In this document: positions 1-64,000 of the stretch, piece after piece | Position numbering within the stretch: the first letter of the stretch is position 1 | Layout of the letters: the number at the start of each line of letters is the position of its first letter | NCBI GenBank assembly: GCA_029781535.1 | Contig: JAKOWL010000250.1 | Span: forward strand, 34,711 to 98,710 | Source: Pseudomonadota bacterium | GTDB lineage: Bacteria; Pseudomonadota; Gammaproteobacteria; Burkholderiales; Methylophilaceae | Length of the DNA: 64,000 nucleotides | Direction of reading: 5' to 3' | The notes under the pieces: generated by a model | The model's input: only the letters and a program-made list of their open reading frames with translations | What the model was told of the DNA's origin: nothing | The model's database searches: none | Position numbers and translations under genes: made by a program

Positions 1-1523
1 TGAATAAATTAGATAAAATTGCGCCGTCAAAGATCTTTTGGTGGGTTATATCCATCAGCATGGTTATAGCGGCCTGGATACAATACATCCAGCATGGCTG
101 GATCAACCCAGACTCTGTCTTGTACTTTGAGCAAGCGCGCTTAATATCGTTGGGCGATTGGCGCGGAGCATTTAAAGTATTTAACTGGCCTTTTTATGCG
201 TTTTGTATCGCTTATACACACAAACTCACTACGCTCGGCATCCATACTTCGGCACAAGTTCTTAATATCATATTTTTTGGAGCCGCAACCGCTAGTTACT
301 TAAAACTCATTCAATTAGCTGGAGGCACATCACGCGCCATGTTTTGTGGTGCGCTTGTTTTGTTTGGTGCTCAGTATATTGTTGGGGATGTTTTAGGGAT
401 GCTGATGCGAGATGAAGGATTTTGGGCATTCTTCCTAGCTAGCCTTGTTTTCCTTATCCAATACATACAACACCAGCGAACCCGCGATGCAATCTTCTGG
501 CAAATATGCATCATAGTCGCAACCTTGTTCAGGATAGAGGCCATTTGCTACCTGTTGGGATTGCCTTTTGCGCTTTTCTTTATACCAAATCAGTCATGGC
601 AAAACAGGTTGCAGCATGTTATTCGCACATATTCAATCAGCCTCTTTATGCTGGCCGTCATTTTTATGGTTATATTGCTCAATCCTGACTTGAGCATGAA
701 AAACTTTGGCCGCCTGCAAGAAGTCTTTAGCCTAAACTTATATAACGAGTTTACCGCTCACTTGAAAGAAAAATCGAACATCATGGCGGACCAGGTATTA
801 GGAAAGCATCTTTCAGAATATGCTGTCCCTGGCCTGCTAATCACTTTCATTTATGCCATTCTCTCAAAAATCATTTCTGCGGCAGGTATCATTCCTAGTG
901 CGCTTAATGTTTATGGGGCTCGACAAGGCCATCATCAAACTATAGAAAATAACACCTATTTCATACTGAGTGCAGCCGCCACCATTGCAATTATCAGCAT
1001 GGCGCTCATCATCACCAAAGTCTTCGTTTTATCAGGACGCTATGTAGTTGCATTAAGCTGGATTCTGATGATATGGGCAGCAATCTACTTGGCTGAAATG
1101 TTTAAAACATCCAACAAAAAACTATTAAAAATTGGTGTTCTGATTCTCATGTTGCTCTGCCTAGGCCTAGTAAAAAACATATGGCCTAAACGCGAAGGCT
1201 ACAATTACATGCAGGATGCCGCAGCATGGTTGCAGCAGCAAAACACCACTCCTGATTATGTATTCTATGATGATTCCAGAATGCGCTACTATGCAGGCGC
1301 GCCTTTTATTGGCACTTGGGATGACAATTGGATAGTCGCAAAATCCGCAATCGATGATAATAACATCAATCAATACGATTATTTGGTGATTAGTTTATCC
1401 AGTAGCCATGCAGAACGTGAGGCTTATATTAAAAAAACTTTGACGCAATACCATGAAATCCAACGATTTTACCCCCCAAGAAGAGTCAAATGTATTGTTA
1501 TTTACAAAAAAAATAATGGCTAA
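1..1523 (+). CDS. Multi-pass membrane protein, probable GT-C type glycosyltransferase (first base outside window)
   Basis: The reading frame is open from base 3, and bases 1-2 (tg) would complete an ATG if the preceding base is A. The protein would then be about 507 aa and start MNKLDKIAPSKIFWW, with the N-terminal membrane helix intact. A shorter start at base 60 would cut into that helix. About ten hydrophobic segments follow, and an acidic loop after the first one (NPDSVLYFEQA) is typical of lipid-linked-sugar GT-C enzymes. A soluble C-terminal domain of about 110 residues follows the last helix. It converges on the glycosyltransferase operon downstream, so a role in surface polysaccharide is likely. 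The family assignment rests on topology only. Confidence 0.6.
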   Translation, partial: NKLDKIAPSKIFWWVISISMVIAAWIQYIQHGWINPDSVLYFEQARLISLGDWRGAFKVFNWPFYAFCIAYTHKLTTLGIHTSAQVLNIIFFGAATASYLKLIQLAGGTSRAMFCGALVLFGAQYIVGDVLGMLMRDEGFWAFFLASLVFLIQYIQHQRTRDAIFWQICIIVATLFRIEAICYLLGLPFALFFIPNQSWQNRLQHVIRTYSISLFMLAVIFMVILLNPDLSMKNFGRLQEVFSLNLYNEFTAHLKEKSNIMADQVLGKHLSEYAVPGLLITFIYAILSKIISAAGIIPSALNVYGARQGHHQTIENNTYFILSAAATIAIISMALIITKVFVLSGRYVVALSWILMIWAAIYLAEMFKTSNKKLLKIGVLILMLLCLGLVKNIWPKREGYNYMQDAAAWLQQQNTTPDYVFYDDSRMRYYAGAPFIGTWDDNWIVAKSAIDDNNINQYDYLVISLSSSHAEREAYIKKTLTQYHEIQRFYPPRRVKCIVIYKKNNG

Positions 1524-1722
1524 GATCTTGTTATCTTAAATGCTTTATGTAAAACATTTACAATGTTATCAAAGCCGAGTTATGTATTAACTCACCATCC
1601 AAACAGGCAAAAAAACTTTAGAAAAATATTGAACAAACTATCCTTGGGCGACCGATTTACTCAAACATACAAAATCAATTACTAGGATGAACAGCAAAAA
1701 GAGCCGTTAAAGAGCTAATGCA

Positions 1723-2775
1723 CTATGCTTCTGCTGTCATTTTTTGTAACAATAATTTGGCCCGGCTTTCCCATGTGTGCTTTTTCAAAAAGGTTTCATG
1801 TCCATTACGCGCGATTGCATGCCTTTTTTCAGGGTTCTGTAGATAATAGTCCACTTTCTTAGCAAGTTCTTTAGAGCTACGGAAAACATCCAGTTCTTCA
1901 CCAATGTCAAATAGTTCTGCAACTTCATCACAATAATCCGTCAGCAGGAAACATCCAGCCGCCAGAGCTTCAAATATCCTGAGATTCACACCAGTCTCGG
2001 CACCATAAAACTGGGTGCGAGTAATATTCAGCACGATTTTGGCATCTGCCAAATACTGATATAGCTCTTCACCCCAAATAGAGACGTCCTTGACGTTTGC
2101 CTTAAGTTCCTCGGAAATAAGCGGGTAATTCCGTTTCCAACGATCCCCGTAAACTGTAACCTTAGCTTTAATCTGTTCCAAGAGAAAAATACGCCGCAAA
2201 TCACAACTACCCACAAACAGCACGTCGTATTGCGGCATCTCAACCTGCGGCATAGAAATCTTGCTTGCGCCAAATGGCAAGAAAGTTGCCGGAAGTCGTT
2301 TGGTTTCGCTAAAGAAACGCGTTGTTATCTTTGAAAAAGAAAATATGTGATCGTAAATGGCCAGTTCATTCTCTATAAAAAAAATAAACTCCCGACGTTT
2401 TGCGTAAAGATTGCAGCTATCCGTATCATACAAAAACAATTTAAAATCGTACTTTGCTTTGAGTTTAGTCACAAATTCTGGAGACAGATATTTGTAAATG
2501 AACCCAACCACCAACACAATTGTTGGCTGCTCCTGCGCTAGATATGCCTCAAACTTCCCCTCATCCAGCTTAGGAAAATGATAGAAACTATCTTTGCTTT
2601 CCCATCTGTTAAATGCCTTTGTAAACGCCGACCTGAAGGCATAAAACAACTTGGGCGAGAGCCTGCGCAAATCAACATATTTGGTATCAACTCCCGTGCG
2701 GCTGATTGCATCCTTAAGTTCCCGCCCCAAAGGCACTCCGCCAATGCCATCAAGCAACACTAATTTCTCAGTCAT
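1723..2775 (-). CDS. CgeB-like glycosyltransferase
   Basis: A 350-aa soluble protein with the two Rossmann-like halves of a GT-B fold. The C-terminal half carries the CgeB/DUF3880-type pattern (GVNLRIFEALAAGCFLLTD, residues about 270-290), the nucleotide-sugar-binding region. I chose the ATG at 2775 (MTEKLVLLDG); a longer frame upstream lies inside the FkbM gene. It overlaps the 3' end of that gene by 8 bp, so the two are probably translationally coupled. It is the last gene of the polysaccharide operon. The sugar donor and acceptor cannot be told from the sequence. Confidence 0.72.
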   Translation of the reverse strand: MTEKLVLLDGIGGVPLGRELKDAISRTGVDTKYVDLRRLSPKLFYAFRSAFTKAFNRWESKDSFYHFPKLDEGKFEAYLAQEQPTIVLVVGFIYKYLSPEFVTKLKAKYDFKLFLYDTDSCNLYAKRREFIFFIENELAIYDHIFSFSKITTRFFSETKRLPATFLPFGASKISMPQVEMPQYDVLFVGSCDLRRIFLLEQIKAKVTVYGDRWKRNYPLISEELKANVKDVSIWGEELYQYLADAKIVLNITRTQFYGAETGVNLRIFEALAAGCFLLTDYCDEVAELFDIGEELDVFRSSKELAKKVDYYLQNPEKRHAIARNGHETFLKKHTWESRAKLLLQKMTAEA

Positions 2776-3628
2776 GCCGTGACTTTGAGAGAAATCGAAA
2801 TTGCGCAAAGACCTGCTGATAGCGTGCAAGTACAAAATACACATTCGAGTAATGTTTGTGCGGATCAAAGTCAGACAAACACCAATCATTGGCAAATAGC
2901 TTGAAATATAGACGCCTTGCTATACCATATAGTCCTTGAGGATGTACCTTCTTATTGCCGGTGTAAGTTAGAGAATAACATCTATAGCCTTTAAATATTT
3001 CCTCGAACATTCTGGTGTTCAAGAAGGTTTGTGCTACTTGCACGCTTTTCCACTCTAGCAGCATAAGAGGTTGAAACTTATTAATCGTTTCACGCAAACC
3101 TTGAATCGCTAAAACCTCATGTCCCTCAACATCCATTTTAATAAAGTTTACTTTGGCATCTGGATGATATCTTGCAAGGTAATCATCGCCGGTTTCAACA
3201 TTGATCTGAAGCCGCTCTCCCTCACCCGATTTTACCTCCAAGCTGGAGGAACCTAGATTTCCGTTGAGAGGGATAAAAATTTCGGGCATTCTTTGCATAT
3301 CAGATAAGCCTATGTTTACTGCGGTCGCATTAACTATTTGATTTTGCTGCAAGTTAGTCTTCAACACCTCAAATATGAACTTAATTGGCTCAAACGCGAT
3401 TAGGTTTTCAGAATACCGTGCGATTACCAATGCATGATTGCCAATGTTAGCACCCACATCAAGACTCGTATGTGGCTTTATTTTTGCAAGCACTTCGGAC
3501 AGAGAATTCAGCGTATTGCTATCATATTCGCCATTTTTCTGCGCTTCTTTAGTAATAGAATCTTTTGCAAAAGCATTAAGAATGTAACCTCTTTTTGTTT
3601 TTAGTTGTATTGTTCGTCTCATTTGCAT
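2768..3628 (-). CDS. FkbM-family SAM-dependent methyltransferase
   Basis: About 286 aa. SAM motif I reads DVGANIGNHALV near residue 80, and the FkbM signature FIKMDVEGHE lies about 90 residues later. Family members O-methylate sugars or polyketides, and in this operon the likely substrate is a surface glycan. The ATG at 3628 (MQMRRTIQ) is preferred because the next gene upstream stops at 3637. An extension to 3676 would overlap that gene by 40 bp and add residues that do not look like the family. ATG 3622 is also possible; no strong Shine-Dalgarno decides. Confidence 0.78.
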   Translation of the reverse strand: MQMRRTIQLKTKRGYILNAFAKDSITKEAQKNGEYDSNTLNSLSEVLAKIKPHTSLDVGANIGNHALVIARYSENLIAFEPIKFIFEVLKTNLQQNQIVNATAVNIGLSDMQRMPEIFIPLNGNLGSSSLEVKSGEGERLQINVETGDDYLARYHPDAKVNFIKMDVEGHEVLAIQGLRETINKFQPLMLLEWKSVQVAQTFLNTRMFEEIFKGYRCYSLTYTGNKKVHPQGLYGIARRLYFKLFANDWCLSDFDPHKHYSNVYFVLARYQQVFAQFRFLSKSRHD

Positions 3629-3636
3629 ATCAATCA

Positions 3637-4737
3637 CTATTGGGCCACTAGCTTTTTTACGAAGGGCATCTGCCAAAAGTTTACACGCGCTGCTTCATCA
3701 CTGAACACGGAGCTTAATATAACTTGCTGCACAGGCTGTGTGTCGTTTTTTTTAATTCCGACAGATTTTCCTAAAGCATCTGCAAGTGCTATTGAATCAC
3801 CCAGCTTAAATAATAGCCCCGCATTACCCGCTATCTCCGCCCCACCACCACAATCGCTGCATATCAGCGGAACCTCGGCGGCCATCGCTTCCAGTAAGAC
3901 CATACCAAATGGCTCGTGATCGGACGTCAACACGAACACATCAAATGCTTTGAAATACCGCTTGGCATTGGGTACATTACCAGTAAACACCACGGATTCA
4001 TTGACGCCAAGCTCCACAGCGAGGCGCTTGAGATCCGCTTCCAATGGCCCTTTCCCTATAATCACCAATTTGGTATTGGCAGGCAATTTTGACAAGGCTA
4101 GCCGAAACCCTCGCAATAGCGTTGCCTGATCTTTATCGCGATGCAACCGCCCGACATTGCCAACCACCCATGCATCCTGAGGAAGTCCAAGTGCGTGGCG
4201 GGCTTCTTGTCTTGATATTTGTATGCTCTGTAAGGCTTGTACATCGATATGGTTATAGAACGTTTGTATTCTTTCTGCAGGCCAGCCAGATAGATATAGC
4301 CGAATCTCATCACGCACAGAGTCCGATACAGCCAATATATGTATACGCTTTTGGAACAAATTGACCATCAGCCTGCGAGAAAAGCGTTTGAAATCACCGT
4401 AGTTATGACGGATGCTGATGACTGGAACTGACGTTGCAAGCAGAGCCACATAAGTCGGTTTGGCGCGATGCGCGATACAAAATTCAAACTGATATTTTTG
4501 ATGCAGCGCCCTGATCTTTTTTATTGCGCCAAGCTTGAGTCCAGAAACATCTTTACTTTCATATTCCAGAAAGATGACCTCTCCATGTCCTACTTCTTTG
4601 GCGACATCAGGATCTGCCTTGCCAGTTAAAAAAACTGTCAGGATCTTGTAGTTACTATTTTTAAATAAGACTGCATATTGCCTGGCACAATCCAGAAAAG
4701 GTGGATAGTAACAATGGCTAATTTGCAAAACCCACAA
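3637..4737 (-). CDS. Glycosyltransferase family 4
   Basis: 366 aa with a GT-B fold. The N-terminal acceptor half has an HNYGDFKRFSRR segment, and the C-terminal donor half has VGNVGRLHRDKD and the GT4 E-x7-E signature EPFGMVLLE followed by SDCGGGAEI. It probably transfers a nucleotide-activated sugar to a growing polysaccharide on the cytoplasmic face. The start is TTG at 4737: an in-frame stop lies just upstream, no ATG is available, and AAAGGA sits 8 nt before it. Spacing to both neighbours is short (24 and 8 bp), which is operon-like. Confidence 0.85.
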   Translation of the reverse strand: MWVLQISHCYYPPFLDCARQYAVLFKNSNYKILTVFLTGKADPDVAKEVGHGEVIFLEYESKDVSGLKLGAIKKIRALHQKYQFEFCIAHRAKPTYVALLATSVPVISIRHNYGDFKRFSRRLMVNLFQKRIHILAVSDSVRDEIRLYLSGWPAERIQTFYNHIDVQALQSIQISRQEARHALGLPQDAWVVGNVGRLHRDKDQATLLRGFRLALSKLPANTKLVIIGKGPLEADLKRLAVELGVNESVVFTGNVPNAKRYFKAFDVFVLTSDHEPFGMVLLEAMAAEVPLICSDCGGGAEIAGNAGLLFKLGDSIALADALGKSVGIKKNDTQPVQQVILSSVFSDEAARVNFWQMPFVKKLVAQ

Positions 4738-4761
4738 GATGGAATCCTTTGATTATGTCTG

Positions 4762-5784
4762 CTAAATATCGTATCGATAATACGACCGATACCAGTTAGT
4801 AAATTTTTCTATTCCTGACTGCAAATCGGTATTCGGCTTAAATCCTACCCAGCTCTCCAAAGCAGTCGTATCGGCATAAGTTGCCTTCACATCACCTGCC
4901 TGCATTGGCAAAAACTCTTTTTCAGCAGTTTTTCCCAATGCTTTTTCCAGCGTTCCAATGAAATCCAGCAGTTTCTCAGGCTGACTATTGCCAATATTGA
5001 AAACGCGATATGGTGCATTGCTGGTTGATGCCTTTGGCAAACCGGTATCAAAATCAGGGTCTGGAGTAGCAGGTTTATCCAGCACGCGCACTACGCCTTC
5101 AATGATGTCATCGACATAGGTAAAGTCGCGCATCATGTCACCATGATTAAATACCTGGATTGGCTTGTCATTCAGGATGGCATTTGCGAACAAGAAGGGC
5201 GACATGTCTGGCCTTCCCCAAGGTCCATAGACGGTAAAGAAACGTAAGCCTGTGGTTGGCAATCGGTATAGATGGCTATAGGTATGCGCCATCAACTCAT
5301 TCGCCTTTTTGGTGGCAGCATAGAGACTTACCGGGTGATCGACAGCGTCGTCTTCACTAAATGGAAGTTTGGTGTTGCCACCATAGACGCTGGATGAGCT
5401 AGCGTAAACTAAATGCTCCACATGATGATGCCGGCATCCCTCTAGAATATTGGTGAATGCTACCAGATTGCTACTGGCATAGGCATGCGGGTTCTTTAAT
5501 GAATAACGCACCCCTGCTTGCGCTGCCAAATGCACGACACGCTCTGGCCTTTCAGAAACAAACAATGCCTCGGTAGCTGGCGTATCTGCCAAATCCAGTT
5601 TAATGAACTTGAGGTTATGCTGATTTGGGTTCGCTTTGAGCGATTCAAGCCTGGCCTCTTTGAGGCTTACTTCGTAATAATCATTCAGGTTATCCACGCC
5701 AATCACCGTATCACCCCTTTCCAGCAAATGCTGAGCCAAGTGATACCCAATGAAACCTGCAACCCCTGTAACCAAAACTTTCAC
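4762..5784 (-). CDS. NAD-dependent UDP-glucuronate 4-epimerase (SDR family)
   Basis: 340 aa extended SDR. The Rossmann motif GVAGFIG is at residues 7-13 and the catalytic YxxxK is Y155-K159 (YAATK), preceded by the Ser/Thr-rich ASSSSVYG. The segment [12 protein letters not shown] near residue 31 is characteristic of UDP-GlcA 4-epimerases (LspL/Cap1J group), which make UDP-galacturonic acid for capsule and LPS. The start is GTG at 5784 with GGGTAGAG upstream. It presumably feeds an acidic sugar to the neighbouring transferases. UDP-glucose 4-epimerase activity is less likely given that segment. Confidence 0.85.
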
Positions 5785-5804
5785 TATCTCTACCCGCTAA
5801 TATC

Positions 5805-7238
5805 TTAATTGGCGCCAGTATGACACATCGAGCCGAATCCCAATACCACCAATTTCTTTTTCCGCTTCAGGTAAGGCTCAAACTCCTCCAGCCTACATGC
5901 TGCTGAAAAATTATCAGCAACATCAATATCTTCGGCTAAAAGCATGAAATTTTGCTGTTTCTGCCTGAATGCATTCCATTCTTGTTTATCCAACAGTACC
6001 ACCGGCTTATTTGAATAAAAAATCAAACGGCTATCAATGCTCTTATATGCATACAGTCTGTCAGCACTTACTTTTTGACTCCATTGTTGGAATTCAGGGA
6101 AAGCGGAAATCCTATAATTAAACACATGCGCTTCAAAAGCCACATAAAAGATCGCTATAGTTGCTGGCATCAGGATGACTAAAGCATTCATCAGTTTTTT
6201 CATGGACAAACTGGCTGCTTCATATAACCTCGACAAATGGATACCCAAGAGAATCGCAATCACCGGATAAACTGGAAGTAGATATTTGGCATGCTTGTTA
6301 CTGAATAGCGAAAAAACCAGTATTGGCACAATCGTTGCGGCTGCCAAAATGAGCAGATTCCTTTGCTTCTGAATCCCTTTAAAACTCTTGTCGGGTTTAA
6401 CAAGAAACAATCCAACCAGAAATAGAAAGTCAACGACGATCCACCCAAGGTAACTTAACAAAGGTTTCACGTTATTATCACCCTGCATCTTCTCCACCAT
6501 GTCACGTTTCACGATCTGCGACCAAATGTCAGGGCCAAGTTTGAGGGTCACTATGGCATACCATGACAACGCCACCAGAAAGAACAGCACCCAAGCTTTC
6601 CAATCTTGCATGAACCTTTTCAAGGCCTCATCTCTTGTCCAAACTGACAATATCAATAAAGGCAATGTGACAAACAGCATGGCGACCGGACCTTTGGTCA
6701 GCACTGCAAGGCCTAGCAAGCTGTAACTCAAATATAGCCAGATTCGCTTGTGTTGCTGTTCCATATAGAGGATGGCTGAGATCAGAGAGCCAAAGCATAA
6801 TAAGGTAAGCAACATTTCAATTTCTGCTCGGCGTGCCAACATGGCAAATCCGAGATTTGCCACAAGCAAAGCCATAGCGCATACACTGGCCACAACTCCA
6901 TAGCGTTGCCTAGTGAAGCGATAAACGATTCCCAGTACGGCAGCCGCAGCAATTGCAGATGGCAGACGCAAGGTCCATTCGTTAAGGGTACCAAACACTT
7001 CGGAGATCGACATTGAGAACCAATAGAACAACGGAGGCTTTGTGAGGTAAAGCTCACCATTCAAGCGCGGCAATAACCAGTCTTTGGTTTGGAACATCTC
7101 TTTAACGACTAATGCGCGCCTCCCTTCATTCAGAGACATCAGCTGTAAACTGCCGAGTCCCCAGAACAAGGTCAGGAAAGCACAGACCACCACAAACCAG
7201 AAGAAATACTTGAACTGGTGGGTATATGAATTATTCAA
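5805..7238 (-). CDS. ArnT-like GT39 lipid A / polyisoprenyl-phosphate sugar transferase
   Basis: 477 aa with about 11-12 membrane helices and a soluble C-terminal tail, as in the ArnT/PMT family. After the first helix comes MSLNEGRRALVVKEMF, where E is the usual acidic catalytic position. TKPPLFYWF and LARRAEIEM are further family segments. It probably takes a sugar from undecaprenyl phosphate and attaches it to lipid A or glycan on the periplasmic side. The start is TTG at 7238; an internal Met would remove helix 1. Genes for an Und-P-sugar synthase (GT2) and a LAB_N protein lie directly upstream, so the three may form one modification cassette. Confidence 0.83.
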   Translation of the reverse strand: MNNSYTHQFKYFFWFVVVCAFLTLFWGLGSLQLMSLNEGRRALVVKEMFQTKDWLLPRLNGELYLTKPPLFYWFSMSISEVFGTLNEWTLRLPSAIAAAAVLGIVYRFTRQRYGVVASVCAMALLVANLGFAMLARRAEIEMLLTLLCFGSLISAILYMEQQHKRIWLYLSYSLLGLAVLTKGPVAMLFVTLPLLILSVWTRDEALKRFMQDWKAWVLFFLVALSWYAIVTLKLGPDIWSQIVKRDMVEKMQGDNNVKPLLSYLGWIVVDFLFLVGLFLVKPDKSFKGIQKQRNLLILAAATIVPILVFSLFSNKHAKYLLPVYPVIAILLGIHLSRLYEAASLSMKKLMNALVILMPATIAIFYVAFEAHVFNYRISAFPEFQQWSQKVSADRLYAYKSIDSRLIFYSNKPVVLLDKQEWNAFRQKQQNFMLLAEDIDVADNFSAACRLEEFEPYLKRKKKLVVLGFGSMCHTGAN

Positions 7239-7250
7239 GATGCTGAAAGA

Positions 7251-7613
7251 TCAATGAGGTTTATGTTGAGCCCGTCGAGCGTGGCGTTTGATCAACACCA
7301 GGTTACGCGCATAGACAATCGTGCCGGGCATTTGGCCGAGAATGATGACAGGATCAATACGATGTATGCCATATGCCAATACGATTAACCCGCCTAACAA
7401 ACTCAAATACCAGAAACTAACTGGGATCAAGCTTTGCTGATGTTTTTCGCTATGTATCCACTGCACGATAAAACGCATCATAAACAGACACTGTCCGACC
7501 AAGCCGATACCCACCCACACCAAATCAGTGGTTGAGATACCCGCAATATAGTGATCAACCGCATTGACGATATGCGAAAAATACATACCTATGCCATCAT
7601 TGACAATTTGCAT
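7251..7613 (-). CDS. Lipid A biosynthesis N-terminal domain (LAB_N) membrane protein
   Basis: 120 aa with three predicted membrane helices. The LAB_N segments QCLFMMRFIVQWIHSEK and SLLGGLIVLAYGI are clear. In some bacteria this domain is fused to the N-terminus of LpxB; here it stands alone between GT2 and GT39 genes, an arrangement seen in other ArnT-like cassettes. Its biochemical role is not settled; a flippase-like or scaffolding role for an undecaprenyl-linked sugar is an inference. ATG at 7613, 2 bp after the GT2 stop codon. Confidence 0.82.
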   Translation of the reverse strand: MQIVNDGIGMYFSHIVNAVDHYIAGISTTDLVWVGIGLVGQCLFMMRFIVQWIHSEKHQQSLIPVSFWYLSLLGGLIVLAYGIHRIDPVIILGQMPGTIVYARNLVLIKRHARRAQHKPH

Positions 7614-7615
7614 GA

Positions 7616-8347
7616 TTAAATCACCTTATCTTCCGTTGCCTGTGGAATCTTGGCGCGGCGTTGTAACCAGGCTACGCCAAACAAATCCACAATCCCCACC
7701 ATCAGCCTGTCCAAGGTACCATAGTTGGATTTTCCATGTTCACGATTCCGATGACCAACATGCACAGAGGCGATTCTCCCGCCGCGGCGTTTAATCAAGG
7801 CAGGCAAGAAGCGATGCATGTGATCAAAATAAGGTAAATCCAGAAACGCCGCCCGGCTGAATAGCTTCAAACCACAGCCTGTATCAGGTGTATCGTCACG
7901 CAACATTTTGGACCGTACCGTATTTGCAATGACAGATGACATTCTCTTTACCCAAGTATCACGGCGGCTCTGGCGCCTGTTACCGCCCACCAACTCTATA
8001 CCATCCCCAAGAGCTCCCATCAGTTTAGGAATGTCAGCGGGGTCGTTCTGACCATCGCCATCCAGCGTAGCAACCCATTCATATTTGGCAAATTTGACTC
8101 CGGTTCTAACCGCAGTACTTTGTCCACAGCTTTTTGCATGGCGAACAATCCTAAGCTGCGGATATTGCTGTTGAAGTGTTTTAAGCCTTTCATAAGTTGC
8201 ATCCGTACTACCATCATCGACATAAATGATTTCGTGCTCTATAACCGGCTTCAGTGCCGAATCAATTTCGCCAATCAAGCTTGCGACATTATCCTGCTCA
8301 TTGCGTACAGGCACCACGACAGAAAGTTGTTTTATCGGAGAAGACAC
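7616..8347 (-). CDS. Glycosyltransferase family 2 (DPM1/ArnC-like)
   Basis: 243 aa GT-A fold. It has the nucleotide-binding VVPVRNEQDN, then DDGSTD near residue 45 and the metal-binding DGDGQND near residue 95. No C-terminal membrane helix pair is visible, so it resembles DPM1 more than full-length ArnC. It likely makes an undecaprenyl-phosphate sugar on the cytoplasmic side for the GT39 enzyme downstream. The start is GTG at 8347 with AAAGGTAG correctly spaced before it. Confidence 0.84.
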   Translation of the reverse strand: MSSPIKQLSVVVPVRNEQDNVASLIGEIDSALKPVIEHEIIYVDDGSTDATYERLKTLQQQYPQLRIVRHAKSCGQSTAVRTGVKFAKYEWVATLDGDGQNDPADIPKLMGALGDGIELVGGNRRQSRRDTWVKRMSSVIANTVRSKMLRDDTPDTGCGLKLFSRAAFLDLPYFDHMHRFLPALIKRRGGRIASVHVGHRNREHGKSNYGTLDRLMVGIVDLFGVAWLQRRAKIPQATEDKVI

Positions 8348-8375
8348 GAGCTACCTTTCAGGGGTTGTCTATCAG

Positions 8376-9029
8376 TCATAACAAACTGGCAATATTCTTT
8401 GCGGTCTGAATGCGATTGGCCGTACAAAAATCCTGCCAACCCGCCACTTCAGTCCAGTCAGTCAAAAAAACGAAATCAATATTAGCATGAGTTGCTGCCT
8501 GGAAATCATATTTACTGTCCCCAACAAACAGGGCTGGCAATTGCAGATTTTCATTGGCTATCTCACGCGCCAGCACATCTTCCTTGATATCAGGGCCGCC
8601 AAAGATACCAGCATCGAACAGATCGGCCAAGCCACGGCGAGCAAAAATTCGCCTGAGTTCACTTTGGTCTCCGCCGGAGAGCAGCATCCACCTGGCTTGT
8701 GGAGTCGCAAGTTTCAGCTCTTGCAATCCTTTTGCAACCTCACATTCCATTAACGCCTTATCCAGAATCTGTTCGAATGTATCCATATAACGTTGCATTA
8801 CTTCTGGTGTTACAGGCTGCTTCAGGATTTCTTTCAGGTAATACTCTATTTTCCCATTACGTGGGAAACTGCCCTTTTTAACATGATGGTCAGCCAAGGC
8901 TTGTGCCTGCTCATCTGTTCCCCCATTGCGTTTGGCCACTTCAAAATAGGCATTGACCTTGGTCTTGTTGCTATCCAGCACCACACCATCGCAATCAAAG
9001 ATCAACGTTTTGTAATGAGTCAGTTTCAA
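8376..9029 (-). CDS. HAD-superfamily hydrolase
   Basis: 217 aa. The HAD motifs are in order: DCDGVVLDS near the N-terminus (nucleophile Asp), LLSGGD (motif II), a conserved Lys region, and GDSKYD (motif IV). The helical cap between motifs I and II is of the beta-phosphoglucomutase/phosphatase type. As the first gene of the glycan operon it may be a sugar-phosphate phosphatase, but the substrate cannot be read. The start is TTG at 9029, with AGGC upstream and no alternative ATG nearby. The eda terminator lies just upstream, so this operon needs its own promoter, which I could not place. Confidence 0.8.
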   Translation of the reverse strand: MKLTHYKTLIFDCDGVVLDSNKTKVNAYFEVAKRNGGTDEQAQALADHHVKKGSFPRNGKIEYYLKEILKQPVTPEVMQRYMDTFEQILDKALMECEVAKGLQELKLATPQARWMLLSGGDQSELRRIFARRGLADLFDAGIFGGPDIKEDVLAREIANENLQLPALFVGDSKYDFQAATHANIDFVFLTDWTEVAGWQDFCTANRIQTAKNIASLL

Positions 9030-9041
9030 GTTAAGCCTAAT

Positions 9042-9071
9042 AAAAAAGGCTTGGTGCTAATCACAAGCCTT
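9042..9071 (-). terminator. Intrinsic terminator of the edd-eda operon
   Basis: On the minus strand, an 8-bp perfect stem AAGGCTTG/CAAGCCTT with a 10-nt loop is followed by a T-rich run (TTTTTTATT, the first two T's being in the stem). It begins 22 bp after the eda stop codon. Confidence 0.82.
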
Positions 9072-9092
9072 GATATTGCAAACACCCTTTAC

Positions 9093-9722
9093 TTATTTGG
9101 CTGCTGTAATCGCGCTAGCCTCTTTAGCTAATTTGGTAATATGTGCCCAGTCTTTACGTGCCACAGCATCGGCCGGGGTCAACCAGGTACCGCCACAAAC
9201 AACCACATTAGGCAATGCCAAAAATTGTGGTGCGCTCTCTACCGTTACGCCACCAGTAGGGCAGAATTTGACATCGGCAAATGGGCCGGCAAAGCCTTTC
9301 AGCAAATTGATGCCACCCACTGCTACAGCCGGGAACAGTTTCAGGAAATAATAATCGTCAGCGTTGGCGGTCATGATCTCGGAGCCGGTAGAAACACCTG
9401 GCAGCAATGACAGGCCGATCTTACGGGCAAACTGGCCAAGCTCTGAGGTATAACCAGGGCTTACTGCAAATTTACAGCCAACATCCAGACTGGCTTGAGC
9501 ATCTTTCAGGTTACGCACCGTCCCTGAGCCCATGATTGCATCTGGCACATGTTTGGCGATTTGCTCCATCGCCTGCAATGCGCAAGAGGAACGCAAAGTC
9601 ACTTCCAGCACTTTGATACCACCTTCAAGCAAAGCTTCCGCCATTGGCACAGCATCTTCAACTTTATTAATCACAATCACTGGAATCACAGGACCGTGAT
9701 TAGCCAAATCTAGAGTATTCAT
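9093..9722 (-). CDS. eda: 2-keto-3-deoxy-6-phosphogluconate (KDPG) aldolase
   Basis: 209 aa, normal family length. It cleaves KDPG to pyruvate and glyceraldehyde 3-phosphate, the last step of the Entner-Doudoroff pathway. The catalytic residues are visible: E40 and R44 in VLEVTLRS, and the Schiff-base lysine K128 in FLKLFP. The ATG at 9722 lies 64 bp downstream of edd, so the pair is probably co-transcribed. In RuMP-cycle methylotrophs this pathway can regenerate C3 units from hexose phosphate; that role here is inferred from the presumed host. Confidence 0.95.
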   Translation of the reverse strand: MNTLDLANHGPVIPVIVINKVEDAVPMAEALLEGGIKVLEVTLRSSCALQAMEQIAKHVPDAIMGSGTVRNLKDAQASLDVGCKFAVSPGYTSELGQFARKIGLSLLPGVSTGSEIMTANADDYYFLKLFPAVAVGGINLLKGFAGPFADVKFCPTGGVTVESAPQFLALPNVVVCGGTWLTPADAVARKDWAHITKLAKEASAITAAK

Positions 9723-9786
9723 ATTCTTTACCTACAATAAATAAACGATAAATTTTTAAGGATATAAACGCTACAATCGCATCAAA

Positions 9787-11601
9787 CTAGAGCCAAGTGA
9801 TAGCACCCTCTTCGGCAGACAATACATTCTTGCGCATGCCGCCGAATAATTCACGGCCTAATCCGTGTGCATTATGGTTGCGCTTGGCGTCAGACAATTC
9901 ATCTACTTCACGCTCCGCCCAAGTATCTTCATCCACCAGCACATTCAACTGCCCGACCGCAGCGTTCAAACGAATCATGTCGCCTGTACGGATTTTGGCA
10001 ATCGCACCTCCTGCTGATGCTTCTGGTGTCAAATGAATAGCAGCCGGGATTTTTCCGGACGCACCGCTCATGCGGCCATCTGTCACAATCGCAACCCTGA
10101 ATCCCTTATTCTGCAACACCGCCATCGGAGGCGTTAATTTGTGCAGTTCAGGCATACCATTCGCTTTAGGGCCCTGAAAACGCACCACCGCCACGAAATC
10201 ACGCTCCAGTTCACCGCGGTCGAACGCAGCCAACAACTCTTCCTGTGCGTCGAATACAATTGCAGGTGCTTCGATAATATGACGGTCTTCCGGAACTGCG
10301 GAAATCTTGATGACGCTGCGCCCCAGATTCCCTTTCAGCAAACGCAATCCACCAGATTCATTAAATGGGTGCATTGCCGTGCGGACAATAGTTTCATCCA
10401 CGCTTTCAGCAGGGAATTCGTGCCAAACCAGATGGCCGTTCTCCACCTCTGGTTTTTTGCCGTACTCGCGCAGACCTTTACCTGCTATCGTGAAAACATC
10501 CGGATACATGTTTCCGGATTCGATCAACTCACGAATAACGAAACCAGGGCCGCCTGCTGCCTGGAACTCGTTCACGTCTGCCTTGCCGTTCGGGTACACG
10601 CTTGCCAGCAGTGGCGTTGTTCTGGCGAGGTGATAGAAATCTGTCCAATCGATAATAATGCCTGCTGCACGGGCAACAGCTACCCAGTGGATAAGGTGAT
10701 TGGTCGACCCGCCAGTGGCCAGCAAGGCCACCATGGCATTCACAATCACATGTTCATCCACCAAGCGCCCAATCGGGATAAAGCTTTCTTTACGCGTGTT
10801 TTGAAGAACCAGTTTTACTGCCTCACGCGTCAATATCTCACGCATGCCATCTGCAGGGTGAATGAATGCTGCACCAGGCACATGTAGACCCATCGCCTCC
10901 AACAGCATCTGGTTGCTATTTGCCGTACCGTAGAATGTACAGGTACCTTCACCATGATATGCTGCAGATTCAGATGCCAGCAGTTCAGGACGGCCAACCA
11001 GGCCTTGCGCGTATTGTTCACGCACTTTGGACTTGGAAGTATTGTCGATGCCCGTGCTCATCGGCCCGGATGGAACGAACACACATGGTAAATGGCCAAA
11101 ATGCAAAGCGCCAATCAACAAACCTGGAACAATCTTGTCACAAACGCCAAGCAACAGTGCCGCATCGAAAACATCATGCGAGAGTGCCACCGCCGTCCCC
11201 ATCGCGATGGTATCGCGGCTGAACAGGCTCAGTTCCATGCCAGGCTCACCTTGAGTGATGCCATCACACATTGCGGGTACACCACCTGCAAGTTGCGTGG
11301 TAGCGCCATGTTTATGCGCTTCATCTCTGATGATATCTGGATAGTTGACGTAAGGCTGATGCGCAGACAACATCTCGTTGTAGGCTGTCACAACACCGAT
11401 GTGCGTCGGTTTTTCCGCGTAGATCTTCAGCTTGTCGTTTTGTGGCAATGCTGCAAAGGCATGCGCCACGTTTGCGCAGCCCAAACGGTCCGGGCCTTTT
11501 TTGCGGCTCAACATCGCATCTATGCGTTGCAGATAAGCCGCCCTGGTTGGTCGGCTACGTTCAATAATCCGTTCGGTAACTTCGATATGAGACTGTTTCA
11601 T
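9787..11601 (-). CDS. edd: Phosphogluconate dehydratase
   Basis: 604 aa, nearly identical in length to E. coli Edd (603 aa). It dehydrates 6-phosphogluconate to KDPG and belongs to the IlvD/Edd iron-sulfur dehydratases. The [4Fe-4S] ligand cysteines lie in segments such as GVPAMCDGITQG and LLGVCDKIVPG. The ATG at 11601 aligns with the E. coli start (MKQSHIEVTERIIERSR here). A TTG 36 bp further upstream is preceded by a G-rich stretch but adds residues the family lacks. It forms an operon with eda. Confidence 0.95.
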   Translation of the reverse strand: MKQSHIEVTERIIERSRPTRAAYLQRIDAMLSRKKGPDRLGCANVAHAFAALPQNDKLKIYAEKPTHIGVVTAYNEMLSAHQPYVNYPDIIRDEAHKHGATTQLAGGVPAMCDGITQGEPGMELSLFSRDTIAMGTAVALSHDVFDAALLLGVCDKIVPGLLIGALHFGHLPCVFVPSGPMSTGIDNTSKSKVREQYAQGLVGRPELLASESAAYHGEGTCTFYGTANSNQMLLEAMGLHVPGAAFIHPADGMREILTREAVKLVLQNTRKESFIPIGRLVDEHVIVNAMVALLATGGSTNHLIHWVAVARAAGIIIDWTDFYHLARTTPLLASVYPNGKADVNEFQAAGGPGFVIRELIESGNMYPDVFTIAGKGLREYGKKPEVENGHLVWHEFPAESVDETIVRTAMHPFNESGGLRLLKGNLGRSVIKISAVPEDRHIIEAPAIVFDAQEELLAAFDRGELERDFVAVVRFQGPKANGMPELHKLTPPMAVLQNKGFRVAIVTDGRMSGASGKIPAAIHLTPEASAGGAIAKIRTGDMIRLNAAVGQLNVLVDEDTWAEREVDELSDAKRNHNAHGLGRELFGGMRKNVLSAEEGAITWL

Positions 11602-11689
11602 AATTTGAGACGTAACTTGATTATGTTCACTGGACAATGGCCTCTACCCCCCGCCATTTGCCGCCAGCACTCCTTTATCTTACAGCCCC

Positions 11690-11695
11690 ATTATA
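11690..11695 (-). promoter_or_regulatory. Possible sigma70 -10 box upstream of edd
   Basis: A perfect TATAAT on the minus strand 88 bp before the edd ATG. The best -35 is weak (ATGAAA, 18-bp spacer). The 178-bp gap between the carbamoyltransferase stop and edd is long enough for a separate promoter. Confidence 0.3.
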
Positions 11696-11779
11696 TAGCA
11701 AATTGGTTCGTGGTTTCATGCGCAAAAGTAAAATTGCACATAATTGGGGCAAGCCATTTCAAATTCTTGAAGAAATTGA

Positions 11780-13498
11780 TTATTCCTTAGTTACCAGCAC
11801 ATCTTCCAGCATCAAATATTCCAGATCGCAGCCATAGAACATGTTCAGCGCGTCGGTCGGGCTGCATATCATGGGCTCGCCGCGTCGATTCAGCGAGGTG
11901 TTCAATACCACCGGGTTGCCGCGCAACGCTTCCAGATGCTCTATCAGCGCGTAGTAACGTGGATTCGTTTCCCTGGTCACTACCTGCGCGCGCGCGGTAC
12001 CATCTTCGTGCACCACCTCAGGGATGCGCGATTTCCAATGCTCGGCCACATCAAAAGTGAATGTCATGTAAGGTGCAGGATGCGAAGTCTGCAGGATATC
12101 TTCCGCCACTCTATCCAGCATACTCGGGCAGAATGGCCGCCAACGCTCGCGATACTTGATTTGTGCATTGATACGGTCAGCCACCCCTGGGAAGCTGGGG
12201 TCTCCCAATATACTGCGACAGCCCAAGGCGCGTGGCCCGAATTCCATGCGCCCCTGGAACCAGGCCAATGGATTGCCCGCCGCCAGAATCTCTGCGGCTT
12301 TTCTGGGTCCATCCGTGACTCGCGTGAAGACTGGCTTGGCGGGGTGCTGCTCACACGCCGCGATACATTCTTCATTGCTATAACTAGGCCCTAAATAGGC
12401 ATGCTCCATTTTATGGATAGTCTCGCCCGCCAGATGTGCCGCATACGTTGCTGCACCAAGTGAAGTACCGTTATCACCGGAAGCAGGTTGGACGAACAAT
12501 TCCTTCACGTGCGGCAACGCAATAATGCGCTGATTCAACTTGACGTTGAGCGCCACACCGCCAGCCATGACGATCTTGCCAGTCTCGCGGATGATGTCGC
12601 CGAGATAGTATTCGATCATCTGCAGCGCCAAATCTTCCAGCAGTTGCTGCACGCTCGCCGCATAATGGATATAAGGGTCGTCGATCTCATCACCCTCGCG
12701 CTTGGGGCCTAACCACTGTATTAACTTGGGCGTGAAATAGAAACCTTTGCCATTCTCCTTGTAGCGACGCAGGCCAACCACGTTCACGTAATCGGTATTC
12801 ACGATCAGTTCGCCATTCTCGAATTTGGCCAAACGACTCAGGTCATACCTTTTGGGATCGCCATATGGCGCCATACCCATCACCTTGAACTCGCCATCCA
12901 ACATCTCGAAACCGAGGTATTCCGTAATCGCGCCATACATGCCGCCGAGTGAATCCGGATCATAGAACTCTTTGATCTTATGGATCTTTCCGTTCTCACC
13001 ATAACCAAAGAACGTCGTCGCGTACTCACCTTTGCCGTCAATACCGACAATCGCGGTCTTTTCTTTAAAACCGCTCAGATGATAAGCACTGGACGCATGC
13101 GCCAGATGGTGCTCCACCGGCACATATTTGGCCTTGGTCAGCCCTAGTTCCCGCATCAATTTCAAAGACTTGTCGCGGTTGCGACGGAAACGGCGATTGC
13201 CGTTGAACAGCGCATCCAGCGCTCGATCCGGCGCATACCAATACCGCTTGGCATAGTGCCAGCGCGCAGCAGAAGTTAGTGGTATCTCGCCATATGGGAA
13301 AGCAACGATATCCACCTCTTCCGGTTTCACGCCCGCCTGCTTCAGGCAAAATTTCGCTGCTTCGTATGGCCAATGGTTCTTAGCATGCTTGTCACGGATG
13401 AAGCGCTCTTCCTCCGCTGCCGCGACGATTTTCCCATCGATTAATATCGCTGCAGAAGCATCATGCCCAAGCGCGCCGGATAGACCTAATACAATCAT
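11780..13498 (-). CDS. NodU/CmcH-family carbamoyltransferase
   Basis: 572 aa. The N-terminal ASKHA-fold domain starts IVLGLSGALGHDASAAIL and carries the conserved His segment VEHHLAHASSAYH. The C-terminal domain has GGVALNVKLNQ and EFGPRALGCRSILGDP, the carbamoyl-adenylate-forming region. NodU enzymes use carbamoyl phosphate and ATP to O-carbamoylate sugars. Its place 31 bp after a sugar-kinase-like gene and a GT39 gene suggests carbamoylation of an LPS or lipid A sugar. Antibiotic-type substrates (CmcH) seem unlikely in this context. Confidence 0.88.
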   Translation of the reverse strand: MIVLGLSGALGHDASAAILIDGKIVAAAEEERFIRDKHAKNHWPYEAAKFCLKQAGVKPEEVDIVAFPYGEIPLTSAARWHYAKRYWYAPDRALDALFNGNRRFRRNRDKSLKLMRELGLTKAKYVPVEHHLAHASSAYHLSGFKEKTAIVGIDGKGEYATTFFGYGENGKIHKIKEFYDPDSLGGMYGAITEYLGFEMLDGEFKVMGMAPYGDPKRYDLSRLAKFENGELIVNTDYVNVVGLRRYKENGKGFYFTPKLIQWLGPKREGDEIDDPYIHYAASVQQLLEDLALQMIEYYLGDIIRETGKIVMAGGVALNVKLNQRIIALPHVKELFVQPASGDNGTSLGAATYAAHLAGETIHKMEHAYLGPSYSNEECIAACEQHPAKPVFTRVTDGPRKAAEILAAGNPLAWFQGRMEFGPRALGCRSILGDPSFPGVADRINAQIKYRERWRPFCPSMLDRVAEDILQTSHPAPYMTFTFDVAEHWKSRIPEVVHEDGTARAQVVTRETNPRYYALIEHLEALRGNPVVLNTSLNRRGEPMICSPTDALNMFYGCDLEYLMLEDVLVTKE

Positions 13499-13529
13499 TG
13501 AATCAACTTTATACAGTTTGTATGTTTAT

Positions 13530-14984
13530 TTATAGTGCGATATTCTCAAAAACGCCCGCCTGCTCCAAAGGCCGTGTATCAGAATAAACAGCGCGAAACG
13601 TCTTAACGAACGCATTATACAGCGTAGGTTGATTTTGCCAATTTTGCATGAAGCGACGCAAATCGCGGACATGCGCTTTCAAGCACGAGCGACGATGCTG
13701 ATGCATACTATCCAGATCAATCAATACCGGAATAGCGCCTTGCATTTTGATATTGGTCGCTTTGGTATCGCCGTGCGAGATCTGCAGCAAATACAGCCTG
13801 TAAAACAGTGTGCAAATGTTTTTAACCGCTTCTGCGCGCAGCAGCTTGTTTTGCGTCTGGGCGAAGAACTGTGTCGCATCCAGCGCATTTACAAACTCGG
13901 TCAGGAAGTACGCCTTACCCCGCAGCAAACCGAATTTCCGGGTTTCCAGCAAAGCCACAGGTTGCGCGGTAGCGATATTCAGCAACTTTAATCGATGCGC
14001 ATTCGCCCAGGAAACCGCCGCACGGCTGGGCCGCAACGCACGGCTGAAAGCATGGCTAACGCCTTTGATATTATAGCGCTTGATGACGACCTGCTTGTCA
14101 GCGATTTCAGCCAAACCCACTGTACAAGTGTTGCCGCTTTTCAGCAGCACACCACTTTCCAGCAATGCATCAAAATCCAGCCCGTCAGGCATATCGAACG
14201 AATTAGACCTTGCCAGGAACACGATTGCAGAGTGGCTCACAGACACATCGGTACAATTCCTGAACACCTTCTTATCCGCATAGTTGCTTACAGCCTTCTT
14301 GCGGTACCAATTTGCCAGTGGCGCCACTTGCGTCACATTCATCGGCTGATGCCAGTTGAAGATCGTGTGATAAGCCTCCAACATTTGTGGTAGCCACTCG
14401 GCCTGCTCCAGCACATCGAATTTAGAAACCATTTCCGCCAGATTGTGCAGAGCCCTTTTGTAGGTCAGACCGGCATGCTGGCGCACACCGTCACCATCCA
14501 GGGTATAGATCAAATCGTCAGTGACCAGAAAATTCTTCAGATGCAAATCGGTATGCACGATATCGGCATCATGATGCTGCGCGATGACTTTCATCAGCTT
14601 TTTCGCCAGATCCAGACGTGCTTTCGGCTTAAGCGTCGGCCAGAGTTCCTCAACATTTTTTGAGGACTTAATCTCTTCCAGAACAATGACTTGAACTCGC
14701 TCACCATTTTCCAAAAACCCTGTGCCAGAGTATAGCAACTTGGGCGTCGCAATCCCCTCCTGCTGCAGAATCGCAATGCCATCCGCATCGCGCATGGCAT
14801 ATTTCTGTGCATCCGTGCCCAGAAAAATCTTGGCAAAAATACCTTGGCTGTTCCACTCGCCTTTAGCCACCAACCGTTTGGATGGAATCCTCCGGACGAT
14901 CTGCAGCACCCGCAGGTCCGCAGCACCTTCCAGATGCAATGCAAACTGTGCCTGCCCGCCTTTGGACAATGCATCCAGATTCAT
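13530..14984 (-). CDS. Tandem Kdo/WaaP-like kinase-domain protein
   Basis: 484 aa with two protein-kinase-like domains. Domain 1: K52 in AKIFLG, catalytic loop HTDLHLKN (H144, D146, N151), metal site around D163-D165 (LDGDG). Domain 2: K302 in VVIKRY, catalytic loop HGDTKATN (H404, D406, N411), metal site LIDLDS (D423-D425). Both catalytic sets look intact. Single-domain relatives phosphorylate Kdo or heptose in the LPS core. The ATG at 14984 overlaps the stop of the GT39 gene by 4 bp (ATGA). It probably modifies LPS core sugars at two sites, but the substrates are unknown. Confidence 0.8.
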   Translation of the reverse strand: MNLDALSKGGQAQFALHLEGAADLRVLQIVRRIPSKRLVAKGEWNSQGIFAKIFLGTDAQKYAMRDADGIAILQQEGIATPKLLYSGTGFLENGERVQVIVLEEIKSSKNVEELWPTLKPKARLDLAKKLMKVIAQHHDADIVHTDLHLKNFLVTDDLIYTLDGDGVRQHAGLTYKRALHNLAEMVSKFDVLEQAEWLPQMLEAYHTIFNWHQPMNVTQVAPLANWYRKKAVSNYADKKVFRNCTDVSVSHSAIVFLARSNSFDMPDGLDFDALLESGVLLKSGNTCTVGLAEIADKQVVIKRYNIKGVSHAFSRALRPSRAAVSWANAHRLKLLNIATAQPVALLETRKFGLLRGKAYFLTEFVNALDATQFFAQTQNKLLRAEAVKNICTLFYRLYLLQISHGDTKATNIKMQGAIPVLIDLDSMHQHRRSCLKAHVRDLRRFMQNWQNQPTLYNAFVKTFRAVYSDTRPLEQAGVFENIAL

Positions 14985-16483
14985 TTTGAAATCTTCCACA
15001 GCGTCCAATGACCGACCGTTTTTTCTTCCTGAACGCGGTATTGCTGAATATCCGGTTTTTCCTTGCTCAGATACCATATCGAATCATGTGTCTGCATATA
15101 CTCCGCAACGCTTTTCGAATCCATAGTTTTGATTAGTTTCTTGGCATAGAACGAGAACGCGCCGTTGCCCGGCTCATTCTGGAAAACCGGCTCATAAGCC
15201 AGTGTCTGCAGCGTGAGCTGCTGGATATCATTTTTTTCCATGTCCTTGCTCAGATACTGCTCGGAAAACAAATAGCCAAACGCAGACAAGATTGCTGCAA
15301 TCAATATGGCATTTGTGGGCTGTTCGGTCTTGAACAGTTTTTTTAACACCAGCGGAATCAATAATAGAGCCATCCAATACGGCGCCGGGTTCACATTGAG
15401 CGTATGCTTCCTGAAAGCAAAAACCACCATGCCTATCACGCCGATGCACAATAGCCAGAACAGCACTTTGTTAAATTTGTAGAATTTACCGCTGGCTACA
15501 CCGAGATAATTCCCGATCAATATTGCCAGAGATGGCGCAAACAATAGCGCATACTGCATTTGCTTGTTCACGGTGAATGTCAGCAGCACGAACACCACCG
15601 CGAACCATATCCAGGCAAACAAAACCATCCTGTTCAATGGCCTGTGCTGGTAAAACCTGATAGCCATCGGAACGATCAGCAAGCCCCAAGGCAGAAAGAA
15701 CTCTGTGATATGTACCAGATACCAGTAGATAGGCTGCTGGTGTGTACCGCTGACAAAAGTCTCATCCAACTGCTTGCCAAAAAAGTGCTGCGCAGCATCC
15801 GGCAAGGTCATAAACACCCAGGTATACCAGCCCCCCGCAGCCAGCAAAAACAGCCCCAAGCCAAGCGGGCTCAACAGCCTCTTGAGCACCTGCATCTGTT
15901 TGTTGAGGTAGGCATACACCAGCAGTGTGAATAACGGAATTGCAATACCTGCAGGCCCCTTGCCGAGAAAGCCCAGACCAATCGCCAGCATAGCCAAAGC
16001 TGCCCATTTGCGTTGCTCATTGGCCGCACGGTGCAGAAGGTTGAACCCTGCATAACACGCCGCCGAGATGAAAAATATCAGCGTGGCATCGGCCTCGCCG
16101 CTGCGAAAATGCCGCAGGCTAATCAACGATGTCGCAAGCACCAGCACCACATTCACCGCAGTTTCGGTGCTGGTTTCCTGCCTGACCCATGTAAACACCA
16201 ACGCCAGCAACATCACTGCAAACAGCATGGAAGGCAAACGTGTGCTCAGCTCGCTCACGCCAAACAACTTGTAACTGATTGCTGTCGTCCAGTACGTCAG
16301 CGGCGGCTTCTGCAGACGCATGTCACCATTGAAATAAGGCACCATCCAGTCGCCGTTCACCACCATCTCGCGGGAGGTTTCTGCAATGCGTGATTCGCGG
16401 ATATTGTCTATCGCACGGTCGGCGGAGCCGATAAACAAAGCCGACAGCACCAGACTTAATATCACCATCCAGGTTTTCAACAT
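14981..16483 (-). CDS. ArnT-like GT39 membrane glycosyltransferase (second copy)
   Basis: 500 aa with about 12 membrane helices and a periplasmic C-terminal part. After helix 1 comes IRESRIAETSREMV, where E is in the catalytic acidic position, then LQKPPLTYW, the family's second conserved segment. It likely transfers a sugar from undecaprenyl phosphate to lipid A or core. It is distinct from the 5.8-7.2 kb copy, and the kinase gene is translationally coupled to its end. ATG at 16483 faces lpxL with 91 bp between, a likely divergent promoter region. Confidence 0.85.
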   Translation of the reverse strand: MLKTWMVILSLVLSALFIGSADRAIDNIRESRIAETSREMVVNGDWMVPYFNGDMRLQKPPLTYWTTAISYKLFGVSELSTRLPSMLFAVMLLALVFTWVRQETSTETAVNVVLVLATSLISLRHFRSGEADATLIFFISAACYAGFNLLHRAANEQRKWAALAMLAIGLGFLGKGPAGIAIPLFTLLVYAYLNKQMQVLKRLLSPLGLGLFLLAAGGWYTWVFMTLPDAAQHFFGKQLDETFVSGTHQQPIYWYLVHITEFFLPWGLLIVPMAIRFYQHRPLNRMVLFAWIWFAVVFVLLTFTVNKQMQYALLFAPSLAILIGNYLGVASGKFYKFNKVLFWLLCIGVIGMVVFAFRKHTLNVNPAPYWMALLLIPLVLKKLFKTEQPTNAILIAAILSAFGYLFSEQYLSKDMEKNDIQQLTLQTLAYEPVFQNEPGNGAFSFYAKKLIKTMDSKSVAEYMQTHDSIWYLSKEKPDIQQYRVQEEKTVGHWTLWKISK

Positions 16484-16574
16484 ATATTCACCATATTCAA
16501 TTTTTTGAGCATTTTAACAGAGGCAGGTTAGCCAAAACTTAGCTAACGCACTAAAACGTGCATAAAGCGCTACA

Positions 16575-17447
16575 ATGGCGCCCAATATGCTGAATCTCCT
16601 TTCACGGCTCATCGCAATGTTACCACTGCCCTTCATCCACAAAACGGGGGTAGCCTTGGGCTGGCTGATCCATTTCTGCACGCCTGCCTCTGCACGCATT
16701 CAAAAGCAGAATCTGACACAAAGCGGCTTGTGCCCGGACCCGGCAAGATTCAAGCAAGTCATAAATACCAATATCGGCGAGACAGGCAAAGCTATCCTGG
16801 AAACGCTCGCCATCTGGCAATGGCCGCAGGAAAAAGCACTTTCCTATGTCAAAAATTGCGATAACTGGCATCTGGTGAAAGATGCGCTGGCCGCTGGCAA
16901 AGGCCTCATCTTCATCACCCCACACCTCGGCTGCTTCGAGATCACCTCCATCTACTACGCGTCAAAACACCCCATCACCGTGCTATTCCGCCCACCCAAG
17001 AAGAACTGGCTTGCGCCTTTGATTGATGCCGGCCGCAGCAAAGGCCAGGTCACGCTCGCCCCGGCTAATGTGCAGGGCGTGCGCAGTTTGATGCATGCGC
17101 TGAAACGCGGCGAAGCGATTGGCATACTGCCCGACCAGATTCCTGCGGAAGGCGAAGGAGAATGGGCGGATTTCTTTGGTAAACCTGCCTACACCATGAC
17201 GCTGGCCAGCCGCCTGGCCGAAAAAACCGGCGCCACCGTCATTATGGCTTATGGCGAACGGCTGCCGAACGGCAAAGGCTACGAGATACACCTGACTAAA
17301 GTGGATTCCATCGCCACGCCTGCCCTTCTCAATCAAGCCATCGAGGCACAAGTGGCTAAAAAGCCGGAACAATACCTGTGGCGCTACAACCGTTACAAAG
17401 TGAGAAGGCACAGTCAGAAAACCGTGCCGAATAAATCAGAAAATTAA
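16575..17447 (+). CDS. lpxL: Lipid A late acyltransferase (LpxL/HtrB family)
   Basis: 290 aa. An N-terminal membrane anchor (about residues 10-35) is followed by the LPLAT motif H-x4-E in TPHLGCFE (near residue 117) and LPDQIPAEGEGEW, the second conserved block. It adds a secondary acyl chain to Kdo2-lipid IV-A at the inner membrane. The start may be 16575 or the in-frame ATG at 16587 (MLNLLSRL). It is transcribed away from the GT39/kinase operon. Which secondary acyl chain (LpxL or LpxM type) cannot be settled by eye. Confidence 0.87.
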   Translation: MAPNMLNLLSRLIAMLPLPFIHKTGVALGWLIHFCTPASARIQKQNLTQSGLCPDPARFKQVINTNIGETGKAILETLAIWQWPQEKALSYVKNCDNWHLVKDALAAGKGLIFITPHLGCFEITSIYYASKHPITVLFRPPKKNWLAPLIDAGRSKGQVTLAPANVQGVRSLMHALKRGEAIGILPDQIPAEGEGEWADFFGKPAYTMTLASRLAEKTGATVIMAYGERLPNGKGYEIHLTKVDSIATPALLNQAIEAQVAKKPEQYLWRYNRYKVRRHSQKTVPNKSEN

Positions 17448-17565
17448 ACCCGAATTTTTCATTACAAAAATCATCGGTCTGGAAGGCCCATCCAGATTGG
17501 CTTGCGAGGCATGTATTTCGATAATGAACGCGCACACTCGCATAATAACCACCCTACTACGCAAA

Positions 17566-18222
17566 CTATTCAGCCTTATTCTGACTATTAGAATATGCCT
17601 CTAAGACAAACTCGGACAACACTAAAGTTGCCTGTGCAATCTGTAAAAGCGCCATCCGTATTGGCAAATTATCATTCTCTGTAATTACTATTTCAGCGTC
17701 TGGGCCAAACATAGTAACTTCACCAATTACTTCGAGTGAAGATGCAATTGCTTGAAATGTCGGATGTGGTTTTGGATTAAAGTGCGCAGGTCCTTCTTTG
17801 TTAGCACTCCACTTAATAAGGTCTTTAGGAGTGTACCAAGTTGCTCGCATGTTACCAGTCTGTGTATCAGGAATACTGACTGCACCTATTGGTGCATCCA
17901 AAAACTCTCTTAGAGTCATTTCATAAGAAAGAATCGCCGGTTGAGTAGAAACAGTTAACGGATTCATTGCAAAGTTTGGCGGCCTCATATTCATAGCCTC
18001 AGGAGGATATGGCCCCCAAACTTTCAAACTTAAAGATAACTCACCTGCAAGAGCAATCAACGTTGGCCATTTAGCATCACATAGCATTGAGCGAATATGA
18101 CCTGCAAGAGTTAAGTGAAAGTTATATTCATCTCGATTTGCATGCTCGAGTAATGCCCTGAGCGTTTCCATTTGTGTTCGCAAGGCTTGAGCTAAACGTG
18201 AAATATCTACTGGTAGAGTCAT
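17566..18222 (-). CDS. Hypothetical protein, no recognised family
   Basis: About 218 aa from the ATG at 18222 (MTLPVDISRLAQAL), with AGGA 13 nt upstream. A TTG-started extension to 18276 would run across the waaP remnant in another frame and is rejected. It has no signal peptide or membrane helix. An N-terminal helical region (residues 1-55, rich in Leu, Ala, Arg) precedes a mixed domain with many Pro, Asn and Met. Base composition looks more AT-rich than the adjacent LPS genes, which with the remnant suggests recent arrival. I do not recognise the fold. Confidence 0.6.
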   Translation of the reverse strand: MTLPVDISRLAQALRTQMETLRALLEHANRDEYNFHLTLAGHIRSMLCDAKWPTLIALAGELSLSLKVWGPYPPEAMNMRPPNFAMNPLTVSTQPAILSYEMTLREFLDAPIGAVSIPDTQTGNMRATWYTPKDLIKWSANKEGPAHFNPKPHPTFQAIASSLEVIGEVTMFGPDAEIVITENDNLPIRMALLQIAQATLVLSEFVLEAYSNSQNKAE

Positions 18223-18247
18223 TTTTATAAAAAATCCTATTAAATTT

Positions 18248-18322
18248 TTACCTGAGTTTTTTCTTATTCGCCGCAAGCCTAATCTGAAACTTCACTCCAT
18301 TGAACTTGGCTAACAGCGCTTG
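18248..18322 (-). pseudogene. Remnant of a waaP-like 3' end
   Basis: Reading the minus strand gives QALLAKFNGVKFQIRLAAN, then KKKLR and a TAA stop. This matches the C-terminus of the intact waaP at 19013 (KALLSKFNSQKFQARLAAD, then REKLK, stop): 15 of 24 residues are identical and most others are conservative. An in-frame TGA lies seven codons further upstream, so only the tail survives. It sits 24 bp after the yjdF stop, so yjdF is bracketed by two waaP 3' ends. Confidence 0.75.
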
Positions 18323-18345
18323 CAAATATATTTCACTTTTTCACT

Positions 18346-18972
18346 CTATTTTGGCCTATTCGCTTTGTTGTACAGCCAGAGGATGCTCATGGCAGTAATG
18401 GCGCCGCTGAAGGCGAGAAAAGTATCCTTCTCAGCATCCCAGATATCGCCCTGTGTGCCAAGATAGGCATTGCCGAGTTCCGGGCTGACGATAAGCGCAA
18501 CAGCAGCCTCCAGAAACTCATAAAAGCAGCTGAACCCAAGTATGCAGGCAACAGGTAAGAAATATGACCAGCGTGGCCGGACGCCGGCTGAGCGCATCAG
18601 GATATCGCGCATGGGATAGGCGTTAAGCAGGCCGTAGGAAAAGTGGACGATGCGATCAAAGTGATTGCGCGTAAGGTTGAATGTGTCTTTTAGCCAGAAC
18701 CCGAACGGCACCTCTGAATAGGTATAGTGGGCGCCTATCAGGTGCAGGCTGATAAAAACCCCGAACAGCATATAAGAAAGGTTGGTAAAAGCGAAGCGCC
18801 GATAGGTGGCGATGAGCAAGCCGGCATAGATAAAGACCAACAGGTTCTCAAGCAGCCAGTCTCGGCGATTGAAAGGCTCGATGGCGGTGATTACCGAGAG
18901 TATCACCAGCCAGAAGATGAGCCCGTGCAAGAGACGGTTGCTGCGAAATGGTTGGGGAGTCGAATCGGTCAT
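18346..18972 (-). CDS. yjdF: YjdF-like inner membrane protein (DUF2238)
   Basis: 208 aa with six likely membrane helices. The DUF2238 hallmarks are visible: HLIGAHYTYSEVPFG, RNHFDRIVHFSYG, CFYEFLEAA and GDIWDAEKD. The conserved His/Asp/Glu residues lie near membrane faces, but the biochemical function of the family is unknown. It lies 40 bp after the waaP stop, on the same strand. The flanking waaP remnant suggests it entered this site by recombination. Confidence 0.85.
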   Translation of the reverse strand: MTDSTPQPFRSNRLLHGLIFWLVILSVITAIEPFNRRDWLLENLLVFIYAGLLIATYRRFAFTNLSYMLFGVFISLHLIGAHYTYSEVPFGFWLKDTFNLTRNHFDRIVHFSYGLLNAYPMRDILMRSAGVRPRWSYFLPVACILGFSCFYEFLEAAVALIVSPELGNAYLGTQGDIWDAEKDTFLAFSGAITAMSILWLYNKANRPK

Positions 18973-19012
18973 CTGTCAAATATACACCGCAGACATTTTA
19001 ATCCCTTAATTT

Positions 19013-19819
19013 TTACTTTAATTTTTCCCGGTCGGCCGCCAGCCTGGCCTGAAACTTTTGGCTGTTGAACTTGGACAGCAGCGCTTTTGAGCGAGATTCT
19101 ACCTGTGTCCAGAATGCATCCGATTGTGGCAGGTAATGCTGTTTGAACAGCGCTAAATCTTCTGCACCCCAGCCCACCTGCAAACCGGAGAAGAACAGGC
19201 CGGCAATATCTTTCATCACCGGTTTTCCATTTGAGGATTGGCCTTGCAGCATGCGGTGCAGGTCTATCAGGTGCAGATTGAGTTTGCCTTGCTCGAACTC
19301 AGCCTTTTTCACCACGAAATGGCACAGGTAAAAATCGCGGTGGCACAAGCCTGCACCATGTAGTTTTTTTGCAAGCTCTGCCAGCGCTTGTATCAAGGCT
19401 TGTCTGGATTCCGCAGGCTTGCTCAGCCAGCCTTCACTCAGTTCTTCCGCGGTGATGATATCGCCCAAATCCTCCGTCAAAACAAAAGATTGCATGGTTG
19501 CCGGGTTGCAGCCGCGCTGGCCGTAAGCTACTAGCGGTGTGTTGGGAATGCCGATTGCATCCAGCTTTTGAATCGCAGCGACTTCTGTCATGGCCCCAAG
19601 AACCGGCTTTTTCAAGCTAAACAGGTTCTTGAATATCTCGCCCCAGCCGACGCCAAAATGCTGTTTCACAAAAAAGCTTTTGCCGCCAATCTGTACCTGT
19701 AGCGTTTTTCGGCCGGGCACATCGCGAAAGGCTTTGCCTTGCAGCTGCATCATCGCAGTGAACGGGTCGCCCTGCAGGTGCGTGCTTACCGAATCCGGGA
19801 TTTGCTGGATATCAGCCAT
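19013..19819 (-). CDS. waaP: LPS core heptose(I) kinase
   Basis: 268 aa, normal length for WaaP/RfaP. It phosphorylates the first heptose of the inner core, which stabilises the outer membrane. Visible motifs: FFVKQHFGVGWGEIFKNLF (nucleotide-binding Lys region), the family catalytic loop CHRDFYLCHF, and the metal site LIDLHRM. ATG at 19819 overlaps the waaG stop by 8 bp, so the two are coupled. The waaG-waaP order matches the LPS core locus of enterics. Confidence 0.92.
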   Translation of the reverse strand: MADIQQIPDSVSTHLQGDPFTAMMQLQGKAFRDVPGRKTLQVQIGGKSFFVKQHFGVGWGEIFKNLFSLKKPVLGAMTEVAAIQKLDAIGIPNTPLVAYGQRGCNPATMQSFVLTEDLGDIITAEELSEGWLSKPAESRQALIQALAELAKKLHGAGLCHRDFYLCHFVVKKAEFEQGKLNLHLIDLHRMLQGQSSNGKPVMKDIAGLFFSGLQVGWGAEDLALFKQHYLPQSDAFWTQVESRSKALLSKFNSQKFQARLAADREKLK

Positions 19820-20948
19820 GGTTTAGTTTTTTCTGCGCAAGCTCAATCAGGATGTTCGCCTCTGCGCTACCATCATTCTCCTGCATCAGCTGGCGGGCAA
19901 GCCGCAAGCCGTTGGCAGACCATTCATGTTTCTTCGGCGAATAGCGCATCTCCAGAAACTGGCGGTTGAATATCAACTGGTCGAAAGGCATGGCGCTGAC
20001 GATGCCTGCATCGGCCTCCTCCACGTAATGCGCGTAGCCGCAGCTAGCCGTCACTAGCATAGGTGCGCCGCAAGCCATGCCTTCCAGAATCACCAAGCCC
20101 GTGTTCTCGCGTCGCGCGGGGTGGATGCAGACATCTGCGCCCTGCATCAGCTGCGGGGTGTCCGGACGGCCTTTGGAAATGACCACATGCGCCGATAAAC
20201 CGAGCTTTTTCACCAGCTTCTCGAAATCGCTTGGGTTATCCTGCCCCACGGCCACCAGGCGCGTATTAGCCAGTTCCTCCTTGGGCAGATCGGCCAGCGC
20301 CAGAATGGCGCGGTCCAGGCCTTTCATATGGAAGCCTGAGCCGGTGAGCAGATAGACGAAATCCTCCGTGCCAAAATTGAACGCCTTGCGCAGATAAGCG
20401 CGCATCTCGGCCTTATCCTGCAGTTGAAAGCGCTCTGCAGACAGGAACGGTGGAATATAGTGGAAGCGCGCATCCTGAGTGCCGTACCAATGCTGGAAAT
20501 GCGGCTTTTCGGTCAGCGAGACAGCCAGGATCTCGGTTTTGGAATCGCGCGAGAAAATGGCTTTCTCACAGGCGGCAAACCACTTGAAGCGCGGCAGCAG
20601 ACGATACCAGGTGCTGCGCTGCTGTTGGACACGCTCGACAAAGCATGGGTCAGCGGCAAAATGTGCGTCCAGACCCGCCATACGGTTGTAGCCAAAGATA
20701 TAGTCGAAATGGTTCTGCCTGATAACGGCGAACGACAAATCGATGAATTTCTGGTAGCGCTGATAATTGAACAGGCCGGGCTGCGGCAAGACATGGACTT
20801 TAATACCCTGCGGCTGCTCGCCCTGCCAGATCATGGTGAATACCTCCACCTGATGGCCGCGTTTTGTCAGCTCCAGCGCGGTGCGCAGCATGTCGCGCTG
20901 CATGCCGCCGAAGGGAAAGTATTTAAATATAAGAAACGCAAATTTCAT
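19812..20948 (-). CDS. waaG: LPS core glucosyltransferase I (GT4)
   Basis: 378 aa, close to E. coli WaaG. The start MKFAFLIFKYFPFGGMQRDM at 20948 matches the E. coli N-terminus; a longer frame to 21233 is antisense to waaC and rejected. The donor domain shows LTGSGFHMKGLDRA, and the E-x7-E motif is in RRENTGLVILEGM. It adds glucose (or another hexose) to heptose II. It is divergent from waaC with 28 bp between the start codons. Confidence 0.92.
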   Translation of the reverse strand: MKFAFLIFKYFPFGGMQRDMLRTALELTKRGHQVEVFTMIWQGEQPQGIKVHVLPQPGLFNYQRYQKFIDLSFAVIRQNHFDYIFGYNRMAGLDAHFAADPCFVERVQQQRSTWYRLLPRFKWFAACEKAIFSRDSKTEILAVSLTEKPHFQHWYGTQDARFHYIPPFLSAERFQLQDKAEMRAYLRKAFNFGTEDFVYLLTGSGFHMKGLDRAILALADLPKEELANTRLVAVGQDNPSDFEKLVKKLGLSAHVVISKGRPDTPQLMQGADVCIHPARRENTGLVILEGMACGAPMLVTASCGYAHYVEEADAGIVSAMPFDQLIFNRQFLEMRYSPKKHEWSANGLRLARQLMQENDGSAEANILIELAQKKLNHG

Positions 20949-20976
20949 TGGCTGCATTGTATGCGAAAATAGCGCC

Positions 20977-21972
20977 GTGAAAAGAATTCTGTTAGTTAAA
21001 ACTTCTTCGATGGGCGATGTCATCCACAACCTGCCGGTAGTGAACGACATTCTGCAGCACATCCCTGACGCGCAGATCGACTGGGTGGTAGAAGAGTCAT
21101 TTGCGGATATTCCCAAGCTGCACCCGGCCGTGCATCGTGTGATTCCTGTCGCCATGCGGCGCTGGCGCAAACAACTGTTCAGCAAAACCACGTGGCAGGA
21201 AATCCGCGCCGTGAAAGAGACCCTTGCCAACACCAGCTACGATGCGGTGATTGACACCCAAGGCCTGCTCAAGAGCGCCTGGCTGGCGCATTATGCCAAT
21301 GGCCCATTGTTAGGTTACGACAGGCATTCCATCCGCGAGCCGCTCGCCAGCTTGTTCTATAACCAGCGCTTCACCATCTCGTACCAACAGCATGCGGTGA
21401 CACGCAACCGTACACTGGCCGCAATGAGTCTGGATTACTCTGTTCCCAATGATGCGCCAGACTATGGCATCGCCAAAAATGATGCCGCTGGAGACCGCAT
21501 GGACATTGGCTTCCAAAGCAACAATATTGGGAATAAGTACATTATCGGCCTGCACGGCACCAGCCGCGATAGCAAGCTGTGGCCGGTGGACCAATGGGTG
21601 GCGCTTGGGCAAGCGCTCAATGCACAAGGCTTGGTGCTGGCACTGCCCTGGGCCAGCCCGGCAGAATTGGAGCGCGCGACAGAGGTTTCCGGCCAGGTAG
21701 AGAACTGTACCGTATTGCCAAAACTCAGCATCGGTGCGGTTGCAGGCGTGATTGCAAGTGCTACAGGCGCCGTGGGTGTGGATACGGGTCTTTCGCATCT
21801 GGCGGTCGCACTGAACATCCCCACGATTGCCATCTACACTGATACAAATCCTGTATTAACCGGCGTGATGGCTGGCAGATTCGCACCAGCCATCAACTTG
21901 GGCGGTATCGGTCAGCCACCCTCTGCAGACGAAGTGTTACAAAATCTAAAAAAAATCATTAAAAACGCTTGA
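20977..21972 (+). CDS. waaC: LPS heptosyltransferase I (GT9)
   Basis: 331 aa from a GTG start at 20977 ([20 protein letters not shown]). The N-terminal motif with the catalytic Asp (SSMGDVIH) and the ADP-heptose site ([12 protein letters not shown], then [13 protein letters not shown]) are clear. It attaches the first heptose to Kdo. Earlier in-frame ATGs lie inside waaG and give unrelated sequence. The stop codon overlaps the -35 of the grpE heat-shock promoter. Confidence 0.93.
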
Positions 21973-21996
21973 ATTCAGATTTTCTATCCCCATGTT
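21968..21996 (+). promoter_or_regulatory. Sigma32 heat-shock promoter of grpE
   Basis: -35 CTTGAA (21968-21973), 14-bp spacer, -10 CCCCATGTT (21988-21996), an excellent match to the sigma32 consensus. The start point would fall near 22003, giving a leader of about 27 nt before the grpE ATG at 22031. This rules out the upstream ATG at 21992, which lies inside the -10. Confidence 0.8.
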
Positions 21997-22030
21997 GTTT
22001 AAATGGATATTCAGTAATGACGAGGAAAGC

Positions 22031-22540
22031 ATGCAAGAAAACGAAAACAATCAGGAACAGTCCGTAACAGGATCTACAGAAAACGCCTCACCTGAAGCGC
22101 AAATCACTGAGCTGGAGGCCGCGCTGGAAGAAGCCAAAGCCGCAGTACTCTATACTCGCGCCGAAGCTGAAAATGTCCGCCGCCGCTCCCTGGAGGATAT
22201 CGACAAAGCCCGTAAGTTCGCCTTGGAAAAGTTTTCCGGCGAATTGCTGGCAGTCAAAGACAGTCTGGACGCTGCGCTAGCCGTGGACAATGCCACTCTG
22301 GAAAGCTTCAAGAATGGCGTGGAACTTACCGCCAAGCAACTATTGAACGTATTCGAGAAATTCAATATCTCCGAGATCAACCCAGCCGGTGAGAAGTTCG
22401 ACCCGAACAAACATCAGGCCATCAGCGCAGTAGATTCTGACCAGGAGCCAAACACCGTGGTGAACGTATTGCAAAAAGGCTACACCTTGAACGAACGTGT
22501 GTTACGCCCTGCATTGGTGATGGTGGCGAAAGCAAAATAG
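22031..22540 (+). CDS. grpE: GrpE nucleotide exchange factor
   Basis: 169 aa. The acidic, Gln/Glu-rich disordered N-terminus is followed by a long coiled coil (residues about 30-80) and the beta-domain with [14 protein letters not shown], the GrpE signature region, then [23 protein letters not shown]. It releases ADP from DnaK. ATG at 22031 has GAGGAAAG correctly spaced. It is the first gene of the grpE-dnaK-dnaJ cluster. Confidence 0.96.
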
Positions 22541-22552
22541 ATACAGACTGGG

Positions 22553-22580
22553 CTTGAAATCTGCCAAGCCATCCCAATTT
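22553..22580 (+). promoter_or_regulatory. Sigma32-type promoter of dnaK
   Basis: -35 CTTGAAA (22553-22559), 13-bp spacer, -10 CCCAATTT (22573-22580). It departs from CCCCATNT at one or two positions. It lies 53 bp before the dnaK ATG. A 6-bp inverted repeat GGCTTG/CAAGCC overlaps it and might also attenuate read-through from grpE. Confidence 0.6.
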
Positions 22581-22632
22581 TTAAACTATCAGATTTGAAA
22601 TTAGTGAACTCAAACTAAAAGGATTATTAAAC

Positions 22633-24555
22633 ATGGCAAAAATTATCGGTATTGACTTAGGTACGACTAACTCCTGCGTAGCCGTGATGGAAGGCGGTAA
22701 ATCTCGCGTGATCGAAAACGCCGAGGGTACACGCACGACTCCATCCATCATCGCTTATCAGGAAGATGGCGAGATTCTGGCTGGAGCCCCTGCCAAACGT
22801 CAGGCTGTGACCAACCCAAAGAACACGCTATACGCGGTAAAACGCCTGATTGGCCGTAAGTTCTCCGAAAAAGAAGTACAGAAAGACATCGACCTGATGC
22901 CTTACACCATCGCCAAAGCCGACAACGGCGACGCATGGGTGGAAGTACGCGGCAAGAAAATGGCGCCTCCGCAAATCTCCGCAGAAGTACTGCGCAAGAT
23001 GAAGAAAACTGCTGAGGACTACTTGGGCGAAGAAGTGACCGAAGCCGTCATCACGGTACCAGCCTACTTTAACGATAGTCAACGTCAAGCCACTAAAGAC
23101 GCTGGCCGTATCGCTGGCTTGGAAGTAAAACGTATCATCAACGAGCCAACTGCTGCTGCACTGGCTTTTGGTCTGGACAAACAGGAAGGCGACCGCAAGA
23201 TTGCCGTATATGACCTAGGGGGCGGTACCTTTGATATTTCGATCATCGAAATCAATGAAATCGACGGCGAACACCAGTTCGAAGTGTTGTCCACCAACGG
23301 CGACACCTTCCTGGGTGGCGAAGACTTCGACAATCGCTTAATCGACTACTTGGCCGACGAGTTCAAAAAAGAGAATGGTCTGGACTTGCGCAATGACTTG
23401 CTGGCTAAACAACGCCTGAAAGAGGCTGCCGAGAAAGCAAAAATCGAGCTGTCTTCCAGCGCACAGACTGAAGTGAACCTGCCTTACATCACGGCAGACG
23501 CGACTGGCCCGAAACACTTGGTGGTGAAAATCACCCGTGCGAAATTTGAATCTTTGGTAGAAGACCTGATCGAGCGCACCGCCGAACCATGCCGTACCGC
23601 ACTGAAAGATGCCGGCGTGAAACCGTCAGACATCTCTGACGTGATTCTGGTAGGCGGTCAAACCCGTATGCCAAAAGTGCAGGACAAAGTGAAGGAAATC
23701 TTCGGCAAAGAGCCACGTAAAGACGTGAACCCGGATGAGGCTGTGGCCGTAGGTGCTGCAATCCAGGGCGGCGTGCTGCAAGGCGACGTGAAAGACGTGC
23801 TGTTACTGGACGTGACACCATTGTCTCTGGGTATCGAGACATTGGGCGGCGTGATGACCAAGCTCATCAAGAAAAATACCACGATCCCTACCAAAGCATC
23901 GCAAGTGTTCTCTACCGCTGAAGATAACCAGAATGCCGTGACGATTCACGTGCTGCAAGGTGAGCGCGAAATGTCCAGCGGCAACAAATCACTGGGTCAG
24001 TTCAACCTGAGCGACATTCCGCCAGCTCCGCGCGGCATGCCACAGATTGAGGTGACTTTTGACATCGATGCGAACGGTATCTTGCACGTGTCTGCCAAAG
24101 ACAAAGCAACCGGCAAAGAGAACAAGATCACCATCAAGGCGAACTCTGGCTTGAGCGAAGAAGAGATCAAACGCATGGAAGAAGATGCAGCAGCCCATGC
24201 AGATGAAGACAAGAAACTGCGTGAGACAGTGGATGCACGCAATCAGGCGGATGGCTTGGTACACAGCGTGAAGAAATCGCTCTCCGAGCATGGTGACAAA
24301 CTGGATGCGGATGAAAAAGCCAAGATTGAGGCGGCAATCAAAGACGTAGAAGATGTACTGAAAGATGGTGACAAAGACACCATCGAAGCCAAGACCAACG
24401 CGTTGATGGAAGCCTCGCAAAAACTGGGCGAGAAAGTCTATGCTGAGCAACAGGCCCAGCAAGGCGGCGCACAAGCCGACGCCGAGCCGCAAGGCGAGAA
24501 ACCGGTAGAAGGCGAAGTGGTAGATGCCGAGTTTGAGGAAGTGAAAAAAGACTAA
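22633..24555 (+). CDS. dnaK: Chaperone DnaK (Hsp70)
   Basis: 640 aa, normal length. It begins [19 protein letters not shown], with [14 protein letters not shown] and [13 protein letters not shown] of the ATPase domain. The substrate domain has [18 protein letters not shown], and the helical lid is followed by a Gln/Gly/Glu-rich tail ending EFEEVKKD. It works with DnaJ and GrpE in folding and heat-shock control. AAAGGA precedes the ATG. Confidence 0.98.
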
Positions 24556-24571
24556 AACGTCGATGTAGTAA

Positions 24572-24604
24572 CAGAAAGCCCATTGTGATGGGCTTTCTGC
24601 TTTT
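24572..24604 (+). terminator. Intrinsic terminator/attenuator between dnaK and dnaJ
   Basis: Perfect 12-bp stem CAGAAAGCCCAT/ATGGGCTTTCTG with loop TGTG, followed by CTTTT. It would limit dnaJ transcription relative to dnaK, a common arrangement. It starts 17 bp after the dnaK stop. Confidence 0.8.
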
Positions 24605-24618
24605 GCGTGAGAAAACGA

Positions 24619-25761
24619 ATGGCTGCTAAAAAAGATTATTACGAAGTATTAGGTGTCAATCGCGACGCTTCTGAAGAAGAGATCAAGAAAGCCTTCAAGA
24701 AGCTGGCGATGAAATACCATCCGGATCGCAACCCGGATAACCCGAAAGCGGAAGAACATTTCAAGGAAGCCAAAGAGGCCTACGAAATCCTGTCTGACTC
24801 ACAGAAACGCGCGGCGTATGACCAATATGGCCATGCCGGTGTAGACCCAAGCATGGGCGGAGCCGGCTTTGGCGGTGCAGGCGCGGGCGGTTTCGGTAAT
24901 TTCAGCGATGCATTCGGCGACATCTTCGGCGACATCTTCGGCGGCGGCCGTAGCGGCCAACGCTCCAATGTGTACCGTGGTGCTGACTTGCGCTACAACA
25001 TGGAAATCACCCTGGAAGATGCTGCCAAAGGATCCGAGACAAAAATCCGTATCCCCACGATGGCAGAATGTGACAGCTGTCATGGCTCAGGCGCCAAATC
25101 GGGTAAATCTGCCTCCACATGCTCGACTTGTGGCGGACATGGCCAGGTGCGCATGCAGCAAGGTTTCTTCTCTGTCCAACAGACCTGTCCCAAGTGTCAT
25201 GGTGCAGGCAAGACGATCAAACACGAAGACCAATGCCCTAGCTGCCACGGCGCAGGCCGCGTCAAACAGCAGAAAACCTTATCAGTCAAAATCCCGGCTG
25301 GCGTGGATGAAGGTGACAGGATCCGCCTGACCGGCGAAGGCGAGGCTGGTATCAACGGCGGTCCAACCGGTGACTTATATGTAGTCATTCACCTGAAACC
25401 GCATGGGATATTCCAGCGCGAAGGTGGTAACCTGCATTGCGAGATGCCTATCAGCTTCACCACCGCAGCATTGGGTGGCGAGATTGAAGTACCTACGCTG
25501 GATGGCGCAGCCAAAATGAAGATTCCGGCTGAAACCCAGACTGGCGCAGTGTTCAGGCTACGCGGCAAAGGCGTCAAACCTTTGCGTTCATCTGAACATG
25601 GTGACTTGATGGTGCATGTCACAGTGGAAACACCGGTCAAATTGACCGAGCATCAAAAGAAACTGCTGCGCGAATTTGAAGACAGCACACAGAAAGATGC
25701 CGGAAAACATAGTCCGCGTAATAAAAGCTGGGTAGACCGAGCAAAGGACTTTTTCGGGTAG
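24619..25761 (+). CDS. dnaJ: Co-chaperone DnaJ (Hsp40)
   Basis: 380 aa. The J domain (residues 1-70) has the HPD motif in KYHPDRNP. The Gly/Phe region (about 75-115) is rich in GGAGFGGAG-type segments. Four CxxCxGxG zinc repeats follow ([32 protein letters not shown]), then two C-terminal substrate domains. ATG at 24619 ([12 protein letters not shown]) is preferred over one 12 bp upstream. Type I DnaJ, complete. Confidence 0.98.
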
Positions 25762-25768
25762 CCGCTGG

Positions 25769-26767
25769 ATGCCTTGGCTCCAACTACTATTCTGCCTTAC
25801 TGTGATTACCTACGCGGGATATTATCTCTCGCGTTACGGCGACATCCTTGCCGAGAAAACCGGCATGTCAGCTTCTTGGGTTGGCCTGGTTCTGCTTGCC
25901 ACAGCCACTTCCTTACCTGAGTTGGTGACAGGTATCTCAGCCATCACAATTGCAGAAGTTCCAAATATCGCCGTTGGTGATGTGCTGGGCAGCACTGTGT
26001 TCAATCTTGCCATTCTGGTAATGGTGGATGCACTATATCAAAGAGAGACCTTATATAGCCGTGCTGCCCAAGGGCAAATCTTGTCCGCTGCGCTAGGTAC
26101 TTTATTGATCGCTTTTGCCGGATTCAGCCTGCTGCTCGATCATACCGAGATGAAGTTGACATTGGGAAATGTTGGGCTGTACAGCCCTTTGATTGTGCTG
26201 GTTTACCTGGCTTCGATGCGGGCAGTGCACCGCTATGCAAAGCGTACGCTTGACGAATACACTGAAGCCTCTACTGAACGATACCCGGATGTTGCATTGC
26301 GCCAAGCAGTGGCTGGCTATTCGGTAGCAGCCATTGCGGTCATGGCTGCAGGCTCCTGGTTACCATTCGTAGCCGCTGACATCTCCAAACTAATGGGCTG
26401 GGAGCAAAGTTTCGTCGGCACATTATTGGTGGCAGCAGTCACTTCCGCTCCTGAAGTTGCAGTCACAGTTTCAGCGCTTCGCATTGGTGCGCTTGATATG
26501 GCGATTGCCAATTTGCTGGGAAGCAACCTGTTTGACATACTCATACTTGCTATCGATGATCTGTTCTATACCAAAGGCCCTTTGCTTGCCAACGTGAATA
26601 CCAGCCATGCCATCACAGCCTTGACTGCGGTAATGATGAGCTCTTTGGCAACAGTTGGCTTTATATTCCGTCCTCAGCGCCGCGCAGTATTAAAGCTTAC
26701 CTGGATAAGTCTGGGGTTGTTCCTGCTCTATATCCTGAACACATGGATCATCTTTGAACATGGATAA
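25769..26767 (+). CDS. CaCA-family Ca2+(Na+)/cation antiporter
   Basis: 332 aa with about ten membrane helices and two inverted alpha repeats: GLVLLATATSLPELVTG with GDVLGSTVFNLAI in the first half, and GTLLVAAVTSAPEVAVT with ANLLGSNLFDILI in the second. The paired acidic residues of SLPE and SAPE are the ion ligands. It probably exports Ca2+ across the inner membrane (YrbG/CaxA-like). It lies 7 bp after dnaJ and overlaps the Ca-ATPase gene by 8 bp, so the three may be co-transcribed. Confidence 0.85.
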   Translation: MPWLQLLFCLTVITYAGYYLSRYGDILAEKTGMSASWVGLVLLATATSLPELVTGISAITIAEVPNIAVGDVLGSTVFNLAILVMVDALYQRETLYSRAAQGQILSAALGTLLIAFAGFSLLLDHTEMKLTLGNVGLYSPLIVLVYLASMRAVHRYAKRTLDEYTEASTERYPDVALRQAVAGYSVAAIAVMAAGSWLPFVAADISKLMGWEQSFVGTLLVAAVTSAPEVAVTVSALRIGALDMAIANLLGSNLFDILILAIDDLFYTKGPLLANVNTSHAITALTAVMMSSLATVGFIFRPQRRAVLKLTWISLGLFLLYILNTWIIFEHG

Positions 26768-29435
26768 CCACCGGCAAGCTTGGCATACATTATCAACAGA
26801 AGATGTTGCCCATCTGCTGGAAACCAACCCTCAAACCGGATTAAGTAAAACACAAGTCACCGAACGCATTGCGCGTTATGGACCGAATACCTTGAATGAA
26901 AAACATGGGCGTTCCGCTTGGCACATACTATTCGACCAGCTTGCCAATTTCATGGTGATTGTGCTGATTGGTGCTGCAGTCATTTCCAGTATCGTTGGCG
27001 ATGTACAAGATACTATTGTCATCATAGTGATTGTGATACTGAATACAGTGATTGGCTTTATTCAGGAATATCGGGCGCAACGCGCGATGACGGCACTAAG
27101 GCAGATGGCAGAAGCCAAGGCGCGCGTGCTACGTGATAGCACAGTTCAAATCGTTAACGCTTCCGAGCTGGTTCCTGGTGATGTGGTATTGCTTGAAGCC
27201 GGCAATGTAGTGCCGGCTGATGTTAGACTCTCTGAAGCAGCGCAACTCAGGATTGATGAGTCAGCCCTGACAGGGGAATCCATCGCTGTCGAGAAACAAA
27301 TCCACCCGCTATCTGCAGCAGATGTGCCGTTAGGCGACAAAATCTGCCTGGCATACAAAGGTACGGTAGTCACTTATGGCCGCGGGCGTGGTCTGGTGAT
27401 TGCCACCGGGATGCAAAGCGAGCTGGGCAAGATCGCATCACTACTCAGCCAGGATAGTAAAAGTAAAACCCCATTACAAAAGCGCATGGTTAGCTTGGGC
27501 AGATGGCTGGCATTAGCTGCACTGGCGATTTGCTTACTGGTCTTTGTGATTGGCATTTTGCGCGGCGAGCCACTTTTACCCATGTTCATGACATCTATCA
27601 GCCTGGCAGTGGCGGCCATTCCAGAAGCATTGCCCGCTGTAGTGACCATCTCATTGGCCATAGGCGCACACAGAATGATCAAGCAGCACGCATTGATCCG
27701 CCAACTGCCTGCAGTAGAGACATTGGGCTCAGTGACTTATATCTGCTCTGATAAAACAGGCACATTGACGCAGAATAAAATGCATGTGACTACACTTTAT
27801 GCCGATGGCATCGTTGCCGATATTGAGCAATTCAAAGGACCTGAAAATACGAATGCATTCATTAAAAGTAAAAACGGTCCTTGGCCAATCTTATTTCAGG
27901 CGTTGGCATTGAACAACGACGCACATCAGGATAACCATGGCCGTGTACAGGGTGAACCCACCGAGGCAGCGTTGTTGCGTGCGGCACAAGAAGCTGGCTG
28001 GCTTAAGACAGAACTGGAAAAGCTGACCCCCAGGTTAAAAGAACTGGCTTTTGATTCCGAGCGTAAGCGTATGACGACGTTCCATCGTGCCGAGGATAGC
28101 GTGATTGCTTACACCAAAGGCTCCCCCGAAACGCTCCTAACCCAATGCACGCGCATACTCACTTCAAGCGGCGAAAACCCGATAGGACAAGCAGCATTAT
28201 TGCAGCAAGCGGAAGTGATGGCGGCAAATGGTTTGCGTGTATTGGCCATTGCTTATCGTCATTGGGACACCTTGCCGGTTGGCGAACAGCCTGACGAGCT
28301 GGAACACCAACTTGTTTTTCTTGGTTTTGCCGGGCTTATCGATCCGCCACGTAGCGAAGCAAAAGAAGCGGTTTCTTTATGCAAACTGGCAGGCATTACC
28401 CCCGTCATGATTACAGGCGATCACCCTGCCACTGCGCGCGCCATCGCCTACCAACTGGGCATATTGGCAGATAGCGATGGTAAGGTGATTACCGGTACCG
28501 ATCTGGCAAAGCTGAGCCAAGAAGCGCTTGAAACCGAAGTTGAGCATATACGGGTCTATGCCCGCGTTGATCCCGCTCAGAAAATCAAGATTGTCCGCGC
28601 ACTGCAGGAAAAAGGCGAAGTGGTGGCCATGACAGGTGACGGCGTTAACGACGCCCCCGCATTGAAAGCTGCAGACATTGGTATAGCCATGGGCAAAGGC
28701 GGTACGGACGTAGCCCGTGAAGCCGCGCATATGGTGTTACTGGATGACAACTTCGCTACTATCGTACATGCCGTTCGTTACGGCCGTCGCCTCTATGACA
28801 ATATCCGCAAATTTATCCGCTACGTAGTCACGACCAATTCGGCGGAAGTCATGACTATTTTTTTGGCACCTTTTCTAGGATTGCCAATACCATTGCTGCC
28901 TATCCATATACTATGGATCAACTTAGTCAGCGACGGGCTTCCAGCGTTGGCGCTTACCACCGAAGCGACAGAACGTGGGGTCATGCGCAGGCCGCCACGC
29001 CCGGCAAAGGAAAGTCTGTTTGCCAACGGCATGTGGCAACACATGATTTGGGTAGGGCTGCTGATGGCAGGCCTGTCCTTGTTTACCCAGGCATGGGCCT
29101 ATCATTCCGGATTAGCGCATTGGCAAACTATGGTTTTTACCGTGCTTACCATCAGCCAACTGGGACATGTCATGGCTATCCGCTCAGAGAAAGAATCTCT
29201 TTTCAGTATTGGCTTCTTCTCCAACACGCCAATGACTGCAGCAGTGATGATGACTTTCGTATTGCAAATGGCGCTTATTTACTTACCAGTATTTAACGAA
29301 ACCTTCAAAACCAACCCCCTTAGCATGGAAGAGCTTGTCTTTTGTCTGGCCATATCCAGCATAGTTTTCATCGCTGTAGAAATCGAGAAATGGTTAATAC
29401 GCCGTGGATGGCTATATCGTCTTCAAGCGAATTAA
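26760..29435 (+). CDS. P2-type (SERCA/PMR1-like) cation-transporting ATPase
   Basis: 891 aa. It has an N-terminal cation-ATPase domain, actuator motif LTGES, M4 motif AAIPEALPAVVT, phosphorylation site SDKTGTLTQNK (D331), and the hinge TGDGVNDAPALKAADIGIAMG. The six C-terminal helices are complete. The M4 Glu of IPEALP is typical of bacterial Ca2+ pumps, so Ca2+ export is likely; Mn2+ is possible. The ATG at 26760 overlaps the antiporter stop by 8 bp, giving translational coupling of two different Ca2+ exporters. Confidence 0.9.
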   Translation: MDNHRQAWHTLSTEDVAHLLETNPQTGLSKTQVTERIARYGPNTLNEKHGRSAWHILFDQLANFMVIVLIGAAVISSIVGDVQDTIVIIVIVILNTVIGFIQEYRAQRAMTALRQMAEAKARVLRDSTVQIVNASELVPGDVVLLEAGNVVPADVRLSEAAQLRIDESALTGESIAVEKQIHPLSAADVPLGDKICLAYKGTVVTYGRGRGLVIATGMQSELGKIASLLSQDSKSKTPLQKRMVSLGRWLALAALAICLLVFVIGILRGEPLLPMFMTSISLAVAAIPEALPAVVTISLAIGAHRMIKQHALIRQLPAVETLGSVTYICSDKTGTLTQNKMHVTTLYADGIVADIEQFKGPENTNAFIKSKNGPWPILFQALALNNDAHQDNHGRVQGEPTEAALLRAAQEAGWLKTELEKLTPRLKELAFDSERKRMTTFHRAEDSVIAYTKGSPETLLTQCTRILTSSGENPIGQAALLQQAEVMAANGLRVLAIAYRHWDTLPVGEQPDELEHQLVFLGFAGLIDPPRSEAKEAVSLCKLAGITPVMITGDHPATARAIAYQLGILADSDGKVITGTDLAKLSQEALETEVEHIRVYARVDPAQKIKIVRALQEKGEVVAMTGDGVNDAPALKAADIGIAMGKGGTDVAREAAHMVLLDDNFATIVHAVRYGRRLYDNIRKFIRYVVTTNSAEVMTIFLAPFLGLPIPLLPIHILWINLVSDGLPALALTTEATERGVMRRPPRPAKESLFANGMWQHMIWVGLLMAGLSLFTQAWAYHSGLAHWQTMVFTVLTISQLGHVMAIRSEKESLFSIGFFSNTPMTAAVMMTFVLQMALIYLPVFNETFKTNPLSMEELVFCLAISSIVFIAVEIEKWLIRRGWLYRLQAN

Positions 29436-29495
29436 AAAAACATCTTCCAGCAGTAATCAGTGAGGCAACACGCCAGCACCTGATCTCGATTCGCG

Positions 29496-29523
29496 TTTAC
29501 ATGTATATACAAAACCTTACAAT
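29496..29523 (+). promoter_or_regulatory. Possible sigma70 promoter for the small secreted protein gene
   Basis: TTTACA (29496-29501), 16-bp spacer, TACAAT (29518-29523), in the 170-bp AT-rich gap after the ATPase gene. A second TTTACA lies just downstream, so the exact promoter is uncertain. Confidence 0.35.
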
Positions 29524-29605
29524 TGTTTACAAGCACGTCATTAAATTGCAATACCGGGTTGTTAAAGTGACTCAAACGTTAATTAATAGCGGAAAGGAGT
29601 AAATA

Positions 29606-29962
29606 ATGAACGCGTTAATTAAGAGCATTATTTTAGGCGGCTTGGTACTTACTGGTTTAGCGTTGGTTCCAATGCATGCCAATGCTACCGGGTTCCGTCA
29701 CGATACACTAGGCAATAATGGCAAAGTGCTTTCAAAAAGCAAGTTCTATGATGCCGTTGAAAATACAAAACCGGATCAAGTCGCTTTGGTCTTCGGTTTA
29801 CCTGACCAAATTCTGACCTTGAAAAAACCAAATGGCGAAACGCAAGGTGTAGTTTGGGTTTACCGTAACGCAGTCAAACAAGATAGCGACAAGTTATCAG
29901 ACGCACGTCTTGTATTGATTGATGGCAAATTAGAGTACGTCCCATTGTCTGACGTGATTTGA
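29606..29962 (+). CDS. Small secreted protein of unknown function
   Basis: 118 aa. A Sec signal peptide (residues 1-28, ending HANA) precedes a mature part of about 90 residues. The pattern KSKFYDAVENTKPDQVALVFGLPDQILTLKK followed by VVWVYRN loosely resembles small BamE/SmpA-like periplasmic folds, in which a short helix pair precedes a three-stranded sheet; this is a weak, shape-level guess. It has a strong GGAAAGGAG ribosome site and its own downstream terminator, so it is probably a monocistronic, well-expressed gene. Confidence 0.75.
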   Translation: MNALIKSIILGGLVLTGLALVPMHANATGFRHDTLGNNGKVLSKSKFYDAVENTKPDQVALVFGLPDQILTLKKPNGETQGVVWVYRNAVKQDSDKLSDARLVLIDGKLEYVPLSDVI

Positions 29963-30046
29963 TTTGCCTTGTAATGATTGCTTAACGTGCAAATAAATGG
30001 CGTGGTCCCCCATCACGTCAGTATCTCCTAATCATTTGCACCCTCG

Positions 30047-30074
30047 CCCACCCCTCACCGGGTGGGTTTTTTTT
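30047..30074 (+). terminator. Intrinsic terminator
   Basis: Perfect 7-bp stem CCCACCC/GGGTGGG, 6-nt loop, then eight T residues. It separates the small secreted protein gene from creB. Confidence 0.9.
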
Positions 30075-30112
30075 ACATACTCAAGGCACGTAAACTCGTC
30101 TAAAATGCGTTC

Positions 30113-30778
30113 ATGCCGCACATTTTGATCGTAGAGGACGAGCCAGCTATTGCCGAAACGCTTGTATATGCCTGCCAAGAAGCAGGTCTGCAAACCACAC
30201 ACCATCAGCTAGGCAGCGATGCTATCTCGGCAATCGAAACCGGATTGTTTGACATGGTCATACTGGATGTTGGCTTGCCGGATATCACAGGATTCGATGT
30301 ATGCAAGCAGATCCGTATGTCTTCTGATATCCCGGTACTTTTCCTAACCGCACGCAGCCATGAGATAGACCGCATCGTCGGGCTTGAGATCGGAGCCGAT
30401 GATTACGTGACAAAGCCTTTTAGCCCTCGCGAGGTAGTGGCACGAATCAAAGCCATTTTGCGCAGAATGGAACCGTCTCATCCACAACCGCAGCTTACAT
30501 TCAAACTGGACGCAGATGGTACACGTATCCAGTATCGCGACAACTGGTTGCAGTTGACGCGCTATGAGTTTGGTCTGCTTAAAACGCTGATGCAGCATCC
30601 CACACGCATTTACAGCCGTGCGCAGCTGATGGACCTGGTATGGTCGGATGCAGAAGACACCCTGGAACGCACGGTGGATGCGCATATCAAGACATTGCGC
30701 GCAAAACTTAAAGCCATCGACATGAACTGCGAGGCTGTTGTGACACATCGCGGCATGGGCTATAGCCTGCTCAAATGA
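30113..30778 (+). CDS. creB: Response regulator CreB (OmpR family)
   Basis: 221 aa. The receiver domain has acidic pocket EDEP, phospho-acceptor D52 (VILDVGLP), LTAR and K101 (VTKPF). The C-terminal winged helix ends with RTVDAHIKTLRAKLK. It is paired with creC by an ATGA overlap. In enterics CreB binds TTCAC-N6-TTCAC tags and activates creD; a perfect tag is present here before creD. ATG at 30113. Confidence 0.9.
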   Translation: MPHILIVEDEPAIAETLVYACQEAGLQTTHHQLGSDAISAIETGLFDMVILDVGLPDITGFDVCKQIRMSSDIPVLFLTARSHEIDRIVGLEIGADDYVTKPFSPREVVARIKAILRRMEPSHPQPQLTFKLDADGTRIQYRDNWLQLTRYEFGLLKTLMQHPTRIYSRAQLMDLVWSDAEDTLERTVDAHIKTLRAKLKAIDMNCEAVVTHRGMGYSLLK

Positions 30779-32208
30779 AAATCTCGCTGAAGATCTTTTT
30801 GGGTTACTTTATCCTGGTTGGCCTGGCCGCATTTTTTGTGCTGAACGTATTTGTAGACGAAGTAAAACCCGGTGTGCGCCAAGCCATGGAAGATAGCCTG
30901 ATGGACACCGCAAATGTACTGGCAGCGCTAGTCGCGCAGGACTTTAAAACTGGACAGATACAATCCGGCGACTTTGCACAAAGCCTGAAGTACTATCAAA
31001 ACAACGCCAGCCAGGCCAATATCTGGGGAGTGAAAAAACAAGGGGCCAGCTACCGCGTATATATCACAGACAACAAAGGCACCGTCGTGTTCGATTCAGC
31101 CAACCTGGCTTTGGGGCAAGACTATTCGCGCTGGAACGATGTATACCTGACACTGCGAGGGAAATACGGTGTACGCTCCAGCCCTGTGGTTGAAGGCGAA
31201 AAAGATGGCGACACGATCATGTATGTCGCCGCGCCCATCAAAGACGGCAAAAATATCATCGGATCGCTTACCGTGGCAAAACCAAACCGTGCCATGTTGC
31301 CATTCATCCAGCGTGCACAAATGAAAATCCTAGGCTGGGGTGCACTGCTGCTGGGGATGTCCATCCTCATCGGGATATGGTTCACGTGGCGTTTCACACG
31401 TGCCATCCATCGCCTGCGTGATTACGCCGTAGCAGTCTCACAAGGCAAGAAAGCTGCACAACCCTCATCCAGCAACGATGAACTGGATGAGCTTGCGAAA
31501 GCCATGCATACCATGCGCAATGAACTGGATGGCAAACAATATGTGCAGGATTATATCCATCAGCTGACACATGAATTGAAAAGTCCTATCACCGCAATCC
31601 AGGCCAGCAGCGAGTTATTACAAGGCGAAATGCCCCCCGAAGACCGGCAGAGGTTTTTGGGTAATATCCAAACGCAAACGACACGCCTGCAGCAAATGAT
31701 TCAAAACATGCTGGGTTTGGCGACGATGGAAAGCCAGCAGAAACTGGCCCAAACCAGCACTATAGATCTAACGCAGCTAGTACGTACGCAGATCCAGTAT
31801 TTGCAGGACAAGGCCGCTCATCGCCATATTCAAATCAGCTTACAAACCAGCACAGCCCCCCTGCATACTCAAGGGGAGACTTTTTTACTGGCGCAGGCCA
31901 TTACCAACCTGTTGGAAAATGCGCTGGATTTCAGCCCGGATAACGGCAGAATCGATGTGACAATTTCCAGCAAAGATGAATTTGTAGAGATTGCCGTACG
32001 CGATCATGGCACTGGTATCCCTGATTATGCGCAAGACAAGATCTTTGACAAGTTCTACTCTTTGCCCAGACCACTAAACGGCCAAAAAAGCACCGGACTA
32101 GGACTCAATTTCGTACGAGAAGTGGCACTGCTGCATGGCGGGGATATTCGCGTACAAAACCATGCAGATGGCGGCGTGCTTGCAACATTAATGCTGCCGC
32201 TGCACTAG
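30775..32208 (+). CDS. creC: Sensor histidine kinase CreC
   Basis: 477 aa. Helix 1 (about 8-27) and helix 2 (about 185-207) bracket a periplasmic sensor of about 155 residues. A HAMP-like linker is followed by the H box HELKSPITAIQ (H266), an N box NLLENALDFSP, and G boxes DHGTGIP and STGLGLNFV. It phosphorylates CreB. The signal it detects is unknown. Translation is coupled to creB. Confidence 0.9.
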   Translation: MKISLKIFLGYFILVGLAAFFVLNVFVDEVKPGVRQAMEDSLMDTANVLAALVAQDFKTGQIQSGDFAQSLKYYQNNASQANIWGVKKQGASYRVYITDNKGTVVFDSANLALGQDYSRWNDVYLTLRGKYGVRSSPVVEGEKDGDTIMYVAAPIKDGKNIIGSLTVAKPNRAMLPFIQRAQMKILGWGALLLGMSILIGIWFTWRFTRAIHRLRDYAVAVSQGKKAAQPSSSNDELDELAKAMHTMRNELDGKQYVQDYIHQLTHELKSPITAIQASSELLQGEMPPEDRQRFLGNIQTQTTRLQQMIQNMLGLATMESQQKLAQTSTIDLTQLVRTQIQYLQDKAAHRHIQISLQTSTAPLHTQGETFLLAQAITNLLENALDFSPDNGRIDVTISSKDEFVEIAVRDHGTGIPDYAQDKIFDKFYSLPRPLNGQKSTGLGLNFVREVALLHGGDIRVQNHADGGVLATLMLPLH

Positions 32209-32219
32209 ATAACTTCATA

Positions 32220-32235
32220 TTCACTTCACATTCAC
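32220..32235 (+). promoter_or_regulatory. cre-tag (CreB-binding direct repeat) upstream of creD
   Basis: TTCAC-TTCACA-TTCAC, a perfect match to the CreB consensus TTCACN6TTCAC. It lies 64 bp before the creD ATG, with a TATTCT -10-like hexamer 26 bp downstream. It implies a CreB-dependent promoter between creC and creD. Confidence 0.75.
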
Positions 32236-32299
32236 CGCATCATCCCTTCATTGACGATGCTTATTCTGCACACTCCTACACAACAAAAAGGGGTATGCA

Positions 32300-33664
32300 A
32301 TGAACAGAACTTTTATCTTTAAAGTCATGGGAGTGTTCTTTCTCACCATGATGATGTCCTGGGCGGTCAGCTATATCAACTCGATGATTCATGAAAGGCA
32401 GTTTCGGCAAGAAGACGTCAAAAACCAGATTGCGCTTAGCTCTGCCGGAAGACAAACGATTATCGGACCGATATTGGTAGTGCCATATATTGAGCAATAT
32501 CCGGAAACAATCACCGAGAATGGCATCAAAAAAACGGTGATTCAGCAAGATACACAAGCGGTGTATATTTTGCCGGAGACACTGAATCTTGAAGGAGGAT
32601 TTACCAACCAATACAAACAGTTAGGCATATACAAAGCACTTATGTATCAGCTCGGCGGACAGATGCAAGGACGCTTCAAATTCAATCAGCCAATCCTGCC
32701 CAGGCACTCAGGTGGTACGGTTTATATCAAACCTGCATACCTCAGCATGGGAATCAGTGACCCGCGCGGCTTTACCGACAAGCCAGAGCTCACCTGGAAC
32801 GAAAGAACCATAGGATTTTTGCAAGGCACTCAACTGAAAGCGCTTGGCAAGGGCATCCATGCTGAGCTCGGGCAAATCGACATGACGCAGACTCACGATA
32901 TTCCATTTGCGTTCAAACTCAATCTGCGCGGGATGGAAAACTTTGACTTTACCCCGATTGCCGACAATAACAAAGTGCTGCTTCGCTCCAGCTGGCAGCA
33001 CCCGCATTTTAACGGCAGCTACCTGCCAGACCCGAACACCCAAAAAGTCAATAGTGCCGGGTTTGAGGCCGAATGGCGTGTGTCATCTATCTCCAGCAAC
33101 AACCAAAGCTTGCTAATAAACGCTCTGGGGGCAGCCAACTCATCCTTGAATCTGGAATCGTTAAACATCGGTTTTATCGAGCCCATCAACGTCTATAGCC
33201 TCTCCGACCGTGCCACGAAATATGGCCTGCTGTTCATCGGACTCACCTTTGCCGGATTCTTTATTTTCGAGCTGATGAAGCAACTGCGCATCCACCCTGC
33301 ACAATACACCATGGTGGGTCTGGCGATGGCAATGTTCTATCTCTTGCTCATCTCTTTATCGGAGCACATCAGCTTTGGCGCGTCTTACCTGATCGCCAGT
33401 CTGGCCTGTGTAGGCTTGCTGGGGTATTACCTGAGCTTTGTGCTAAAAAGCAAAGCAAACGGGGCAATCTTTGCCACCCTGCTGACAGCGCTCTATGGCG
33501 CGCTATATGGCATTCTCGCATCGGAAGACAATGCCCTGCTGATGGGGTCACTACTTGTGTTCGGCTTACTAGCACTCACCATGGTGATTACCCGCAAAGT
33601 GGACTGGTATCAGATCAGTAGCAAACCAGCACAAAGCCTGGCTTACGCTGAGTACACCGCATAA
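32300..33664 (+). CDS. creD: Inner membrane protein CreD
   Basis: 454 aa. One N-terminal helix (about 5-25) is followed by a large periplasmic domain (about 30-295) and five or six C-terminal helices starting at GLLFIGLTFAGFFIFELMK. The segment QLGGQMQGRF and the order behind creBC support CreD. It is linked in other bacteria to envelope integrity and beta-lactam or colicin tolerance. Its start has AAAAAGGGG upstream, and its stop overlaps the next start (TAATG). Confidence 0.88.
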   Translation: MNRTFIFKVMGVFFLTMMMSWAVSYINSMIHERQFRQEDVKNQIALSSAGRQTIIGPILVVPYIEQYPETITENGIKKTVIQQDTQAVYILPETLNLEGGFTNQYKQLGIYKALMYQLGGQMQGRFKFNQPILPRHSGGTVYIKPAYLSMGISDPRGFTDKPELTWNERTIGFLQGTQLKALGKGIHAELGQIDMTQTHDIPFAFKLNLRGMENFDFTPIADNNKVLLRSSWQHPHFNGSYLPDPNTQKVNSAGFEAEWRVSSISSNNQSLLINALGAANSSLNLESLNIGFIEPINVYSLSDRATKYGLLFIGLTFAGFFIFELMKQLRIHPAQYTMVGLAMAMFYLLLISLSEHISFGASYLIASLACVGLLGYYLSFVLKSKANGAIFATLLTALYGALYGILASEDNALLMGSLLVFGLLALTMVITRKVDWYQISSKPAQSLAYAEYTA

Positions 33665-34167
33665 TGCGCCGTGCAGTATATTTGCCTGCGCTTATCCTGC
33701 TGCTTGGGCTGCTAATGCCCAGGCAGCAGGTAATCCCGGTGCAGCATGCGCATCAAGGGGACTGGAACCGGCACAGCTTCTGGTATAGCCCATGGGGAAA
33801 ATCCGGTGTACACAAGGGCATCGATATCTTCGCGCCCAAAGGCACGCCTGTTTTGAGTAATGGCGCCGGGCTGGTGCTATTCAAGGGTAAAATCGCACTG
33901 GGTGGCAATGTGGTGGCGGTGCTTGGTGCCAAATGGCGCATTCACTATTACGCACACTTGAAGCAGGCAAACGTACCCTGGCTTGATTGGGTATCCAGTG
34001 GCGAGCAAATCGGCCAAGTAGGTGACACTGGCAATGCGGTGGGGAAGCCAACGCATTTACATTACAGTATCATTACGCTTGTGCCTTACCCGTGGCGTAT
34101 CTCCATGCAGCCACAGGGTTGGAAACAGATGTTTTATTTGAACCCAATGGATTACATTCAAGAATAG
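33664..34167 (+). CDS. M23-family metallopeptidase
   Basis: 167 aa with an N-terminal helix (about 5-19) serving as signal or anchor. The LytM zinc motifs are complete: HKGID (H50, D54), HYYAH (H97) and HLHY (H131, H133). Such enzymes cut peptidoglycan cross-links or act as lysostaphin-type endopeptidases. It starts within the creD stop, so it is probably part of the CreB-controlled unit. Confidence 0.88.
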   Translation: MRRAVYLPALILLLGLLMPRQQVIPVQHAHQGDWNRHSFWYSPWGKSGVHKGIDIFAPKGTPVLSNGAGLVLFKGKIALGGNVVAVLGAKWRIHYYAHLKQANVPWLDWVSSGEQIGQVGDTGNAVGKPTHLHYSIITLVPYPWRISMQPQGWKQMFYLNPMDYIQE

Positions 34168-34596
34168 ATGCGTTATTTACACTGGCTGAAACCCAAAAAA
34201 TGTTGGCTATGGTTGCTTGGCCTGCCTGTTTTGTATACAAGCTTTGTGCTGGGCTTTGTATGGTGGCATTGCCATAAAAGCGGCCTGGAGGGCGGAAAAT
34301 ATGGCCCACTCGATGCGTATCGCCATACGCTGGCCAGCGCTTTGGTTGCATACACCACCACACCCAGGCTGGTCTCGGCTACCACCAAAATCATGGAATA
34401 CAAGAACCGGCCAATCGACTTAATGGACCAGCACAATAATGCGATTGGCGCAGAAATTGGCGTGAATGCTGAATCGTTATTTGATCTGGATGCTGCCGTC
34501 AAGAATCAGGTGGCACATGGCACTATAGATGCTAGCAGTGCTCAGCAAACCACTTGGTTACCGCCGCAATATTGGCTAGAAAGTCTACTGTGGTGA
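34168..34596 (+). CDS. Small membrane-anchored hypothetical protein
   Basis: 142 aa. One N-terminal helix (about 12-30) is followed by a soluble part with GPLDAYRHTLASALVAYT and DQHNNAIGAEIGVNAES, a His/Asp/Asn-rich pattern of a conserved family of unknown function (DUF6973-like; my recall, not checked). Its ATG directly follows the peptidase stop, so it belongs to the same unit. It converges on the gene at 34603 with only 6 bp between; a GGTGAT/ATCACC dyad spans both stop codons. Confidence 0.72.
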   Translation: MRYLHWLKPKKCWLWLLGLPVLYTSFVLGFVWWHCHKSGLEGGKYGPLDAYRHTLASALVAYTTTPRLVSATTKIMEYKNRPIDLMDQHNNAIGAEIGVNAESLFDLDAAVKNQVAHGTIDASSAQQTTWLPPQYWLESLLW

Positions 34597-34602
34597 TTTA
34601 TA

Positions 34603-34848
34603 TCACCCAAGCAAACTTGCGATAACTTTCAGTTCTTCTTGTGGACTGGCGTAGTCTTCGTATTTCCTGCCAGCCGTCCGCGCATACCAGTAGTTGCTGT
34701 TCCACACATCACCCTCGATCTTGTGCAACACAGCATGTATCCAGTTGGCCATCGGGTCACTGTAATCCTGTGCGATTTTATGGGATTTATCCCATTCGCC
34801 ACCCAATGCAGCCTCAACAGCTTGTAACAAATGTTCCTTATTAGACAT
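34603..34848 (-). CDS. Small conserved hypothetical protein
   Basis: 81 aa from the ATG at 34848 ([15 protein letters not shown]). The core [29 protein letters not shown] followed by [12 protein letters not shown] reads like a small helical conserved protein. It has no membrane helix or signal. It overlaps gloA by 8 bp and is probably co-transcribed. Function unknown. Confidence 0.72.
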
Positions 34849-35248
34849 TGCTTGGATATTGAATCGTGCCTTTTTGAATGAACTCGATCTTGTACCCATC
34901 CGGGTCTTCCACAAAGGCAATCACGATGGTGCCATGCTTCATCGGCCCAGCCTCACGCACTACTTTTCCGCCCTTGGCTTTCACCTGTTCGCAGGCTTTA
35001 TAAGCATCTTCCACCTCGATGGCGATATGCCCAAACGCACCGCCCATCTCATAGCTGGTCTTGCCATAGTTATAGGTCAATTCCAGAACGGTGTTGTCGT
35101 ACTCGTTGCCATAACCGACGAACGCCAGCGTGAATTCGCCATCCGGGTAATCGTGCGTACGCAGCAGTTTCATGCCCAGCACATTGGTGTAGAAATCAAT
35201 GGAGCGCTGTAAGTCGCCCACGCGTAACATGGTATGTAAGATTCTCAT
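34841..35248 (-). CDS. gloA: Lactoylglutathione lyase (glyoxalase I)
   Basis: 135 aa, family length. It isomerises the methylglyoxal-glutathione hemithioacetal to S-lactoylglutathione. The metal ligands lie in [10 protein letters not shown] (H5), NTVLELTYN (Glu), GHIAIEVED (His) and GYKIEFIQ (Glu), and the fold has the usual two beta-alpha-beta repeats. It sits 2 bp after the ferredoxin gene. Confidence 0.95.
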
Positions 35249-35250
35249 GC

Positions 35251-36012
<762 letters not shown>

Positions 36013-36582
36013 CTAATGTTTGGATTTTAGCAAATGATAATACACCGCGCCTGCTTTGCCGTGTTTTAACACCTGCCAATCCTCATTATCCTGCAAAGCA
36101 TATTCCGCCTCGGCATACACTATGCCGTTTCCGGCTAAATGCGGTTTCAGCAAAGGCAGCAGTTTATCCAACCAGCCTTTGTTGTAGGGCGGGTCACAGA
36201 ATATCACCTCGAACTTTTGCACGTTCTGGGCCAGAAACTGTATCGCGTCCATCTGCAGCACCTGCGCAGCATCAGCCGCCAGCAAGGCTTTATTCTGTTG
36301 CAGGCTTTTGCAAGCCACAGGTGAAAACTCCACCATCGTCACGGCTTTTGCGTTGCGCGAAAGTGCCTCGAAACCCAGCGCGCCGGTGCCCGAGAACAAA
36401 TCCAGACAGGTTTTACCGGTCAAATCCTGCCCCAGCCAGTTGAACAGCGTCTGCCGCACGCGATCCGGCGTCGGGCGCAAACCTTCCGCATCCGGGAACT
36501 TGATGATGCGGCTGCGCCATATGCCGGCATTGATGCGTACCTGATTGGTTTTGGATTTCTGCAAAGTAATGTAGAGTGTCAA
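36013..36582 (-). CDS. rsmD: 16S rRNA (guanine966-N2)-methyltransferase
   Basis: About 189 aa. SAM motif I is LDLFSGTGALGFEAL and the N6/N2-MTase motif IV is DPPY. RPTPDRVRQTLFNWL is the RsmD signature. The start is a TTG, either 36582 or 36564, and no clear ribosome site decides. It is divergent from the membrane protein gene at 36660. Confidence 0.93.
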   Translation of the reverse strand: MTLYITLQKSKTNQVRINAGIWRSRIIKFPDAEGLRPTPDRVRQTLFNWLGQDLTGKTCLDLFSGTGALGFEALSRNAKAVTMVEFSPVACKSLQQNKALLAADAAQVLQMDAIQFLAQNVQKFEVIFCDPPYNKGWLDKLLPLLKPHLAGNGIVYAEAEYALQDNEDWQVLKHGKAGAVYYHLLKSKH

Positions 36583-36659
36583 AAAAGCCTAATTATAGTG
36601 AGCTACGGCGCATTTATGTTGTCATAAACAACAGCATCGTCATTGTGAGGGGTTTTATC

Positions 36660-37151
36660 ATGAAATTGCATACTGTATTGCTGCTACTCGTATTGGCCTT
36701 GATTGCCTTGTTTGCCATGCTGAACTGGGGAGTATTTCTTGCCCCTACAGAGTTATCTCTTGGCTACACTACAGTCCGCTTGCCTTTGGGCTTAGTCATG
36801 CTCGGGCTATTGGTGTTCGTTACAATACTGTTTCTTGCTTTTGTGGTCTACCTTCAGGGTTCTGTTTTACTCGAAGCACGCCGTCATTCGCGTGAACTTC
36901 AAGCCCATAGGGCGCTTGCAGATCAGGCTGAAGCCTCTCGATTTACAGAACTGCGTTCCTTCCTTGAAGCAGAATTGACCAAACAATCAGCACTAAATGA
37001 CGAATCAAAAACGGTAATCCTCGCAAGAATCGACCGGCTTGAACATGACATTCGATCATCCATGGAGCAGTCTGGGAACACACTGGCTGCTTATATTGGC
37101 GAACTGGAGGACCGGCTGGAAAAGATCACACCGCCATCTTCTGCGCGCTGA
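36660..37151 (+). CDS. LapA-like membrane protein with coiled-coil tail
   Basis: 163 aa from the ATG at 36660, preceded by GAGGGG. Two N-terminal helices (about 3-20 and 42-65) follow a LapA/DUF1049-like layout (FAMLNWGVFLAPTELSLG between them). The cytoplasmic tail (about 70-155) is Glu/Arg-rich and likely coiled coil. The frame stays open for about 87 codons beyond the TGA stop. Function unknown; LapA proteins act in LPS assembly, but the similarity here is at topology level. Confidence 0.65.
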   Translation: MKLHTVLLLLVLALIALFAMLNWGVFLAPTELSLGYTTVRLPLGLVMLGLLVFVTILFLAFVVYLQGSVLLEARRHSRELQAHRALADQAEASRFTELRSFLEAELTKQSALNDESKTVILARIDRLEHDIRSSMEQSGNTLAAYIGELEDRLEKITPPSSAR

Positions 37152-37294
37152 AGTTCGCCTCTTGAGCCGCGCGTTTATATTCACTTCGTACGCGCGCATT
37201 CATTATCAAAACTCGATGCCATGGAAGGCAGGCTGGACGCGGCTTCCAGGCATATTGTTTACGCAATGAAGAAAATGCGGTTTTTTGATGTTTC

Positions 37295-38587
37295 CTACTG
37301 TGCACCCACCACCACGGTCACAAAGTTCTCGGGCTTGATGCGGCGATTGAACGCATCCTTGATCTGCGCAGCGGTAACTTGCTCGATGCTTTTGTTGAAC
37401 TCGTCCAGATAAGTGTAGGAAAGCCCGTAAAAACCGATGACGTTGAGGTAATCCAGAATCTTGCTGTTGCTATCCAGCCGTAGCGGGAATCCGCCAGTGA
37501 TGTTGTCTTTGGCTGCTTTGAGCTCTTTCTCGGTGATACCATTTTTAATGAATTTAGCTACCGTCTCATTAACCAGCTTCAATGCATCTGTCGCTTGTTC
37601 TTTCTTGGTCTGCAGGCCAATCTCGAACGGGCCGGGCTGTGCCATGGGCACGAAGTAGCTGTATACGCTATACACCAGCCCACGTTTCTCACGCACTTCT
37701 TCGGTCAGGCGCGAGACGAAACCGCCGCCGCCCAGAATGTAGTTGCCGACGTAGAGCGGGAAATAGTCAGGGTCGCCACGCTTGATACCCGGCTGACCAA
37801 TAAGAATGTGCGCCTGACTAGCTGGATGCGGAGTCTTTTGTTCGACGGCAGCGGTCGGCAATGTGACTTCCGGCAGCTTGCCCACCGCTTCGGTCTGCGG
37901 CAAGCTGGCAGAAATCTGTTCGGTGATCTCGTGCGCCTGTTGCTCGGTCATATCGCCAATCAGTGCAATGACGGCACTCTTGGCACTGTAGTATTGCTGG
38001 TAGAAACTTTGCAAATCCTCACGCTTGAGCGCTGTAATGGTGTCTACCTCGCCATCTTCATCCAACGCATAAGGATGCTCGCCATACAAAGCACGCATGA
38101 AGGCCTTATTTGCAATACTATCTGGCTTGGTCTCATCTTCTTTCAGGCCGGCAATGATGCGCTGCTTTTCGCGCTGCAGCACAGCATCCGGGAAATCCGG
38201 CTTGTGCAGAATAGTGTTGAAAGTCTGCAGCGCTTTTTGCTGCTCGCTAGTAAGGGTACGCAGTTTAAACGCGGCACGGTCAGCATCCAGTTCGCCGCCC
38301 AGTACAGCGCCAATATCGGCAAAGGCGTTGGTGATCTGCTCTTCGTTCATGCCGCCCGCACCCAGCGCCATCATGTAGCGCGTCACGCCAGCCAGGCCAG
38401 CTTTCTGTTTGGTGTCACGCGCACTCCCTGCAGGAAAATTGACGGCAATATCCATGATGGGCAAATCGTGGTTCTCGACAAAGAGCACTTTGCTGCCCGA
38501 TATGGTCTGCCAGTGCTGGATTTTGACAGCAGCTTGCGTGATTCCCGAGAATACGACAAATGCAATCAATAAAACATATCGAATCAT
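37295..38587 (-). CDS. M16-family peptidase homologue, catalytically inactive subunit
   Basis: 430 aa with a Sec signal peptide (residues 1-19, ending TQA). It has M16 domain architecture, with the N-terminal M16 lobe and a C-terminal lobe around NYILGGGGFVSRLTEEVREKRGLVYS. The zinc motif HxxEH is absent: the matching place reads GVTRYMMALGAGGM. It retains the substrate-binding R/Y segment, so it is likely the non-catalytic partner of the upstream M16 protein. The gap between the two genes is 27 bp. Confidence 0.88.
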   Translation of the reverse strand: MIRYVLLIAFVVFSGITQAAVKIQHWQTISGSKVLFVENHDLPIMDIAVNFPAGSARDTKQKAGLAGVTRYMMALGAGGMNEEQITNAFADIGAVLGGELDADRAAFKLRTLTSEQQKALQTFNTILHKPDFPDAVLQREKQRIIAGLKEDETKPDSIANKAFMRALYGEHPYALDEDGEVDTITALKREDLQSFYQQYYSAKSAVIALIGDMTEQQAHEITEQISASLPQTEAVGKLPEVTLPTAAVEQKTPHPASQAHILIGQPGIKRGDPDYFPLYVGNYILGGGGFVSRLTEEVREKRGLVYSVYSYFVPMAQPGPFEIGLQTKKEQATDALKLVNETVAKFIKNGITEKELKAAKDNITGGFPLRLDSNSKILDYLNVIGFYGLSYTYLDEFNKSIEQVTAAQIKDAFNRRIKPENFVTVVVGAQ

Positions 38588-38614
38588 TTTTAACTTTCCA
38601 ACTTTATTTTTAAT

Positions 38615-40003
38615 TTAATGGCTATGTGGTCTGCCAACAGGTTTGGCATTCGGATCAATCGTCTGCGGATCCAATGTCGCCACGGTCATATTGTCCTTGA
38701 CCAGATACTTCTTGGCGACCGCCTGGATCTGCTCGGAAGTGACTGCCTTCAACTTCTCCGGATATATCTTCAGCAGACGCCAGCCATAACCCATCGTTTC
38801 CAGCTGGCCTACCTGCATCCCCTGATAGAACATCGAATCGCGTTTATAGACGTCCGCAGCGATCACCGCGGCCTTTACCCGGTCAAGCTCTTGCTGTGTT
38901 GCACCCTCGGCTTTGACCTTCTCGACCTGCTCCAGAATCGCCTGTTCAAGCTCGGCTACGGTTTTGCCTTCGCTAGGCGTACCCACCAGCTCAAACAGAG
39001 CTTCGCGGCCACGCGACGTGCTGTCATACCCCGCACCGACATCCACCGCGATAGGGTTATCACGCACCAGCTTCTGGTTGAGGCGTGCTGAATCGTTGCC
39101 ACTGAGCACCCCCGCCAGCACATCGAGCGCATAAGGTTCCCATTCATCCTCCGGTGTGGATGGTTTATCTTGCAACGTAGGCACGTGAAAGCCCATCACA
39201 AGATAAGGCAACTTGCCCGGCGCCTTCACGATGGCACGCCGCTCGCCCACTTGCGCAGGTTCGCGTTGCGGCTTACGCTCTGGCAGCTTGTGCGGCTTGA
39301 TCGAGCCAAAGAACTTATTCGCCAGTTTCAGCACGTCCTGAGTGCTGACATCGCCTACGACCACCAGTGTGGCATTGTTAGGCGCATACCAGTTGCGATA
39401 CCACTCGCGCGCATCTTCCGCCGTCATGTTCTCCAGATCGTTCATAAAGCCCACCACTGGTCGCGCATAAGGATGCTCGGTAAAGGCCATTGCCTGGAAT
39501 TGCTCGTTCACTTTGGATTGCGGCTTATCCTCGGTGCGCCAGCGGCGCTCTTCCATCACCACCTTGATCTCTTTGGCGAACTCTTCATCGGTGATCTGCA
39601 GGTTGGCCATCCGGTCAGCTTCCAATTCCAGCGCCAACGGCAACTTGGACTTTTCCAGCTGCTGGAAGTAGCAGGTGTAATCCATACCGGTAAACGCATT
39701 TTCCTTGCCCCCGGCAGCGGCGATAATACGGGAGAACTGGCCGGCAGGCACCTTTTTCGTCCCCTTGAACATCATGTGTTCCAGCACATGCGCAACACCG
39801 GTCTTGCCGTTGACTTCATCCAAGGCACCAGCGCGATACCAGACTTGCGACACGACCACCGGCGCGCGGTGATCTTCCTGAACAACCACTTTCATGCCGT
39901 TATCGAGTTTGAATTCCTGAATGTCTGCCCACGCCAATAAGGGCATGGCAATTACCAAGAATGCTAGAAATCTGCTTTTATTGTTCAATTTTTTTCTATT
40001 CAA
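38615..40003 (-). CDS. M16-family zinc metallopeptidase, active subunit
   Basis: 462 aa. The signal peptide ends LLAWA (about residue 25). The inverted zinc motif HVLEH is intact (H72, E75, H76), with the distal Glu in the following helix. The C-terminal lobe carries LVRDNPIAVDVGAGYDS. I prefer the TTG at 40003, which has AGGAAAA just upstream; TTG at 40018 is the alternative. It is divergent from ftsY. It probably forms a heterodimer with the inactive subunit, degrading periplasmic peptides. Confidence 0.9.
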   Translation of the reverse strand: MNRKKLNNKSRFLAFLVIAMPLLAWADIQEFKLDNGMKVVVQEDHRAPVVVSQVWYRAGALDEVNGKTGVAHVLEHMMFKGTKKVPAGQFSRIIAAAGGKENAFTGMDYTCYFQQLEKSKLPLALELEADRMANLQITDEEFAKEIKVVMEERRWRTEDKPQSKVNEQFQAMAFTEHPYARPVVGFMNDLENMTAEDAREWYRNWYAPNNATLVVVGDVSTQDVLKLANKFFGSIKPHKLPERKPQREPAQVGERRAIVKAPGKLPYLVMGFHVPTLQDKPSTPEDEWEPYALDVLAGVLSGNDSARLNQKLVRDNPIAVDVGAGYDSTSRGREALFELVGTPSEGKTVAELEQAILEQVEKVKAEGATQQELDRVKAAVIAADVYKRDSMFYQGMQVGQLETMGYGWRLLKIYPEKLKAVTSEQIQAVAKKYLVKDNMTVATLDPQTIDPNAKPVGRPHSH

Positions 40004-40129
40004 GCTTTTTCCTATCAAGATGCGATTCCTTCAAAATGGATTATTTCTCTAAAGACAGGCAGGATTTTAATTTAGTTCGTAGCCGTGTGTGGCGATTACG
40101 ACTAAAATAACGCTAATTCACGATTGTAT

Positions 40130-41167
40130 ATGACGATGTTCGATTTTTTCAAAAAGAAACCCGCAGAGACACCTGCACCAACCACACCGGCAGTCGAGCC
40201 ATCTGCCGAGACCACCCTCCCACAAGTTGCAGTGATGGAGGATAACGCTGCACCAAAGCTCAGCCTTACGGAACGTCTGAAACAAGGCCTGGCCAAAACA
40301 CGCCAGCAACTGGGCGGGCAACTCGCCGGATTGTTCGGCGGCGGCAAGATCGATGCGGACACCTACGATGAACTTGAAACCATCCTGCTGACTTCCGATG
40401 TCGGCGTGGCAGCAACGCAAAGGCTGCTGGATAACCTGAAGAAGCGCGTCAAACGTGAAAATCTGGAAGACACCGCCGCACTGAAGAACGCCCTGAAAGC
40501 CGAGATGCTGGCGGTGTTGGCACCACTGGAAAAACCGCTGGAAACTAATACGCATGCGCCTTTCGTAATGATGCTGGCAGGCGTGAACGGAGCCGGCAAG
40601 ACCACTACCATCGGCAAACTAGCCAAGCTTTTCCAGGCACAAGGCAAGAGCGTGCTGATTGCAGCCGGCGACACTTTCCGCGCTGCAGCACGTGAGCAAC
40701 TGCAGGTATGGGGTGAGCGCAACAACGTACACGTCATCGCATCCGAAGGCGGCGATCCGGCTGCTGTGATTTTTGACGCGGTTAACTCCGCTGTTGCCAA
40801 AAAGATCGATATCGTCATTGCCGATACTGCAGGGCGGTTACCGACGCAGATGCATCTGATGGATGAGATCAAGAAGGTGCAGCGCGTGATTGGCAAAGCC
40901 TTGCCAGATGCGCCACATGAGATCCTGCTGGTGCTGGACGCCAATACTGGCCAGAACGCCATCAACCAGGTGAAAGCATTTGATGATGCGCTGGGCGTGA
41001 CCGGACTGGTACTAAGCAAGCTGGACGGCACCGCCAAGGGCGGCGTGATTGCGGCGATCGCCGAGGCCAGGCCTATCCCAATACGCTACATTGGCATTGG
41101 CGAAGCGATTGATGACTTGCGCCCTTTCAATGCAAGTGACTTTGTAGATGCACTATTTGATAGCTAA
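40130..41167 (+). CDS. ftsY: Signal recognition particle receptor FtsY
   Basis: 345 aa. A short acidic/Pro-rich A domain (residues 1-55) is followed by the N domain and the G domain with GVNGAGKTTTIGKLA (G1), DTFRAAAREQL, DTAGR (G3) and TKxD-type LSKLDGTAKGG. It receives SRP-ribosome complexes at the inner membrane. Candidate starts are ATG 40130 and ATG 40136, with no strong ribosome site. It leads the ftsY-ftsE-ftsX cluster. Confidence 0.95.
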   Translation: MTMFDFFKKKPAETPAPTTPAVEPSAETTLPQVAVMEDNAAPKLSLTERLKQGLAKTRQQLGGQLAGLFGGGKIDADTYDELETILLTSDVGVAATQRLLDNLKKRVKRENLEDTAALKNALKAEMLAVLAPLEKPLETNTHAPFVMMLAGVNGAGKTTTIGKLAKLFQAQGKSVLIAAGDTFRAAAREQLQVWGERNNVHVIASEGGDPAAVIFDAVNSAVAKKIDIVIADTAGRLPTQMHLMDEIKKVQRVIGKALPDAPHEILLVLDANTGQNAINQVKAFDDALGVTGLVLSKLDGTAKGGVIAAIAEARPIPIRYIGIGEAIDDLRPFNASDFVDALFDS

Positions 41168-41176
41168 ATCAACGAC

Positions 41177-41845
41177 ATGATAGTTTTCGACCAAGTCAGC
41201 AAACGTTACCCCGGCAGCCACGAGGCACTAATCGACGTTTCCTTCACCATCAATGACGGTGAACTGGTCTATGTCACCGGCCATTCCGGTGCCGGCAAAA
41301 GCACGTTGCTGAAGCTGATGGCGGCGATTGAGCGTCCCACCAGCGGTGCGGTCATCATCAACCAGCAAAATATCGCCAAACTCAAGAGTGCCAGCCTTCC
41401 TTTCGTTCGCCGCAAGATTGGCATGGTGTATCAGGATCACAAGCTGCTGTTCGACCGCAACTGCTATCACAATGTCGCGTTGCCGCTCGCAATCAACGGC
41501 ATCACGGGAGCAGAGGCAGGCAAGCGTATCCGTGCCGCACTGGATAAGGTTGGCTTGCTGAACAAGGAAAAGGCCATGCCCATCACCCTCTCCGGCGGTG
41601 AGCAGCAAAGACTGGCTATCGCGCGTGCCGTAGTATCCAGGCCATCCATCCTGATTGCCGACGAACCGACCGGCCATCTGGACCGCAGCTATGCCGACGA
41701 CATCATGCAGTTATTTGGCGCTTTCCAGCAAGTGGGGGTGACGGTGATTGTGGCCACACATGACGCCTTGGGCAAGACTACCCCTCAGGATAAAGTGCTG
41801 CAGCTGCAGCATGGCCGGCTGGTACCGGCAGAGGTGCCTGCATGA
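41177..41845 (+). CDS. ftsE: Cell division ATP-binding protein FtsE
   Basis: 222 aa ABC ATPase: Walker A GHSGAGKST, signature LSGGEQQRLAIARA, Walker B ILIADEPTGHLD, and the H loop VIVATHD. With FtsX it controls peptidoglycan hydrolases at the septum. It starts 9 bp after ftsY and overlaps ftsX by 4 bp (ATGA). Confidence 0.95.
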   Translation: MIVFDQVSKRYPGSHEALIDVSFTINDGELVYVTGHSGAGKSTLLKLMAAIERPTSGAVIINQQNIAKLKSASLPFVRRKIGMVYQDHKLLFDRNCYHNVALPLAINGITGAEAGKRIRAALDKVGLLNKEKAMPITLSGGEQQRLAIARAVVSRPSILIADEPTGHLDRSYADDIMQLFGAFQQVGVTVIVATHDALGKTTPQDKVLQLQHGRLVPAEVPA

Positions 41846-42747
41846 ATATTTGGCTGACTCAGCATCTGCAGGCGATGAAGCAAGTATTGCATCGCTGCCA
41901 TCAAAATTTCCTACATACTTTTTTGATCAGTCTGGTGATAGGCGTGGCGCTGACCCTGCCAGTCTTGGGTTATGTCACCATCCACAATCTCGGCGACCTG
42001 ACTGGCAAGGCCAACCAGGAAGCGCAGATAAGTGTTTTCTTGAAGAACAACCTGACAGAGAATGCCAAATCCAGCCTTCGCAAAAACTTGGAAAGCAATC
42101 CTGAAATCAAATCAGCCACTTTCGTATCTAAAGAACAAGCACTAGAGCAACTCAAGGACAGTTTTGCCGATGTGACACTTATCGAATCCTTGCAGCAGAA
42201 CCCATTGCCTGACGCTTTCCAGATTGTTCCCAAGAGCCTGGATACTGCACAGTTGAGCGCACTCAAAAAGCAACTGGAAAACCTGGATGGTGTACAAGAA
42301 GTCGTGCTGGATGCAGACTGGCTCAATCGCCTGAACAGTTTGATTCAGCTTGCCGAAAGAATCTTATGGCTAATCACCGGCCTGTTCGCACTACTGCTCA
42401 TCACTGTCATCAGCAATACAGTGCGCATGCAGATCATGGCCCAGCGCGACGAAATCGAGGTCAGCCAACTGATTGGTGCCACTGCAGCTTTTACACGCCG
42501 CCCGTTTTTATATCTAGGCGGACTATATGGCCTATTCGGGGGTGTACTGGCAATCCTTATTGCTGTAGCAGTTGTATATATTTTCAACCAATCCATTATT
42601 CCTCTCACCGCCGCCTACCAGACACATTTCGCGCTTAATTACCCGGCTATGAATACACTGGGAGCAACCTGTCTGTTCGCTTCTGCCATCGGCTTGCTCT
42701 CCGCTCACGTCACTGCATCAAAATTCATAAATAAATCAATGCGCTAG
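41842..42747 (+). CDS. ftsX: Cell division protein FtsX
   Basis: 301 aa. Helix 1 (about 25-47), an extracytoplasmic domain (about 50-170), then three C-terminal helices; the FtsX motif region EVSQLIGATAAFTRRPFLY sits between helices 2 and 3. It is the membrane partner of FtsE. The next gene is 112 bp away and looks independent. Confidence 0.93.
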   Translation: MNIWLTQHLQAMKQVLHRCHQNFLHTFLISLVIGVALTLPVLGYVTIHNLGDLTGKANQEAQISVFLKNNLTENAKSSLRKNLESNPEIKSATFVSKEQALEQLKDSFADVTLIESLQQNPLPDAFQIVPKSLDTAQLSALKKQLENLDGVQEVVLDADWLNRLNSLIQLAERILWLITGLFALLLITVISNTVRMQIMAQRDEIEVSQLIGATAAFTRRPFLYLGGLYGLFGGVLAILIAVAVVYIFNQSIIPLTAAYQTHFALNYPAMNTLGATCLFASAIGLLSAHVTASKFINKSMR

Positions 42748-42859
42748 TTACAAATGGTAACAATTTTTTGCTTGATATGGCTTTATGCCTACCGGATAAT
42801 CAAAGTTATAACAAAATAACTCAATATAACAGGGGAATATCAATAACAAAGGATGTTAT

Positions 42860-43519
42860 ATGAAGAAAATAATCACTTTGCTCGCGTTTTTACCGATGGC
42901 TGCGAGCGCCAATACACTGCAATTCAATCCTTCAGGCAGCAATTTCAGCTTTAGTGGTTATGGCATATCGCCAGATACTACCGGAGCCAGAGATGTTGGG
43001 CAGTTAGGTTCATTTTCCACGGCCGGGTCCGGTAGCGGCACACTGACTTTCACCTTTCTAGGTCAAGAGAGTGGTTTCCTTAACAACTTGTCACTTACCG
43101 TCGACGGCGCTATCCAAACCCTGACAGAAGGTGCGCTTGGCAGCACCATCTCAGCTGTTATCAATGGGGCCGGACTCATCAACTTCGGCTTCTTCAGCTC
43201 AGGTCCTTCTGGTAATTTTGGACAATTTAACAATGGCGATACGGCAAACGGTACGTTGGGTTTTGCAGTGCTTAAGGAATTCATAGGCAATCAAGACCCG
43301 GCTGCTGTTGCAGGTGCAGGTTATAACAACACCACAACGCTAGGCAGCTTTGACTTTTTGCTTGGTTTCAATGATGCAGGCAAGGGCGATGCTGATTACG
43401 ACGACTACGTGGTAGGTGTAAATTTCAAGCCAACGGCAGTACCGTTACCAGCCGCTATGCCGTTGCTGCTGGCAACTGCAGGTTTGTTTGGATTTGGGAT
43501 TTACCGCAAGCGCGTCTAA
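42860..43519 (+). CDS. VPLPA/PEP-CTERM-type sorted extracellular protein
   Basis: 219 aa. The Sec signal peptide (residues 1-17, ending ASA) precedes a Gly/Ser/Asn-rich, low-Lys mature part. The C-terminus is a sorting tail: VPLPAAMPLLLATAGLFGF then IYRKRV, i.e. a VPLPA motif, a hydrophobic helix and a basic end. Such tails are processed by exosortase/EpsH systems linked to exopolysaccharide. AAAGGA precedes the ATG. A bidirectional hairpin follows. The function of the mature part is unknown. Confidence 0.82.
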   Translation: MKKIITLLAFLPMAASANTLQFNPSGSNFSFSGYGISPDTTGARDVGQLGSFSTAGSGSGTLTFTFLGQESGFLNNLSLTVDGAIQTLTEGALGSTISAVINGAGLINFGFFSSGPSGNFGQFNNGDTANGTLGFAVLKEFIGNQDPAAVAGAGYNNTTTLGSFDFLLGFNDAGKGDADYDDYVVGVNFKPTAVPLPAAMPLLLATAGLFGFGIYRKRV

Positions 43520-43538
43520 CCAATGTCTGTGCCTTAGC

Positions 43539-43566
43539 AAAAGGGGTGTCTCGACACCCCTTTTTT
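43539..43566. terminator. Bidirectional intrinsic terminator between the VPLPA gene and nasA
   Basis: Perfect 12-bp stem AAAAGGGGTGTC/GACACCCCTTTT with a minimal loop, T-rich on the + strand side. It serves the + strand gene ending at 43519 and the minus-strand nasA ending at 43571. Confidence 0.88.
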
Positions 43567-43570
43567 AATG

Positions 43571-46267
43571 CTAGGCATGCACTCGACCAAATGCTGAAAC
43601 CATGCGCTTGAGTTCCGGCACACAGGATCCGCACTGAGTACCGCACTTGAGCTTGGCCTGCAGCGTCTGCAAGTCCGCACCAGCCTCACAAGCCTCGACA
43701 ATCTCGTTCTCAGCCACATCCAGGCAATTGCAAACAATCTTGCCACGACCACGCTGACCTGTTGGCGGTGTACTCAATGGGGCCAATGCCCAGCGTCGGA
43801 GTTCATCACTGAACTGGCCTGTGGTCATCACTTCTTTCAACCAGTCTGCTGCCAGCGTCTCACCCACCAGCCGCACACCAGTGACCTGGCTATTTTGTAC
43901 CAGTATCCGTTTACTGATGCCGCGCTTGGCATCATCGTAGTGAAGCATGGGCGCACCTTCCAACATGCCCAACAACTGATCCAATCTTTCGATTATCCGG
44001 GTATCCGGAGCCCCATGATGCGCCACACGCAGAACCACCATACCACTGCCCCTTCCATAGAGGCCGCAAGTCGCATAATCAAAGTCAGGCAGCAATGTAC
44101 GTATGGATTGCAGCAAAGACAAATCGGCACAATTGCGCATCACCGTCATTTGCCAAGGCAAATCCAGCTTTTCGATTTTGATTGCAGTATGCTTCAATTC
44201 CGGCTGCTTTGAAGCTTTATCGAAAGCCGGCGGCATCAGCGCGTTCACGCCCAAGCCATGCATAGACTGGCTTCCCCAGTGCATCGGGATATAGGCTTCT
44301 GCAGGCTTCATCTCCCCGGATTCCGCGACGCGGATCACGAGGCTGCCACGCTTGTTGCTGACCTTGACGATATCCCCGGCCCTGATTTGGCGGCGCTGCA
44401 TATCATCCGCATGCATGGATATCACGGGCTCTTCGACATGGTTATACAACTGCGCGACTCTGCCGGTACGGCTCATGCCATGCCATTGGTCACGCAACCG
44501 CCCGGTCAACAGATGCAATGGATGCCGCGCATCGGTCTTATCCGCGGTGCCTTTGTATGATGCATTGACGAACCTAGCCTTGCCATCAGGTGTAGGAAAC
44601 CCGCCATCGGTATAAAGTCTTGCCATTCCTTTGCCTGCACCGGATTTGAATGGCCACTGCTGCGGGCCCTTATTTAGCAGGATATCGTAAGTCAGGCCAG
44701 TGATATCCAGGTCACGGCCACGTGTGCTTTCACGATGCTCGTTAAAGACAGCCTCCGTACTGACATAAGGGAACAGTTGTGGTTCCCTATCCAGATGCTT
44801 TTCCAACCGATGTGCGAAATCTACGACGATCTCCCAGTCATGGCGCGCCTCACCAGGAGGATTAACAGCAGACTGCACACGTGTGATACGCCGCTCGGAG
44901 TTGGTTACCGTCCCCTCCTTTTCTCCCCAGGTACTGGCTGGCAACAATACATCCGCGTACTGGCAAGTCTCGGTATTGTTAAAAGCATCCTGCACTACGA
45001 CCAGCTCAGCCGACTCTAGCGCTTTAAGCACATTGTTCACGTCAGGCATGGACTGCGCCGGATTGGTACAAGCAATCCATATTGCCTTGATTTCGCCGCT
45101 TCTAACAGCGTCAAACATCTCGACTGCAGTTTTGCCGGGGGTCGCAGGCACCTCATTTACCCCCCATAGCTTTGCGATTTCGGCACGATGTTCAGGATTC
45201 ATCAGGTCTCGATGTGCAGATAGCAGGTTCGCCATCCCACCTACTTCACGCCCACCCATCGCATTGGGCTGCCCAGTCAAGGAAAACGGTCCTGCCCCTA
45301 ACTTGCCGATCTGCCCCGTAGCAAGGTGCAGGTTGATTAGCGAGGCGTTCTTGTCAGTACCATGAATGGATTGGTTCAAACCCTGACAATACATAGACAG
45401 AGTGGGGCCTGCGCCGAACCATTTGGCTGTCTGGATGATATCTTTTTCACTGACTCCGCAAATATCTGCAACCATTTTTGGCGTATATTCACGCACTGTT
45501 TCTTTCAGCGCGTCAAAACCCGTGGTGTGCTTGCGAATATATTCATGATCCAGTAAGCCTTCCCACAACATGACATGAAGTAAGCCATTGAACAGCGCCA
45601 CATCTGTGCCCGGGTGAATCGCGAGATGGATATCAGCCAGCTGTGCGGTATCAGTCCTGCGTGGATCTACGACCACGACCTTCATATCCGGATCCTTGGC
45701 CTTCGCATCTTCGATGCGGCGGAAAACGATGGGATGTGCAAAAGCCGTATTGCTGCCCGCGATAAAGAGACATTTCGTATAGTTGATATCGTCATAACAG
45801 GCAGGCGGCGCATCAGCGCCCAAAGTAGCTTTATATCCTGCCACAGCGCTGGACATGCACAGACGCGAATTGGTGTCGATATTGTTGGTGCCTATCAACC
45901 CTTTGGCAAGCTTGTTGAATACATAATAGTCTTCGGTCAACAGTTGCCCGGAGATATAGAACGCCACGGCATCCGACCCATGCTTACCGATGATATTCGC
46001 AAACTTTTCTGCCAGATAGTCCAATGCGACATCCCAGCTCACATGCTGTCTCTGTGTATCGCGAGTTTGTCGCATTTCTGGGAATAATGCACGAAAATCC
46101 GTTGTTGCTGTTAAATGCAATGTAGAGCCCTTGGTGCATAAACGCCCAAAATTCGCAGGATGCTTCGGATCACCCTTCACATTGATAATTGCATTACCAT
46201 CAGATTCGATGATGACGCCACAACCAACCCCGCAATAGGGGCACGTTGACTTAGTCTCTTTGATCAT
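43571..46267 (-). CDS. nasA: Assimilatory nitrate reductase, molybdopterin catalytic subunit
   Basis: 898 aa from the ATG at 46267. The N-terminal [4Fe-4S] ligands are C9, C12, C16 and C44 (CPYCGVGC, LCTKG). The Mo-bisMGD domains span about 60-690. The C-terminal BFD-like [2Fe-2S] domain has CNCLDVAENEIVEA and CGTQCGSCVPELK (about residues 840-890), the NasA/NarB type with added cluster. It reduces nitrate to nitrite in the cytoplasm. Its start overlaps the nirD stop by 4 bp. It is last in the nirB-narK-kinase-nirD-nasA unit. Confidence 0.96.
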   Translation of the reverse strand: MIKETKSTCPYCGVGCGVIIESDGNAIINVKGDPKHPANFGRLCTKGSTLHLTATTDFRALFPEMRQTRDTQRQHVSWDVALDYLAEKFANIIGKHGSDAVAFYISGQLLTEDYYVFNKLAKGLIGTNNIDTNSRLCMSSAVAGYKATLGADAPPACYDDINYTKCLFIAGSNTAFAHPIVFRRIEDAKAKDPDMKVVVVDPRRTDTAQLADIHLAIHPGTDVALFNGLLHVMLWEGLLDHEYIRKHTTGFDALKETVREYTPKMVADICGVSEKDIIQTAKWFGAGPTLSMYCQGLNQSIHGTDKNASLINLHLATGQIGKLGAGPFSLTGQPNAMGGREVGGMANLLSAHRDLMNPEHRAEIAKLWGVNEVPATPGKTAVEMFDAVRSGEIKAIWIACTNPAQSMPDVNNVLKALESAELVVVQDAFNNTETCQYADVLLPASTWGEKEGTVTNSERRITRVQSAVNPPGEARHDWEIVVDFAHRLEKHLDREPQLFPYVSTEAVFNEHRESTRGRDLDITGLTYDILLNKGPQQWPFKSGAGKGMARLYTDGGFPTPDGKARFVNASYKGTADKTDARHPLHLLTGRLRDQWHGMSRTGRVAQLYNHVEEPVISMHADDMQRRQIRAGDIVKVSNKRGSLVIRVAESGEMKPAEAYIPMHWGSQSMHGLGVNALMPPAFDKASKQPELKHTAIKIEKLDLPWQMTVMRNCADLSLLQSIRTLLPDFDYATCGLYGRGSGMVVLRVAHHGAPDTRIIERLDQLLGMLEGAPMLHYDDAKRGISKRILVQNSQVTGVRLVGETLAADWLKEVMTTGQFSDELRRWALAPLSTPPTGQRGRGKIVCNCLDVAENEIVEACEAGADLQTLQAKLKCGTQCGSCVPELKRMVSAFGRVHA

Positions 46268-46572
46268 TTCAGCTCTATATACACAACGCCACCTTCTACT
46301 TTTATGGGATAGCACGCTACTTCGCCGACATCCGGCTCTTCGGCCTTGCCAGTTTCCAAGCTGATTTTCCATTGGTGCAGCGGGCATGCCACCTTATTGC
46401 CATAGACAATCCCCTGTGTCAACGGACCGCCTTTGTGTGGACAGCTATTATTAATCGCAAACACTCGGTCATCCTCAGTACGAAACACGCCTATATCTCC
46501 AGTGCCAGTGCGCACTACACGTGCCCCTAACTTCGGGACTTCATTCAAAGGACATACCTTTTTCCAGGACAT
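46264..46572 (-). CDS. nirD: Nitrite reductase small subunit (Rieske-type)
   Basis: 102 aa. The Rieske ligands are intact: C44 and H46 in CPHKGGPL, C63 and H66 in CPLHQW. Many NirD proteins lack these residues, so a cluster may be bound here. It partners the siroheme subunit NirB. ATG at 46572 (MSWKKVCPL) follows the kinase stop by 24 bp. Confidence 0.92.
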   Translation of the reverse strand: MSWKKVCPLNEVPKLGARVVRTGTGDIGVFRTEDDRVFAINNSCPHKGGPLTQGIVYGNKVACPLHQWKISLETGKAEEPDVGEVACYPIKVEGGVVYIELK

Positions 46573-46596
46573 ACAAACTCCGCACAAATTAAGTAA

Positions 46597-48285
46597 TTAA
46601 GAAACCAGCAACAAGTAAATCAGTAAAAAATTCAGCAACATCGAAAAAATGGCGATCCACTGCCACTTGACTAATCTGGCACGCGCAATCAATGGGGTGC
46701 GTTGTACTGCAATCGGCTTAAATTCACCATGCTCTAGCGCCAGCAACATTTCATCCGCAGTTTCAAAGCGCTTGTCCACATCATGTGCCACCGCCTTGAG
46801 GACAATATTTTCCAGCCAGCTTGGAATTTCCGGCCTATACCTAGTTGGCCTTGTTGGCTCGCCAAACCGCGGCGTCTGGAAAGGCTCAATCTCGCCATAT
46901 GGGTATTTTCGTGTAAGCAGATAATATAAAGTCACACCCGCCGCATATATGTCTGTGGCGATATTTGCCGTGCCCCCCGCGAAAAGCTCTGGTGCCATAA
47001 AGCTGGGCGTCCCAGGGTTTTCCATCTCTTCCGGCATATCTGTCATGGTGTTGAGGGCAACGCCTAAATCCAGAATACGCAAGCGCTGGTCACTGCCTAT
47101 GTGAATATTCGCAGGCTTAATATCGCGATGCACGATATTCAATCTATGTAACATACTTAAACCACGCATCATATCCACACCGATTTTGGCTACACCATTC
47201 ACTGTGAAGTGATGTCCGCTATCAATACGCTGCTGCAAGGTAGCACCTTCGTGCCAAGTCATTACAAAATACAGGTATTTACGTTGCGCTGGCCCCAATG
47301 GCAGAATCTGCGGCATAGCCTGTGAGACCACGCGCTTAGTCAACCATTCTTCATTCAACAATGCCTGGCAACTTTGCTTGTCCTCAGCTAATACCGGTTG
47401 CAATGTTTTCAGCACAAACAACTGGCCATTTTGGCTACGTACTTTGTATAGCAGGGTAGCGCGCGAGTCATGCAAAACCTCCTGCACCTCAAACCCATCC
47501 AGCACATCACCCACCTTGAGTTTTGGCGGAACCGGCAGCGACTGAGCATCTGCCAACACATCACTTAGGCTATCTTCACCGATGTCTTGAACCCGCACCA
47601 CCAATGCAGAAGCATTGTCTTGCCCTCCCTTAGCCAAGGCGTTTTTGGTAAGTTCGTCTGCTACCATCTGCGGGCTATCATACAGCATCATGGCGCGATG
47701 GATAGCCTCTTCACCAAGCGGCTCCCATACGCCATCACTCATGATGGCAAAAACATCACTCGTCTCCAGCAATCCGTCGGCATAATCCACACTTAAGTGA
47801 TTATCCAACCCAACGGCTCGCTTCAGCACATGACGCATCTCCGGGTTGTCCCATACATGATCTACCGTCAACTGCTTCAGCGATTTATTTCTCAGCAGGT
47901 AAATACGTGTATCTCCGACATGCGCTAGATAATAACGCTGGCCGCGCAATACTATCAGCGATAGTGTAGCGGCCATTCCAGCCAAATCGCGGTTGGCACT
48001 AGCTTGCGCCAGTACCCAACGGTTTGCCGCAGTAAGCACTTTGTCTAACGCAGCATGCGGCTCCCAAGTATCAGGCGTGGCGTAATAATCAGCCGAAACC
48101 GAACGCACAGTCATTTCCGAAGCCTCAGCACCACCCTCATTACCACTCACGCCATCAGCCACAGCCAATAAGGCGCCTTTTATTTTGAGTTGATCTTTAT
48201 TGGGTGTCACAACGCCAATATAGTCCTCATTACGTTTACGCGGGCCAATCTGACTGGATTGGCCGATTTCAAATTTAAGGGGCAT
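46597..48285 (-). CDS. PP2C phosphatase / Ser-Thr protein kinase fusion, membrane anchored
   Basis: 562 aa. Residues about 1-240 form a PP2C phosphatase (RNEDY, VADGVSGNEGG, HVGDTRIYLL, IMSDGVWEPL). About 260-525 form a Hanks-type kinase with catalytic loop HRDIKPANIHI, DLGV in place of DFG, and the APE-like MAPELFAGG. One C-terminal helix (about 540-560) anchors it with both domains in the cytoplasm. It lies between narK and nirD, so it may sense or modulate nitrate assimilation; fusions of this type are known next to nitrate genes in other Proteobacteria (recalled). Confidence 0.9.
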   Translation of the reverse strand: MPLKFEIGQSSQIGPRKRNEDYIGVVTPNKDQLKIKGALLAVADGVSGNEGGAEASEMTVRSVSADYYATPDTWEPHAALDKVLTAANRWVLAQASANRDLAGMAATLSLIVLRGQRYYLAHVGDTRIYLLRNKSLKQLTVDHVWDNPEMRHVLKRAVGLDNHLSVDYADGLLETSDVFAIMSDGVWEPLGEEAIHRAMMLYDSPQMVADELTKNALAKGGQDNASALVVRVQDIGEDSLSDVLADAQSLPVPPKLKVGDVLDGFEVQEVLHDSRATLLYKVRSQNGQLFVLKTLQPVLAEDKQSCQALLNEEWLTKRVVSQAMPQILPLGPAQRKYLYFVMTWHEGATLQQRIDSGHHFTVNGVAKIGVDMMRGLSMLHRLNIVHRDIKPANIHIGSDQRLRILDLGVALNTMTDMPEEMENPGTPSFMAPELFAGGTANIATDIYAAGVTLYYLLTRKYPYGEIEPFQTPRFGEPTRPTRYRPEIPSWLENIVLKAVAHDVDKRFETADEMLLALEHGEFKPIAVQRTPLIARARLVKWQWIAIFSMLLNFLLIYLLLVS

Positions 48286-48343
48286 GCTTAAATTCTAGCA
48301 GGGGTAATGCGCAACAAGCCAAGAATTAATATATTAGTAATTT

Positions 48344-49555
48344 TTAAACCTTTGCTGCGGTTGCTGTGGCACTTCCCCACGTCGTTCTCCAGCGTGTTTT
48401 TACGCCACTCAAACCCAACAGCGCCATTACTGCCAAGCCTGCAAAAATCAATAAGCCTATCTGATAACTGCCGCTATGCTGCTTGATATACCCCAGGCTA
48501 GCTGCCAAATAGAAACCTCCTACACCGCCTGCCATACCTACCAAGCCGGTCATTACGCCAATTTCCTTACGAAAGCGTTGGGGGACTAGTTGAAATACTG
48601 CACCGTTGCCCATGCCTAATGTAGCCATCGCAGGAATTACCACCATCAAAGACTTGGCAATAGTGGGCTGACCAAAACTCATCCAAAAAATCAACAGTGC
48701 TGCCATCGCATACATGATAAGCAAAGTGCGAATACCGCCAATGCGGTCTGCAACATAACCGCCAATAGGACGCACCAACGAACCTGCAAATACACAGGCA
48801 GCAGTACAATAACCCGCAATGACCGGACCGAGACTATATAAATCATTGAAATAGATGGTTAGACTAGAAGCCAGGCCAACAAAACCACCAAAAGTGACAC
48901 TATAAAAAAACATGAACCACCAGGCATCTTTATCTTTCAAGACGTTAGCATATTGCGCCAATGATTTAGGTGGTGGTGCATCTGGTGAGTCTTTAGCAAA
49001 CAAAACGTAAACTACCAGCGCAGTCACCAGTGGAATCAAAGCCATCCCGAACACATTATTCCACCCGTATGCCGCCGCCAAGCTAGGCGCAAATAACGCA
49101 GCAAACACAGTACCCGAGTTGCCGGCACCTGCGATTCCTAATGCGGTACCTTGGTGCTCTGGCGGATACCAGCGGCTAGCCAAAGGTAAAGCAACCGCAA
49201 AGGCAGCACCTGCAAATCCAAGAAATATGCCCAGCAGTAATGCTTGCTGGAAGTTTTGAATACCATGTAACCATGCTGCCAGTAAGGCCAGAATCACAAT
49301 CACTTGTCCTATCAAGCCAGCAATTTTAGGTTTAAGATGATCGACCAACACACCCATTACGATCCGCAGCAATGCACCCGCCAGTACTGGCGTAGCCACC
49401 ATCAAACCTTTTTGTGCCGGTGTAAGCTGTAAATCTGCCGCTATTTGCACAGCCAGTGGACCAAGTAATACCCATACCATAAAACTCAAATCGAAATATA
49501 AAAATGCTGAGAACAGTGTTGGTGTATGCCCAGCTTTCCAAAAACTAGTCTTCAT
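48344..49555 (-). CDS. narK: MFS nitrate/nitrite transporter (NarK/NasA family)
   Basis: 403 aa with 12 membrane helices. The two NNP nitrate signature regions are present: GNSGTVFAALFAPSLAAAYGW (split by helix 5) and GGVGGFYLAASLG in helix 11. F-x2-F and arginine residues typical of nitrate coordination lie in helices 2 and 8. It imports nitrate and may export nitrite. A second nitrate uptake system (nrtABD) lies upstream in the same island. Confidence 0.92.
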   Translation of the reverse strand: MKTSFWKAGHTPTLFSAFLYFDLSFMVWVLLGPLAVQIAADLQLTPAQKGLMVATPVLAGALLRIVMGVLVDHLKPKIAGLIGQVIVILALLAAWLHGIQNFQQALLLGIFLGFAGAAFAVALPLASRWYPPEHQGTALGIAGAGNSGTVFAALFAPSLAAAYGWNNVFGMALIPLVTALVVYVLFAKDSPDAPPPKSLAQYANVLKDKDAWWFMFFYSVTFGGFVGLASSLTIYFNDLYSLGPVIAGYCTAACVFAGSLVRPIGGYVADRIGGIRTLLIMYAMAALLIFWMSFGQPTIAKSLMVVIPAMATLGMGNGAVFQLVPQRFRKEIGVMTGLVGMAGGVGGFYLAASLGYIKQHSGSYQIGLLIFAGLAVMALLGLSGVKTRWRTTWGSATATAAKV

Positions 49556-49594
49556 GAAAAATCCTCAAAATTATGGTGTTAATCGAATAAGTAA

Positions 49595-52045
49595 TTAGAT
49601 GGTAATGGTTTGATACTCTTTGTATTCATCACGCTTTTGCACGCGATCCAGCCAGGGGTTGGTCGCACCTTGCAAAGCATATAGCAGTCTCTCATAGGCA
49701 GCTTTGCGGCCCTCATGGTCTTCCACTACACGTTTTTTCACATAATCCAAACCTACACGTTCAATCCAGTGCACAGTACGATCCAGATAGCGCGCTTCCT
49801 CGCGATAGATCTGAATAAAGGCACCAGAATACTCCATGACTTCCTCTGCCGTTTTTACCTTGCATAAAAACTGCGCGACTTCGGTTTTGATACCTCCGTT
49901 GCCACCCACGTAGATTTCCCATCCGGAATCGACGCCAATGATGCCCACATCCTTGATACCAGATTCCGCACAGTTTCTGGGGCAGCCGGATACCGCGAAT
50001 TTCACTTTATGCGGTGCCCACATGTGATCGAAGGCTTTTTCCAAATCGATGCCCATTTGAGTAGAATTTTGGGTACCAAAACGGCAGAACTCGCTACCCA
50101 CACAGGTTTTGACGGTGCGAATGCTCTTGCCGTAAGCGTAGCCGGATGGCATGTCCAGATCAGCCCACATATTAGTAAGGTCTTCTTTCTTTACACCCAG
50201 CAAGTCGATACGTTGGCCTCCGGTAACCTTTACCATTGGCACTTTATATTTGTCAGCCACATCCGCGATCTTGCGTAATTGATCAGGAGAGGTCACACCT
50301 CCGTACATACGCGGTACAACGGAATAGGTTCCATCTTTTTGAATATTCGCGTGCACGCGCTCGTTAATGAAGCGCGATTGCGGATCATCCTTGGCTTCAT
50401 GCGGCCAGGTCGAAATCAGATAATAATTGAGCGCAGGGCGACATGTCGCACAACCATTGGGCGTGCGCCACTGCATGCCTTTCATGGCATCCGGAATCGT
50501 CAGATATTTATGTTTACGTATCTCTTCTCGCACCTCTTCGTGATTCATCTCCGTACAACCGCATACAGCCTTGCTGGTAGATGGGGGTGCATAACCACCG
50601 CCTAGTGTAGAAGCTAGGATCTGCTCGACCAGACCGGTACAGCTGCCGCAGCTGGAAGCAGCTTTGGTCTGCTTTTTCACATCATCGATCGTGAACAAAC
50701 CCTTTTCTTTGATGGCTTTAACGATGGTACCTTTGCATACGCCATTACAGCCACAGACTTCCATTTCGTCGGTCATGGCAGCCGCTTTGTCCTGACCAGC
50801 ATGACCGGTATTTCCCAAGCTATCCTGCCCGAACATCAAATGGTCGCGTATCTCATGAATAGATTTGCCGTCACGGAGCATCTGAAAATACCAGGCTCCG
50901 TCGGCAGTATCGCCAAACAACACGCCGCCAATGATTTTGTCATTCTTGATGACGAGTTTTTTGTAAACGCCGCCCACAGCATCGTGCAAAACGATCTCTT
51001 CACGTCCGTCATCCGGCGCGCCTTCACCGCTGGAGAAATCACCTGCACTGAACAAATCAATCCCTGTAACCTTTAATTTTGTCGAGGTCACAGAGCCTTT
51101 ATATTGACCTATTCCAAAGTTAGCCAGATGTGTGGCACAAACCTTGGCCATTTCAAACAATGGCGCAACCAGGCCGTAAGAAATACCACGATGCGCTACA
51201 CACTCCCCCACTGCATAAATACGTGGGTCGTATGTCTGCATGGTGTCATTCACCACAATGCCCTTATTACAATAAATCCCCGCAGACTCAGCAAGCGCAT
51301 AGTTCGGGCGTATACCCACCGCCATTACAACCAGATCCGCTGCAACCTCCACTCCATCTGTAAAGCGCACTGCGCTGACGCGCCCATTTTTACCAATCAG
51401 CTGTTCAGTATTTTTGTTAAGCAGGAATTTGAGGCCTTTAGCTTCCAGGTTTTTCTGTAGCATACGGCCTGCCGTCTTATCCAACTGGCGCTCTAGTAAC
51501 CAATTGTTTTTGTGTACCACCGTTACGTCCATGCCTTGAATCTTCAGACCGTTCGCAGCTTCCAGACCAAGCAGGCCACCACCTATCACCACTGCATGCT
51601 TGTATTTTTTGGCGGCGGCAATCATGTCATTGGTATCTTTGATGTCACGATACCCCAGCACTCCCTGTAAATCAGCACCAGGAATGGGCAGCATAAATGG
51701 TTTGGAGCCAGTAGCGATCAGCAAGCGGTCATACTCGGCACTTGCACCGTCCTCTGCATATACCACGCGATTTTTACGGTCAATTTTGTTAATACGTGCG
51801 TTGGTGTACAACTTGATATTGTTTTCCGCATACCACTCACGAGAGTTCAGGATAATGTCATCGATAGTCTGCTCGTTCGCCAGCACAGGAGAAAGCATGA
51901 TGCGGTTGTAATTAGGGTATGGCTCGTCACCAAACACAGTAATGTCATAAATATCCGGTGCGATTTTCAACAGCTCTTCGACTGTTCTCATTCCAGCCAT
52001 ACCGTTACCTACTACTACTAACTTCATTTTTTGCATTTCCATCAT
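49595..52045 (-). CDS. nirB: Nitrite reductase (NADH) large subunit
   Basis: About 816 aa. N-terminal FAD/NAD(P)H domain (VVVGNGMAGMRTVEELL, later VIGGGLLGLEAANGL); then two BFD-like [2Fe-2S] segments (CGCNGVCKGTIV, CGCTEMNHEEV); then the siroheme/[4Fe-4S] domain with CVGSEFCRFG and CPRNCAESG. It reduces nitrite to ammonium. Several in-frame ATGs exist (52045, 52042, 52036, 52027); 52027 (MKLVVVGNG) matches many relatives. A sigma54 promoter starts transcription near 52064. Confidence 0.95.
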   Translation of the reverse strand: MMEMQKMKLVVVGNGMAGMRTVEELLKIAPDIYDITVFGDEPYPNYNRIMLSPVLANEQTIDDIILNSREWYAENNIKLYTNARINKIDRKNRVVYAEDGASAEYDRLLIATGSKPFMLPIPGADLQGVLGYRDIKDTNDMIAAAKKYKHAVVIGGGLLGLEAANGLKIQGMDVTVVHKNNWLLERQLDKTAGRMLQKNLEAKGLKFLLNKNTEQLIGKNGRVSAVRFTDGVEVAADLVVMAVGIRPNYALAESAGIYCNKGIVVNDTMQTYDPRIYAVGECVAHRGISYGLVAPLFEMAKVCATHLANFGIGQYKGSVTSTKLKVTGIDLFSAGDFSSGEGAPDDGREEIVLHDAVGGVYKKLVIKNDKIIGGVLFGDTADGAWYFQMLRDGKSIHEIRDHLMFGQDSLGNTGHAGQDKAAAMTDEMEVCGCNGVCKGTIVKAIKEKGLFTIDDVKKQTKAASSCGSCTGLVEQILASTLGGGYAPPSTSKAVCGCTEMNHEEVREEIRKHKYLTIPDAMKGMQWRTPNGCATCRPALNYYLISTWPHEAKDDPQSRFINERVHANIQKDGTYSVVPRMYGGVTSPDQLRKIADVADKYKVPMVKVTGGQRIDLLGVKKEDLTNMWADLDMPSGYAYGKSIRTVKTCVGSEFCRFGTQNSTQMGIDLEKAFDHMWAPHKVKFAVSGCPRNCAESGIKDVGIIGVDSGWEIYVGGNGGIKTEVAQFLCKVKTAEEVMEYSGAFIQIYREEARYLDRTVHWIERVGLDYVKKRVVEDHEGRKAAYERLLYALQGATNPWLDRVQKRDEYKEYQTITI

Positions 52046-52074
52046 CCCGATATTTTTAAATCCTGCCCACTATT

Positions 52075-52090
52075 TGCAATATGCATGCCA
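52075..52090 (-). promoter_or_regulatory. Sigma54 (-24/-12) promoter of nirB
   Basis: Minus strand TGGCATGCATATTGCA: GG and GC are at the exact required spacing and TTGCA is perfect. Predicted start near 52064, 19 nt before the nirB ATG. The leader is too short for an ANTAR hairpin pair. Confidence 0.75.
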
Positions 52091-52183
52091 ACGAAAACAT
52101 CAACAGAAACAATAGGATAACGTGTCAAGTCTCGGCAATTGCATCCAGGTATGCACCAGAATGGAAAAGTGCACCACATCAAA

Positions 52184-52198
52184 GCACTAAAGCAGTGC
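52184..52198. promoter_or_regulatory. NtrC-type binding site upstream of nirB
   Basis: GCACTAAAGCAGTGC fits the NtrC consensus GCACY-N5-RGTGC exactly. Its centre is about 127 bp upstream of the predicted sigma54 start, a normal enhancer distance. Additional GCAC half-sites lie nearby (52163-52177). Confidence 0.65.
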
Positions 52199-52220
52199 AC
52201 GTCTCCAGACATACCAAAGG

Positions 52221-53687
52221 TTAGAACGTATACATAGCAGTCAGCCAGAGTTTCTCGGTATCACGGATACGTCCACGATTGCCCGCTACGTTGTTAGCTG
52301 TGTTAGCAGCTGCGGCATAATGGTCATCTTCACTATATTTCCCGTATTCGACTTTGGCCATCCAGTTCTTGTTGACGTTATATGTCGCAGCCACATTCCA
52401 TTCAGTGCCATATTTGTCACCATTCGTCTTAGTACCGCTGCCCACGGTATAAAAATCTTTATCTGATTTGATCACGTGGTAATCTGCAAAAAACAGAATG
52501 TCATCCCATTTATAAGTCGCTGTCACGAAAGTGTCCTGTATACCCTGTCTTGGTGTTGCCAGAAACTTATCCACCCACCCCTGGAACAGGTGATTAGTGC
52601 CCAATGGGGTCTGAAAAGCATATTTACTGTCATTGCTAGACAACAGTTCCTGGTCGGCACGAATCGTGAAATTATCGATACCAACACCACCCCCCACTTT
52701 GTAGTAATGCGCATCTATACGCTTGTCCCCGCTTTGATAGTCTGTCTGTTTAGCATATTCAGCGGTGTAAAGCGCCCTCAGGTTTGGGTTGAATGGGTGT
52801 ATGCCATCCAGACGCAACCCGAGAATCTTGTTGGACTGGTCTGCGGATGCATTGGGCTTACCATTATTGTTGAGCGTGCCTGCGCCAAACCAGGCGTTAC
52901 CAAAACCCAAATCTTCAAAACCATCCAGATAAGCATAGCCAATCAGGTTCTCAGTAGGTGAAATACGATATTTAACATTAGCAATCTCGAGCGCACCTTC
53001 ATCGCGGTTCTTGGTAGTGATTTGTCTCACACGCTCAAAGTGAGCCAAAAAGACCTCTGTATCAGGAATGCTTTTATTCAATACCGAAACTCCATCAAAC
53101 ACTTGCATTACTTGGCGGAAACCAATATCCCCGATGAACCGAACGTTATCCAGGTTGACTTGTTGTCGGCCAAGACGAAATTTGGTGTTTCTGATCCCCG
53201 TCCAATCGATATAAAGTTGATTGATTCCTGTATATGTCGGATCGACAATCTTTGCATATTCCACGGTTCTGATTTGGTTAGAAGCACCATTGATGAGCGT
53301 GTTATTGGTGCTATCGTTAAAGTTATCTACAATTTTTGTCACATCTATCAACTGCGCTGCAAAACTAAAGTTTTTGTAAGGTGCTGTTTGCCAGCCTATC
53401 AAGCTGCGCAGTGTTAGTCCCTCGGCATCTTTGAGCTCTTGATTCGCAGTTGGATTAGGAGTTGTACCCACGATAGTTGTCGGCTGCAGACCATCTTGAT
53501 CCACATGCTCATAACGCAACCTGAAGCTGGTCAAATTCTTGCCTTGTTTTACCGAGTCCATAAAAGTATATTCATCTTCAGAGTGTGTTACGGCCTCTTC
53601 AGCAAGTGCCGCATATGAGAACGCTGCCAGCGCCATGCCTAAAGCAAATGCAAGCTTGGATTGATTAAAAATATTTAAAGATTTCAT
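52221..53687 (-). CDS. Outer-membrane beta-barrel porin (alginate-export domain type)
   Basis: 488 aa. A signal peptide (residues 1-29, ending ALA) is followed by a barrel with repeated amphipathic strands and a C-terminal aromatic residue (LWLTAMYTF). Segments such as LTSFRLRYEHVDQDGL and KLRLGRQQ-like RLGRQQVNLDNVRF match the alginate-export/porin group. It lies between nrtD and nirB, so it is likely the outer-membrane entry for nitrate. Substrate unproven. Confidence 0.82.
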   Translation of the reverse strand: MKSLNIFNQSKLAFALGMALAAFSYAALAEEAVTHSEDEYTFMDSVKQGKNLTSFRLRYEHVDQDGLQPTTIVGTTPNPTANQELKDAEGLTLRSLIGWQTAPYKNFSFAAQLIDVTKIVDNFNDSTNNTLINGASNQIRTVEYAKIVDPTYTGINQLYIDWTGIRNTKFRLGRQQVNLDNVRFIGDIGFRQVMQVFDGVSVLNKSIPDTEVFLAHFERVRQITTKNRDEGALEIANVKYRISPTENLIGYAYLDGFEDLGFGNAWFGAGTLNNNGKPNASADQSNKILGLRLDGIHPFNPNLRALYTAEYAKQTDYQSGDKRIDAHYYKVGGGVGIDNFTIRADQELLSSNDSKYAFQTPLGTNHLFQGWVDKFLATPRQGIQDTFVTATYKWDDILFFADYHVIKSDKDFYTVGSGTKTNGDKYGTEWNVAATYNVNKNWMAKVEYGKYSEDDHYAAAANTANNVAGNRGRIRDTEKLWLTAMYTF

Positions 53688-53725
53688 CTTGGTTCCCTGT
53701 GTATTTTGTTGATATCTATTTTGAA

Positions 53726-54526
53726 TTAAGCAGCTTTCTTGGCATGGCGCTCGTAAAGGAAACGCAACACCTCGCTACGTAAATGGTTGTAGGTTGCATC
53801 CTCTGCCAAGGCTAGGCGGTTACGCTGTTTTGGCAGGCTAACATCCAGAATCTCGCCTATCGTTGCGGAAGGCCCGTTGGTCATCATCACAATACGGTCT
53901 GAAAGCAATACAGCCTCATCCACATCATGCGTCACCATGACCGCTGTACAATTCTTTTCCGTCATGATGCGCATCAATTCATCCTGCAGATTGGCACGGG
54001 TCAACGCATCCAGCGCACCAAACGGTTCATCCAGCAGTAACACTTTTGGCTCCATTGCCAATGCCCGCGCTATACCTACCCGCTGTTTCATCCCACCTGA
54101 TATCTCATGCGGCCTTTTCTCAGCGGCATGTGTAAGCCCCACCAGCTTAAGTGCTGCATACGCACGCGCTTCCAGTTGCATGCTGGTTTCAGATTCAAAA
54201 ACGCGCTCTACAGCAAGATATACATTTTCAAAGCAGGTTAACCAAGGTAACAAGGAGTGGTTCTGAAACACGACCGCACGCTCAGGCCCTGGCCTAGCAA
54301 TCTCGCGGCCAGCACAGAATAAATGGCCTGAGGTAGGTTCTAACAGCCCAGCGATCAGGTTCAATACCGTGGACTTGCCACAACCAGAGTGGCCGATGAT
54401 GGAGACGAACTCGCCCTGGTCAATACTCAGGTTGATATTATTCAATGCTTCAAACGTACCTTTTTTGGTCACGAACTTCATACCTACATTTTCGAGGTAT
54501 ACATATTTTTCGATTGGTTTTTCCAT
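53726..54526 (-). CDS. nrtD: Nitrate ABC transporter ATP-binding protein
   Basis: 266 aa, single ATPase domain without the extra NrtA-like domain of cyanobacterial NrtC. Walker A GHSGCGKST, signature ISGGMKQRVGIARAL, Walker B VLLLDEPFGALDA. The ATG at 54526 has GGAAGGAAAC upstream; a longer frame to 54697 runs into nrtB and is rejected. It energises uptake through NrtA/NrtB. Confidence 0.93.
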   Translation of the reverse strand: MEKPIEKYVYLENVGMKFVTKKGTFEALNNINLSIDQGEFVSIIGHSGCGKSTVLNLIAGLLEPTSGHLFCAGREIARPGPERAVVFQNHSLLPWLTCFENVYLAVERVFESETSMQLEARAYAALKLVGLTHAAEKRPHEISGGMKQRVGIARALAMEPKVLLLDEPFGALDALTRANLQDELMRIMTEKNCTAVMVTHDVDEAVLLSDRIVMMTNGPSATIGEILDVSLPKQRNRLALAEDATYNHLRSEVLRFLYERHAKKAA

Positions 54527-54548
54527 GTTGTTTCCTTCCAGCATGTAT

Positions 54549-55445
54549 TTATTCGTAAGAAAAGCGTTTGGCGATGAGCAGCAGCGATTGCTCCAGCAGC
54601 AATCCGATGATCCCCACCACAAATATCGCGATGATGATGTGTTCCACCACCAGATTGTTCCACTCGTCCCATACCCAGAAGCCAATCCCTGCACCACCGG
54701 TCAGCATCTCTGCGGCCACAATTACCAGCCACGCTGTGCCAATGGACAATCGAATGCCGGTCATCATGTATGGCAACACGCTAGGGAACAGAATTTTGGT
54801 GACGATCTTCCACTCACTCAGGTTAAGTACCTTGGCCACATTCATGTAATCTTGTGGCACTTTGGATACGCCCACGGCAGTGTTGATAATCATTGGCCAT
54901 ATCGCAGTGATGAAAATCACCCAGATTGCGGCTGGGTTTGCCGCCTTGAACACCAGCAAACCTATAGGCAGCCAAGCCAGTGGTGAAACAGGGCGTAGCA
55001 AGCTAATGATGGGGGATGTCATGCGTGCCAGGAACTCGAAACGACCAATCATGAAACCAAACGGAATACCCACCAATGCCGCCATACTGAAGCCCAGACC
55101 GACACGTTCAAGGGAATTGAGGATATTCCAGCCAATCCCCTGATCATTTGGGCCATTGATATAAAATGGATCGCTAAACAGTTTTACTGCTGCCTCGAAA
55201 GTCACAATAGGTCCTGGCAGACCCTTGGTAACAGCCGCAATCATGCTCCAGACACCTATCAACAGTGCCAAACCCATCACTGGCGGTATTAACCACTGCA
55301 TAAATGGTTTAACTTTGCTTAAGGCACTGCTTTTAGCAATCGATGCGACTGTGTCTTCTTTAACTGCTGATTTATCCTCAACAATCTGTACTGCAGCCAT
55401 ACCCGGTTTCGATTCAATGGGTTTTTCTTCAGTTTTTGATTGCAT
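54549..55445 (-). CDS. nrtB: Nitrate ABC transporter permease
   Basis: 298 aa from the ATG at 55445, with AAGGAAGG 7 nt upstream. Six or so membrane helices; the EAA loop reads ...SKVPQDYMNVAKVLNLSEWK. The N-terminal 45 residues are charged and soluble (KPIESKPG, VEDKSAVKED). It forms the membrane channel of the nitrate/nitrite importer. Confidence 0.92.
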   Translation of the reverse strand: MQSKTEEKPIESKPGMAAVQIVEDKSAVKEDTVASIAKSSALSKVKPFMQWLIPPVMGLALLIGVWSMIAAVTKGLPGPIVTFEAAVKLFSDPFYINGPNDQGIGWNILNSLERVGLGFSMAALVGIPFGFMIGRFEFLARMTSPIISLLRPVSPLAWLPIGLLVFKAANPAAIWVIFITAIWPMIINTAVGVSKVPQDYMNVAKVLNLSEWKIVTKILFPSVLPYMMTGIRLSIGTAWLVIVAAEMLTGGAGIGFWVWDEWNNLVVEHIIIAIFVVGIIGLLLEQSLLLIAKRFSYE

Positions 55446-55510
55446 AGGTAAACCTTCCTTGCGTAGTGGCACAACACTCATGGTGGGCTCCCAAATATAG
55501 TCTAGTAAAA

Positions 55511-56803
55511 TTAAGCCTTGATCTTGAACCCTGCTGCATAGGCAGATGGATTGCTGCCATCCCATACGACACCATCCATCAGCTTGGAAGAACGCATCTG
55601 TTTTTTCGGTACACTTACTCCTACTTGTGTTGCAGCTTGTGTATACAAATCGATATGATTAACCTTCTTGGCAACAGCCAAATAGTCCGGGTCTGACTTC
55701 AACATGCCCCAGCGTTTATGCTGTGTCATGAACCACATACCATCAGACAGGTACGGGAACGGCACGGCACCGTCATTGAAGAATTTCATGTAGTTCGGGT
55801 CCTTCCATTTTTTACCGTTACCATTGTCATAATCACCAAGAAAACGGCCTAAAATCACATCTTTTGGTGCATTGACATAAGCCTTGCCGGAAATCAGTTC
55901 TGCCACACTGGCACGGTTAACAGAAGCGTCGATATATTTGCAAGCCTCCAACACTGCCATAATCATGGCACGGGCCGTATTAGGATATTTGGCAACAAAT
56001 TCGGCAGTAGTGCCCAACACTTTTTCCGGATGGTCTGTCCAGATATCCTGACTTGTTGCGACTGTATAACCTACTTTGTCGTAGATGGCGCGGGCATTCC
56101 AAGGCTCACCGACACAGAAGCCATCCATATTGCCAATACGCATATTGGCCACCATTTGTGGTGGCGGCACCACGATAGTTTTCACGTCCTTGATTGGGTC
56201 AATGCCATTGGCTGCCAACCAGTAGTTCAGCCACATCGCGTGTGTGCCGGTCGGAAATGTCTGTGCAAACGTGTAATCACGGTTTTCATTTTCAATCAGA
56301 CGCTTCAAGCTTTTGCCGTCTTTAACCCCTTTTTCCTTGATCTGATTGGACAAGCTGATACCCTGGCCGTTATTGTTCAAAGACATCAGCACCGCCATAT
56401 CTTTTTGCTGACCACCAACACCCATTTGCACACCGTAGACCAAACCATAAAGCACATGTGCAGCATGCAGTTCCCCATTTACTACCTTATCACGCACACC
56501 TGCCCAGCTTGCTTCCTTACTAGGTGTGATTTTGATTCCGTATTTCTTGTCAAAACCCATTTCAGCTGCGACGACAATCGGCGCACAATCGGTCAACGGG
56601 ATAAATCCTATCTTCACTTCAGTGAGCTCAGGCGCATCTGAACCTGCAGCCCAAGCGCTACTGCGTATTCCGGCTGGTACGATATTCATCATGGCTGCCG
56701 CTCCAAACGCACCTGCAACAGCCTGTTTGAAAAAGCCTCTTCGGCTGGCATCCATCTGGTTTGCAGATTCGATCTTGGCAATCTTTTTGGCGCTTTCACT
56801 CAT
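55511..56803 (-). CDS. nrtA: Nitrate ABC transporter substrate-binding protein
   Basis: 430 aa. A twin-arginine signal is present (SRRGFFK, residues 20-26, then a hydrophobic run to about AWA at 52), so it is exported folded. The NrtA/CmpA-type fold follows (EVKIGFIPLTDCAPIVVAAE, later MRIGNMDGFCVGEPWN). It binds nitrate or nitrite in the periplasm. It is preceded by the ANTAR leader and has a strong AAGGAG site. It is not NasS, which lacks a signal. Confidence 0.92.
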   Translation of the reverse strand: MSESAKKIAKIESANQMDASRRGFFKQAVAGAFGAAAMMNIVPAGIRSSAWAAGSDAPELTEVKIGFIPLTDCAPIVVAAEMGFDKKYGIKITPSKEASWAGVRDKVVNGELHAAHVLYGLVYGVQMGVGGQQKDMAVLMSLNNNGQGISLSNQIKEKGVKDGKSLKRLIENENRDYTFAQTFPTGTHAMWLNYWLAANGIDPIKDVKTIVVPPPQMVANMRIGNMDGFCVGEPWNARAIYDKVGYTVATSQDIWTDHPEKVLGTTAEFVAKYPNTARAMIMAVLEACKYIDASVNRASVAELISGKAYVNAPKDVILGRFLGDYDNGNGKKWKDPNYMKFFNDGAVPFPYLSDGMWFMTQHKRWGMLKSDPDYLAVAKKVNHIDLYTQAATQVGVSVPKKQMRSSKLMDGVVWDGSNPSAYAAGFKIKA

Positions 56804-56828
56804 GTCTACTCCTTATCAATTCACAAAT

Positions 56829-56888
56829 AAAAAAGGCGTCTTGAGCATGCGGCAGCACGAAGCCTACCTACATATTCAAGACGCCTTT
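56829..56888 (-). terminator. Attenuator terminator before nrtA
   Basis: Minus strand, perfect 13-bp stem AAAGGCGTCTTGA/TCAAGACGCCTTT with a loop of about 31 nt, ending in a T-run (six T's, three in the stem). Its left arm overlaps ANTAR hairpin P2. Confidence 0.88.
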
Positions 56889-56924
56889 GTCTCTATTTAA
56901 AACGAAATACCAACCTTGGCATTT
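56878..56924 (-). promoter_or_regulatory. Two-hairpin ANTAR-target RNA (NasT antiterminator site)
   Basis: P1 (56905-56924): 7-bp stem AAATGCC/GGTATTT (one G-U) with hexaloop AAGGTT. P2 (56878-56893): 5-bp stem GAGAC/GTCTT (one G-U) with hexaloop AAAGGC. Both hexaloops have A at position 1 and G at position 4, the ANTAR recognition rule. An 11-nt linker separates them. P2 uses the left arm of the terminator, so the two folds exclude each other. NasT bound here would allow read-through into nrtA. Confidence 0.82.
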
Positions 56925-56991
56925 CTAACTTTTGTGTCACCCGCCATTGGGAAACACAACATTTGCATCTACTACTGAATAACTTAACCCG

Positions 56992-57570
56992 CTACAAAAT
57001 CAGCATTTTTGCCGCATCTATCAATTGTCCTGACAAATCCGCCAATTTCATGTTTTTTTTCATCGCCATGCTGCGCAACAGGCTATAAGCCTCGTCTTCA
57101 TCCAAATTGCGCTGCTTCATGAGTAACCCTTTTGCCTGCTCTACTACTTTGCGCTCTTCGAGTTTTAGCTTCGTCAGCGCCAACTCTTCACGTAAGTTAT
57201 TGAATTCTTCAAATCTGGCAATTGCTGCATCTATCACCGGAGTCAACCTTTCTGTGGGAATATTACCGACCACATAAGCACTCACACCTGCTTGTGTCGC
57301 CGCACGAATCTTGTCCTTATCTCCATCATGCGTAAACATTACCACAGGGCATCCTGCATTCATGGTCATTACACATACATTCTCCAGGGCATCACGATTT
57401 GGCGATTCCATATCCATGATCACTATATCCGGCTTCAACCGTGCACACTGATCCTCGATATTTATCGCATTCTTGATATGCGCGACCACCTCGTAACCAT
57501 TATCAACCAATGATTGCTTGAGCGGTTTGCTTCGATCAGGCTCATCGTCGATAATCATTACCCTTAGCAT
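56992..57570 (-). CDS. nasT: ANTAR-domain antiterminator NasT
   Basis: 192 aa. Receiver-like domain with IDDEP and D53 (IVIMDME); coiled linker (about 115-135); C-terminal ANTAR domain with KVVEQAKGLLMKQRNLDEDEAYSLLRSMAMK. It binds paired-hexaloop hairpins and prevents termination in nitrate operons. Start is the ATG at 57570 (MLRVMIIDDE) or 57558. A sigma54 promoter predicts a start point 1 nt upstream of the first, so this gene may be leaderless. No nasS gene is next to it. Confidence 0.92.
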   Translation of the reverse strand: MLRVMIIDDEPDRSKPLKQSLVDNGYEVVAHIKNAINIEDQCARLKPDIVIMDMESPNRDALENVCVMTMNAGCPVVMFTHDGDKDKIRAATQAGVSAYVVGNIPTERLTPVIDAAIARFEEFNNLREELALTKLKLEERKVVEQAKGLLMKQRNLDEDEAYSLLRSMAMKKNMKLADLSGQLIDAAKMLIL

Positions 57571-57581
57571 GGTCGAACAAA

Positions 57582-57597
57582 AGCAATTGCTATGCCA
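57582..57597 (-). promoter_or_regulatory. Sigma54 (-24/-12) promoter of nasT-nrtABD
   Basis: Minus strand TGGCATAGCAATTGCT, with GG and GC at exact spacing and TTGCT at -12. Predicted start point is 57571, directly abutting the ATG at 57570. Confidence 0.75.
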
Positions 57598-57685
57598 CAC
57601 TATTCAACAATAAATAACCTAATGATTCTAATAGATTAATTACGAATATTCAGAATTCTGATTGTGACAATTAGCGCCTCAGCAA

Positions 57686-57702
57686 TGCACAAAATCAGTG
57701 CA
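57686..57702. promoter_or_regulatory. NtrC-type binding site upstream of nasT
   Basis: TGCACAAAATCAGTGCA: perfect TGCAC/GTGCA arms with the 7-bp spacing of NtrC sites; one consensus position (Y) is A. Centre about 123 bp from the sigma54 start, matching the nirB layout. Confidence 0.62.
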
Positions 57703-57808
57703 AATGCTCCGAAAAACAGCACCGATTGGCAAACAAATCTGCTAGGAAATAGCAAGCTAGAATGATTTTTAGAAGACTGATGGAATAAAGCTTAGTTAGA
57801 TTGAACTT

Positions 57809-57842
57809 GCATCGGTCCAGTCCATCAGACCTGGACCGATGC
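57809..57842. terminator. Hairpin after ccmI, possible terminator of the ccm operon
   Basis: Perfect 12-bp inverted repeat GCATCGGTCCAG/CTGGACCGATGC with a 10-nt loop, 11 bp after the ccmI stop. There is no T-run, so it may act with Rho or only protect the 3' end. The rest of the 283-bp gap to nasT holds the nasT promoter. Confidence 0.6.
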
Positions 57843-57853
57843 TAGAGACAAAC

Positions 57854-58564
57854 TTATTGAGTCTTTTTAGCCAACAAGGTGCTGGCTTCGCTGATATTCG
57901 CCTCAATCTCTTTATTCAGCAACTCATCTTCTTTGCCAATGAGCGGCTGTAGACGTTTCCAGAAGTCGATAGCTTTTTGATATTCAGCGTCATTAAAGGC
58001 TATCGTACCTGCAAGCAAGAGCGCTTTAGGATTTTTTGCATCGATTTGCAAGGCTTGATCTACCAAGCTTTTTGATTTCTCATCGAATTTGCTTTGATTT
58101 GTCACAGCCAAGGCATCCGCATAGTCTGCTAATAGCTGCGCATCATTTTTAATCAGCTTCGCCGCCTTTTCAAAAGCTCCCACGGCTTTGCCATGCTGCT
58201 TGATTTCTACATACGTACGCGCAAGCAATGCCCAATTGTCTCCATTTTCAGGTGACTTCTCCAACTTGGCGGCCAGCTTGTCAGCCATTGCTTCCAGATC
58301 ACCCATTTCATGACTATTACTGCCAGGCATGCTTGGTGCACCACCCATTTGCACTGGTGGCATAGTTTCTTGGGGGGCAATACGTGCTGCCTGTGGTGAG
58401 CCAATCTTCCAGTAAATCAATCCGGCCAACAATGGAACTGCCAGAAAAACACTCAACAACGGCAAATTCTGCTTGAATGTCTTGTCAGCACTAAATCCAA
58501 TTACAGGCAATAAAACTGCGCCCGCTATCACACCCAAAATAAACCCTATTAATAAAAGAGCCAT
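57854..58564 (-). CDS. ccmI: Cytochrome c maturation protein CcmI (TPR)
   Basis: 236 aa. Two N-terminal helices (about 3-21 and 35-52) are followed by a Pro/Met-rich linker and a TPR domain (about 80-235; NGDNWALLARTYVEIKQHGKAV repeats). It chaperones apocytochrome c to the haem lyase CcmF-CcmH. The short form lacks long C-terminal extra TPRs. It starts 2 bp after ccmH. Confidence 0.88.
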   Translation of the reverse strand: MALLLIGFILGVIAGAVLLPVIGFSADKTFKQNLPLLSVFLAVPLLAGLIYWKIGSPQAARIAPQETMPPVQMGGAPSMPGSNSHEMGDLEAMADKLAAKLEKSPENGDNWALLARTYVEIKQHGKAVGAFEKAAKLIKNDAQLLADYADALAVTNQSKFDEKSKSLVDQALQIDAKNPKALLLAGTIAFNDAEYQKAIDFWKRLQPLIGKEDELLNKEIEANISEASTLLAKKTQ

Positions 58565-58566
58565 GC

Positions 58567-58983
58567 TTATTCTTCCTCCGCTTCAAAATCTTCATTGCCA
58601 GCACGTTTTTTAAGCGTACGGATCAAAAAAACAGCGCCTATCAGAAAACCGACAAAAGGTCCCAGCCAAAGCAACATGGTGCTGCGCTTCATAGGGGGAC
58701 GGTACATCACGAAATCGCCATATCTTGCAACCAGGTAATCCACGACTTCCTTGTCGCTTTTACCTGCGTGCATCTGTTCGCGAATTTCTTTTCGTAGATC
58801 CTCTGCCAATGGTGCATTTGAATCAGCCAAGGTTTGATTTTGGCATACCAGGCAGCGCAACTCTTGCGAAAGGCTCTTTAAGCGAGCCTCCAGTACAGGA
58901 TCCTCTGCCAGCGGTTTTGCTTCTCCTGCAAAAACCAAAGCACAGGCCGTTAACATGTAAAATAGGACTATCCATCTTTTCAT
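58567..58983 (-). CDS. ccmH: Cytochrome c maturation protein CcmH
   Basis: 138 aa. Signal peptide (1-20), then the redox motif LRCLVCQNQ (C44, C47), a three-helix domain, and a C-terminal helix (about 103-123). It reduces apocytochrome c cysteines before haem ligation. It overlaps ccmG by 4 bp (ATGA). Confidence 0.94.
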   Translation of the reverse strand: MKRWIVLFYMLTACALVFAGEAKPLAEDPVLEARLKSLSQELRCLVCQNQTLADSNAPLAEDLRKEIREQMHAGKSDKEVVDYLVARYGDFVMYRPPMKRSTMLLWLGPFVGFLIGAVFLIRTLKKRAGNEDFEAEEE

Positions 58984-59513
58984 CGCTGTAGCTCTTTCAC
59001 CATAGGCAAAATCTTAGTGTACAAAAGCTCCTTGGTTATCGGACCAATCTGCTTATAACGTATCACCCCTGACTTATCAATCAAGTAAGTCTCCGGTACT
59101 CCATATACACCATAATCAATACCGATTCGTCCATCCATATCCGTAGCAACGAGCTTGTACGGATTTCCAGCTGTTTTCAGCACATCCTGCGCTTCTGCGT
59201 CAGTATCTTTATAATCCAGCCCATATAATTGAATTTCGCTGATTTTTGACATATCCATCAGCACTGGGTGCTCTTCACGGCATGCTCCACACCAGGAAGC
59301 CCAAACATTCAACAACCAGACTTTACCTTTCATTTCTTCGCTGGAGAATTTCTTGCCTGTTTCAGCCAGTACAGGTGCATTGAACAATGGTGCAGGTTTC
59401 CCTACCAATGGCGATGGAACCTCATGCGGATCCAGATATAAGCCTTTGAACAAGAAACCGACGACGATAAAAAACAATGCCAGAGGCAGCAAAGATTTTA
59501 CTAGCTTACTCAT
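58980..59513 (-). CDS. ccmG: Thiol:disulfide interchange protein CcmG/DsbE
   Basis: 177 aa with an N-terminal anchor (about 7-24) and a periplasmic thioredoxin fold. The active site is WCGAC (C75, C78), and the GVYGVPETYLID segment with cis-Pro is present. It keeps CcmH and apocytochrome reduced. It overlaps ccmF by 4 bp. Confidence 0.95.
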   Translation of the reverse strand: MSKLVKSLLPLALFFIVVGFLFKGLYLDPHEVPSPLVGKPAPLFNAPVLAETGKKFSSEEMKGKVWLLNVWASWCGACREEHPVLMDMSKISEIQLYGLDYKDTDAEAQDVLKTAGNPYKLVATDMDGRIGIDYGVYGVPETYLIDKSGVIRYKQIGPITKELLYTKILPMVKELQR

Positions 59514-61495
59514 GCTTCTACTCCCGGCACATAACCAGCATCCATTGCCGCTTTTTTATTGGCAACTCGATAGCGACGATCTGACAGTGCAAGAACACCA
59601 CCCAAAGCCATCAACATGCACCCAGCCCATATCCATTGCACAAAAGGCTTGATATAGATCCTGACACTCCAGGCGCCATTTTCCAGCGGCTCACCTAGAG
59701 ACACATACAAGTCGCGAACTATTCCCGGCTTGATATCGGCTTCTGTCATCACCGAGCCTTGCACAGGATAAAAACGCTTTTCCGGCTTGAGAGTGACAAT
59801 CTCTTTCCCATTTTGTGAAACGGCGATGCTACCTTGTGAAGACATATAGTTTGGTCCAGTAATATCTTTCACACCTTCAAAGCGGAATACCAGATTCTGA
59901 ATCGTGGCAGTATCACTCACATCCATACGCAAATCTTGTTCGGATTCGTAACCCTTTACCAAGGTAACGCCCAAGACAAAGATACCAATACCCAAATGTG
60001 CCACTAACATGCCATAGAATGCCAGTGGAATGGATTTAAGCGTATCTATCAGTTTAGCGCCTGTCATCCCTCTGGTTTTCACCCTGTTTATTAATAGGAC
60101 GAACGTAGTGCTGATAACCCAGACTCCCATGAATACACCCATCGCCACCATCGCGGTAAGTTTACCCATGATAAATGGAACCAGCACCGCCGAGAGCAAG
60201 CTAATCACAGCCGCGACACGAATACGGACGCCAATCTCCGGCAGGTTTGCTTTTTTCCATTTGGCGAGGGGTCCCAAACCCAGTAAGAATATGCCCGGAA
60301 CCATAATGGCAACAAACACGGCATCGAAATAAGGTGGGCCAACGGAAATCTTTCCTGCACCCAAGGCATCCATCAGAAGAGGATACAAAGTACCCAACAT
60401 CACAGAGCCTGCTGCAGCTGCCAATACGACATTGTTGGCCAATAACATCGATTCTCTGGATACAACACCAAACCTTTCACCCAAACCTACATTAGGTGCT
60501 CTTAGTGCAAACAGTAACAGCGCACCACCGATAACAACAACAAGATAAAGCAGAATGAACAAACCACGGCTTGGATCAGTTGCAAACGCATGTACCGAAG
60601 TCAGCACCCCTGAACGCACCAGGAAGGTGCCCAGCAAACTGAGCGAGAACGCACAGATAGAAAGCAGTACAGTCCATACTTTGAAAGCATCTCGTTTCTC
60701 AGTAACTGCTAATGAGTGAATCAACGCAGTACCAACCAGCCAAGGCATGAACGATGCGTTCTCTACCGCATCCCAGAACCACCATCCACCCCATCCCAAC
60801 TCGTAATACGCCCATCTGCTGCCGAAAGCTATCCCTAATGTCAAGAACACCCAAGCTACCGTGGTCCAAGGTCTGGTCCAGCGCGCCCAAGTGATATCTA
60901 ACCGGCCATCCAGCAATGCTGCAATCGCGAAGGCAAAAGCGACAGAGAACCCCACATAGCCCATATACAATACAGGTGGATGAAACACCATGCCCGGGTC
61001 CTGCAGAAGCGGATTCAAATCGCGGCCATCCATCGCGGCGGGTATCAGGCGTTCGAATGGATTAGAAGTAAATAGAATAAATGCCAGAAAGCCAATGCTC
61101 ACCAACCCCATTACGGCTATCAGGCGTATCCTGAAGCTTTCGGGAAGATTCTTAACGAACATAGTCACTGCCATGGTCCATACCGACAATATGGTCACCC
61201 ATAACAGCATGGAGCCCTCGTGACCGCCCCATAGAGCTGCTAGCCGATATATCAATGGCAACTGTGAATTAGAATTGGAGGCTACATAAAGTACGGAAAA
61301 ATCATTTACGTAAAAGGAATAATCCAGACACAAGAAAGCGATGATAATAAAAACAAACTGCGCTCTGGCTGCTGGCACAACAGTGTTTGCCAATTTTGGC
61401 TGGTTTTTCCAAACCCCTATCAAGGGTAATATGCCCTGAATGATTGCGAAACAAAAAGCAAGAATCAGAGAGAATTGACCTATTTCAGGTATCAC
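59510..61495 (-). CDS. ccmF: Haem lyase subunit CcmF
   Basis: 661 aa with about 14 membrane helices. The WWD-type haem-binding segment is ELGWGGWWFWDAVENASFMPW, and conserved His residues flank it. It joins haem to apocytochrome c. The start is GTG at 61495, overlapping the ccmE stop by 4 bp. Confidence 0.95.
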   Translation of the reverse strand: MIPEIGQFSLILAFCFAIIQGILPLIGVWKNQPKLANTVVPAARAQFVFIIIAFLCLDYSFYVNDFSVLYVASNSNSQLPLIYRLAALWGGHEGSMLLWVTILSVWTMAVTMFVKNLPESFRIRLIAVMGLVSIGFLAFILFTSNPFERLIPAAMDGRDLNPLLQDPGMVFHPPVLYMGYVGFSVAFAFAIAALLDGRLDITWARWTRPWTTVAWVFLTLGIAFGSRWAYYELGWGGWWFWDAVENASFMPWLVGTALIHSLAVTEKRDAFKVWTVLLSICAFSLSLLGTFLVRSGVLTSVHAFATDPSRGLFILLYLVVVIGGALLLFALRAPNVGLGERFGVVSRESMLLANNVVLAAAAGSVMLGTLYPLLMDALGAGKISVGPPYFDAVFVAIMVPGIFLLGLGPLAKWKKANLPEIGVRIRVAAVISLLSAVLVPFIMGKLTAMVAMGVFMGVWVISTTFVLLINRVKTRGMTGAKLIDTLKSIPLAFYGMLVAHLGIGIFVLGVTLVKGYESEQDLRMDVSDTATIQNLVFRFEGVKDITGPNYMSSQGSIAVSQNGKEIVTLKPEKRFYPVQGSVMTEADIKPGIVRDLYVSLGEPLENGAWSVRIYIKPFVQWIWAGCMLMALGGVLALSDRRYRVANKKAAMDAGYVPGVEA

Positions 61496-61953
61496 TTGTT
61501 GTTCTCCGTAGAAAGTGTATTGGTTTTATTGGCTTGTGCCTTGGCGATAGCCGCAGCTGCCTCTGGTGGCATATAGTTTTCATCATGCTTGGCCAGCACT
61601 TGAGTAGCAACAAAAAGGCCATCCTGATTCAAACTGCCCTCAGCGACCACGCCCTTACCCTCTTTGAACAAGTCCGGCAAGATGCCCTTGTACTCTACCA
61701 ACATGGATTTGGCAGTATCAGTGACCTTGAATTGGACCCGCAACCCGTCAGGTAAGCGTTTAAGAGTACCCTGTTCGACCAGGCCGCCAATCCTGAAATT
61801 CCCCGATTTAGGCGCCTCCCCTTTCTCTACCTGGGTAGGGGTAAAGAAAAAAACCAGATTGCTTCGGAAAGATTTGGTAATGAGTACAGCTGCTGCTGCA
61901 ATCAACACTAACCCCGCAACGATCATGGCAAGTCTTTTGTGTCGTGCTTTCAT
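61492..61953 (-). CDS. ccmE: Periplasmic haem chaperone CcmE
   Basis: 153 aa. N-terminal anchor (about 7-26), OB-fold domain, and the haem-binding motif AKHDENYMPPE with the covalent His (H123) and Tyr (Y127). It carries haem from CcmC to CcmF. ccmD ends 1 bp from its start. Confidence 0.95.
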   Translation of the reverse strand: MKARHKRLAMIVAGLVLIAAAAVLITKSFRSNLVFFFTPTQVEKGEAPKSGNFRIGGLVEQGTLKRLPDGLRVQFKVTDTAKSMLVEYKGILPDLFKEGKGVVAEGSLNQDGLFVATQVLAKHDENYMPPEAAAAIAKAQANKTNTLSTENNK

Positions 61954-61954
61954 T

Positions 61955-62116
61955 CTAGACAGTCTCTTGTTTTAACATGTTAGTAATACGCTGACGGCGT
62001 TTTTTAAGTGCCAACAACTCTATAGCCATCGCTAGAAAGGTGATGCCGAACGAGCTCCAGACATAGAACCCGTAGCCACCCATCGCGATAAATTCCTGAA
62101 AACTGTGCCACTGCAT
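61955..62116 (-). CDS. ccmD: Haem exporter protein CcmD
   Basis: 53 aa from the ATG at 62116 (MQWHSFQEFIAMGG). One membrane helix (about 17-36) and a basic tail (KKRRQR), the usual CcmD layout. A longer frame to 62188 runs inside ccmC and is rejected. It holds CcmE in the CcmABC complex. Confidence 0.9.
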   Translation of the reverse strand: MQWHSFQEFIAMGGYGFYVWSSFGITFLAMAIELLALKKRRQRITNMLKQETV

Positions 62117-62126
62117 TTGGTGCCCT

Positions 62127-62876
62127 TTAAATATCTTGTCTGAACAAGGCAGCTTTACTGTCTCGCTCCATAATCTCGCAACGTACACGAGCCAATATCA
62201 CCGCAATGCTGTAAAGCCAAAAGCCCAAAGCCATTATCAACATCCCTTTTAACATGATGGCTGCCATGGCAGGCGCTTTGGTTAAACTGATAGACGCTCC
62301 TTGATGCAATGTGTTCCACCACTTAACAGAAAAATAAATGATAGGCACATTAACTGCCCCAACGATTGCCAGAATCGCACTCGCTTTGTCTGCGCGATTA
62401 GTATCATCAATGGCAGATTGCAATGAAAAATAACCAATATACAAAAACAACAAAATCAGCTCGGATGTCAATCTGGCATCCCAGACCCACCAAGCACCCC
62501 ACATCGGTTTACCCCAGAAAGAGCCGGTAACCAGCGCCACCAAAGTAAACATGGCTCCAGTAGGCGCAATCGACTTCGCCATCATATGGGAGAGCTTGGC
62601 ATTCAATACCAGCCCAAGAATAGCGTAGCCTGCCATCAACAAATACAGAAACATGGAAAACCAGGCAGCTGGCACGTGTACGAAAATAATCCGGTAACCT
62701 TCACCTTGCTGAAAATCGGTAGGCGCTACCAATAAACCCAAATATAAGCCATATACGATCAATACAGCGGCACCAACCGAAAACCAAGGAATCAGCTGAC
62801 CTGCAAGTGGGTAGAATGTTTTTGGAGAAGCATATTTCAACCAATTGATACCGCTTTTAGATTTTACTATGTCCAT
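62127..62876 (-). CDS. ccmC: Haem exporter subunit CcmC
   Basis: 249 aa with six membrane helices. The WWD motif is WGAWWVWDARLTSELILLFLY, with conserved His residues in outer loops (e.g. VHVPAAW). It loads haem onto CcmE. It is 23 bp after ccmB. Confidence 0.95.
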   Translation of the reverse strand: MDIVKSKSGINWLKYASPKTFYPLAGQLIPWFSVGAAVLIVYGLYLGLLVAPTDFQQGEGYRIIFVHVPAAWFSMFLYLLMAGYAILGLVLNAKLSHMMAKSIAPTGAMFTLVALVTGSFWGKPMWGAWWVWDARLTSELILLFLYIGYFSLQSAIDDTNRADKASAILAIVGAVNVPIIYFSVKWWNTLHQGASISLTKAPAMAAIMLKGMLIMALGFWLYSIAVILARVRCEIMERDSKAALFRQDI

Positions 62877-62899
62877 TTACTCATCCACTCTTTATTTAA

Positions 62900-63601
62900 T
62901 TACTCCAAAGCCACTTTTAAAGCGGCAGATGCCGCCAAAGGTGCAAATACTAACGACAAGGCCAGAATTGCTCCAAGCAGTGATAATGCACCCTGTGGAC
63001 TCATGCCAATAGAAACGGCGGTTACTGCCCCAGCACCAAACACCAGCACCGGGATATACAAGGGCAATACCAATATCGCAATCAGCACACCTGTGCCACG
63101 CAGACCCAAGGTTAAGGCTGCGCCCACACTGCCAATCAGACTTAAAGCCAAGGTGCCTATCAAAAGGGATAAAGCCAAGACCTGCAAACCTGTTGCATCC
63201 ATATTGAATTGTAATCCAATAAGCGGAGCAACTAGTACCAATGGCAGACCAGACAAAACCCAGTGCGCGACCACTTTTGCCACGACAATCAATATCAATG
63301 GCTGGCTCGAGATAACCATTTGTTCCAGCGTGCCATCAGAAAAATCACTTGCGAACAATCTGGATAATGAGAGCATGCATGACAATAGTGCCGTAACCCA
63401 CAAAACGCTTGGTGCCATGGCACTTAACAATTTCGGATCAGCACCAGAACCTAGCGGGAACAGACTTGCTGCGATAATAAAGAAGAAAAGCACCGCTGCC
63501 ACATCGGATTGTCTACGCATCGCTACAAGAATATCTCTTGCCAGGATACGATACAGCACAGCAAACGTGCCTAGTTGGTTACTTGGAGGAGTTTGCAACA
63601 T
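62900..63601 (-). CDS. ccmB: Haem exporter permease CcmB
   Basis: 233 aa with six membrane helices. The CcmB hallmark FASDFSDGTLEQMVIS occurs near residue 80 and LILPLYIPVLVFGAGA-like LVLPLYIPVLVFG near 180. ABC membrane partner of CcmA, needed to release holo-CcmE. Confidence 0.94.
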   Translation of the reverse strand: MLQTPPSNQLGTFAVLYRILARDILVAMRRQSDVAAVLFFFIIAASLFPLGSGADPKLLSAMAPSVLWVTALLSCMLSLSRLFASDFSDGTLEQMVISSQPLILIVVAKVVAHWVLSGLPLVLVAPLIGLQFNMDATGLQVLALSLLIGTLALSLIGSVGAALTLGLRGTGVLIAILVLPLYIPVLVFGAGAVTAVSIGMSPQGALSLLGAILALSLVFAPLAASAALKVALE

Positions 63602-63612
63602 GCGGAAACCTG

Positions 63613-64000
63613 CTAGCCACCTAAACGCAATCGCACAAGATTAGGAACTTGCATCTGTACAGATTGATGGGTAGTCATCACGACGATACCACCTTCATTC
63701 GAAAACAGCTCGATACGTTGACGCAAAACATCCACCGCAGCAACATCCAGCGCAGTGAACGGTTCATCCAACACCCAAAGAGGCGACTGCTGCAACCACA
63801 ACCTCGCTAACGAAATACGCTTCTTCTGTCCTTGTGATAACAGTCTGGAAGGCAAGCTCATACATCTTTTCAAACCGAGCTCGTCCAGCACATCTTTGAT
63901 ATGCTCAGCTTTTACTTCCATGCCTGCCAATGTCATGGAAAATTGGAGGTTTTCGATTGCAGAGAGTTCCTCTTTAATGCCTGACAAATGTCCGATATAC
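63613..64000 (-). CDS. ccmA: Haem exporter ATP-binding protein CcmA (5' end cut by the window)
   Basis: The C-terminal ~129 residues are visible, starting YIGHLSGIKEELSAIENLQF (the Q-loop region of CcmA). The signature LLSQGQKKRISLARL, Walker B LWVLDEPFTALD and H loop VVMTTHQ follow. Walker A lies beyond base 64000. It powers release of haem-loaded CcmE. It precedes ccmB by 11 bp. Confidence 0.93.
   Translation of the reverse strand, partial: YIGHLSGIKEELSAIENLQFSMTLAGMEVKAEHIKDVLDELGLKRCMSLPSRLLSQGQKKRISLARLWLQQSPLWVLDEPFTALDVAAVDVLRQRIELFSNEGGIVVMTTHQSVQMQVPNLVRLRLGG

Follow-up and report, generated by a model that had tools for sequence, protein, structure and literature searches.

A PP2C phosphatase-Ser/Thr kinase fusion paired with NarK and FNT transporters is a candidate phosphorylation switch for nitrate uptake

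What does a protein that joins a phosphatase to a kinase do inside a nitrate operon, and on which of its neighbours would it act? Plants are well known to shut off nitrate uptake fast, at the post-translational level, and a fast shut-off has long been described physiologically in bacteria; in the open-licence PMC literature we found no paper on a dedicated enzyme for it in Proteobacteria. The window, i.e. the whole stretch of 64,000 nucleotides analyzed here, sits on a 98.7-kb contig of a 2.39 Mb genome and carries a minus-strand operon in the order nasT, nrtA, nrtB, nrtC, porin, nirB, narK, fusion, nirD and nasA. Its upstream part (52221-57600, nasT encoding an ANTAR regulator) was assigned from the ORFs and conserved neighbours. 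The large and small nitrite reductase subunits NirB (49595-52045) and NirD (46264-46587) score above the cut-offs of TIGR02374 and TIGR02378, respectively, and the nasA-like assimilatory nitrate reductase gene (43571-46276, listed ORF starting at 46387) gave a NasC-type NCBIfam match below its cut-off. The narK gene (48344-49555) encodes a nitrate/nitrite MFS transporter of 403 aa, the proposed substrate, with PDB matches to NarK/NarU and a TIGR00886 score of 294 bits (E 1.4e-87, cut-off 311.7). The fusion gene (46597-48285) lies on the same strand, 58 bp from narK upstream and 9 bp from nirD downstream.

The fusion gene is an uninterrupted ORF with an ATG start, encoding 562 aa, and both domains were recognized by Pfam. 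The N-terminal PP2C-type phosphatase domain (residues ~1-235, 47581-48285, PF13672/PF00481) matched PP2C_2 (PF13672) over residues 17-194 with E 7e-14, and has the conserved metal ligands D21, D44, D184 and D223. It is followed by a Hanks-type kinase domain (residues ~260-520, 46726-47508), which matched Pkinase (PF00069) over residues 280-507 with E 4.5e-30 and has K293, E312, HRD388, N393, DLG406-408 and APE433, that is, the Hanks-type set of K, αC-Glu, HRD, DFG/DLG and APE. This domain order is the architecture of the bifunctional class. Among 60 fusion homologues the kinase residues K293, E312, H386, D388, N393, D406, G408 and P432-E433 and the phosphatase residues D21, D44, G45, D184, G185 and D223 were invariant, and the catalytic residues were near-invariant, with rare single exceptions, in 139 members outside a distant outgroup (see below). 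By this residue census the kinase and phosphatase sites are both intact, and the observation made in the sequence-only reading, one polypeptide with two putatively opposing activities between narK and nirD, is confirmed. The nearest named relatives of the protein are from Methylotenera (67-72% identity). The host genome also has two further kinase and PP2C gene pairs that are not fused (G000:C65:14446-15798 and G000:C159:17459-18521), one of which adjoins an FHA-like and a GAF/HD-like gene.

The same reading had taken the DLG motif as a mark that sets this kinase apart. At position 407, 105 of the 139 intact members have F (DFG) and 31 have L (DLG), so that DLG is common family variation and distinguishes nothing. 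The real oddity of the fusion, overlooked at the time, is the missing glycine-rich loop, as GxGxxG was found in 0 of 149 family members; the region usually reads HxSxxS, and HDSRAT in the window. Judged from the sequence, loss of this loop could mean weak or unusual use of ATP.

The C-terminal anchor suggested earlier was supported by both hydropathy and structure prediction, which place one membrane helix at residues ~540-561 (46603-46668). The Kyte-Doolittle maximum (19-residue window) is 2.48 at this helix and never exceeds 1.08 elsewhere in the protein, and a structure prediction from 18 Methylotenera orthologues showed a helix at 532-561 in a model that was otherwise poor (mean pLDDT 50, pTM 0.39). 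A C-terminal hydrophobic stretch (Kyte-Doolittle at least 1.6), preceded by a conserved L-x-x-R-x-P-x-x-x-W motif, is present in 141/149 family members, and the mid-helix Asn552 in 53 of the 139 intact ones. No NCBIfam equivalog reached its cut-off on the fusion: the Stp1/IreP PP2C phosphatases (NF033484), whose mode of action the fusion would share, gave 141 bits against a cut-off of 230 and the PknB/Stk1 PASTA kinases (NF033483) 140 bits against 450. PASTA repeats were not found by Pfam scan, nor was any other recognised sensor domain on the chain by Pfam and NCBIfam scans.

To place the fusion in a wider context, 398 Pseudomonadota genomes were surveyed. A single-protein search matched 59 of them at 1e-80 and a profile of 22 sequences matched 125 at 1e-90. 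A NasA-like protein (E <1e-140) was encoded in 119 of the 125 fusion-bearing genomes vs. 93 of the 273 without the fusion (odds ratio 38, Fisher p 3e-34, where p overstates independence since the genomes are related). The linkage to nitrate expected by the sequence-only reading is hence conserved across genomes, and the fusion is not scattered without regard to it.

A census of the neighbours of 148 fusion loci gave a more specific picture. The immediately upstream same-strand gene was narK in 56 loci and an FNT (FocA/NirC-like) channel gene in 54, and in 14 further loci narK or FNT was found one gene away, divergent or convergent: narK-porin-fusion (L036, L056, L139), FNT-cynS-fusion (L145, L147), divergent narK (L048, L205, L212, L217), convergent FNT (L166, L169) and convergent narK (L087, L088, L090). 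An anion transporter, NarK or FNT, thereby neighbours the fusion in 124 of the 138 catalytically intact loci (degenerate outgroup left out), a conserved genomic pairing as expected for a transporter-dedicated phosphorylation switch. The remaining loci are contig ends or moved genes (e.g. L041, L078, L079, L085, L086, L089, L136, L138, L196, L210). At L138 the gene upstream of the fusion is amtB (ammonium transporter), and narK or FNT was not found on its short contig. The same pairing of fusion and transporter occurs on annotated plasmids of Azospirillum, Methylobacterium, Methylocystis, Ideonella, Thioclava and Acinetobacter. A nas or nir gene was present within the stretch read at 52/63 narK-linked loci vs. 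only 20/58 FNT-linked loci. The constant partner of the fusion is the transporter and not the reductase, and the linkage, although real and widely conserved, is wider than nitrate reduction, which refines the earlier placement of the protein in the nitrate operon.

Ten loci (L213-L216 and L218-L223, e.g. L214) form a distant outgroup of degenerate PP2C-kinase proteins, where D21 is replaced by S and D184 by Q, the HRD Asp and the αC Glu are lost and K293 is kept. From these residues the proteins look like pseudophosphatase-pseudokinases, and in the loci read they are flanked by genes for inorganic pyrophosphatase and PPi-dependent phosphofructokinase. Both fusion domains were also matched, at ~26% identity and in 1-2 aligned pieces, in five unannotated human-gut 'Bacteriophage sp.' records (MT836646.1, MT835604.1, MT835527.1, MT836046.1 and MT835883.1), which may be bacterial contigs.

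The association with FNT is a property of one branch of these channels. Of the FNT genes with at least 67% identity to the FNT of L038, 58/65 adjoin a fusion gene (for G227 the neighbour is probably cut off by the contig end), and none with 61% identity or less was found beside a fusion among the matches listed. The partner FNT scored 144 bits against TIGR00790 (cut-off 232.3). Both the window NarK and the partner FNT thus fall below their subfamily cut-offs and represent side branches of the NarK/NasA (TIGR00886) and FocA/NirC (TIGR00790) superfamilies, to which the partner transporters of the fusion belong. A cyanase gene (cynS) was found near the FNT-fusion pair in 20/58 FNT-linked loci (among them L038, L045, L145, L147, L164, L175 and L192) and in 0/63 narK-linked loci; the cyanase-linked channels may handle cyanate or bicarbonate. 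For Pseudomonas pseudoalcaligenes it has been proposed that cyanate enters through nitrate/nitrite transporters (PMC6627978), which fits a theme of anion uptake. In the strain described there, narT is BN5_2121 and nirBD-nasA are BN5_2123-2125 (PMC6627978), and BN5_2122, missing from that list, would occupy the place expected for the fusion. Compared with close kinase-free FNTs, no Ser/Thr specific to the fusion-linked channels was found. An N-terminal STRDT and a C-terminal THxRT were considered as kinase-specific sites and rejected, as both also occur in close kinase-free FNTs.

For NarK the comparison gave a candidate. The C-terminal tail of the window NarK (residues 385-403, 48347-48403, minus strand) contains the sequence RWRTTWG, where T391 and T392 are candidate phosphoacceptors. 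It is rich in Arg/Lys and comes after the last hydrophobic span (362-387), and from known NarK topology we take the termini to be cytosolic. The RTTW motif was present in 57/64 fusion-linked NarKs of the window type, including those of only 40-44% identity (L212, L217), and in 2/2 NarKs whose genome has the fusion at another locus (L247, L255), as compared to 0/18 kinase-free NarKs of 51-66% identity. The linked exceptions are six Burkholderiales NarKs with RWTRTW instead of RWRTTW, and L105, whose tail is unreadable (frame broken or truncated). The kinase-free set consisted of ten plasmid-borne NarKs, for which absence of the fusion was checked within ~5 kb, and eight from genomes without a profile match; kinase-free nitrate operons of similar layout (nasT-nrtA-narK-nirBD-nasA) were found on Blastomonas, Sphingomonas and Acidiphilium plasmids.

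All 403 columns of NarK were then scanned in 35 linked sequences (Burkholderiales left out, Methylotenera thinned) vs. the 18 kinase-free ones. T391 ranked first as discriminator, and out of 69 columns invariant in the linked NarKs it was the only one absent from all 18 kinase-free. Overall column conservation did not differ between the sets (0.74 and 0.73), hence it is specifically the tail that is relaxed. The next-ranked columns were L173, D208 and R329, the latter two located outside predicted membrane spans, near loops. In a maximum-likelihood NarK tree built without the tail columns, fusion and motif changed 6 times each. The tree gives 4 independent pairs with support, where the motif followed the fusion in almost all pairings (mean 3.8/4, never the opposite), which is not significant at p = 0.125. 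A 500-aa NarK subtype carries another tail, so the T391 result concerns the window-type NarK. Looking for a co-conserved acceptor in each transporter thus gave T391 in window-type NarK (4 independent contrasts) and none in FNT. A corresponding scan of NirB (22 vs. 9) and NirD (23 vs. 7) showed no Ser/Thr that follows the fusion as T391 does in NarK. NirB does have five residues of that distribution, none of them Ser/Thr, in one cluster at residues 297-331 (F297, K301, H306, G311, L331).

That T391 is kept with the fusion and missing without it suggests, at the level of sequence, that an on/off switch is built into nitrate uptake. We therefore hypothesized that the fusion by itself makes up a complete phosphorylation switch for the adjoining transporter, with T391 (together with T392) as the likeliest target in NarK, a reading we regard as probable, if by a modest measure. 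The single C-terminal helix would anchor the protein to the inner membrane, and the two catalytic domains would face the cytosol, where the kinase would add phosphate to the cytosolic face of the co-encoded transporter (NarK here, FNT in other lineages) and the PP2C domain would remove it; in window-type NarK this would take place at T391, with T392, in the RWRTTWG tail. As one chain holds both kinase and phosphatase, the balance of the two activities would set the state of the transporter, and nitrate/nitrite uptake could be halted and resumed more quickly than transcription permits, e.g. when ammonium appears or nitrite accumulates. Since no further sensor domain was recognised on the chain, the signal could come from the transporter, from the membrane helix or from a soluble metabolite. 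Of the substrates proposed in the sequence-only reading, NarK gains support from the tail and NirB does not, so its interpretation is partly supported.

The lack of a sensor domain and the linkage to two unrelated transporter folds can also be accounted for if the transporter is the sensor, i.e. if the conformation of NarK/FNT, or the flux through it, controls the fusion, which then phosphorylates another protein (NasT, a PII-type protein, an enzyme). The NarK tail would in that case be a docking site, and conservation with the kinase would be expected of a docking motif no less than of a substrate; the FNT channels without kinase-specific Ser/Thr agree with this. However, no protein gene other than the transporter recurs as constantly beside the fusion, and the sole NarK position invariant with the kinase and absent without it is a threonine rather than a general docking residue, so we find this explanation unlikely, though the strongest of the alternatives.

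It is also conceivable that the tail threonines mark a lineage and that the fusion acts on something unrelated (e.g. ATP- or stress-linked housekeeping), the linkage reflecting co-regulation or co-transfer only. There are just four independent contrasts, and L173, D208 and R329 separate linked from kinase-free NarKs as well. Yet the linkage holds across different arrangements of genes and strands and with either of the two unrelated transporters, and the motif is kept both in the divergent NarKs mentioned above and where the fusion has moved away from narK, which makes such a coincidence improbable. We give slightly less credence still to a switch acting on the reductases NirB, NirD or NasA: they share the operon with the fusion in the window and in most narK-linked loci, but the scarcity of nas/nir genes at FNT-linked loci and the column scans of NirB and NirD both speak against it. 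The preferred reading, phosphorylation of the adjoining transporter, can be extended to the whole of this widespread proteobacterial family of membrane-anchored one-chain enzymes, which would gate uptake of nitrate, nitrite and possibly cyanate by reversible phosphorylation of NarK/FNT, with the pair of tail threonines as the site in NarK, as an independently evolved counterpart of the plant NRT2.1 switch. This extension we hold tentatively, with doubt a little ahead of belief.

The protein class itself is known. A PP2C + kinase class with the same domain order on one chain as in the window was reported in 2005 by Krupa and Srinivasan from Pseudomonas and Deinococcus and was called uncharacterised, and the passages of that paper dealing with the class mention neither nitrate genes nor transporters in connection with it (PMC1262709). 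Such genes are named 'bifunctional protein-serine/threonine kinase/phosphatase' by NCBI. In P. aeruginosa PA1782 is listed as one of three kinases (PMC8560001); by locus number it lies, as in the window, between a transporter gene, nasA (PA1783), and nirB (PA1781), neighbours that are nitrate-assimilation genes and strongly NtrBC-dependent (PMC7214821). The entry gi|9947763 of the 2005 paper is presumably PA1782. In the open-licence PMC literature no paper was found on the function of the fusion, its transporter linkage or the NarK tail. With class and names published and nothing found on function, the family is known; what appears to be new is the rule of a transporter partner, along with the candidate acceptor residue. 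Comparative genomics thus yields a candidate enzyme for nitrate-uptake shut-off, together with the transporter it is paired with and one specific residue. A kinase-phosphatase on one chain, with a transporter partner in place of a sensor domain, also raises the question of whether a Ser/Thr kinase can have a transporter as its receptor.

Among known systems, PrkC/PrpC, Stk1/Stp1 and PknB/PstP are opposed pairs from the same two enzyme families. They consist, however, of two proteins, in which sensor domains (PASTA or others) are present and the glycine-rich loop is intact, whereas the fusion is one chain that has no sensor domain and has lost the loop. On the substrate side the closest parallel is plant NRT2.1, which belongs, like NarK, to the MFS nitrate transporters and is inactivated in high-affinity uptake by phosphorylation of C-terminal Ser501, which is raised on ammonium nitrate (PMC10944928). 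As phosphorylation blocks uptake there, inhibition would be expected for a NarK switch as well. The site sequence is different and the plant kinases are separate proteins, so the parallel is one of analogy and not of homology between the switches.
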